Below are positions 1 through 25,746 of a stretch of 25,746 nt of DNA, one piece after another. A model generated the notes under the pieces. The model was not told where the DNA came from. It did no database searches and saw only the letters and a program-made list of their open reading frames with translations. Every line of letters begins with the position of its first letter. Position 1 is the first letter of the stretch. Source of the DNA: a virus. Location of the stretch: positions 1-25,746 of the IMG/VR virus record IMGVR_UViG_3300020182_000166. The stretch is one strand, 5' to 3'. A program made the translations under genes and the position numbers.

Positions 1-719
1 AAATCAGCAATAGTTACTTGAAGATCATCAGGGTTAAAGACAAAGTTACCATTCTCGTCTACTTCCATTTCAGGCGAGGGAGATTCGCCAACATCATACG
101 CTGGCTCTGTTCCAGCGGAATCATTCTGCGTACCTAGTATATCTAAAATATCCGTAGCAGAAATAAGGGCATCGTCTCCGGCTTCTGTTCCGGTTTCTGT
201 TTGAGCCGCTATGTCACGCATCGCTGCTACTGTTTCTGCTGAGTAGCCCTCAGCCTCGTAGTAGTCTGCCCACTCACTCGCAGTCCGCGGGGCTATATCC
301 TCTGAGAAAAGGTCGTCTTCCGCTAAAAGATCTGAGTCTCCGTTAGCTAGCTCATTAGCATTTGCATCTAAATCATTAACTTCTCCACTAACACCTTCGT
401 AGTAATCCATAAGAGAAGAATGAACATCTGGATATTTACTTTCTAGCTCTTCTAAAGAGCTTACCTCTCCTGACTCTAACAAACGTACTGCTTCAATTAC
501 TGGCGTGGCTCCTCCTGTATAAGAAGAAAACTCAGCAGTATCGTTTATATCTGGAATTAGTTTTGAAGCATCTAAGCCACCGCTTTCAAAAAAGTCATGT
601 ATTAAACCACTATCATATACTCCAACATCGTTAAGAGATTCAACCTCTTCCTTCATATCAGGGTTATCAGGGTTATCAGGGTTATCAGGGTCATTTAATA
701 AATCTTCAAGTGCTGTCAT
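1..719 (-). CDS. Acidic phage protein, C-terminus cut by left edge
   Basis: The frame starts at an ATG (717-719) and stays open for 239 codons to the left edge. The product is strongly acidic, rich in Asp, Glu, Ser and Ala, and shows no membrane segment or enzyme motif that I recognise. Residues about 10-21 are a DPDN-type repeat produced by a 9-bp tandem repeat. It follows the endolysin gene in the late transcription direction. If the window is circular, the frame continues without a break into the 25647-25746 fragment and gives a 272-aa protein ending ERQPRN. Its acidity and late position would suit a virion or scaffold-like role, but that is only inference. The frame is very likely real; the function is unknown. 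Confidence 0.75.
   Translation of the reverse strand, partial: MTALEDLLNDPDNPDNPDNPDMKEEVESLNDVGVYDSGLIHDFFESGGLDASKLIPDINDTAEFSSYTGGATPVIEAVRLLESGEVSSLEELESKYPDVHSSLMDYYEGVSGEVNDLDANANELANGDSDLLAEDDLFSEDIAPRTASEWADYYEAEGYSAETVAAMRDIAAQTETGTEAGDDALISATDILDILGTQNDSAGTEPAYDVGESPSPEMEVDENGNFVFNPDDLQVTIAD
657..692 (-). repeat. Four tandem 9-bp units inside the acidic protein gene
   Basis: Four consecutive units of ATCAGGGTT on the plus strand, the last ending in C instead of T. They keep the reading frame and encode Asp-Pro-Asp-Asn repeats near the protein N-terminus. A unit length divisible by three allows copy-number change without frameshift. Confidence 0.9.
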
Positions 720-723
720 TATT

Positions 724-1083
724 TTAATAGCTCCAGATAGTCGGACTTGGTAGGTCAGTTGACCAGTCTAAGTGGATAAACCGACTACTTCCTTTTTGGT
801 TTACGCCAATGCGCTTCACGCCGTGCATGAGTGCAATTTCTAGCAACAATAGCGCATCCCCACGGGATACGGCTAGGTCAACCGCCTTTGCTTCTGTATG
901 AGCGCCTGGCGTAATTTTAGCGGCCTCTATCGGATGCTTGCTGCAACGATACCCACTGGAAACAATAAGAGGCTTACCAAAATCACTGCGAATAGCATTG
1001 AGATTATCAAGAGCTTGGGCATCAAACTTGTACTCCCCACATCCGCACTGACAGCGCAACTCATCTTCACTAAAATAATTCAT
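724..1083 (-). CDS. Peptidase M15-type endolysin
   Basis: A 119-aa protein of the Peptidase_M15 (D-Ala-D-Ala carboxypeptidase/endopeptidase-like) fold, expected to cut peptidoglycan cross-links at lysis. The chain opens MNYFSEDEL with a CQCGCG cluster (residues 11-16). It then shows SSGYR (42-46) and the three zinc ligands in family order: His62 in GAH, Asp69 in AVDL and His104 in IHLD. The start at 1083 is chosen because its ATG overlaps the holin stop in an ATGA junction; a longer open frame to 1191 only adds a shadow of the holin gene. There is no signal peptide, so export would depend on the adjacent holin. The length suits small phage M15 enzymes. Confidence 0.9.
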   Translation of the reverse strand: MNYFSEDELRCQCGCGEYKFDAQALDNLNAIRSDFGKPLIVSSGYRCSKHPIEAAKITPGAHTEAKAVDLAVSRGDALLLLEIALMHGVKRIGVNQKGSSRFIHLDWSTDLPSPTIWSY

Positions 1084-1472
1084 CGCTGGATAATCTTGGC
1101 TATTTTTTCGCCAGACCTTCCAGCAATGTATCCACCAATTCCCAAGGTCAAAAGCGTCCACGCCTCGTCCCTGAGCGGAGTGGACAGCCACCCCATAGAG
1201 TCACCGACCGCTAAAACCAAAAAGGTCAGCATAGTAATAGGTCTCCAGTTGGCCGTTAGCCAGTGCTTAGATGATGCCTCTGCATGGATAATTTTGGACT
1301 GTGACTCAATCAGGCTTGTCTCGTAATCAAAAACTTTTTGCATCGCTGCGGCTTGCACATCAAGCAGATGACCCTTCGCCTTTAGCCTCTCGTCTTCTGA
1401 GGTATGTAGCTCGTCAATTAGCTCTGCTGCTGGCTTAAATATGCTAGCGATCAGATCAGTAACGCCAATCAT
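1080..1472 (-). CDS. Holin, GTA/3TM family
   Basis: A 130-aa membrane protein resembling the 'holin of 3TMs, for gene-transfer release' family. The N-terminal half is amphipathic and charged (residues about 20-65). The family hallmark WLTANWRPITML follows at about 70-82, then hydrophobic segments at about 80-92 and 103-118, and a basic C-terminus. It would permeabilise the inner membrane to release the M15 endolysin encoded just downstream (4-bp ATGA overlap). Its own start overlaps the stop of the preceding 71-aa gene in the same way, so the three lysis genes are translationally coupled. Confidence 0.85.
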   Translation of the reverse strand: MIGVTDLIASIFKPAAELIDELHTSEDERLKAKGHLLDVQAAAMQKVFDYETSLIESQSKIIHAEASSKHWLTANWRPITMLTFLVLAVGDSMGWLSTPLRDEAWTLLTLGIGGYIAGRSGEKIAKIIQR

Positions 1473-1684
1473 TTGTCGGCCTTGTCATCGAGCTTTTCGA
1501 GTATTTTGTGAAGCATATCTTTAATGTCGCGAATTTCTCTGTCGTGCGCCCCACGAACAATGTCTGCTTGATTTTGCAAAACAGCAAGCTGCGTACTATG
1601 AGCCTGTTGACGTTGATACATTAACGAAACTACTACCGCAATAGGAGCAATTATCCAGCGCATTGCCGCTTCAAAAATATCCAT
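1469..1684 (-). CDS. Small membrane-anchored coiled-coil protein of the lysis cassette
   Basis: A 71-aa protein with one hydrophobic segment (residues about 9-22) followed by a charged, heptad-like helix to the C-terminus (RDIKDMLHKILEKLDDKADK). This layout resembles XhlA-type holin accessory proteins or one half of a spanin, but no lipobox or second membrane span is present, so neither label is secure. It lies directly before the holin and its stop overlaps the holin start (ATGA). The start at 1684 has an AAGG Shine-Dalgarno sequence about 9 nt upstream. Role in lysis is inferred from neighbours only. Confidence 0.7.
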   Translation of the reverse strand: MDIFEAAMRWIIAPIAVVVSLMYQRQQAHSTQLAVLQNQADIVRGAHDREIRDIKDMLHKILEKLDDKADK

Positions 1685-1686
1685 TT

Positions 1687-1944
1687 CTACAACCTTTGAT
1701 TTCGCATTAATTTAGCAGCTTTTGACACATCTGCATCGTAGGCTTTTTTGCAATGATCGGCTTCTAAAGGCGAAGCCAGCCAATCAATACTGATACGAAT
1801 TTTATTCCAAAGCCAAACATTCTGCATCCTATACGCTCTACCTGATATAGACTCATTAGGGTTTTGGCTTAACAGCAATACAACATTCAACCATTGACTT
1901 GTCGCGTCACCGACCCTAATCAAATAATTTACTATTACTGTCAT
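1687..1944 (-). CDS. Conserved phage protein of unknown function (85 aa)
   Basis: The chain begins MTVIVNYLIRVGDATSQWLN and contains NPNESISGRAYR (about 28-39) and DWLASPLEADHCKKAY (about 54-69). These look like conserved blocks I associate with small proteins beside lysis genes of aquatic phages, without known activity. The start at 1944 is preferred over an in-frame ATG at 1962 because GGGGAG lies about 10 nt upstream and the preceding gene ends only 2 nt before it. No membrane segment is convincing. Being next to the lysis genes it could be a regulator or accessory factor, but nothing in the sequence proves that. Confidence 0.65.
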   Translation of the reverse strand: MTVIVNYLIRVGDATSQWLNVVLLLSQNPNESISGRAYRMQNVWLWNKIRISIDWLASPLEADHCKKAYDADVSKAAKLMRNQRL

Positions 1945-1946
1945 TA

Positions 1947-2342
1947 TTAATTTTCTCCCCAAGGAACTCCAGAGCCGCGAGTGGGGTTGGCTTTCTCAGC
2001 AATCTGCGCGTCAATAGACGCCTCGATGTCTGCGGTAGTAACCTTATCGACAGGTGGTGGCGCCTCTCCATCAGCTTCTAGCGTATTGTCAATTGCTATT
2101 GGCTCAGGCGCTCGATTCATCTCGTCAGTTACCCAAGACAGGACAGCAGTCTTGTCTAAAGCATCCCATGCTATAAAATTGTCAGGGTTAGGTTCGGGCA
2201 ATAATTGAGTGCCGTACACAGAGCCTTTGTTACCGTTTTCATCTTCCCTAGACGCTCGCCAATGCGCTACAGTGACGACGTTGGACAAGCCGTTCAATGA
2301 CACTTGATAGTCTAGCCCTGCTATTTCCCATTGGTATTCCAT
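1947..2342 (-). CDS. Tail-region conserved protein, DUF7936-like
   Basis: A 131-aa protein. The N-terminal half looks like a small beta-rich domain: YQWEIAGLDYQV, NVVTVAHWRAS and GSVYGTQLLP, followed by an F-I-A-W-D...V-L-S-W-V stretch. That is the pattern of a phage family I associate with DUF7936, found beside tail-fibre genes. The C-terminal third is Pro/Asp/Glu-rich, probably flexible, and ends GSGVPWGEN. The start has a strong AAGGAG 6 nt upstream. It sits between a fibre-associated gene and the 85-aa gene. Function is unknown and a structural or fibre-assembly role is inference. Confidence 0.65.
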   Translation of the reverse strand: MEYQWEIAGLDYQVSLNGLSNVVTVAHWRASREDENGNKGSVYGTQLLPEPNPDNFIAWDALDKTAVLSWVTDEMNRAPEPIAIDNTLEADGEAPPPVDKVTTADIEASIDAQIAEKANPTRGSGVPWGEN

Positions 2343-2366
2343 GTTATGCTCCTTAAAATTGAATTT

Positions 2367-2855
2367 TTATAAAGTTTCCGCAATTTGGAACAAAGCATCC
2401 ATTTCGTATTCCGTCATACCTAAAGCGGGAATCATTGCTAGAACCCAAGGTGATAATCTTTCTACCGTAGACGCATACTGCCACTCAATGCTAATGGTGG
2501 TCTTGTCAGGTTCAGGCATTGAAGCTATAGAGCTATCTACTAACTCAAGCTTCCCAGCCTGGGATAGCGCAAGCCTTGCTTGTCGCATACTAACAACCAT
2601 GCCTACTCGTATTTCTTCAGCAGTATAATTTCTGCCTGTGTATGTTTGCGTCCATACTCCATCTATTTCTTCAATTGGCCCCGGAGTAACAATATCAAAA
2701 GCAGGTTTATCTCCATCGACTAAAGGGTATACATTGTATTCAACTAATGAAGCCTCACTGGGTGTCGATGGAAAAGAAACATTAGGGTTCTCAGCACGAA
2801 GGCTATTAAGAGAATATTCTGAAGGAACCCCGTTTGTTAATTTAACGTATTTCAT
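2367..2855 (-). CDS. Fibre-associated protein (162 aa)
   Basis: The N-terminus (MKYVKLTNGVPSEYSLNSLR, then NPNVSFPSTPSEASLVEY) matches the opening of a widespread family of phage tail-fibre companion proteins. The C-terminal half (RQARLALSQAGKLELVDSSI, then WQYASTVERLSPWV and a helix near GMTEYEMDALFQIAETL) matches the helical end of the same family. Members usually follow fibre genes and may help fibre assembly or attachment. The start has AAGGA 8-9 nt upstream. Its place after four fibre-like genes agrees. Family membership is from recognition; the exact role is not established here. Confidence 0.75.
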   Translation of the reverse strand: MKYVKLTNGVPSEYSLNSLRAENPNVSFPSTPSEASLVEYNVYPLVDGDKPAFDIVTPGPIEEIDGVWTQTYTGRNYTAEEIRVGMVVSMRQARLALSQAGKLELVDSSIASMPEPDKTTISIEWQYASTVERLSPWVLAMIPALGMTEYEMDALFQIAETL

Positions 2856-2876
2856 AGTTTTTCCTTTTAAAACAAA

Positions 2877-3569
2877 TTATGATATTAACAGTGATGCCAT
2901 TATCAGTAAGCCATTGCTCCCACCATCCCCAAAACTCATACTTGTGGCGGTATTGCTATCTGCTTCGTAGGCTTTTGCTGCCATGTATCTATTACCACTT
3001 CTAGTACCGGAGCCATTTAACACAATGTTTGAGCCTACCCAAACATCTTCGTTTGGAGTAGAAGTCCAGTCAGTAACTGCATTACCATTAATAAAGCCAC
3101 CAACTACCAAACATGCTTGGCCCCGTGTAGGGAAGACGTTGACAAGAGAACCAGAAAGCTCTTCATCATTTTTAGCGCCTACAGTTTGTTCTATACTGAT
3201 TGTAGCTTGATTGTTAATATTATAAACAAGCAAAGTCGCAACAGTCGAAGCAGACACGTTTCCTTCTGGGTCTATGATAGTTGTTTCTGACCCTGACAGT
3301 ATTTTGTAAGCAAGAACGCCTCCATAGTCAGTACTTACATTTTCCGTTCTTATTTCAGTAAACCCAGATGGAACTTCGTTATAAAATTTATTACCTGCGC
3401 CCCACCATATTGCCAAGTCACCTGTTTCCGCGGCTGCAGGAACTACTAAACCTGATCCGTTAGTAGTAGCAGTTGTAGTTATAGCTGCTCTATAACTTAA
3501 CAAGGCAGAGCCTCCTGATCCCCTTAATAACGTATTACGCAGCACCAGAAAATACTCCATATAAAACAT
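2877..3569 (-). CDS. Fibre/decoration protein with one beta-domain (230 aa)
   Basis: A Gly-, Ser-, Thr- and Asn-rich, probably all-beta protein. It holds the sequence TGDLAIWWGAGNKFYNEV followed by PSGFTEI (residues 49-73). This corresponds to two segments of the neighbouring 430-aa protein (GDVVVVALSDDN...SSGW and AGDYLIVVGSRSGN...PSGW), so it appears to be a third copy of that domain. The C-terminus is glycine-rich and hydrophobic (GDGGSNGLLIMASLLIS). The start at 3569 is chosen for GGAA about 9 nt upstream; it lies inside the end of the previous gene (35-bp overlap). A virion surface or receptor-binding role is inferred from context. Confidence 0.7.
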   Translation of the reverse strand: MFYMEYFLVLRNTLLRGSGGSALLSYRAAITTTATTNGSGLVVPAAAETGDLAIWWGAGNKFYNEVPSGFTEIRTENVSTDYGGVLAYKILSGSETTIIDPEGNVSASTVATLLVYNINNQATISIEQTVGAKNDEELSGSLVNVFPTRGQACLVVGGFINGNAVTDWTSTPNEDVWVGSNIVLNGSGTRSGNRYMAAKAYEADSNTATSMSFGDGGSNGLLIMASLLIS

Positions 3570-3984
3570 TATTTACTTTCCACAAAGAAATAATATTATA
3601 TCCTGTTAATTTTAATACAGGAGTGTCTCCACCAGCCCAAGAAATAGAGGGCCATGTAACCGTAAAGGCACTACCGTCATTAATCATAAGCGTGACATAT
3701 TCTCCGTTACTTAGCGACTCAGTAAACGTAGTATTTGCAGCTAGTGTTTTATATTGAATAGTCCCGTTAGCAGGATCAATAACTGTTCCTAATAATTCAT
3801 ACTCTTTTTCTTGTATCTCACCGTTAATAACAAGACTAGAAGGATTAGAGCCTACTTCAATAACAACACCACCAGAATCTTCTGTGTACAGACGCTTATT
3901 AGTCAGGTCTAACGCTGGTTCACCCGCTATAAGATCTGCTGGTAGTGGAACACCAGATCCGTTTTTAAGTTTAATTACTGCCAT
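3535..3984 (-). CDS. Small fibre protein with N-terminal attachment motif (149 aa)
   Basis: The N-terminus (IKLKNGSGVPLPADLIAGEPALDLTNKRLYTED) is a form of the short module seen at the start of many phage tail fibres, usually written ...P..DL..GELALN..DGKLY. From about residue 53 the remaining 95 residues are clearly homologous to the last 95-100 residues of the 1057-aa fibre, sharing IDPANGT.QYKTLAANTTFT, GEYVTL, DDGSA and a final W-x3-N-x-LYG-x-F. This points to duplication of a C-terminal cap domain. The start has AAAGGA 7 nt upstream. It could act as a separate subunit of the same fibre complex (inference). Confidence 0.75.
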   Translation of the reverse strand: MAVIKLKNGSGVPLPADLIAGEPALDLTNKRLYTEDSGGVVIEVGSNPSSLVINGEIQEKEYELLGTVIDPANGTIQYKTLAANTTFTESLSNGEYVTLMINDGSAFTVTWPSISWAGGDTPVLKLTGYNIISLWKVNNVLYGVFSGAA

Positions 3985-3995
3985 TGTAATGTCCT

Positions 3996-5288
3996 TTAAC
4001 TAAATGAGTATTGATCGAGGCGAGTATTTATACTAGAACTCCACTGTGAAGTTATTGTCGTGCCTCCAATATCTAAAGCTGAATAAAAATAACCCGCCCT
4101 ATTGTTGTTAGTGCTTGCATCCAAAGTCACTGCATTGGGGGATGTAGTTGGAGTTCTAGGCCCCCCCACAAAATAATGGTTTAAAAAAACATCTACTGTA
4201 CCGTCATTTGCTGCACAAGTTACGGATGGAGCGGCATCAGAAAAAAACGCTCCGCTATGACCAACAAAACTTAACGAAAGAGACGTTTTAACCAAATACA
4301 TTAGCCCAACATATCCAACATTGCCGCCGCTTATACTGAGATTGCCGCTTTCGTTTCCTGTTGCTGTTTTATGATAAGAAAATTCATGAGTGCTGTTAGA
4401 ATCGCTAGTCCATCCGCTAGGAACAGTTGCCGTATTACCTGATCTTGATCCAACAACAATTAAATAATCACCTGCCTGTATGTTTGAAGGATAGGGAATG
4501 CTCATAGTGGCGCTAGAGCCAGAGGCTACGGTGCCGTGTGTTAACGTCAACGGATCAGGAATTCTAAACCCCGCCGCATTTCTTGCTGAAACACCCCCCG
4601 GAGGAAACGCAATTAACGTACCAATTTTTGCATCGGGTAAACCCCATCCAATAGTAAGCTGGCTTGCTTCATCAGGTGAACTAACACCTAATCTGTAAAG
4701 CTGTCCGTTTGACCCGCCGCCTCTTCCGTCATCTACGGCAATGGTGTATCCAGTAGGCGCAGTAGCAATTGAATCACTGTCATCGTCCGTGCAAGTAAGA
4801 ATTATAAAAACTGAATTAGCGGCTGCGGAAACTAACGGCCCTGCCTGAGCATTTATCCCACCCGAATTACTAATAACCGAACTTGTTTGAATGCCTGATG
4901 CGTCTACATTTCTATACGCTGTAGCCGTTAATGCATCTATAGTGTCATCGAGGTCTATTGAAGTATCTGGAGTTGCTCCCATAACTTTGTATAAAAAACC
5001 ATACTCAATACTGTTTTGAGCGCCGGTTGATATTGTTGTCCATCCTGAACTTGTTACGACGACCTCGCTATTGTCATCAGAAAGTGCAACAACAACAACA
5101 TCACCTTCTGCTAATCCAGTTATTCCTGTAAGACTTAAAGAGCTAGCACCGTTAGTTGATGTCGCGCCAACGTAAGACGGGCTAGGTGGTGTTGATGCCT
5201 GTTGAAATCCCAGCGAATCTAAACTAGTAGCGCCACCGGTACTCAACGACAAACTATTAAACCCTGCAAGAAGGTGATGGTTAAACAC
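3996..5288 (-). CDS. Fibre/adhesin protein with two repeated beta-domains (430 aa)
   Basis: It begins MFNHHLLAGFNSLSLSTGG from a GTG. That start is chosen because GGAAG sits 8 nt upstream and the fibre stop is overlapped by 8 bp; an upstream TTG (5294) is less likely. Two similar domains follow: residues about 40-235, around GDVVVVALSDD and SSGWTTIS, and about 240-430, around AGDYLIVVGSRSG and PSGWTSDS. Composition is Ser/Thr/Gly/Asn-rich, with no transmembrane segment or enzyme motif. The product is probably a virion surface protein involved in receptor binding. The domain recurs in the 230-aa gene downstream, giving three copies in one locus. Confidence 0.75.
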   Translation of the reverse strand: MFNHHLLAGFNSLSLSTGGATSLDSLGFQQASTPPSPSYVGATSTNGASSLSLTGITGLAEGDVVVVALSDDNSEVVVTSSGWTTISTGAQNSIEYGFLYKVMGATPDTSIDLDDTIDALTATAYRNVDASGIQTSSVISNSGGINAQAGPLVSAAANSVFIILTCTDDDSDSIATAPTGYTIAVDDGRGGGSNGQLYRLGVSSPDEASQLTIGWGLPDAKIGTLIAFPPGGVSARNAAGFRIPDPLTLTHGTVASGSSATMSIPYPSNIQAGDYLIVVGSRSGNTATVPSGWTSDSNSTHEFSYHKTATGNESGNLSISGGNVGYVGLMYLVKTSLSLSFVGHSGAFFSDAAPSVTCAANDGTVDVFLNHYFVGGPRTPTTSPNAVTLDASTNNNRAGYFYSALDIGGTTITSQWSSSINTRLDQYSFS

Positions 5289-8200
5289 TGACAAAACTTC
5301 CGTAAAGCAAAGAATTAGTCATCCATAGTTGAATGACGTTCCATCCTGTTGTTGAAAGCGTTGGAGCTACTCCGTTAGGCCAGTACATTCCTGTCGGCCA
5401 GGTGATCGTGTATGCACTACCATCATCTATTAGAAGGGTGACGTACTCACCTTCAGTAATGCTTGAGGTGAATGTTGTGTTTGCTGCTAATGTTTTGTAT
5501 TGCATCGTGCCGTTGGCAGGATCAATGGCTGTGCCGGTTAGCGAATAAGTCTGCTCCTCAACCTCGCCATTACTTACTAACCCTCCGACTGTAATTTTAG
5601 CCGTTGTTGTTGCGCCATTGTCGGTAATATCTTGGAGAGTAGGGTCAAATGATTTAGTCGTTAATGTTCCCGAAACATATTCTTGAACAGTAAATGCAGA
5701 GTTTGTTGTATCTCCAGTAAATTTAACCTTTCCAATGACAACGGCTGAACCGCCTATGTTGCCTGTACTAAAGGAAGCAACTCCCGCTTGAATGGGAATG
5801 GTGGTGTAGAGTTTAAGATCGTCAAAATCGCCAGTTACTCTGCCAGAGCCATATATTCCAAGTTTTAAATCATTATTATATGTCTGAGTCCCCGGTAAAG
5901 TATCTGAAGCAACCAAAAGACCATTTAAATATAAGTATAAATTATTTCCGCTCTTTACTAACGCATAGTGGTTCCAGTCTGTCCAAGTGGGTTGTGTAGA
6001 AGCAACAGTAGTTTGCCAAGCTCCGCTCACAGTGTGCCGTATCTGCAAACTTGGAGTGGTTGAATTGGGTGCTGTTGCACCTATGTGGATTAACTGATTG
6101 CTGTATCCAGTGCCTATGACTGCGGATGTACTTCCAAAAGCAGAGCCGTCTTGTTTGAACCAAACCGCCCACATAAAATCGCTATTGTTATTTGTGGGTG
6201 AACTTGAAAAGCCCAAAGTGTCGCCTGATGTATATTCAAACGCGGAATTGCTCACGCCATCTTGACCAGTTGCGTATGTTGGTGTAGCGCCAGAAGTGAT
6301 GTTTATAGAACCACTGCTACTTCCATCGTTGTTTAAATTACCGTTGAACTTATTCCAAACATAAGGGGTTGGAGCGGCACCCGCAGAATTGTAAAAATCT
6401 AACGGGTTTGTCTCTATTGTTAAAGAGCTTTGATCAATCCAATCGTAGTCAGTGCCGTCCCAAGTTAGCACTTGATCTTGAGATGCCGTGCTTTTATTAA
6501 GGTGAGCATCTACATCGGCGTTAGTGTATCCAGCAGGAAGGCCAGTAAGACTAGAGCCATCACCTGAGAAGGCTGTGGCTGTTACAGTGCCAGCAGGGCT
6601 AACCGTCAGGTTCGTAACGCCACCGTCGATCATCTCCCAGCCGCCAGCACTGGTGAACTTTAGCTCACCTTCACTTGATGCAACATGGATGTGACCTGTA
6701 GAGGTGTCGTCCAGAGTCGCACCAGTAGCACTGATGATGACTCCGTTAGCGCCTTGGGATGTTAAACCAGCAGCATAGCCAGCAGCAACAGCATAGGCAC
6801 CTTGAGTTGTTTTACCGGCATAAGAGCCGACAGCAATAGCGAAGGTGCCCTGCGTTGTTTGACCGGCCACGCGCCCCACAGCAACAGCATTGTCACCCTG
6901 ATTGCTATTGCCAGCATAGTAGCCAGTAGCGACAGAATCAATGCCCTGAGATGTTTGACCAGCTTGAGCGCCAACAGCGGTAGCATTAATGCCCTGCGTT
7001 GTTTCGCCAGCTTGGTTACCAACAGCTACAGCCTGACCGCCCTGTGTTGTTTGACCAGCTTCACGACCAACAGCGACAGCAGAGACACCCTGATTGCTAT
7101 TGCCAGCATAGTAGCCAGTAGCGACAGCGTTAGCGCCCTGAGTTGCCGAACCAGCATAAGGCCCATAAGCGACAGAGTAGTCACCCTGAGTGGAGCTACC
7201 AGCAGCGTATCCGGTAGCTACAGAATAGATGCCTTGCGTGTCATTACCGGCTGAATTGCCAACAGCTACAGCGTTAGTGCCCTGAGTTGTTTCGCCAGCA
7301 TCATAGCCAACAGCTACAGAATTAGCGCCCTGAGTTACTCGGCCAGCCTCACGGCCAACAGCAGTAGCATTAGCGCCCTGATTGCTATTACCAGCATAGA
7401 AGCCAGTAGCTACAGCACCAGTGCCCTGCGTTGTTTCACCAGTCTTCATGCCATAAGCGACAGCGTAGTCGCCTTGAGATGTTTGACCGGCCTCACGGCC
7501 AACAGCTATAGCGTAGTCGCCTTGAGTGGTATAACCAGCAGTGTAGCCAACAGCTACAGCATTGATACCCTGAGTTGTGTTACCAGCTAGGTAGCCAGCA
7601 GCGAACGCATCAGCACCAGCGGTCGCCTTAGCAGCCAGCAGGTCACCTGTGACGGTGAGTGCGCCAGTAGACAGTGCGTTAGTGGTGGTAGATCCAGCGG
7701 TTGTTACGTCGTCAAGGTCTAAAACAACAACACCTGTTTGAGCGTTAACAGACGCAACATCAGATGTTAATATGTCCCAAGCCGATCCAGTATATATTTT
7801 ACTTTTATTAATTGTAGTGTTGAAATACCAATCGCCTACTGTAACGGGATCGCCGTTTAAATCGACAGTAGGGTCGCTTGCTTGAGCGCCTAGGTATAAA
7901 CCATCAATAGCTTCTTGAGCCGCCTCAGCAGCAGCTTGAGCAGCCTGTGCTGCGGTTTCAGCGGTCTGTGCTGCTGTAGCACTAGTAGCTGCGTTTGTCG
8001 CTGATGTACTTGCAGAAGATGCAGAAGATGCAGCGTTAGTCTCTGAAGTGCTTGCGTTGGATGCACTAGTGGCTGCATTAGTTTCACTTGTTGATGCCGC
8101 TGATGCTGAGTTGCTTGCGGTTGTTGCTGATGTGCTTGCAGAAGACGCAGAGGATGTTGCGCTAGTCTCTGAAGTAGCAGCATTAGTTGCTGATGTAGCA

Positions 8201-8454
8201 GCATTAGTTGCTGATGTAGCGGCACTAGTCTCTGAAGTGGCCGCATTAGTCTCTGAAGTAGCAGCATTAGCCTCTGAAGTAGCAGCATTAGTCTCTGAAG
8301 CAGCCGCAGCAGCCGCATCAGCAGCTACACTAGCCTCACTACTAGCCGCTTGAGATGCAGAAGCAGCAGCCTCAGCAGCGTATTCTGCTACTTCTGAAAC
8401 AGCAGCTTCATTATTAGAGTTGCCAGAACCTCCAGTACCTCGCCAAATTGCCAT
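5281..8454 (-). CDS. Large modular tail fibre (1057 aa)
   Basis: Domains in order: a short head (MAIWRGTGGSG); an Ala/Ser/Thr repeat stalk of 7-8-residue units such as AATSETN (about 20-185); a linker module ending DWYFNTTINKSKIYTGSAWD (about 186-235); and 18 repeats of 16 residues, consensus G-x-x-A-V-A-V-G-x-x-A-G-x-x-T-Q (280-567), like the YadA/Hep_Hag heads of trimeric adhesins. A LamG/concanavalin-A-like lectin domain follows (about 690-882, with F..AVWFKQ, WTDWNHYALVKSGNNLYLYLNG and FDDLKLY). The last domain (about 955-1057) is shared with the 149-aa neighbour. This is most likely the receptor-binding fibre, probably trimeric. No S74 chaperone/peptidase was seen. The start has GGAG 8 nt upstream. 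Confidence 0.9.
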   Translation of the reverse strand: MAIWRGTGGSGNSNNEAAVSEVAEYAAEAAASASQAASSEASVAADAAAAAASETNAATSEANAATSETNAATSETSAATSATNAATSATNAATSETSATSSASSASTSATTASNSASAASTSETNAATSASNASTSETNAASSASSASTSATNAATSATAAQTAETAAQAAQAAAEAAQEAIDGLYLGAQASDPTVDLNGDPVTVGDWYFNTTINKSKIYTGSAWDILTSDVASVNAQTGVVVLDLDDVTTAGSTTTNALSTGALTVTGDLLAAKATAGADAFAAGYLAGNTTQGINAVAVGYTAGYTTQGDYAIAVGREAGQTSQGDYAVAYGMKTGETTQGTGAVATGFYAGNSNQGANATAVGREAGRVTQGANSVAVGYDAGETTQGTNAVAVGNSAGNDTQGIYSVATGYAAGSSTQGDYSVAYGPYAGSATQGANAVATGYYAGNSNQGVSAVAVGREAGQTTQGGQAVAVGNQAGETTQGINATAVGAQAGQTSQGIDSVATGYYAGNSNQGDNAVAVGRVAGQTTQGTFAIAVGSYAGKTTQGAYAVAAGYAAGLTSQGANGVIISATGATLDDTSTGHIHVASSEGELKFTSAGGWEMIDGGVTNLTVSPAGTVTATAFSGDGSSLTGLPAGYTNADVDAHLNKSTASQDQVLTWDGTDYDWIDQSSLTIETNPLDFYNSAGAAPTPYVWNKFNGNLNNDGSSSGSINITSGATPTYATGQDGVSNSAFEYTSGDTLGFSSSPTNNNSDFMWAVWFKQDGSAFGSTSAVIGTGYSNQLIHIGATAPNSTTPSLQIRHTVSGAWQTTVASTQPTWTDWNHYALVKSGNNLYLYLNGLLVASDTLPGTQTYNNDLKLGIYGSGRVTGDFDDLKLYTTIPIQAGVASFSTGNIGGSAVVIGKVKFTGDTTNSAFTVQEYVSGTLTTKSFDPTLQDITDNGATTTAKITVGGLVSNGEVEEQTYSLTGTAIDPANGTMQYKTLAANTTFTSSITEGEYVTLLIDDGSAYTITWPTGMYWPNGVAPTLSTTGWNVIQLWMTNSLLYGSFVSV
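6754..7617 (-). repeat. 18 tandem 48-bp units encoding YadA-like head repeats
   Basis: Eighteen 16-codon units run without interruption inside the fibre gene (18 x 48 = 864 bp), capped by a degenerate GANGVIISATG. Three units contain YYAGNSNQ or FYAGNSNQ (units 5, 11 and 15), and each is followed by a unit carrying AVGREAG or AVGRVAG. This suggests that blocks of several units were duplicated together. Confidence 0.92.
7900..8395 (-). repeat. Degenerate 21-24-bp repeats encoding the Ala/Ser/Thr stalk
   Basis: Low-complexity DNA dominated by forms of 'gcagcattagtctctgaagta' on the plus strand. It encodes AATSETN/AATSATN/ASTSETN units. Complementary frames also lack stops here, which produces spurious Leu/Gln- and Ala/Val-rich open frames on both strands. 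Confidence 0.85.
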
Positions 8455-8470
8455 TAACTACTCCTACAAA

Positions 8471-8516
8471 AGCAAAAAATAAAAAGTGAGGGTACTAACT
8501 AAACAGCTTTCCCCTC
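8471..8516 (-). terminator. Possible weak terminator between capsid and fibre genes
   Basis: Reading the minus strand after the capsid stop, a GAGGG/CCCTC stem (8512-8516 with 8488-8492) encloses a 19-nt loop and is followed after two bases by TTTTTATTTTTT. The short stem and long loop make it weak. It could lower fibre expression relative to capsid. Confidence 0.35.
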
Positions 8517-8533
8517 GATACTAGCTTTTGAAG

Positions 8534-9496
8534 TTACTCGTCAAATACAGCAATAACAAGACCCGCTTCAGGACGATACACTTGAACACCATAGAGAGTG
8601 TCTGCTGTGTATAGAGTCGAGAGGTACTCCTGCTTGTATTGAGTCTGTGAACGTACAGACATTTGCTCCGCATGGACAATTGCATCCTTGTGGAAGAACA
8701 AACAGCCACGAACATTAGTCTCAAGTACAGGACAGTTGCTAGAAACATATACGTCAACGCCGTACACGTTACCAATCAGACCAGACTTAACAGTGCGATC
8801 ATCACGGAAGTCACTAGAAACGTAACGCTCAATACCCATGATAGTGCTACGAGCAGCAGGAGGGATAATCAATGATCGTCCTTCCATTGGAACGTTAGCG
8901 TCATCAAGGATCTTGATAGCTTCACGGAAACCAGCGTCCGTAAAGTTATCTCCAGTGGCTACTGTAGCAGCGGCAAATGCAGCAAGACCAGCGGCAGCGT
9001 TAAAGTAATAGCTATTACTGTTAACCCAGTCAGCGCCAGTAGGAGCAGCTAGGTCAAGAGTGCCATTACCAAAACCAGTACCAGCATTCATCAGGTCAGT
9101 ATCAACCTTGAGTGCCAACTGGTAACCAGCATCTTCAGTATAGAACTGACGGAGGCTGTTAAGTGCCTGTACTTCTACGATGTCTTCAATGAAACGTGAG
9201 TATTCAAAGTGACGGTCGATAGCAATCTGAAGCTCTGTCTCTACGTTAGCCTGGATCGTTACCGCAGTATCAGCAACCTTCGCTGATGCAGCACCACGAA
9301 TGGGCTTAGGTACATGAATGGTGTCGCCTTTCTTGCCTTTCATACCGATTTTTTTGACAAGTGGAGACATCTTGAGGTTCTTTTGGTACGCAGCAATTAC
9401 TTCGTCACTCCAGATTTCTGGAATAAACGTAGCGGCAGCAGTCTTATTTACAATAGAACCCCCGCCAACTGTACCGGGATAAACTTGATTAGCCAT
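8534..9496 (-). CDS. Major capsid protein
   Basis: A 320-aa protein recognised as a phage major capsid protein of the HK97-fold superfamily by family resemblance. The N-terminal part reads FIPEIWSDEVIAAYQKNLKMSPLV and KGKKGDTIHVPKPIRGAASAK. The E-loop/P-domain part reads ELQIAIDRHFEYSRFIEDI. The central stretch is AGYQLALKVDTDLM, and the late A-domain stretch is GRSLIIPPAARSTIMG, RTVKSGLIGNVYGVDVYVSSN and LYGVQVYRPEAG. This type is frequent in uncultured aquatic phages. It follows the scaffold gene by 23 nt, the standard order. The start has AAGGAA about 9 nt upstream. There is no sign of a protease or an N-terminal prodomain. Confidence 0.92.
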   Translation of the reverse strand: MANQVYPGTVGGGSIVNKTAAATFIPEIWSDEVIAAYQKNLKMSPLVKKIGMKGKKGDTIHVPKPIRGAASAKVADTAVTIQANVETELQIAIDRHFEYSRFIEDIVEVQALNSLRQFYTEDAGYQLALKVDTDLMNAGTGFGNGTLDLAAPTGADWVNSNSYYFNAAAGLAAFAAATVATGDNFTDAGFREAIKILDDANVPMEGRSLIIPPAARSTIMGIERYVSSDFRDDRTVKSGLIGNVYGVDVYVSSNCPVLETNVRGCLFFHKDAIVHAEQMSVRSQTQYKQEYLSTLYTADTLYGVQVYRPEAGLVIAVFDE

Positions 9497-9519
9497 GATA
9501 AATTTCCTTTTAGATTAGG

Positions 9520-10332
9520 TTAGCGAACACGACCCTCGGCGTATGCTTTAAATACCTCATCTGAGATAGAAGCATAGCGATCCGGGTCTTCTCGCATCAG
9601 TTTAATAAGATCAACCCTACGATAGATTTTGTTTTTTGTAGTTTGCCTAGCACCTCTAGCACTACCTGTATTCGCACTTTTCAACTGTTGTTTACGAGCT
9701 TGCTTTTCAACTGCTACGGTTTGTTCTGCTACTGAAGCACGTTCTTTCCAAAGCGTAAACAGCTCATTAGCTGCATCGTAATCGTATGATTGATCGGCTT
9801 GAATAAACAATTGAGTTCTAATTTTTGAAGCCTTTATCCAATCTTGAAACTTAGAGTTAGACAGCACTTCTTTCATGTCTGGATGACTTGACTGAAGCTG
9901 TGATAATGCTGTTTCTTTCTTAGCTTTAAGCGTGTATTCCTTGGCTTGCAAAATACTAGGGTGGTTATCAATTGCTCGGTTTACTGCTGATGCTGGATCA
10001 ACAAAAAAGTCTACATCTTCATCAGATTGACTGTTGTCCGTTGCCTCATTGTTTATGGGTTGTGCTTTTATGTGATCGTCAACAAGTTTCCGTAACTCAC
10101 CAACCTCTGAGCCTTGCTGTCCCAAGAGTTTTTCAGCGTTTTGATGCATATCTACCAAGTCTTTTAGTGACTTGCCTTGATACTTCTCTGGTAACGCCTC
10201 TTCCTCTTGAATTGTTTCTTCTTGAGCTACCTCTTCTTGAGACTCAAAATCTTCAGCTTGATCTACAGAATCAGTTACAGTTTCTTCGTTGTTATCAACG
10301 TCGCTTCCATCTACTAATGTTGCTCTTGACAT
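9520..10332 (-). CDS. Scaffolding protein
   Basis: A 270-aa, highly charged and probably mostly helical protein. The first 50 residues are Glu/Asp/Gln-rich. They are followed by LPEKYQGKSLKDLVDMHQNAEKLLGQQGSEVGELRKLVDD (split here by commas in sense: LPEKYQGKSLKDL, VDMHQNAEKLLG, QQGSEVGELRKLV; about 48-87), the signature I associate with scaffolds of aquatic podo- and siphoviruses. The C-terminus is basic (KNKIYRRVDLIKLM...AEGRVR), as expected for binding the inner capsid face. It is directly upstream of the capsid gene. GGGG lies 6 nt before the ATG. No serine-protease motif is visible, so it is probably a non-cleaving scaffold (inference). Confidence 0.85.
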   Translation of the reverse strand: MSRATLVDGSDVDNNEETVTDSVDQAEDFESQEEVAQEETIQEEEALPEKYQGKSLKDLVDMHQNAEKLLGQQGSEVGELRKLVDDHIKAQPINNEATDNSQSDEDVDFFVDPASAVNRAIDNHPSILQAKEYTLKAKKETALSQLQSSHPDMKEVLSNSKFQDWIKASKIRTQLFIQADQSYDYDAANELFTLWKERASVAEQTVAVEKQARKQQLKSANTGSARGARQTTKNKIYRRVDLIKLMREDPDRYASISDEVFKAYAEGRVR

Positions 10333-10361
10333 TATTTCCCCGCCTAATTGGTTATGGAGAT

Positions 10362-10571
10362 TTATTTACGACCAGCTTTTTCGTGTTCTCGTAACCATTT
10401 TTGGTGACGACCTGGGAATTCTCCAGACGACCCATCTAGTACGCACGACGTTGCTGATACGACCCTTGTAGAATCAGCACCACAACCACATCTGCTGGTT
10501 GTAATGTCTCCTTCTACAAATTCTTCTGTTAGATGCCCATTACTGCACCTAAATTCATATACTTTAATCAT
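10362..10571 (-). CDS. FmdB-like zinc-ribbon protein (69 aa)
   Basis: A small protein whose N-terminus (YEFRCSNGHLTEEFV) with a later SRCGCGA forms a probable zinc site of Cys9, His13, Cys28 and Cys30. The C-terminus contains DGSSGEFPGRHQKW. This pattern is common in late regions of tailed phages, usually annotated as FmdB-family putative regulatory protein. The actual role is not known; DNA or protein binding is likely. Its start codon shares one base with the stop of the 76-aa gene upstream (TAATG), so translation is coupled. It lies 29 nt before the scaffold gene. Confidence 0.75.
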   Translation of the reverse strand: MIKVYEFRCSNGHLTEEFVEGDITTSRCGCGADSTRVVSATSCVLDGSSGEFPGRHQKWLREHEKAGRK

Positions 10572-10801
10572 TACTTTTCTATATCTTCAAAAGCATTGTT
10601 TACGCCTACCTCAAAATTTAAGATAAACGACAATACATTTAACTGCCCTTTGCGAAAATGTAAATCATCTGCATCTTTTACCGCATCGACAGAGTTAATA
10701 ATCTCTTTGTTTTGCTCTAAGTCACTAATGAACTGCTTCCAGCCCTCAGTTCTAAACAGATCAAAATAACTGTTATAGTAATTCTCTAAGTCTGCACTCA
10801 T
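10571..10801 (-). CDS. Conserved small late protein (76 aa)
   Basis: A helical, acidic protein: ENYYNSYFDLFRTEGWKQFI, then a central DADDLHFRKGQLNVLSFIL. I recognise the 'YF.LF.TEGWKQ...LHF.KGQ' pattern from small genes lying between portal and scaffold in aquatic phages. No catalytic motif is visible. The position suggests a head-assembly or connector-related function, which is only inference. The Shine-Dalgarno is weak, so expression may depend on coupling with the 18-codon frame just upstream. Its stop overlaps the zinc-ribbon gene start by one base. Confidence 0.7.
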   Translation of the reverse strand: MSADLENYYNSYFDLFRTEGWKQFISDLEQNKEIINSVDAVKDADDLHFRKGQLNVLSFILNFEVGVNNAFEDIEK

Positions 10802-10802
10802 T

Positions 10803-10859
10803 TTAATTACTTAGGACGCTTTCCAGTTTTATTCCACCTCGTCTTGGACTATAAGCCAT
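10803..10859 (-). CDS. Tiny basic ORF with strong ribosome binding site (18 aa)
   Basis: ATG at 10857-10859, stop TAA at 10803-10805, product MAYSPRRGGIKLESVLSN. A full AAGGAG lies 8 nt upstream of the ATG, better than that of the next gene, and the stop is only 1 nt before the next ATG. It may be a real micropeptide, a leader that couples translation to the 76-aa gene, or the remnant of a longer basic protein. The 53-bp AT-rich gap upstream (10860-10912) has room for a promoter; TTGATT and TAAAAG 17 bp apart are the best but poor match. Confidence 0.45.
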   Translation of the reverse strand: MAYSPRRGGIKLESVLSN

Positions 10860-10912
10860 TGCTAACTCCTTATTAAATTAAATAAATCTTTTACTTTAAT
10901 TAAAATATTAAA

Positions 10913-11182
10913 TCAATACATTTTCTTTTTGTTTTTTCTGTTAGTAGCTGTGCGCTGTCCCCGCTTAGGCAGACTTGATTTTGATTTGGGCTTAGACTTT
11001 TTCATTTTATAATTAGGCATAGCTTTCTCCTTTGCTGTTTTAGATAAATCTTCAAAATGAAAAAGTTTTACAGATGTTTTTCCATGTGTTTTACCTGAGT
11101 GTACCTCACCATTAGGCATTTTGTGTGTGCCTCCTGTGTGTTTAGACCCATTTCTGAAGTAATGAGGAACACCACGAGCCAC
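10913..11182 (-). CDS. Basic two-part late protein, GTG start (89 aa)
   Basis: The first half (ARGVPHYFRNGSKHTGGTHK, MPNGEVHSGKTH, KLFHFEDLSKTAKEKA) resembles a stand-alone small phage protein. The second half (MPNYKMKKSKPK...TNRKNKKKMY, 35 residues, extremely Lys/Arg-rich) resembles another. A perfect AAGGAG lies 6 nt before the internal ATG at 11018-11020, so the second half is probably also made by itself. The GTG start at 11182 has AAGGAG 9 nt upstream and shares its G with the previous stop (TAGTG). The basic charge suggests nucleic-acid binding or a packaged protein. The function is unknown. Confidence 0.75.
   Translation of the reverse strand: MARGVPHYFRNGSKHTGGTHKMPNGEVHSGKTHGKTSVKLFHFEDLSKTAKEKAMPNYKMKKSKPKSKSSLPKRGQRTATNRKNKKKMY
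11018..11032 (-). promoter_or_regulatory. Internal in-frame ribosome binding site and start
   Basis: AAGGAG (11027-11032), a 6-nt spacer and ATG (11018-11020) lie inside the 89-aa frame and in the same phase. Initiation here would give a separate 35-aa Lys-rich protein. Confidence 0.6.
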
Positions 11183-11331
11183 TACTTTTTTCTCCTTTTG
11201 GTTTTTTTGGCTGCTTGTTTAAAAGCTTTTGCACTAGGCGCACCTTTAGAACCTGGCTTACGCATCTTTTCCTTGCTTCCTGCTGCAATACGTTTACGTT
11301 TTTTGTGGATATTATCATACAGACCTGCCAC
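11182..11331 (-). CDS. Small basic late protein, GTG start (49 aa)
   Basis: A 49-aa protein, MAGLYDNIHKKRKRIAAGSK then EKMRKPGSKGAPSAKAFKQA and a Lys/Arg-rich tail. This GSKGAP-containing sequence is a common tiny protein of phage late regions with no known function. The GTG at 11331 is chosen because AAGGAG lies 8 nt upstream and it shares its G with the stop of the preceding gene (TAGTG), exactly as at the next junction; an ATG at 11337 would sit only 2 nt from that site. Strong basicity suggests DNA or RNA binding inside or near the capsid (inference). Confidence 0.8.
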   Translation of the reverse strand: MAGLYDNIHKKRKRIAAGSKEKMRKPGSKGAPSAKAFKQAAKKTKRRKK

Positions 11332-11612
11332 TACCATTTCTCCTTATTGGCCCAATAAGCCGCTGACATCTTACCTTTTGCAATGTTCTTTGCATGACGA
11401 GCCTTAAATGACTTACGTCTAGATTTTTCTTTCTCAGACTTAGGGGCTTTACCCGCACCACTAACCCCCTGCTGTCCAAATCGTATTGTTTTAATTTGAT
11501 CGCCTTCCTTAGCAACTACTACGTGAGACTTTGTAGGATGGTTAGGAGTTCGCTTCGGCTTGTTGTAGCCTTGGACGCCCGCGCTTTTTAGCCTTGGGTC
11601 TTTCTCCTTCAT
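11331..11612 (-). CDS. Basic late protein, DUF6321-like (93 aa)
   Basis: The protein reads DPRLKSAGVQGYNKPKRTPN, HPTKSHVVVAKEGDQIKTIR, FGQQGVSGAG and ends KSFKARHAKNIAKGKMSAAY plus WANKEKW. This is the highly conserved phage protein I know as DUF6321, usually encoded close to portal or terminase genes, of unknown function and strongly basic. The start overlaps the portal stop (ATGA), with GGAGG 9 nt upstream inside the last portal codons. Its first 71 bp are also covered by the end of the out-of-frame 77-aa gene. Family recognition is good; a role in DNA binding or head maturation is inference. Confidence 0.88.
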   Translation of the reverse strand: MKEKDPRLKSAGVQGYNKPKRTPNHPTKSHVVVAKEGDQIKTIRFGQQGVSGAGKAPKSEKEKSRRKSFKARHAKNIAKGKMSAAYWANKEKW

Positions 11613-11775
11613 TGGCCGAATCCTCCACCCTGACCTCTTTGACCCGGCTGACTTCCTGCGCTTTGATTAGGGACTCCACCCTGGCCTCCACCTCCGACAG
11701 CCGATTGAAGTGCTCTTTGAATGCCTCGTTGATCTGGCGCACTAGCTGGTCGAACTCGTTCTGGGTCATTAGCAT
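11542..11775 (-). CDS. Out-of-frame coiled-coil protein bridging portal and DUF6321 genes (77 aa)
   Basis: The frame starts inside the 3' end of the portal gene (167-bp overlap) and ends inside the 5' end of the DUF6321-like gene (71-bp overlap). The product begins MLMTQNEFDQLVRQINEAFK, continues as a heptad-like helix (FNRLSEVEARVESLIKAQEV) and ends in a basic tail, KAKKRGRPRLQQAEANS. GGGAG lies 6 nt before the ATG at 11775. The normal composition, the coiled coil and the ribosome site argue that it is a gene and not a chance frame. The DNA here is visibly more GC-rich than its surroundings. Function is unknown. Confidence 0.6.
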   Translation of the reverse strand: MLMTQNEFDQLVRQINEAFKEHFNRLSEVEARVESLIKAQEVSRVKEVRVEDSANEGERPKAKKRGRPRLQQAEANS

Positions 11776-13684
11776 TTTTAGCTCCCTTTTGATCTGCTTC
11801 GGCTTGTTTAATTAGTGTTTGAGCTATTTTAAGACGACGATCAAACTCTTTGTCATCTTGATCTCCCTCTTTTAGGTTCTTTGTTATAGCTTCAATCTTA
11901 TCTATTTCAAGCTCTTGTGGCGCAAGCATGGTATCCATATCGTACTTCTTAGCTCTAGCCATAGACTCTTGCGCTTGGCCCGTTAATGCCGCTGTCTGGC
12001 TCTGCTGTAGTGCTAGTTGGGCTTGCATTGTCTGCTGCTGGGCTTGTTGTGCCTCTGGGTTAGGCTCTGATGCCTTTTTAAGAGTCGCAATAAGCTCTTC
12101 ACGATTAGACAAGTTCATGTTGTCTACAATGCTTTCAATCAAAATGGGGTACATAGGTGACTGCTTATCCATAGTTTGCAGTAATTGAACTAGCTGAGTA
12201 ACTTCATACTCTCTAGCTATAATGCCCAGTGTTGATGTAGCGTTGAACCTGTAATCCGCTACTGGGTAATTATCAGGATCAAACTGCATGTACCTATAAG
12301 CTGCTTTCTTAACAAACGGAAGTAAAAAGGACTGTTGAAAGTTTATTAATGTTCTCTTTTGTCGCTTAATAAGCGCACCAAGAGACATAGATATACCCGC
12401 AGCAGTAGCCTCACCGTTAACCTGACCCGCTAATCCTGCGCTATCTACTGCTCCAGTAGCTTGTTGTACCATTTGTTGTAAGGACTGAGCCTGTGCAAAA
12501 GTGATTTGACTTACTTGACCAAAGTTAAAAGGTTGAAGTATCTCACGAGGATCGCCGTTAGTAAGGATCGTCTCGCCAGGACGCACTTTTGGCTTAGATC
12601 CCCTTGGAAGTCTTGTAGCATCAATAGCCATCATCGGGTGAATGGTTAATGCTAGGGCGTCAATACGCGCTCTAAGCTCTGTATCTAGCGCCTTTTGGCT
12701 ATTATAGCCCTTCTCACACACCCCACGACCCCAAAACATAGAGGGAACTACGTCCCAAGGGAAAGCAACAACGGGTCTATCCTTCATCATGTAAGGATTT
12801 AACTCTGCTTTTAGCAGGAATCCACCGTTAGCTATAACAATAATAGCTTCAACATAGGCATTTTCTTCTTCAATATCCTCATCTATAGCGTCTTTGAGGA
12901 CATCTTTAGGCACCAATCCGTAATACTTAGTTAATCTAATTTGATCTTCTGGATAGGTAGATAAGTCTTGATCTGGCTCTAAATCTGTATCTGAGGGGGC
13001 ATTACCAATATAACCCTCATTATATATACCCTGATCTTGAAGTTGCTCAATGTGATGACGACCAACAAACTCATCAATAGCAACACCTAAAGCATCATCT
13101 ATTGACGTAGCTACAGGATCAATTAAGAAGTTCTGAGGCATGATAGGACGTAACTTAACAACTACCCGATCAGTTATGTTTACACCTATAGCCTGTAGCT
13201 GACCATCCATTACAGGCTGAGTAGCTGGCTTCATCTCCTTAATTTCTTCTAAAACAATTTCACCAATGCCCGTTCCAAAGACAGCAGAGTTAATTAAGCA
13301 CTCAGCAACAGCCTTTCTAACCATAGTATTTTCAAAGTCTTCGGTTAGTTTATTTCTAAGATACTGAACATCTTGCGCTTCTCTATCATTAACGTCATCC
13401 GATATATCAAACCACTTACCACGACCAAAGGTAGCTTCTTCGATCTCAGCTACGTTAGATTCTACGGCTTGCTGTAGTGCTGGAGAGATGATACGTGAAC
13501 GCTCAGACGCCCTATCAACATCTTCTGGCGCCCAGATCCCACGCCACAAGCGGTAGTATTCATCGAACTTGTCTTGGTAATTACTTTCGTAATCATCGCG
13601 CCAATCTTCACATTTTTGCATGACCCAATCTTCAACTGTAGTTTCCAGCATTAGCGGGTCTGGGCTGTAAATTTCATCTGCCAT
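11609..13684 (-). CDS. Portal protein, P22-like type
   Basis: A 691-aa protein. Length and sequence suit the P22-like portal group: N-terminal DWRDDYESNYQDKFDEYYRL and RSRIISPALQQAVESNVAEI; central VKLRPIMPQNFLIDPVATSI and PVVAFPWDVVPSMFWGRGVC with a following helix near GYNSQKALDTELRARIDALA; and TAAGISMSLGALIKRQKRTL near 425. The C-terminal third is Gln-rich and coiled-coil-like (EAQQAQQQTMQAQLALQQSQ) and the last 30 residues are Gly/Gln-rich. It forms the dodecameric ring through which the terminase packages DNA. AGGA lies 8 nt before the ATG. The final 167 bp are also read in another frame by the 77-aa gene. Confidence 0.92.
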   Translation of the reverse strand: MADEIYSPDPLMLETTVEDWVMQKCEDWRDDYESNYQDKFDEYYRLWRGIWAPEDVDRASERSRIISPALQQAVESNVAEIEEATFGRGKWFDISDDVNDREAQDVQYLRNKLTEDFENTMVRKAVAECLINSAVFGTGIGEIVLEEIKEMKPATQPVMDGQLQAIGVNITDRVVVKLRPIMPQNFLIDPVATSIDDALGVAIDEFVGRHHIEQLQDQGIYNEGYIGNAPSDTDLEPDQDLSTYPEDQIRLTKYYGLVPKDVLKDAIDEDIEEENAYVEAIIVIANGGFLLKAELNPYMMKDRPVVAFPWDVVPSMFWGRGVCEKGYNSQKALDTELRARIDALALTIHPMMAIDATRLPRGSKPKVRPGETILTNGDPREILQPFNFGQVSQITFAQAQSLQQMVQQATGAVDSAGLAGQVNGEATAAGISMSLGALIKRQKRTLINFQQSFLLPFVKKAAYRYMQFDPDNYPVADYRFNATSTLGIIAREYEVTQLVQLLQTMDKQSPMYPILIESIVDNMNLSNREELIATLKKASEPNPEAQQAQQQTMQAQLALQQSQTAALTGQAQESMARAKKYDMDTMLAPQELEIDKIEAITKNLKEGDQDDKEFDRRLKIAQTLIKQAEADQKGAKNANDPERVRPASAPDQRGIQRALQSAVGGGGQGGVPNQSAGSQPGQRGQGGGFGQ

Positions 13685-13696
13685 TATAATATCCTA

Positions 13697-14068
13697 CTAA
13701 AAATTTCTGAGTTTTCCACTATCAGCTGTAAGCTCTAACGTTACAGCAACCTCGACTACTCCTACAGAAATTGCTTGAACTTTTACCGTTTCTTCTTCGT
13801 GTAAAACAAACAAAGGGCCACCGCCATTAGATAATGAAATGTTGCTTGCCCCTGCTATAGAGGCACCATCAAATATATAAAGTTGTGGTGTTCCTTCTAA
13901 GTCCCAATACAAATCCACTGTATTCGTTGACACCTCGTGATTAGCAACAAAAATATATTTGATAATTGCAGAGTGATTTCTGGGAACTTCAAACAACTCA
14001 GTTAACGTGGTATCTGTCAACGTAGCGTGTTTTGTATACAGCTTAGATAATTGTTCACGTTCACTCAT
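13697..14068 (-). CDS. Small beta-rich structural protein (123 aa)
   Basis: The protein reads MSEREQLSKLYTKHATLTDT, then LFEVPRNHSAIIKYIFVANH and alternating strands to ELTADSGKLRNF. The 'VP.N.SAII..IFVAN' pattern resembles small beta-sandwich virion proteins of phages (head decoration or tail-related). No enzymatic residues stand out. The ATG at 14068 lies within a duplicated copy of the terminase 3' end, so its ribosome site (CGGGG about 8-10 nt upstream) is a copy of the one used by the preceding gene. A longer frame from a TTG would only translate that duplicated DNA. The structural role is inferred from place and pattern. Confidence 0.65.
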   Translation of the reverse strand: MSEREQLSKLYTKHATLTDTTLTELFEVPRNHSAIIKYIFVANHEVSTNTVDLYWDLEGTPQLYIFDGASIAGASNISLSNGGGPLFVLHEEETVKVQAISVGVVEVAVTLELTADSGKLRNF

Positions 14069-14107
14069 TTTAATACCCCGAAACAATGTCTAAGATTTCT
14101 GGTTCAT
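14061..14107 (-). repeat. Copy A of the 47-bp terminase-tail duplication
   Basis: Identical to 14617-14663 at 46 of 47 positions (T at 14103 where the other copy has C). It contains a now non-functional copy of the terminase codons EPEILDIVSGY-stop plus ATGAGTGA, the first codons of the next gene. It is not needed to end any gene here. Confidence 0.95.
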
Positions 14108-14108
14108 G

Positions 14109-14624
14109 TTAAACAGCTTCCGAGAAAGTATTAGCTGTTTTTGCTATTTGGTCTTTTGTAGGCGGTTGTAAATTAAAAATCTTAGAAATTCTAGGATCTT
14201 TATATATGTTCTCAACTGTATGGTGAAACTTACTATAAGCTTCAGCCATCGCTAACGAATTTCCTTCTGCTATTTTTTTTAAATACTCATTAGTTCCTTT
14301 TTGTTGGTAAATATTAGCTAAAAATAAAGCTTTTTGCTGATCTTTAGAAAGAAGATTAGGGTCGTTATCTTCTCTTGCTTTTTTTATCCATTCAACTTTT
14401 CCTAGATGTCTTTCTAATCTGTTAAGCCCTGTTTGAAAAGCATTTCCTTCTCCTTTAGTTAAAAATTGAAAGATTCCTTTTGCACTGCTTAGTTTGCTAG
14501 TAGTGTTTTTACCGCCAGACGATTCTATTTCAGCTACTTTATTTGTAAACACATCTATATTTTTTGTATCTTTTAAGTTTAATTCGTCAACAATACTAGA
14601 TTTAACTTTATTGTAATCACTCAT
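14109..14624 (-). CDS. Lytic-transglycosylase-like virion muramidase (171 aa)
   Basis: Residues 28-55 (NKVAEIESSGGKN, then SSAKGIFQF) match the catalytic region of SLT/lysozyme-fold transglycosylases: Glu followed by Ser (Glu34 the likely catalytic acid), then the G-x-x-Q of the substrate groove. The rest is helical (NRLERHLGKVEWIKK, DQQKALFLANIYQQKGTNEY, AMAEAYSKFHHTVENIY). It is between terminase and a structural gene, so it is probably a virion-associated enzyme that opens peptidoglycan during DNA entry, and not the lysis enzyme. The ATG at 14624 is 1 nt after the terminase stop. The gene is bracketed by the two copies of the 47-bp repeat. Confidence 0.72.
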   Translation of the reverse strand: MSDYNKVKSSIVDELNLKDTKNIDVFTNKVAEIESSGGKNTTSKLSSAKGIFQFLTKGEGNAFQTGLNRLERHLGKVEWIKKAREDNDPNLLSKDQQKALFLANIYQQKGTNEYLKKIAEGNSLAMAEAYSKFHHTVENIYKDPRISKIFNLQPPTKDQIAKTANTFSEAV

Positions 14625-14663
14625 TTTAATACCCCGAAACAATGTCTAAGATTTCTGGCTCAT
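14617..14663 (-). repeat. Copy B of the 47-bp duplication (in the terminase end)
   Basis: This copy is functional: it encodes the last 12 codons of the large terminase, its stop and the first codons of the transglycosylase-like gene. Repeat period to copy A is 556 bp, so one gene plus one copy equals the duplicated or inserted block. Confidence 0.95.
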
Positions 14664-15882
14664 CGAAGTCCCAATCACCAATACCATAAGGAACCTTAGC
14701 AAGTTGATCTATATACGCTAAACTGTCAACTAAGTCATCATGTGTTAATACATCTGGGAACTGGAAAAGCTGATCTAAAAATCTTGTGTTCCATTCACCC
14801 TTGCCTATGCTGATAACTCCATTCTCAAATCTTCCCTGTAATGCCCACATGATTCTATCAGTCTTTTTCTTATTGCCGTGAGTAAGCTCTTCTATTCTAA
14901 AAAACTGCATATAACGCTTCTGAAGGTCTAACAGTGGAGACATAACGGCTTGCTTGGCTATACCCCTTTCAATCCCTACAGAAATAGGCTGATAGTCTCT
15001 AACAGCTTGGAATATTTTCATAGCTGTTTCATCTAAAGACCATCTACCATAAATGATGTTATCTACGAACCAGTTTCCCTGGTCATTTATTTGAACAATA
15101 GCTATAGATGTTTCATCTAGTTTACTGTTTTTAGATCGCTTCTTTCCTACCTCTTCAAATCCAGCAAGATCAATAGCAATAAAGTAATCTCCAGAATCAA
15201 ATTCTTCACCATACTTTATCCATTCTTCTTTAAACATTTCTGAACCAGTGGCCTCAAATGAAGCCATAAATTCTTGTCTAAAGGCATAGCTCGACATTGA
15301 TTTCTGAGCAATATCAATTTCCGTTGAATCTAATATAGGGTTGTTATAAGAGGTAAAGTGCCAGGATTTGTAGGTTTCATCATCAGAAATCTCAGCATAT
15401 TTGTAAAGATCATAGAAATGATTACGACCCATAGGTGTTCCTATAAACATAGCACACCCCTTTAAGTCAGCAAGAGCAGGACGTAATATCTGCTCCCATA
15501 CCTCTGGCTTCATGTCTGCATACTCATCCATGACTAGGTATTTTAACTTTACACCACGCATAGTTTCCGGTCTATCAGCGCCTTTAAGACTAATAGTAGA
15601 TCCGTTAATTAGTTTAATTTGCAGGTTATTAATATGAGAGCCAGAAATAACAGGATTTCCAAGCTCCAAGAGGGTTTGCCACATAATATCTCTAGCCTGT
15701 CCCTGAGTAGGAGCAACGTAAAAGACATGACCTTTTGCAATTTGTAATGCATTAACAATCAATAGCCATGCTGCAAGATATGATTTACCAGTACGTCTAC
15801 CAGCAGCTACCACCTTAAAGCGAGTTGGATCACTCCATACTTCTTTTTGCCAATCAAGAAGCTGAATGTCTAAATTACTCAT
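14626..15882 (-). CDS. terL: Terminase large subunit
   Basis: The 418-aa packaging motor and nuclease. ATPase domain: Walker A AAGRRTGKS (residues 26-34), an adjacent YVAPTQGQARDIMW motif, Walker B LVMDE (116-120; Asp119, Glu120), and the coupling motif IGTPMGRNHFYDLY. RNase-H-like nuclease domain: YFIAIDLAG (first Asp, about 240), VGIERGI (Glu, about 304) and a final LTHDDLVDSLAY (Asp, about 385). The length is on the short side of normal for this family but all motifs are present. It overlaps the small-terminase gene by 8 bp, and its last codons are duplicated further down. It acts with the portal to fill the head. Confidence 0.96.
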   Translation of the reverse strand: MSNLDIQLLDWQKEVWSDPTRFKVVAAGRRTGKSYLAAWLLIVNALQIAKGHVFYVAPTQGQARDIMWQTLLELGNPVISGSHINNLQIKLINGSTISLKGADRPETMRGVKLKYLVMDEYADMKPEVWEQILRPALADLKGCAMFIGTPMGRNHFYDLYKYAEISDDETYKSWHFTSYNNPILDSTEIDIAQKSMSSYAFRQEFMASFEATGSEMFKEEWIKYGEEFDSGDYFIAIDLAGFEEVGKKRSKNSKLDETSIAIVQINDQGNWFVDNIIYGRWSLDETAMKIFQAVRDYQPISVGIERGIAKQAVMSPLLDLQKRYMQFFRIEELTHGNKKKTDRIMWALQGRFENGVISIGKGEWNTRFLDQLFQFPDVLTHDDLVDSLAYIDQLAKVPYGIGDWDFDEPEILDIVSGY

Positions 15883-16366
15883 TTATTTCTACATCATTAT
15901 TTGAGTCAATCTCAACATCTTTAATGGGATTAGACGTAATGCCTGTAATGTTAATTTGTATGGCTGATCTATTCTGATCTGACTCAAATAGCTCTGTAAC
16001 CACAGCAGAAGGCATAATAACACCAACGACTATCTTCCAGGCGCTAGCTCTATCCTTGTCTTCAGGGTCTAATGCAGCATCCCAGATAGAATCTAAGACC
16101 TTTCTACTCTTAGGACTAGCCAACATACGGTCACGATACTCACGCATAATGGCAGCAGACTCTTTTTTATTACGTCTAACTCTTTTTTTAGGTCTACCCA
16201 TCTTAGGTTCAAGTATAGGCAGATCCTCTTTAGTGGCTCTACGTAATTCAGGAACTCTCTCTAAGTCCAAGGTATCCTCAAACTTAGGTATATCTATGTT
16301 TGTAACTCTTTTATCAGTAGGCTTATCCATAACGGGGCCATTATTCCTTAAAATGTAATTCTCCAT
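15875..16366 (-). CDS. Putative terminase small subunit
   Basis: A 163-aa charged protein directly upstream of and overlapping the large terminase gene. The centre (MGRPKKRVRRNKKESAAIMR, then EYRDRMLASPKSRKVLDSIW and DAALDPEDKDRASAWKIVVG) combines a basic, AT-hook-like GRPKK and a helical segment suited to DNA recognition. The ends are acidic or polar. Small terminases are poorly conserved, so the call rests on position, size and this basic helical core. The start is uncertain: ATG 16366 (overlapping the previous stop) or ATG 16330. Neither has an ideal ribosome site. Confidence 0.65.
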   Translation of the reverse strand: MENYILRNNGPVMDKPTDKRVTNIDIPKFEDTLDLERVPELRRATKEDLPILEPKMGRPKKRVRRNKKESAAIMREYRDRMLASPKSRKVLDSIWDAALDPEDKDRASAWKIVVGVIMPSAVVTELFESDQNRSAIQINITGITSNPIKDVEIDSNNDVEINE

Positions 16367-16518
16367 ATATGAGACTTCTTCTCTTCATCAGTATCAGTAG
16401 GATCATACTGAGTAGGAATACCCTCTTCTTGCAATTTCTTAATCCTTTCCTTAGATGCTTGGCACATAGAATGATATTCTATAGAACTATAGCTCTTTGT
16501 ATCCTTACTATCCTTCAT
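16348..16518 (-). CDS. First late gene, hypothetical (56 aa)
   Basis: The chain is MKDSKDTKSYSSIEYHSMCQ, then ASKERIKKLQEEGIPTQYDP, an acidic TDTDEEKK and IWRITF. The ATG at 16518 is preceded at 6 nt by a strong GGAGGT. An apparent longer frame from a TTG at 16575 would add a hydrophobic stretch and a lipobox-like IGGC, but it has no ribosome site, and the GGAGGT lies inside it. The product is soluble, without a known motif, and overlaps the small terminase by 19 bp. As the first gene of the leftward unit it could have a packaging or regulatory role (inference). Confidence 0.65.
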   Translation of the reverse strand: MKDSKDTKSYSSIEYHSMCQASKERIKKLQEEGIPTQYDPTDTDEEKKSHIWRITF

Positions 16519-16576
16519 AAAACAACCTCCAATTAGAACATAAACGCACACTAACAGAATATCCCGATAAGACAAG

Positions 16577-16651
16577 GGGGCTTACGCCCCATTTATTAAT
16601 CTAATAAATCGATTAAAGAAACTATTTTTTATTTATTTTTAGATTTATTAG
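16577..16651. repeat. Inverted repeats upstream of the late block
   Basis: Three nested or adjacent dyads: GGGGC/GCCCC with a TTAC loop (16577-16590); TTTATTA/TAATAAA with a 3-nt loop (16592-16608); CTAATAAATC/GATTTATTAG with a 31-nt T-rich spacer (16601-16610, 16642-16651). The second and third share an arm, so alternative foldings are possible. Placed in the leader of the leftward transcription unit. Confidence 0.7.
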
Positions 16652-16902
16652 GAAATCACTGTTTTTACATGATACCCTAGGATGGACGGTTGGCATTACA
16701 GGAGAGATTTAGATAACAAGAAATACTCCTGGAAAAACATGTTATGAAAATTTGTCCTATTTTGTATCTGGGTGGCATCTCCTATTACGATGCTCTGGTG
16801 TTCTCCCCCCCCCGGTGGTTAACGATGATACCGAACATAACGAGTAGTGAGATAGCTTAGTTAGAGCTGATGACTTCTTAAGCAGATGATGCGTCGGTTG
16901 GT

Positions 16903-16918
16903 TGTTCCACGTGGAACT
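16903..16918. promoter_or_regulatory. parS: parS-like centromere site
   Basis: The 16 bases TGTTCCACGTGGAACT contain a perfect 14-bp palindrome, GTTCCACGTGGAAC. Chromosomal ParB-binding parS sites of Pseudomonas and relatives share this core, and the wider bacterial consensus is TGTTTCACGTGAAACA. Only the last base departs from the usual A/C. No ParA or ParB gene is in the window, so any ParB would come from the host. Match is seen directly; function is inference. Confidence 0.7.
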
Positions 16919-16934
16919 CATCTATATAGAGATG
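16919..16934. repeat. Dyad adjoining the parS-like site
   Basis: CATCT/AGATG arms around ATATAG, with a perfect inner palindrome TCTATATAGA (16921-16930). It abuts the parS-like palindrome with no spacer, so two different protein sites could lie side by side. Confidence 0.6.
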
Positions 16935-17041
16935 GGTTGATTGTAGCCCCAGGGGATTCCGACAGGTAATCACAAAGGTTTCCAAATGGACATCGTGGAA
17001 TTAGATTTCATACTACAGTTGCCACAGTCCGATACGTTCAA

Positions 17042-17059
17042 TGATAGTAATTGCTATCA
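17042..17059. promoter_or_regulatory. Operator-like 18-bp dyad
   Basis: TGATAG-TAATTG-CTATCA: symmetric at 16 of 18 positions, the size and shape of a repressor or activator operator. No matching regulator gene was recognised in the window. Confidence 0.45.
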
Positions 17060-17120
17060 CTACAACACGGTTGTTCTCTATACTACCGGACGTAGCCGTT
17101 AGTACATAGAGTTATCAGTT

Positions 17121-17142
17121 ATGCGACATAACCATGTCGCAT
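17121..17142. repeat. Perfect 9-bp-stem hairpin
   Basis: ATGCGACAT and ATGTCGCAT separated by AACC, giving a very stable tetraloop hairpin or an operator with 22-bp symmetry. No T-tract follows on either strand, so it is not a simple terminator. Its CGACAT/ATGTCG arms recur at 17682-17704. Confidence 0.8.
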
Positions 17143-17207
17143 TCTTATAACAAAAGAGCGACTCTGACTCCGAAGTGAGTACCGTGTGCCCCGTAATTAT
17201 TGTATCT

Positions 17208-17332
17208 TTACGCCTTAAAAACCGGCGTAAGTGATCCAATAATCACTCATTATTGCCTCGGTGAGGTCGAAAATCCCCACACCAACGGGATTTTCATCCC
17301 CAGATAAAGTGGACGCGCCATAAAGACGGCGC
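17208..17332. repeat. Run of five perfect hairpins in 125 bp
   Basis: Consecutive inverted repeats: TTACGCC/GGCGTAA, loop 9 (17208-17230); CAATAAT/ATTATTG, loop 5 (17237-17255); CCTC/GAGG, loop 3 (17256-17266); GAAAATCCC/GGGATTTTC, loop 9 (17269-17295); GCGCC/GGCGC, loop 8 (17315-17332). The density suggests a structured RNA or a single-strand-acting DNA element such as a primosome or replication start. No U-tract makes them terminators. Confidence 0.7.
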
Positions 17333-17470
17333 ATCCTCTTGTTTATGCTGGCGATGCTCACCTTCGATATGGTTAGTAAAAACATGGTTGGATAATGGGT
17401 TGGTGACGAGAGCTTAATTAAAATCGTGCGCGGTTTCAATTTGCGACGCATTTATGGAAATCACTTTCAG

Positions 17471-17506
17471 TCTGTACACTTTAACCAGTCTGTACACTTT
17501 AACCAG
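17471..17506. repeat. Two tandem 18-bp iteron-like units
   Basis: Two exact copies of TCTGTACACTTTAACCAG. A partial third site follows: TCTAGCGTTTGTACAC keeps the GTACAC core at 17517. The layout is that of iterons or repeated operators. Confidence 0.85.
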
Positions 17507-17522
17507 TCTAGCGTTTGTACAC

Positions 17523-17534
17523 ATGGCCGGCCAT
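17523..17534. repeat. 12-bp palindrome ATGGCCGGCCAT
   Basis: A perfect palindrome between the 18-bp and 23-bp tandem arrays, GC-rich against an AT-richer background. It includes an 8-base GGCCGGCC. Possible protein site; also a rare-cutter restriction site. Confidence 0.6.
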
Positions 17535-17546
17535 TCCCTGGTGAAT

Positions 17547-17592
17547 GCGCGAAGCAGTCACCTGTTCGCGCGCGAAGCAGTCACCTGTTCGC
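17547..17592. repeat. Two tandem 23-bp units with internal dyads
   Basis: Two exact copies of a 23-bp unit that begins GCGCGAAGCAG and ends CACCTGTTCGC. Each unit contains the near-palindrome GCGAA-g-CAG / CTG-TTCGC around TCAC, so each can fold or bind a dimer. With the 18-bp array, the 12-bp palindrome and the start of the replication genes 200 bp away, an origin or early-promoter operator is likely (inference). Confidence 0.85.
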
Positions 17593-17685
17593 GTAGTTAT
17601 GATCTTAGCTTTGGTAGTAATAACAGATATTTCTGCCTTGTCAGAAGCAGTCAAATAGTAGCTGTCAAGTGTAGCCATTGACGAC

Positions 17686-17709
17686 ATGTCGCCAAACACG
17701 ACATTTTTT
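17686..17709 (+). terminator. Terminator-like hairpin before the early genes
   Basis: Stem ATGTCG/CGACAT, loop CCAAACA, then TTTTT on the plus strand. The 6-bp stem with two A-T ends is modest. It could end a short leader RNA or act as an attenuator upstream of the ardC-like gene. Its left arm is also half of a CGACATGTCG palindrome (17682-17691), so it may instead be an operator. Confidence 0.4.
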
Positions 17710-17770
17710 CACTGCTAAAAATAACAGAGAATAGGTTTGTTGATTAGGAATAAACACCAGGGAGAAAACC

Positions 17771-18700
17771 ATGAGCAAGGGAGCCATAAAAATGACAAAT
17801 GAAAAAACCTCAGCATATCAAAAGGTTACAGATAACATTGTATCAATTCTTGAAGAAGACAAGCTTCCACCCTGGAATAAAGAATGGACAGGAGAGCCGT
17901 TGTCTTTGCCGTATAACTCAGTAACTAGACATGAATACCAGGGCATTAATATCTGGAACCTGTTATTAACTGGCTGGGCAAAAAACTATGACTCGAATCA
18001 GTGGGCTACTTACAAGCAGTGGAATATTGCTGGCGGCAAAGTAAAGAAAGGAGAGCGCAGCACAACAGGCATTTTCTTTAAACCTATTGTTAGAACCGAT
18101 GACAGTGGAGAGGAACACATTGTTAAATTTGTTAAAGCCTTTTCCTTATTTAACAGAAACCAGGTTGAAATTGATAACGAGCTAGTAAATCCATCCCATG
18201 AAAAGCTACCCATTGATGACGTTTACTTAACCGGGAGTGCCGCAGAGATGGCCTCAAGCTTAGGCGTAAAGATTGTTCCTGGATCGCCAGCTTACAGCCC
18301 CTCGATGGACAAGATACATATGCCAGAAATTGATTCATTCACTACGGCAGAAGCTTATTTTGCAACGATGGCGCATGAATGCAGTCACGCTACCGGCCAC
18401 AACACACGACTTAAGAGAGACCTTACCAAACGCTTTGGCAGTAACGAGTATGCGATGGAGGAATTGATAGCAGAGCTAAGTGCTGCGTACCTATGCAGCA
18501 AGTACAACGTAGGGTATGCAATCGAGCAGCATGCTAGTTATCTAAAGTCCTGGATCAAGGTCTTGAAAGAAGATAATAAAGCTATCTTCCACGTAGCTGC
18601 TGCTTCACAGCGCGCCGCAGACTACGTCCAAGATAGCGTTAGTTCTATGCGCTTGGAAGTTGAACAGGAATCAGAGCTAGGTCAGTTGATGGGGGCATAA
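17771..18700 (+). CDS. ardC: ArdC-type antirestriction protein
   Basis: A 309-aa protein with the ArdC layout: an N-terminal ssDNA-binding domain (SAYQKVTDNIVSILEEDKLP, WNKEWTG, Y.G.N.W.L, YKQWNIAGGKVKKGERSTTG) and a C-terminal zincin metallopeptidase-like domain with HECSH (His202, Glu203, His206) and a downstream EELIAE (230-235) likely to supply the third ligand. Plasmid ArdC protects incoming DNA from type I/II restriction. As the first early gene it would act just after injection, and the genome also encodes a methyltransferase. Two starts are possible: ATG 17771 (GGGAG, 7 nt) or the in-frame ATG eight codons in, which also has an AAGGGAG. Confidence 0.85.
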   Translation: MSKGAIKMTNEKTSAYQKVTDNIVSILEEDKLPPWNKEWTGEPLSLPYNSVTRHEYQGINIWNLLLTGWAKNYDSNQWATYKQWNIAGGKVKKGERSTTGIFFKPIVRTDDSGEEHIVKFVKAFSLFNRNQVEIDNELVNPSHEKLPIDDVYLTGSAAEMASSLGVKIVPGSPAYSPSMDKIHMPEIDSFTTAEAYFATMAHECSHATGHNTRLKRDLTKRFGSNEYAMEELIAELSAAYLCSKYNVGYAIEQHASYLKSWIKVLKEDNKAIFHVAAASQRAADYVQDSVSSMRLEVEQESELGQLMGA

Positions 18701-18703
18701 GTT

Positions 18704-18922
18704 ATGAATCATATAAACAGCAATAAATATTTACAAAATAAAATTGATGTAGAGGTTAATGGTATTGATTACCTGGTTCATTGGGAACATGACGAAGACG
18801 GAATGACCGTCCAGGTTTTTTCTGTAATTGATATGCAAGAAATCACCCCGACCTTCGATGTTTTAGATCTAATTAACAGGCATTGCTGGTCAGATTTTTA
18901 CGATTACTTTAATACAAACTAA
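18704..18922 (+). CDS. Hypothetical acidic early protein (72 aa)
   Basis: Starts 3 nt after the ardC-like stop, with a G-rich ribosome site (GGGGG) overlapping the end of that gene. The product is acidic, opens MNHINSNKYLQNKIDVEVNG and is rich in aromatic residues near the end (CWSDFYDYF). I see no membrane segment, zinc site or known family. Small acidic early proteins of phages are often DNA mimics or inhibitors of host proteins, but that is only a possibility here. Confidence 0.65.
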   Translation: MNHINSNKYLQNKIDVEVNGIDYLVHWEHDEDGMTVQVFSVIDMQEITPTFDVLDLINRHCWSDFYDYFNTN

Positions 18923-18935
18923 AAGGAATTAGCCA

Positions 18936-19247
18936 ATGAACTTATATAAAAAAGAAATAATAAAAGAAATTAATAGAACAAGCATGCCCCTTAATGAAGC
19001 TGAAATAGATATGGCTGCAAAGTTTTTTAAGGAGCTAGAAGAAGATCCAGAAAACATAAAAGATTATAAGAGTGTTGGTATAGCCATTAACATGATGCGC
19101 CAGGACTTGATGCCCTCGATGGATGAGTCGCCAAGCAACGATCGCAGCGCGTCAGAAATCTTTGCAGAGATGACCGCGCTAGTCACTGAATTTATGGACA
19201 ACACCGACAGCCTAGTTAAAAAAGATAAGCCAAGATGCCAACACTGA
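18936..19247 (+). CDS. Hypothetical helical early protein (103 aa)
   Basis: AAGGA lies 9 nt before the ATG. The protein is predicted helical: KKEIIKEINRTSMPLNEAEI, then MAAKFFKELEEDPENIKDYK and SEIFAEMTALVTEFMDNTDS. It is acidic overall, with a basic end (KKDKPRCQH). I do not recognise the family. It is part of the tightly packed early run between the antirestriction gene and the annealing protein. Confidence 0.65.
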   Translation: MNLYKKEIIKEINRTSMPLNEAEIDMAAKFFKELEEDPENIKDYKSVGIAINMMRQDLMPSMDESPSNDRSASEIFAEMTALVTEFMDNTDSLVKKDKPRCQH

Positions 19248-19268
19248 TATTAATGAAGGAGGTATTTA

Positions 19269-19571
19269 GTGGGAGAAGTTATTGAGTTGAATCACGAAAT
19301 TTTATATCGAGTTAATTTAAATATAACAAGTGAACACACTACGTTTATTTGTGCAAGAAACATTAACGACTTGAATCATAAGATCAAGGCTATGCTTTCA
19401 GATCCGTCAAGTAGTGATTCTATTAACTTAATGACAATGGAGGAATGCAAACAAAAAAAGATTATTGATTACACATTTACTCATACTTACGTCACTGACT
19501 CAGACGCTATTAAAAGATGGACTAAGGAATATGATGCAATGTTCGATGAAGGAAATGAATACGATGACTAA
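19269..19571 (+). CDS. Hypothetical early protein, GTG start (100 aa)
   Basis: The GTG at 19269 follows a near-perfect AAGGAGGT by 5-6 nt, which decides the start. The product reads EVIELNHEILYRVNLNITSE, ARNINDLNHKIKAML and ends in acidic EYDAMFDEGNEYDD. The first half looks like a small alternating beta/alpha fold. No motif is recognised. The next gene starts inside its last codons (8-bp overlap), indicating coupling. Confidence 0.65.
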   Translation: MGEVIELNHEILYRVNLNITSEHTTFICARNINDLNHKIKAMLSDPSSSDSINLMTMEECKQKKIIDYTFTHTYVTDSDAIKRWTKEYDAMFDEGNEYDD

Positions 19572-19863
19572 AATTAAATGGCAGCGCCAGGATACACATC
19601 ATCTTTTTATTGATGTTTATAAAATGGAGACAGCACTAGGCGATCTACTTAAGAAGCAAGAAAATGATGAAGCGTTTTTTACAATAGTTATAAATCTTAA
19701 TCGAGTGCCAAAAGAAATGTTTAATAAAGGTTTAAAAGCACGAGAGATAGTGGAAATGGTATTGCCCGATATGGATCTTTCAGATTTTGTAATGGTCTTT
19801 GCTATTCCAGGATCTTCGCCGGGTGATTCGGATGCCAAATGGTGTAACTCAACGGTTAACTAA
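19564..19863 (+). CDS. Hypothetical early protein (99 aa)
   Basis: Starts at the ATG overlapping the previous gene by 8 bp, with AAGGAA about 11 nt upstream. The open frame reaches back to 19465, but that part is a shadow of the preceding gene. The product reads TKIKWQRQDTHHLFIDVYKM, LLKKQENDEAFFTIVINLNR, then FNKGLKAREIVEMVLPDMDL and ends GDSDAKWCNSTVN. It looks like a small mixed alpha/beta protein with no recognised family. Confidence 0.6.
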   Translation: MTKIKWQRQDTHHLFIDVYKMETALGDLLKKQENDEAFFTIVINLNRVPKEMFNKGLKAREIVEMVLPDMDLSDFVMVFAIPGSSPGDSDAKWCNSTVN

Positions 19864-19874
19864 GAGGAATAATT

Positions 19875-20510
19875 ATGACTAATACAAGCAAAGATAAAGG
19901 CGAAGTAAAAATCCACGGGAAAGTTTATCTTACCGTAGCCAGGCGCATCAATGATTTTAGGAAAGAGCATCCTGACTATTCGATAACTAGTGTAGTCCTA
20001 CACGCTGATGATGAGTACGTCCAGGTGAAGGCAGAGATAAGCAATCAAACTGGCAGAGTAATTGCTAGTGGTTTAGCAGAAGAGAACCGTAAGTCGAGCA
20101 ACATCAATAAGACATCAGCCCTGGAGAACGCAGAGACTAGCGCAGTAGGTAGAGCTTTGGCCTTTTACGGCATGGGTGGTACCGAGATCGCGTCAGCAGA
20201 TGAAGTATCTAGCGCCATATCATTACAGCGTGAGATGGAAGCGTCTGAATATCTTATTAAACATAACGAAGCATTAAGAAAGCCAGAGGTATTGCTAGCA
20301 GTAGCTCATATAAAAGAAAGTTTAAGTGGAGATGATTTTCATTATGCAGCACAGGTAGAGGGAGAGTTAGAGAGGGAAGAACTCACTGCGTTATGGGTGG
20401 CTACTTCCAAAGGAGGTGTGTGGACTACGGAGGAACGGGCAAAACTAAAGAGTGATGCAATGAATGCAGCACGAAAATTAGAAAGCAATCAAGGAGAAAG
20501 CAATGAGTAA
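19875..20510 (+). CDS. ERF/Rad52-like single-strand annealing protein
   Basis: A 211-aa protein. VKIHGKVYLTVARRINDFRK, YSITSVVLHADDEYVQVKAE and especially NINKTSALENAETSAVGRAL plus AFYGMGGTEIASADEV match the core of phage single-strand annealing proteins of the ERF/Rad52-like group, where the 'ALENAETSAVGRAL...G.A..E' stretch is diagnostic. The C-terminal third is helical and charged, a variable region in the family. It would anneal ssDNA in recombination-dependent replication or end repair. The next gene, which overlaps it by 8 bp, has an SSB-type tail, fitting a recombination pair. GAGGAA precedes the ATG. The subgroup (ERF or Sak) is uncertain. Confidence 0.75.
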   Translation: MTNTSKDKGEVKIHGKVYLTVARRINDFRKEHPDYSITSVVLHADDEYVQVKAEISNQTGRVIASGLAEENRKSSNINKTSALENAETSAVGRALAFYGMGGTEIASADEVSSAISLQREMEASEYLIKHNEALRKPEVLLAVAHIKESLSGDDFHYAAQVEGELEREELTALWVATSKGGVWTTEERAKLKSDAMNAARKLESNQGESNE

Positions 20511-20778
20511 AGAAGTAGAATTTCCAATAGGAATATTCATGAAGGCGCCTCACGAGAACGCCCCTGAGTTTGTAAAAGCTTCGGCAAGTATTAAGTTAAG
20601 TGAGGCAATCCCCTGGTTGCAAGCTAAAGCAGGGGCCGGAGAAGAATGGGTTAACCTAGATGTAAAGGAATCTCAGTCTGGTAAATGGTATGCATCAGTA
20701 AATAATTGGAAGCCAAACTCTAATGGATTTACTGGCGCCCCTATAGCCGCTATCGAAGATGACGATATGCCGTTCTAA
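20503..20778 (+). CDS. Small ssDNA-binding-like protein with SSB-type tail (91 aa)
   Basis: A 91-aa protein opening EVEFPIGIFMKAPHENAPEF, then ASIKLSEAIPWLQAKAG, EEWVNLDVKESQSGKWYASV and NNWKP. The end is IEDDDMPF, nearly identical to the DDD-I/L-PF tip by which bacterial SSB recruits repair and replication partners. The body is too short for a full OB fold of SSB size and I do not recognise it, but a compact ssDNA-binding domain is plausible. It is coupled to the annealing-protein gene (AAGGAG 6 nt before the ATG) and followed at once by a strong terminator. Confidence 0.6.
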   Translation: MSKEVEFPIGIFMKAPHENAPEFVKASASIKLSEAIPWLQAKAGAGEEWVNLDVKESQSGKWYASVNNWKPNSNGFTGAPIAAIEDDDMPF

Positions 20779-20786
20779 CTATTAAC

Positions 20787-20812
20787 AGCCCCCTTAACGG
20801 GGGGCTTTATTT
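20787..20812 (+). terminator. Rho-independent terminator
   Basis: AGCCCCC/GGGGGCT stem (7 bp), six-base TTAACG loop, then TTTATTT. It lies 8 nt after the SSB-like stop and splits the early block into two parts. The next gene begins within a few bases, so read-through or an internal promoter must feed it. Confidence 0.9.
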
Positions 20813-20824
20813 AGGATGTCTAGC

Positions 20825-21166
20825 ATGACCAGCAGACTAGATGAGATGAAAGCTCAGTGTCAAAACTATCACATAAAATACCCAGAAGTATGGGATCTGT
20901 TTGTAAAGTTTACTAATGAAATCATTGATCGAGGCTATGATAACTATTCTGTTAACGCTGTGTTTGAGCGGATCAGATGGGAGATAGACATAAGTAATGT
21001 CGATAGATGTGATTTTAAAATAAACAATAACTATAGACCCTTATATGCCAGGCGATTTATGAAGATGTATCCAAAGCATGATGGTTTTTTTAGAACAAGA
21101 AAACAAACAAGTGAAGAAGCCCCAGCTACTAATAAACCAGAGCTAAGACCTAAGGATTTTATATGA
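20825..21166 (+). CDS. Conserved phage protein of unknown function (113 aa)
   Basis: The region KYPEVWDLFVKFTNEIIDRG, YSVNAVFERIRWEIDI, FKINNNYRPLYARRFMKMYP and FFRTRKQTSEE matches a family widespread in proteobacterial phages and prophages, always without known activity. The density of Arg, Asn and aromatic residues suggests nucleic-acid binding. I chose the ATG at 20825 because AGGA lies 8 nt before it; the ATG at 20816 overlaps that site and the terminator tail. Its stop overlaps the next gene in ATGA form. Confidence 0.75.
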   Translation: MTSRLDEMKAQCQNYHIKYPEVWDLFVKFTNEIIDRGYDNYSVNAVFERIRWEIDISNVDRCDFKINNNYRPLYARRFMKMYPKHDGFFRTRKQTSEEAPATNKPELRPKDFI

Positions 21167-21450
21167 TTGTTAATATGCAAACCTACAAAGGCTGGACAAA
21201 CTACGAAACATGGCGAGCTTCATTCTGGCTTAACTGTTACGGCTTCTACAACCTACAGCTCGACCGCTGGAAAGATGACGGAGAAATGCCAATGCTAGAC
21301 AGTGACGATGTATGCACGTTCATTGAGGAGATAGTGCTTGATGACGCGCCTGAAGGTTTGCTCGGAGACATCGTGGAAGGCTGGTTGTTAAGTGTCAACT
21401 GGGCAGAGCTTGCGAACCGCTACAACTCAGACTTGGAGCGTGAACAATGA
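21163..21450 (+). CDS. DUF7249-like protein (95 aa)
   Basis: YKGWTNYETWRASFWLNC at residues 8-25 is the 'GWTNYETW' signature of a small family of phage and plasmid proteins that I know as DUF7249. An acidic helical remainder follows (CTFIEEIVLDDAPEGLL, VEGWLLSVNWAELANRY). The function is not known. It is linked to both neighbours by 4-bp ATGA overlaps, so it belongs to the replication operon. Its codons look more GC-rich than those of the genes on either side, hinting at separate acquisition (weak). Confidence 0.75.
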   Translation: MIVNMQTYKGWTNYETWRASFWLNCYGFYNLQLDRWKDDGEMPMLDSDDVCTFIEEIVLDDAPEGLLGDIVEGWLLSVNWAELANRYNSDLEREQ

Positions 21451-21797
21451 TTAACCAGGTGCTTGATCGGTTAACTTATGTTCGTAAAAACTCAAAGGGA
21501 TGGCAAGCACGATGCCCGGCACACAAAGATTCATCACCATCACTAACCATAACAGAGGGTAATAAAGGAATACTAATCCATTGCCATGCAGGTTGTTCTA
21601 TTACGGATGTTTGTAATGCGATGGGAATAAAAAAGCGAGATCTATTTTATAAAGAGATGACGCTGACAAGTAGGCCAACACCCCTTGATGATTACATCAT
21701 TGAGATTGCTAGATTAGATCTGAAGTCAGGGAAGACATTGAGTTCAGAAGATGAGCAGCTATACATAAGCGCAGTAAGGAGAAGATTGTGGCAGTAG
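21447..21797 (+). CDS. Stand-alone primase zinc-binding domain (116 aa)
   Basis: WQARCPAHKDSSPSLTI...ILIHCHAGCS is the zinc ribbon found at the N-terminus of CHC2-type primases: Cys23, His26, Cys46 and Cys50 (pattern C-x2-H...C-x3-C). The TOPRIM catalytic domain that normally follows is absent; instead there is about 65 residues of charged helix (PLDDYIIEIARLDLKSGKTL). It may recognise priming sites for a host primase or partner with the next two genes as a split primosome. ATGA overlap with the previous gene. The domain call is firm; the role as an active primase is unlikely without TOPRIM. Confidence 0.8.
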   Translation: MINQVLDRLTYVRKNSKGWQARCPAHKDSSPSLTITEGNKGILIHCHAGCSITDVCNAMGIKKRDLFYKEMTLTSRPTPLDDYIIEIARLDLKSGKTLSSEDEQLYISAVRRRLWQ

Positions 21798-22171
21798 ATG
21801 AGAAATTTTTAAGAACAATAGAAAGTGTTTTTCTTGCTTTGGAAGTCTTGCAAGCGCGACAAACAAATTCATTAGAAACCCTGGTATCAATATTGCAGGA
21901 TCGACAATCTAAAAAAGAAAAGACCAATAGCAAACGAACAACATCAGCAAAGTTTATACCACCTACCCTCGATGAAGTAGAGGCTTACGTTAAAGAAATC
22001 AAATCAAAAATTAATGCCAATCATTTCATAGACTATTACGCAGCTAGAGGATGGAAGTTAACTAACGGTAATTTTGTAGTTAGTTGGAAAGCTTGTGTAA
22101 GAACCTGGACTCGAAACAATTTTATTAGAGACCCTGCTAAGGAAAGCCTAAACACTGGAGCAGTATTGTGA
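21788..22171 (+). CDS. DnaT-like replication protein, GTG start (127 aa)
   Basis: The C-terminal region KFIPPTLDEVEAYVKEIK, FIDYYAARGWKLTNGNFVVS and WKACVRTWTRN follows the 'F.PP...EV..Y......I....F.dYY..rGW......WKa.vr.W..' pattern. That pattern sits at the C-terminus of many phage replication-initiation and DnaT/DnaD-like proteins. The first half is a Lys/Gln-rich helical region. It probably helps load the ATPase/helicase encoded next. The GTG is supported by AAGGAG 6 nt upstream and overlaps the primase-like gene by 10 bp. Confidence 0.7.
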   Translation: MAVDEKFLRTIESVFLALEVLQARQTNSLETLVSILQDRQSKKEKTNSKRTTSAKFIPPTLDEVEAYVKEIKSKINANHFIDYYAARGWKLTNGNFVVSWKACVRTWTRNNFIRDPAKESLNTGAVL

Positions 22172-23079
22172 AAGACAAAGAGATTAGATTGGCAGAAGAA
22201 ACATGTGATTTACAGTTAAAAAATATTGTTAATGCAGATGCATTATATCAAAGACTAGAAAGCCACAGGAAAGTAAAACACGATGGCATTAAGCTGCCAT
22301 GGAACAAAGCAGATGGTCGCATTATGTTACGACCTAAAGAGCTGGTGTTAATGGGTGGTTATAGTGGTCATTTCAAAAGCACTATAGCTGCACAGATAGC
22401 CTTTAACGCTGTTGAGCAAGGCAATCATGTGGGCATTGCTAGTTTAGAACTACCAGCAGAAGAGATTATGGAGCAGTTCGGAGAGTTTGCAGCAAATAGA
22501 GAGATGCCGCCTATGCCTTATATGGAAAAGGTTAAGACGTCTGTTAATCCTTACTTACATATCTATGATGTTGTTGATGTTATCTCTCCTGAAATTGCCT
22601 TGCAGATGGTCATTGCATTAGTTGCTGAGAAGAAGTGCAAACTAATTATCCTCGATGCGCTGATGATGATGAATGCTAGTAACGATCTTAATGAAGAGCA
22701 AAAGTTTAGTCAGCGATTAGCAGCAATAGCCAAGAGGTATGATACCTGCATTCTCTTAGTACACCACGTGAGAAAACCAGATGGAGTTAACGGCGAAAAA
22801 AAGATCCCTGGCAAGTATGAATTTATTGGCACATCACACCTAGCAAACATTAGCTCTACAATAATTACGATATGGCATGACAAAGAAAAAGCTTATCAAA
22901 GAAACACTGGTAATACAGATGATGATAGCTTCGATGATAGTAAGCCTGACCTTATATTATTTATTTGTAAGCAAAGGAATAATAAGTTTGAGGGAAAGCT
23001 AGGGCTATGGCAAAGCAATAGATCAAGAGTATTTTGTGAAACACACCACCGAAATTATACTCCGAGGATATATCAATGA
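22168..23079 (+). CDS. RecA/DnaB-fold ATPase, probable replicative helicase (303 aa)
   Basis: A RecA-type ATPase core: LVLMGGYSGHFKSTIAAQIA (58-77) at the P-loop, GIASLELPAEEIMEQF as the DnaB-like 'E-L/M' strand, KCKLIILDALMM as Walker B, and CILLVHHVRKPD followed by GTSHLANISSTIITI as the later helicase motifs. The P-loop carries Phe69 where the invariant glycine before Lys70 is expected. No DnaB N-terminal domain is present; phage helicases of this size often consist of the ATPase domain alone. It is downstream of zinc-domain and DnaT-like genes, forming a primosome set. The GTG start shares GTGA with the previous stop. Confidence 0.8.
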   Translation: MKDKEIRLAEETCDLQLKNIVNADALYQRLESHRKVKHDGIKLPWNKADGRIMLRPKELVLMGGYSGHFKSTIAAQIAFNAVEQGNHVGIASLELPAEEIMEQFGEFAANREMPPMPYMEKVKTSVNPYLHIYDVVDVISPEIALQMVIALVAEKKCKLIILDALMMMNASNDLNEEQKFSQRLAAIAKRYDTCILLVHHVRKPDGVNGEKKIPGKYEFIGTSHLANISSTIITIWHDKEKAYQRNTGNTDDDSFDDSKPDLILFICKQRNNKFEGKLGLWQSNRSRVFCETHHRNYTPRIYQ

Positions 23080-23492
23080 GCGGTCATACATGGCAAGTAA
23101 AAAATAAAGATCAAGCAAAAGCATTTTGTCAGTGGATAAATGAGCAGCAGGAATCAGGTAAAGAGTTTAATTATTCTATTAAAGAAATGCGTAGGAGTGA
23201 TCTTCAGAATGCAGCATTGCATACCATGTTTAGGCGAATGTCTATTGCTTTGAATGACGCTGGCTTTGATATGAAGAGTGATGTTTTGATTCGAGGTGAT
23301 CTGCCCTGGTCAGAGCATACAGTTAAGAGTGAGTTATATAAAAGAATTATTCTCCACCTGTTTGAAACAGACAAATCTTCTGAGCTAACACGAGAAGAGT
23401 TAACACACTCTGTTGATTTTTTCTTAGACACTATCTGCCAGAAAACAGGGGTAACAGTAGAGTTTTCAAATAAAGAAAAGGAAATGTTATGA
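23076..23492 (+). CDS. NinB-like/recombination-associated protein (138 aa)
   Basis: It reads GHTWQVKNKDQAKAFCQWIN, YSIKEMRRSDLQNAALHTMF, SIALNDAGFDMK, DLPWSEHTVKSELYKRIIL and DTICQKTGVTVEF. The 'R..LQNAALH......ALNDAG.DM' block is typical of a phage family often placed near NinB. NinB-type proteins act in phage recombination, but the similarity I can see is to the family pattern and not to lambda NinB itself. ATGA overlaps on both sides place it in the replication operon, and a NinG-like gene lies at the end of the same operon. Confidence 0.6.
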   Translation: MSGHTWQVKNKDQAKAFCQWINEQQESGKEFNYSIKEMRRSDLQNAALHTMFRRMSIALNDAGFDMKSDVLIRGDLPWSEHTVKSELYKRIILHLFETDKSSELTREELTHSVDFFLDTICQKTGVTVEFSNKEKEML

Positions 23493-23683
23493 ATGAGATA
23501 CATGTAGGTTTATTAGGATTAGGTTTTTTATTACTAGGTTTAGCATTTGCTGGGAATGAGGGCTATGACCAGGAGGTAAATCTTCTCGCTAACTACTGCG
23601 AGATGGTGCAGATTGGGATTGACAGCAATGGCGAGAACGGCTGGCCTGATTATAAAGGCATCTACTCTGAGATTTGCCAGTAA
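23489..23683 (+). CDS. Small membrane protein with conserved Cys/Trp tail (64 aa)
   Basis: One hydrophobic segment (GLLGLGFLLLGLAFAG, residues 7-22) is followed by a polar domain with two Cys (NYCEMVQIGIDS...WPDYKGIYSEICQ). The motif CEMV...WPDYKG.Y.E.C is seen in short phage and prophage proteins of unknown role. The segment could be a signal peptide or an anchor, placing the Cys pair outside the cytoplasm where a disulfide could form. ATGA overlap with the previous gene and TAATG junction with the methyltransferase gene. Confidence 0.65.
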   Translation: MNEIHVGLLGLGFLLLGLAFAGNEGYDQEVNLLANYCEMVQIGIDSNGENGWPDYKGIYSEICQ

Positions 23684-24870
23684 TGGCGGCTTACTATAAT
23701 GAGTTTGACCCTTTTGCTGCCGCTTGGCTCAAGGAGTTAATCAAGGACGGCTTAATAGCCGATGGCATTGTTGACGAGAGGAGTATTGCAGATGTCCAGC
23801 CAGAAGACCTTAGAGGATTCACGCAGTGTCACTTCTTCGCAGGGATTGGTGGATGGAGCGCAGCAGCCAGACTTGCTGGATGGGATGATGACCGACCAAT
23901 GTGGACAGGAAGCCCACCCTGCCAGCCATTCAGTACAGCCGGGAACAGGAAAGGAAAAGACGATCTCCTCCGACATCTCTGGCCGGTGTTCTTTAATCTC
24001 ATCCGCGAGTGCCGCCCTCCAGTTGTCTTTGGAGAACAGGTTGCGTCAGCAATTAGAATGGGGTGGTTCGACGATCTACAAAAAGATTTGGAAGCAGAAG
24101 GTTACGCCAGCGCAATGGTCGTACTCCCAGCTTGCAGCGTCGGTGCCCCGCACAAAAGAGATCGACTCTTCTATGTCGCAGAAGGGGTGGGCAACGCCGA
24201 ACACAATGGATCATATGGCTCTGAGGTCGGACGAGGCTTTGCTTCGGCAAGAAACGACGATCAGGAAAGGCCGAACGTTTCCAAACAATTTGAGGGAGCA
24301 AGTAGACCCAAGATCACAGGAAATATACGCAACGGGGAAGATACCAGCGGCATGGCCGACGCCCAGTGCGACCTGTCGAGAGACATCGCTAGAGACAATG
24401 AAGAAGCGCAAAGAATTCAGGAAGCGCAATGCCAATCAGAACACGGTTCCGATGTACCTGCCAGATGCGGTCCAGGTGATGCACAGCAAGGAATATGCGG
24501 AAGCGATGGGCTACAAGGACGAAGAAAGAGCAGCATGGCCGACACCAACAACAAGGGATTACAAGGATACGGGCGATCTGAGCAAGTCGATGATCCGCAA
24601 AGACGGAAAGAGTCGGTGCGATTCAGTGCCGAGAGTAGCAAGCACTATCGGTGCGGCTCGGATGATAACTTCTGGGCAGGAAGCGAACACATATATTGCC
24701 GAGATGGGAAAGAGCGTCAAATACCAGTTGAACCCGCGCTTTTCCCTTTGGCTCATGGGATACCCAATCGAGTGGGCACACTGCGCGGAGCGGGTAACGC
24801 CATTGTCCCGCAAGTCTCGGCAGAAGTGATTGGTGCTTATATGAGCGTGGAGCAGTGCAATGACAATTGA
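23683..24870 (+). CDS. DNA cytosine-5 methyltransferase, Dcm type (395 aa)
   Basis: C5-methyltransferase motifs in order: I HFFAGIGGWSAA (50-61), IV GSPPCQPFS with catalytic Cys80, VI VVFGEQVAS with Glu118 (the usual N of ENV replaced by Q), VIII PHKRDRLFYV, and X GAGNAIVPQVSAEVIGAYM near the end. The middle (about 170-340), where the target-recognition domain lies, is unusually Gly/Asp/Arg/Gln-rich and carries three short VGNA/MADA/MADT segments. The ATG at 23683 shares a base with the previous stop; a TTG upstream adds three residues. It probably modifies phage DNA against restriction. Nearly the whole gene is also open in the +1 frame (see 23792-24829). The region is GC-richer than its neighbours. 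Confidence 0.88.
   Translation: MAAYYNEFDPFAAAWLKELIKDGLIADGIVDERSIADVQPEDLRGFTQCHFFAGIGGWSAAARLAGWDDDRPMWTGSPPCQPFSTAGNRKGKDDLLRHLWPVFFNLIRECRPPVVFGEQVASAIRMGWFDDLQKDLEAEGYASAMVVLPACSVGAPHKRDRLFYVAEGVGNAEHNGSYGSEVGRGFASARNDDQERPNVSKQFEGASRPKITGNIRNGEDTSGMADAQCDLSRDIARDNEEAQRIQEAQCQSEHGSDVPARCGPGDAQQGICGSDGLQGRRKSSMADTNNKGLQGYGRSEQVDDPQRRKESVRFSAESSKHYRCGSDDNFWAGSEHIYCRDGKERQIPVEPALFPLAHGIPNRVGTLRGAGNAIVPQVSAEVIGAYMSVEQCNDN
23792..24829 (+). CDS. Overprinted WPTP-repeat protein inside the methyltransferase gene (345 aa)
   Basis: A 345-codon frame, +1 to the methyltransferase, starting MSSQKTLEDSRS from an ATG with GAGGAG 8 nt upstream. It reads as a known protein type often annotated hypothetical in phages: HPASHSVQPGTGKEKT, then LQLSLENRLRQQLEWGGSTI, YKKIWKQKVTP, VPRTKE, three W-(A/P)-T-P motifs (GWATPNTM, AWPTPSATC, AWPTPTTRDYKD) and a conserved end LNPRFSLWLMGYPIEWAHC plus TPLSRKSRQK. 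The W-T-P codons coincide with the VGNA/MADA/MADT codons of the methyltransferase. Whether it is translated is unproven, but start, ribosome site, length and motifs all support it. A role tied to DNA modification is inference. Confidence 0.55.
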   Translation: MSSQKTLEDSRSVTSSQGLVDGAQQPDLLDGMMTDQCGQEAHPASHSVQPGTGKEKTISSDISGRCSLISSASAALQLSLENRLRQQLEWGGSTIYKKIWKQKVTPAQWSYSQLAASVPRTKEIDSSMSQKGWATPNTMDHMALRSDEALLRQETTIRKGRTFPNNLREQVDPRSQEIYATGKIPAAWPTPSATCRETSLETMKKRKEFRKRNANQNTVPMYLPDAVQVMHSKEYAEAMGYKDEERAAWPTPTTRDYKDTGDLSKSMIRKDGKSRCDSVPRVASTIGAARMITSGQEANTYIAEMGKSVKYQLNPRFSLWLMGYPIEWAHCAERVTPLSRKSRQK

Positions 24871-25105
24871 ATCAAGAAACCGAGGCAGGTACTTTAAAAA
24901 TGACAGACCTTCCGCGTGTTCAATCTGTGATAGAGAATTTAGTAGTGACAGAAACTTTGACAAGCACCGCGTAAAGGTACAACACTCGACAAATCAGCGC
25001 GTTTGTGTAGACCCCAGTACCGTTGGTCTAGTTTTAAACACGCGTGGGATTTGGGTTGCGGATTCACCTCAAAAAAGACCTGAGCATTGGAGGGCATGTG
25101 AATAA
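24860..25105 (+). CDS. FDXHR-type zinc-finger protein (81 aa)
   Basis: ACSICDREFSSDRNFDKHR (residues 19-37) gives two Cys and the 'FD-x-HR' signature of a small phage zinc-binding family. A later His (QHSTNQRVC) and Cys may complete the site. The rest reads CVDPSTVGLVLNTRGIWVAD, also a family feature. It probably binds DNA or protein; its target is unknown. It starts inside the last codons of the methyltransferase gene (11-bp overlap) and the next gene starts within its own last codons. Confidence 0.75.
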   Translation: MTIESRNRGRYFKNDRPSACSICDREFSSDRNFDKHRVKVQHSTNQRVCVDPSTVGLVLNTRGIWVADSPQKRPEHWRACE

Positions 25106-25271
25106 TCTTATAGATAGATGGGATGTTGATGAAATAATTATAGCTCTTCAGGCAGCCCAAGCAATGTCTAAACGATTCAAGTCTGATGTTATTATTTTGC
25201 AAGACCTTAGTATTGAAATAGCAAGTCCATCCTTTACCGTAGATTATTTAGAGATGATTAAATATGATTAA
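25098..25271 (+). CDS. Hypothetical small protein, GTG start (57 aa)
   Basis: The GTG at 25098 is preceded by GGAGGG at about 4 nt and overlaps the zinc-finger gene by 8 bp. The longer open frame from 25044 only shadows that gene. The product reads NNLIDRWDVDEIIIALQAAQ, MSKRFKSDVIILQDLSIEI and ends DYLEMIKYD. It is an acidic, mostly helical protein with no recognised family. It overlaps the nuclease gene by 8 bp and so is probably co-translated with it. Confidence 0.6.
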   Translation: MNNLIDRWDVDEIIIALQAAQAMSKRFKSDVIILQDLSIEIASPSFTVDYLEMIKYD

Positions 25272-25650
25272 AAGAGAAGCATGTGATAAGTGGTTTAGTG
25301 ATTGTGTTAGGCACAGAGATAACCATACTTGTGTTAATTGTGGCAAGAAAGAAGGGCAAATAGACTGCGCTCACATATATGGCAGGGCTAAAAAAAGCAC
25401 TCGATGGTCTATGGATAACGCCGTATCACTATGCAGAGGTTGCCATAGGCACTATACCGAACACCCCATAGCATTTACTGATTGGCTTACAAAGATATGG
25501 GGTGATGGTCACATGAAACTACTTCGTGAGAAAGCTAACAGCATACTAAAAACAAACAAAATACTACGTAAAGAAGTATCTGATTATTACAGAGCAGAGA
25601 TACGTAAAGCAGAACAAGATAAAACCTACAAGATTATTACTTGGAACTAA
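25264..25650 (+). CDS. HNH / NinG-like nuclease (128 aa)
   Basis: A zinc-stabilised HNH domain: CVNC (23-26) and CRGC (57-60) form the zinc knuckles; His37 in DCAHIYGR, Asn52 in STRWSMDNAVSLC and His61 in GCHRHYTE are the H-N-H residues. The 'AHIYGR.KKSTRW..DNA..LC.GCH' block is typical of small phage proteins annotated as NinG/Rap recombination nucleases or HNH endonucleases. The C-terminal 60 residues are basic and helical. It would cut branched or recombining DNA and fits with the annealing protein and the NinB-like gene. It is the last early gene; its stop overlaps that of the converging late gene. Confidence 0.82.
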   Translation: MIKREACDKWFSDCVRHRDNHTCVNCGKKEGQIDCAHIYGRAKKSTRWSMDNAVSLCRGCHRHYTEHPIAFTDWLTKIWGDGHMKLLREKANSILKTNKILRKEVSDYYRAEIRKAEQDKTYKIITWN

Positions 25651-25746
25651 TTTCTTGGCTGTCTTTCAAGAAATCCTTCTGCTGCCTCACCAAACATCCC
25701 AAGAGAATTTCCAGTTAGATCATCTACATTTCTAATAAATCTAGCT
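25647..25746 (-). CDS. C-terminal fragment of a leftward late gene
   Basis: On the minus strand only one frame is open from the right edge: 33 codons reading ARFIRNVDDLTGNSLGMFGE, then AAEGFLERQPRN and TAG (25647-25649). The other two minus frames contain stops at once. The phase is exactly that needed to join the acidic-protein frame cut at position 1, with the split codon TTA formed by bases 2, 1 and 25746. The gene is thus either the end of that same 272-aa protein in a circular genome or the tail of another late gene. Its stop overlaps the stop of the nuclease gene. Confidence 0.6.
   Translation of the reverse strand, partial: ARFIRNVDDLTGNSLGMFGEAAEGFLERQPRN

Follow-up and report, generated by a model that had tools for sequence, protein, structure and literature searches.

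A 47-bp repeat of a terminase gene end as the probable scar of a gene-order change in a phage genome

Gene content of the terminase-portal segment

The window, that is, the whole stretch of 25,746 nucleotides that was analysed, carries on its minus strand the gene order small terminase, terminase, mur, g123 and portal. The small terminase (15875-16366) is named by its position, and its product has no Pfam or PHROG match. Its stop overlaps the start of the terminase large subunit gene (14626-15882) in the sequence AAATGAGTAA (15875-15884, minus strand). The genes that follow encode a 171-residue protein (mur, 14109-14624), a 123-residue protein (g123, 13697-14068) and the portal protein (11609-13684).

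The evidence for a muramidase- or transglycosylase-like function of mur is weak. The window protein has neither a Pfam family nor a curated domain match, and its PHROG transglycosylase match is weak (E 0.0047 over 30 aa), so the putative name "muramidase-like" is plausible and unproven. Five records of named phages, from Vibrio and Pelagibacter, match mur at 32-37%, and in the Vibrio phages the resemblance is to a stretch annotated as internal virion protein. The fold model of mur is poor (mean pLDDT 51.7), and a comparison with solved structures gives two matches, with E values of 0.2 and 0.79. The g123 protein is a predicted virion-like beta-sandwich (pLDDT 86.8) that finds no match among named phages. 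Its fold matches are weak and mixed, with a cement protein of a phage and a turret protein among them, so a role at the virion surface is a guess.

Several other features of the window are recorded here. A 1057-residue gene at 5281-8454, tail-fibre-like by appearance only, contains approximately 15 in-register 48-bp (16-aa) repeats of the type TQG..AVA.G..AG at 6718-7683. A perfect tandem duplication of 23 bp, which is also an inverted repeat, lies between divergent gene blocks at 17547-17592, and an ArdC-like anti-restriction gene (PF08401, PF18818) is located at 17771-18700. An M15 peptidase gene (PF08291) at 724-1191 occupies the far end of the late-gene region; most of the relatives listed have an M15-like gene between the small terminase and the terminase, and 12 of 14 records tested have one M15-like match.

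A direct repeat of the terminase tail

A repeat search of the window recovers a direct repeat at 14061-14107 and 14617-14663, the copies of which are identical at 46 of 47 positions (98%), in agreement with the 47-bp duplication of the terminase tail reported in a sequence-only reading of this DNA. Approximately 7e-18 repeat pairs of such quality are expected from the base composition, and inspection of the sequence places the limits of identity exactly at these coordinates. The copy at 14617-14663 (minus strand) comprises the last 38 nt of the terminase, which form its functional 3' end, then a single spacer base and the start of mur, ATGAGTGA. The other copy (14061-14107, minus strand), referred to below as the relic, holds the same terminase 3' end without its gene; it separates mur from g123 and closes with the start of the latter, again ATGAGTGA. 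The relic sequence ATGAACCAGAAATCTTAG would translate as M-N-Q-K-S-stop, and its terminase codons have no surrounding gene, which fits the earlier description of the second copy as a non-coding remnant. By means of this tail copy, g123 shares with mur the same upstream sequence, including a GGGG 7 nt before the start.

The sole mismatch reads ATGAGCC in the terminase copy (position 14659) and ATGAACC in the relic (position 14103), and it falls within the 7-bp word at the junction of mur and the relic. The 42 consecutive bases to its right, in minus-strand reading, are identical in the two copies. Because the copies differ nowhere outside the joint word, the comparison suggests that the 47-bp event is recent. 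The easy loss of mur by recombination between the two copies, as put forward in the sequence-only reading, would be reasonable.

Gene order in related records

Relatives were collected with IMG/VR searches, in which the window terminase matched at least 80 loci (the best 80), the L086-type terminase at least 80, mur 5, g123 8 and the small terminase 1; a genome-contig search added 4 contigs of metagenome-assembled genomes (MAGs). Because it was built from similarity searches, this sample is chosen by similarity and is not random. Gene order was assigned by profile searches in 156 records including the window, with same-contig repeats removed; 12 such loci were taken out before the order, tail, small-terminase and terminase-segment counts. 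The gene profiles were run without L093/L094, which belong to the window itself, and without the short matches L170-L176. Tail comparisons left out terminases without a stop on the contig, so that 153 of the 156 records, the window included, were kept.

Among the matches listed, g123 precedes the terminase in 101 of the 155 other records. The order terminase, g123, portal is found in seven (L082, L086, L096, L097, L098, L100 and L104), which are the relatives that had been predicted, with g123 immediately after the terminase and one copy of the sequence. The mur gene is present in six of the 155, always between the small terminase and the terminase: directly before the terminase in L082, L086 (the same record as L081) and L135, and before g123 and the terminase in L083, L084 and L085. 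Only in the window does mur follow the terminase among the records listed. The group contains three or more gene orders, namely lysin-g123-terminase, lysin-terminase-g123 and terminase-lysin-g123. The order small terminase, mur, terminase, g123, portal of L086 and L082 differs from that of the window, which indicates that mur and the terminase have swapped places in the latter.

A simple new insertion of mur was rejected, as relatives carry mur upstream of the terminase. The sequence-only reading, which held that mur had been inserted or had been gained by tandem duplication and replacement, thus stands in part. Its remnant, its relatives and its single-copy order are borne out, and duplication with replacement comes close to the model preferred below. 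Plain insertion does not hold: mur is no newcomer, since relatives hold it between the small and large terminase genes, as the window's own ancestor very probably did, so that the event is a change of order from mur-terminase to terminase-mur.

A second copy of the terminase tail occurs in one of the 153 terminase records listed, the window itself, and the other 14 tail matches listed span only 13-21 nt. The alternative outcome named in the earlier reading, in which all relatives carry both copies, did not occur. This distribution argues against a conserved site, and it bears on the idea that the repeat is functional, as a packaging site, a regulator or an attachment-type repeat of a mobile gene. 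The near-identity of the copies is what such a function would give; however, other mur-bearing records among the 153 have no second copy, the repeated sequence is the exact coding end of the terminase, and the segment holds only mur, with no Pfam or PHROG match to a nuclease or recombinase. A packaging or regulatory repeat and a mobile-gene insertion were both rejected on these grounds, and a functional repeat of any of these kinds is considered very improbable. An Rfam search and a tRNA scan each returned 0 matches.

No duplicated intermediate, which would help the case but which a completed event need not have left behind, is present among the 155 other records listed. Exact patterns of the terminase/mur and mur/relic joints have 0 matches in the viral collection, which may omit near-copies of the window's record, and the exact 47-bp repeat pattern has 0 matches in viral contigs; the arrangement is thus known from a single contig.

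Small genes that resemble neither mur nor g123 occupy the gap between terminase and portal, which in the window holds mur and g123, in L006 (2664-3026), L029 (6248-6595), L072 (5495-6031) and L077 (2957-3493), and L129 carries between terminase and portal (2591-3082) a 163-residue protein with cysteine pairs and an HNH-like end, judged by sequence appearance. The variety of small genes between terminase and portal indicates that this gap accepts inserts.

Differing ancestry on the two sides of the joints

A comparison of the window proteins with those of L086 and L082 reveals high amino acid identity for mur (99%), g123 (98% and 97%, respectively) and the portal (98%), versus 74% for the terminase and 44% for the small terminase. 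At the DNA level, the match to L086 is 99.4% over 526 nt, beginning just upstream of mur and extending 8 nt beyond its stop; past mur, the window DNA resumes at the L086 terminase tail and continues into g123 and portal, which are 96-100% identical per 200-bp step to the four nearest records listed. In trees of 40 rows (the L086 clade plus near relatives, with every sixth record of the remainder), the window lies inside the L086 clade for the portal (100/100) and outside it for the terminase, where that clade is again supported at 100/100. The flanks of the joints therefore differ in ancestry, and on sequence comparison the terminase and small-terminase bodies are of a lineage different from that of the closest relatives. 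The nearest terminase among the matches listed is 85% identical in amino acid sequence and the nearest small-terminase body is 69% identical (L095), which leaves the donor and the true parental 5' joints unseen.

The last 72 nt of the terminase gene are closest to the L086 clade, the members of which rank 1-8 of 152. In the 100 nt before this tail the same clade ranks 9-61 of 152, and from -400 to -172 it ranks 103-134 of 152. Toward the other end, the clade ranks 137-153 of 155 over nt 94-193 and 57-89 of 155 over nt 34-93, and the 5' end is not clearly L086-type (ranks 5-18 of 155). A foreign terminase body thus meets a native-like 3' end. Approximately 8 of the 72 tail positions differ from L086, compared with 0-4% of positions in mur, g123 and portal; this greater divergence of the tail relative to the flanking genes indicates that the direct parent is not sampled.

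The early region of the window is not shared with the 18-kb record of L086, except around the DNA methylase and in one stretch of approximately 110 nt. The cytosine methylase gene (PF00145) lies at 23674-24870, and stretches within about 23683-24825 are 90-96% identical to the L081/L086 record, the other early genes of which are mostly unmatched.

The composition of the terminase is what would be expected from a crossover in its tail, and a second explanation builds on this point. A foreign small terminase-terminase block would have recombined at the terminase 3' end of an L086-like phage, with loss of the upstream mur, and a co-infecting L086-like phage would later have supplied mur anew, placed between the tail and g123 through two template switches, with duplication of approximately 40 bp of the tail. 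According to this account, mur never adjoined the present small terminase. The relic also agrees with it, in that it matches the window's own tail at all three informative sites described below and its sole mismatch lies in the word at which the return would have taken place. However, it leaves the 3' end of the small terminase unexplained, and we regard it as rather unlikely.

The 3' end of the small terminase

The small-terminase stop and the mur start overlap within AAATGAGTGA in L082, L083, L084 and L086. Across the 129 records with an identified small terminase, the gene ends in ATGAGTGA in 4 of the 6 records with mur next, the exceptions being L085 and L135, and in 0 of 122 others. The small terminase of the window ends in AAATGAGTAA even though the terminase comes next. 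Over its last 27 nt, the mur-followed L082, L083, L084 and L086 rank 1-4 of 128. Further upstream, these four rank 28-39 of 128, 13-62 of 128 and 73-101 of 125, and L095 is the best match for two segments more than 87 nt from the stop. As L083/L084 and L082/L086 form two lineages, the association rests on about two independent cases. We read the 3' end as a probable trace of a mur gene that once adjoined the small terminase of the window.

Short shared words at the joints

The two joints coincide with very short homologies of 10 and 7 bp. The 10-bp word AAATGAGTGA, common to the mur and g123 starts, is found at the terminase/mur joint (14617-14626, minus strand) and at the relic/g123 start (14061-14070, minus strand). 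The terminase/mur joint of the window reads TATTAAAATGAGTGATTAC; the corresponding L086 sequences are GTAAATGAGTGATTAC for mur and TATTAAAATGAGTGAACG for g123. The mur/relic joint lies on the 7-bp word ATGAACC (14101-14107, minus strand), which L086 carries past the mur stop as well as within the terminase tail. After the mur stop, L086 reads CATGAACCCAGCGG and the window CATGAACCAGAAATC; the terminase tail of L086 is GATGAACCAGAAATC. ATGAACC marks the change-over.

At all three sites to the right of ATGAACC where L086-type tails differ (GAC for GAT, and TTTCG for TCGCG), the relic has the bases of the window's own terminase, and the simplest reading is that the relic was copied from the present tail. 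These sites bear on a third explanation, in which the relic would be the part of the original L086-type terminase that escaped deletion, a second, foreign terminase would have entered upstream of mur, and the present terminase would never have been duplicated. The exact mur/relic joint would indeed result if an L086-like genome lost the DNA between its two ATGAACC words. However, the relic carries the bases of the window terminase at the three sites that distinguish it from the tails of L086, L082, L087, L088 and L092, so that gene conversion or an unsampled parent would be required, and this origin is improbable.

The same joints bear on the chance that the arrangement is an assembly artefact in a metagenomic contig. 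It is known from one contig, and an exact repeat of 42 bp can tangle an assembly graph; however, the overlaps of 10 and 7 bp are too short for k-mer mis-joining, and the reading frames are intact at both joints. An artefact is therefore highly unlikely.

The motif AAATGAGTRA occurs three times in the window, only at the terminase, mur and g123 starts, where 0.08 occurrences would be expected. In the other records, AAATGAGT is found only at mur starts (4 records), and start words of at least 8 nt common to two genes of one record form four pairs, none of them AAATGAGT. The candidacy of this word as a group-wide exchange point at gene starts is thus unsupported beyond the window. In the list of terminase starts, for which start codons were set by a rough rule that is implausible for some records (e.g., TTGCCGTG), ATGAGTAA appears in the window alone and ATGAGTAG once, in L168.

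Proposed route of the gene-order change

The 47-bp repeat is probably the scar of an illegitimate recombination that moved mur from upstream to downstream of the terminase. From the repeat, the gene orders, the joint words, the terminase ancestry and the 3' end of the small terminase, we infer the following molecular steps and their order. The ancestor would have had the gene order now seen in L086 and L082, namely small terminase, mur, terminase, g123 and portal. An exchange at the AAATGAGTGA words of the mur and g123 starts would then have placed a second mur after the terminase, either by duplication of the whole mur-terminase block or by copying of mur alone through two template switches; the two routes yield the same end product. 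On the duplication route, the second terminase would have been deleted except for its last 38 nt, with the ATGAACC after mur joined to ATGAACC/ATGAGCC in the terminase tail. Finally, the original mur would have been lost, and the small terminase would have kept the 3' end typical of mur-followed genes. In a separate event, which may have come before or after these steps, the small-terminase and terminase bodies would have been exchanged with another lineage.

Discussion

The repeat is a well-preserved example of phage gene reshuffling and not a new kind of element. Tandem duplication followed by random loss is a gene-order change known from animal mitochondria, in which adjacent genes exchange positions and part of the lost copy persists where it is predicted to lie. 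In the window, the neighbour order is likewise swapped relative to close relatives, and the relic before g123 equals the retained copy at 46 of 47 positions. Unlike the mitochondrial cases, the window is part of a phage genome, no duplicated intermediate is seen, and copying of mur alone would look identical. A literature search combining tandem duplication random loss with bacteriophage found nothing, which does not imply absence in print.

Insertion of a gene by a mobile element with target duplication also leaves a gene between direct repeats, and the mur gene of the window is flanked in this manner. Unlike in such insertions, no mobility gene was found, the repeat is a coding tail, and the joints fall on microhomologies.

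A paper on lambda Red (PMC2327257) discusses how illegitimate and homeologous recombination give rise to mosaic phage genomes. As in the mosaic phages described there, modules of different ancestry meet at gene borders in the window, with short or diverged homologies at the joints. The window differs from these in that each base of its joints is legible and that a gene already present has been moved, not only replaced.

On a wider scale, it is possible, though tentative, that the small terminase-portal segment of this phage group is a shuffling zone in which orders change by tandem duplication and reciprocal loss, seeded by AAATGAGT, a translation-start word that neighbouring genes have in common; the window would then represent a recent instance, in which as many as three scars can still be read. 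In phages, changes of gene order are as a rule known only from their end products. The window offers in addition the remnant, both joints and near relatives that have the other order; the route can thereby be followed nearly base by base, and whether shared gene-start sequences serve as exchange points can be put to the test.

Follow-up and report, generated by a model that had tools for sequence, protein, structure and literature searches.

One C5-cytosine DNA methyltransferase probably split between two overlapping reading frames in a virus genome fragment

The analysis of a 25,746-base virus record, probably a fragment and hereafter called the window, meaning the whole stretch of DNA analysed, indicated with a probability of about 0.86 that a locus at its right end encodes one C5-cytosine DNA methyltransferase split in two chains by reading frame. 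One chain, alpha, is read in frame 0 from 23683 to 24870, and the other, beta, is read in the +1 frame inside alpha, all features of this locus lying on the + strand. It was observed that the methyltransferase motifs are divided between the two frames and that beta is homologous to the part of unsplit and tandem enzymes that comprises the target-recognition domain (TRD) and motif IX. The gene order in this part of the window was found to be a primase/helicase gene, a NinB-like gene, the C5-cytosine methyltransferase gene and a NinG-like gene.

The alpha frame starts at ATG 23683, which overlaps the stop codon of the preceding gene (TAATG), TTG 23674 being an alternative start. Its assignment to a C5-cytosine DNA methyltransferase came from Pfam PF00145 (DNA_methylase, E 2.3e-18, 67.1 bits against a curated cut-off of 22), from phrog_363 (label DNA methyltransferase, E 6.8e-80) and from an AF2 model, whose nearest PDB folds were M.HhaI and M.HaeIII. 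The motifs IV, VI, VIII and X that a preliminary description of this DNA had recognised were all found in this frame, in addition to motif I, and the residues named in brackets were invariant among 76 homologues: motif I, FFAGIGGW, at 23833-23856 (F54, F55, G57, G59, W61); motif IV, GSPPCQPFS, at 23908-23934 (P82, C83, Q84, S87), with the catalytic Cys83 at 23920-23922; motif VI, FGEQV, at 24028-24042 (G120, E121, Q122, V123), which aligned to M.HhaI MENV and thus takes the position of its ENV; motif VIII, GAPHKRDRLF, at 24142-24171 (R162, R164); and motif X, AGNAIVPQVSAE (AGNAIVPQV), at 24790-24825 (G374, N375). In the AF2 model, residues 1-170 mostly presented high pLDDT and the C-terminal helix of motif X was confident (pLDDT >90), residues 178-331 being mostly disordered or not confident. 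The linker between motifs VIII and X (24211-24663), which runs in frame 0 across the putative TRD of beta, displayed pLDDT values mostly <50 and, over residues 201-300 of beta, an NN/SN ratio of 0.85, the neutral value of the estimator. Nothing similar to motif IX was found in alpha between motifs VIII and X, this motif being present in the +1 frame only. The presence of motif X in alpha and the restriction of motif IX to the +1 frame indicate that alpha represents a subunit of the enzyme and not the whole monomer.

The beta frame, also called the WPTP protein, extends from ATG 23792 to the stop at 24829 (345 aa), and an upstream ATG at 23762 would give 355 aa. The previous claim of a +1 frame open for 345 codons, whose ATG has GAGGAG at 8 nt, was confirmed, the Shine-Dalgarno sequence being AGGAG at 23779-23783, 8 nt before ATG 23792. 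It falls within Arg36-Ser37 of alpha (AGG AGT), in the conserved DERSI.DV, and it was verified that Arg36 was encoded by AGA or AGG in 74 of 118 loci versus 989 of 3509 elsewhere in alpha, an odds ratio of 4.3, for which the p-value is optimistic because the loci are related. A nearby +1 start with a Shine-Dalgarno-like word was observed in 86 of the 118 loci.

Searches with beta revealed a match to phrog_1008 ('DNA methyltransferase', E 2e-26) over residues 12-342, and neither a Pfam match nor a PDB sequence match. A helix and a hairpin (24002-24142; residues 81-127 counted from 23762; pLDDT ~77-91; NN/NS 0.36) lie over alpha motifs VI-VIII. They are followed by three W-x-T-P modules, namely WATP at 24188-24199 and WPTP at 24536-24547, both recognised by sequence, and between them WPTP at 24353-24364, in which W198, T200 and P201 were nearly invariant among 76 homologues. 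Motif IX, LNPRFSLWLMGYPIEW (LNPRF..WLMGYP.EW), at 24728-24775, was likewise nearly invariant among the 76 homologues (pLDDT ~80); it was assigned by order and pattern, the Pfam support being weak, as found for gp50 of Streptomyces phage Samy, a separate-gene partner in which motifs IX-X were weakly matched (E 0.2, profile 270-322). A PDB sequence search with this same protein returned nothing useful. When beta was modelled alone, AF2 gave a poor fold (pLDDT 55), confident only at the helix-hairpin and around motif IX, and no PDB fold match was obtained with this model, which was too poor for a fold search. The single-chain models fit a split enzyme, since beta would be expected to fold poorly if it needs alpha; the pLDDT of 55 and the lack of Pfam and PDB matches nonetheless count against this reading.

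Among the dual loci, beta contained from 0 to 6 [WL]xTP modules (2, 22, 46, 36, 25, 11 and 4 loci, respectively), and this variation might tune specificity. A nested pair at L110:496-1366 harbored a beta whose only TP module is short and whose motif IX (FFAQLMGFPQNW) is divergent, which indicates that the target-recognition part can shrink strongly.

The overlap proved to be widespread and more than a product of chance, the pair being present in almost all the relatives recovered. A viral contig collection was scanned with alpha, beta and a relative, and bacterial genomes were scanned separately; the alpha/beta pair in the +1 register was found at 198 loci in all material fetched from the viral contig scans, and the nested +1 arrangement in 79 of 80 bacterial-genome loci. 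Synonymous shuffling of alpha in the window produced a mean of 6.1 stops in the +1 frame, which was open in none of 300 shuffles, within limits defined by the beta ORF, so that the observed stops were zero by construction. To avoid this circularity, the test was redone with boundaries defined only by alpha, in 41 loci recruited by alpha alone. The +1 frame was fully open in 34 of them, against 1.9 expected after alpha-preserving synonymous shuffling, and presented 13 stops where 127 were expected, while the +2 frame contained 464 stops, a number in line with the 413 expected. Thus, the breaking of the +1 frame by stops in relatives, envisaged in the preliminary description, was not what was found.

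A beta profile trained on half of the loci scored 315 bits on held-out real DNA versus 119 bits on alpha-preserving shuffles, and the real DNA scored above every shuffle in 34 of 34 loci. The reverse test for alpha gave 372 versus 81 bits, so that beta holds information not dictated by alpha, and vice versa. Dual coding is real and not due to chance, as had been proposed together with the existence of a conserved second family. It could be argued that codon bias and the conservation of alpha are enough to keep the +1 frame open, given that ~119 of the 315 bits survive codon shuffling of alpha and that part of the likeness to beta is, therefore, inherited from alpha. However, this explanation is refuted by the stop avoidance, the profile score and the dN/dS, all of which exceed the alpha-preserving nulls, and by the occurrence of beta homologues without any overlapping alpha frame.

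The selection on each frame was quantified with 21 independent pairs, 75-97% identical, in which each difference was classed by its effect in both frames. The overall ratios were 0.33 for alpha (NN/SN) and 0.33 for beta (NN/NS), versus ~1.6 when +2 was taken as the second gene. In simulations on the same sequences, the estimator gave ~0.81-0.89 under neutrality and recovered the imposed constraint, and a simulated constraint of 0.3 in both frames reproduced the value of the +2 control. Both frames are under purifying selection, and the test of dN/dS per frame, suggested beforehand, thereby showed that beta (~0.33) is not a by-product of codon bias.

Along the overlap, in the beta numbering of the window, the ratios of beta and alpha were, respectively, 0.47 and 0.08 at residues 1-45; 0.97 and 0.08 at residues 46-80, where no constraint on beta was seen, which also counts against the split reading; 0.36 (0.27-0.47) and 0.24 at residues 81-130; 0.12 and 0.22 at residues 131-200; 0.24 and 0.85 at residues 201-300, the alpha value being indistinguishable from neutral; and 0.30 and 0.45 at residues 301-345, the motif IX segment. 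Hence, only beta is constrained over residues 201-300, in accordance with the early suspicion that the middle of the locus is constrained mainly by the overprinted frame, whereas alpha dominates over the catalytic motifs, where beta is still constrained. The counts of G or C at third codon positions agree with this pattern but constitute weaker evidence: they amounted to 170 of 344 codons in alpha and 216 of 344 in beta over the whole overlap, and the stretch of 40 codons for which 29 of 40 (beta) and 13 of 40 (alpha) had been counted by hand was reproduced as 28 of 39 and 13 of 40.

The register between the two frames was also examined at the W-x-T-P modules. As first noticed in the preliminary description, the WATP, WPTP and WPTP sites lie exactly on VGNA, MADA and MADT of alpha, the modules starting at 24188, 24353 and 24536, one base after the alpha tetrapeptides. 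Tryptophan has a single codon, TGG, and a W-x-T-P module read one base earlier gives NTG followed by codons that open with the third bases of beta codons. Among 401 WxTP sites, the alpha tetrapeptide was mostly [VLM]-[AG]-[DNHY]-[STAP], which is the set possible if W, P/A, T and P of beta are fixed and only the wobble bases of beta are free. Since the variation of alpha at these sites corresponds to the wobble positions of beta, VGNA, MADA and MADT are a shadow of the W-x-T-P module and need no function in alpha.

Homologues of beta were also found outside the overlap, in actinophages, by means of a profile built from nested loci only, for which shuffled-protein controls reached <=3.7 bits. 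In Mycobacterium phage prophi104-2, gp17 is a single chain that comprises motifs I-VIII, three LLPTP..SD modules, LAAPFSEWMQGWPLGWVT and IIGNGVVPQQA (motif X), and its residues 226-382 were matched by the nested-beta profile with an E value of 9.5e-10. Gordonia phage Upyo (gp54/gp53) and Streptomyces phage Samy (49/50) harbor adjacent non-overlapping genes split after motif VIII, and the genes of Mycobacterium phage Jarcob (69/70) overlap by 17 bp; the profile matched the tandem partners Upyo gp53 (5.7e-12), Samy gp50 (8.4e-12), which is annotated as related to phrog_1008, and Jarcob gp70 (1.9e-11). No significant match to this profile was obtained for Papez gp46 and GordDuk1 gp29, which are too short in that region. 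The latter (Gordonia phage GordDuk1, L201:1985-2194, 69 aa) seems to be a minimal form of beta that contains hardly more than motifs IX and X, and it is located downstream of gp28, which carries motifs I-VIII.

Whether in adjacent genes or in one chain, the parts of the actinophage enzymes were arranged in the order I-VIII, (LLPTP..SD)n, IX and X, with motif IX directly before motif X in the monomer and tandem forms, and in the viral locus L073 alpha ends after motif VIII and motif X is placed at the end of beta. These comparisons identify the WPTP protein as the enzyme region between motifs VIII and X, which includes the putative target-recognition part and motif IX. What had been described as a WPTP protein overprinted on a Dcm methyltransferase thus matches a methyltransferase family itself (phrog_1008) and corresponds to the missing TRD/motif IX part of this enzyme, rather than to a separate phage protein. 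The two families had also been thought to be locked together, which holds in the nested lineages but not in actinophages, where adjacent genes or one chain are found. In trees of the alpha core, the actinophage tandem and one-chain forms clustered together, with nested forms on either side of them.

The occurrence of the W-x-T-P and motif IX part in genes that do not overlap, as well as within a single chain, sets beta apart from de novo overprinted genes, in the sense of genes with no homologue outside the overlap. On the other hand, the N-terminal 130 residues of beta are absent from the tandem partners and, among the forms observed, were restricted to the overlapping ones, so this part could, judging from the sequence comparison, qualify as de novo overprinted. 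That a segment of beta is special to the nested forms, and that overprinted phage genes often encode accessory proteins, might suggest that beta is a translated accessory protein with another job, such as a regulator, an inhibitor or an anti-restriction factor, acting outside the catalytic complex. This explanation is very unlikely, as alpha is devoid of motif IX, which beta presents at the right place, and as the beta region sits between motifs VIII and X of a single-chain methyltransferase.

M.EcoHK31I and M.EaeI are known heterodimeric C5-methyltransferases (YGGCCR). In 1995, Lee et al. reportedly described the beta gene of M.EcoHK31I as being also inside alpha, in another frame. The two chains of M.EcoHK31I carry motifs I-VIII and X on the larger one and only motif IX on the smaller one, and its TRD was predicted in the larger chain (PMC3404938). 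In the window, alpha carries motifs I-VIII and X, and beta, nested in the other frame, carries motif IX; this same anatomy indicates the same kind of system. No entry named M.EcoHK31I was found in phage records or E. coli genomes. In M.AquI, the small chain carries motif X as well as motif IX (PMC3404938). The window locus resembles it in the natural split within the variable region and differs from it in that motif X stays on alpha, whereas motif X is on the small chain in L073, Upyo gp54/gp53 and Samy 49/50, which resemble M.AquI on this point.

The window locus differs from M.EcoHK31I in the most likely position of the TRD. Considering the neutral middle of alpha, the disordered alpha linker and the one-chain relatives, the W-x-T-P region of beta is probably the target-recognition domain. 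The placement published for M.EcoHK31I counts against this conclusion and favors instead a split enzyme with the TRD in the middle of alpha, in which beta would supply only motif IX; moreover, TRDs are variable, so that weak conservation of the alpha middle is not decisive alone. Even so, the TRD is unlikely to lie in alpha, which is neutral precisely over the beta residues 201-300 that are strongly constrained in the other frame and mostly disordered at its residues 178-331, and the region between motifs VIII and IX of the one-chain and tandem enzymes corresponds to the PTP region of beta.

Translation, assembly, target recognition by beta, DNA methylation and a role against restriction are what we infer for the split enzyme. 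Alpha would be translated from ATG 23683 in frame 0 into an AdoMet-binding/catalytic core (I-VIII), an unstructured open linker and a motif X that folds back on the core. Beta would be started at its own Shine-Dalgarno sequence and ATG 23792 inside alpha, and would be composed of an N-terminal helix-hairpin, probably in contact with alpha, the W-x-T-P region acting as TRD, and motif IX. Both chains would assemble into an active methyltransferase, with beta supplying the target-recognition cleft, and the assembled enzyme would most likely mark the phage DNA against host restriction. A broader picture, possible but with the odds somewhat against it, would be that the catalytic and DNA-reading halves share one kilobase, that each chain gained a segment through the domain of the other, that the helix-hairpin of beta is a new overprinted and selected interface unit, and that the 0 to 6 W-x-T-P modules make up a modular TRD.

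A predicted anti-restriction protein was also found in the window (17771-18700; phrog_7245, E 2.7e-67), corresponding to a second likely counter-restriction function in the same fragment, and none of the window proteins scanned was recognised as a restriction endonuclease. The window contained 37 GGCC sites versus ~52 expected from base composition, which says nothing firm on specificity.

Some loci displayed unusual layouts. L127:3000-4057 and L139:3000-4058 are near-identical loci in which alpha and beta exchange reading frames around a run of G, probably by a one-base assembly error, and the resulting fusion of alpha to beta in L139 offers a picture of what a single-chain form would be. In L137:2994-4610, the alpha ORF continues in frame through the WPTP module and motif IX, with motif X in a third frame, which is either a natural frame swap or an error. 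These ORFs of L139 and L137, passing from alpha into beta in one frame, would be in line with a programmed frameshifting that joins both frames into one long chain instead of two proteins. This mechanism is highly improbable, since one shift would omit motif X and two shifts would be required, since beta has its own start and Shine-Dalgarno sequence, backed by codon bias, and since the difference between L127 and L139 is likely an assembly error. In L058:1283-3374, the N-terminal and C-terminal halves of alpha are separated by a long stretch that includes a second sequence resembling motif VIII (GSPHIRQRLWWVAE), as though a portion of the gene had been duplicated or inserted. In the E. coli EC20 prophage (L286:2363-3532), the annotation divides the relative into two pieces, each given as an incomplete methyltransferase pseudogene.

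Among the top matches in phage records, there was usually one annotated feature under the match. The same nested pair is present in phage K1ind2 (gp32/gp33) and Paenibacillus phage Arcticfreeze (gp56/gp57), with both ORFs annotated as DNA methyltransferase, in records that give no account of the nested arrangement. No account of this alpha/beta arrangement in phages came up in the literature searches. An additional ORF hidden out of frame within a phage DNA methylase was described for the ShiLan domain of actinophage methylases (PMC11855218); unlike beta, that ORF encodes a homing endonuclease of the HNH type, which was inserted there and is not part of the methyltransferase. Split enzymes of this kind are already known, and what is new here is their breadth in phages and prophages, the quantified dual selection and the evidence for the TRD in beta.

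These findings reveal a little-noticed arrangement, widespread in phages and prophages, that constitutes a long same-strand overlap in which a function can be named and selection measured in both frames, the products being probably subunits of one enzyme. They also account for the phage proteins of the W-x-T-P family (phrog_1008) and make the position of the TRD in such split enzymes directly testable. Finally, many methyltransferase annotations in phages and prophages omit the subunit that probably sets specificity and, with beta left out, an annotated alpha expressed alone may be inactive.
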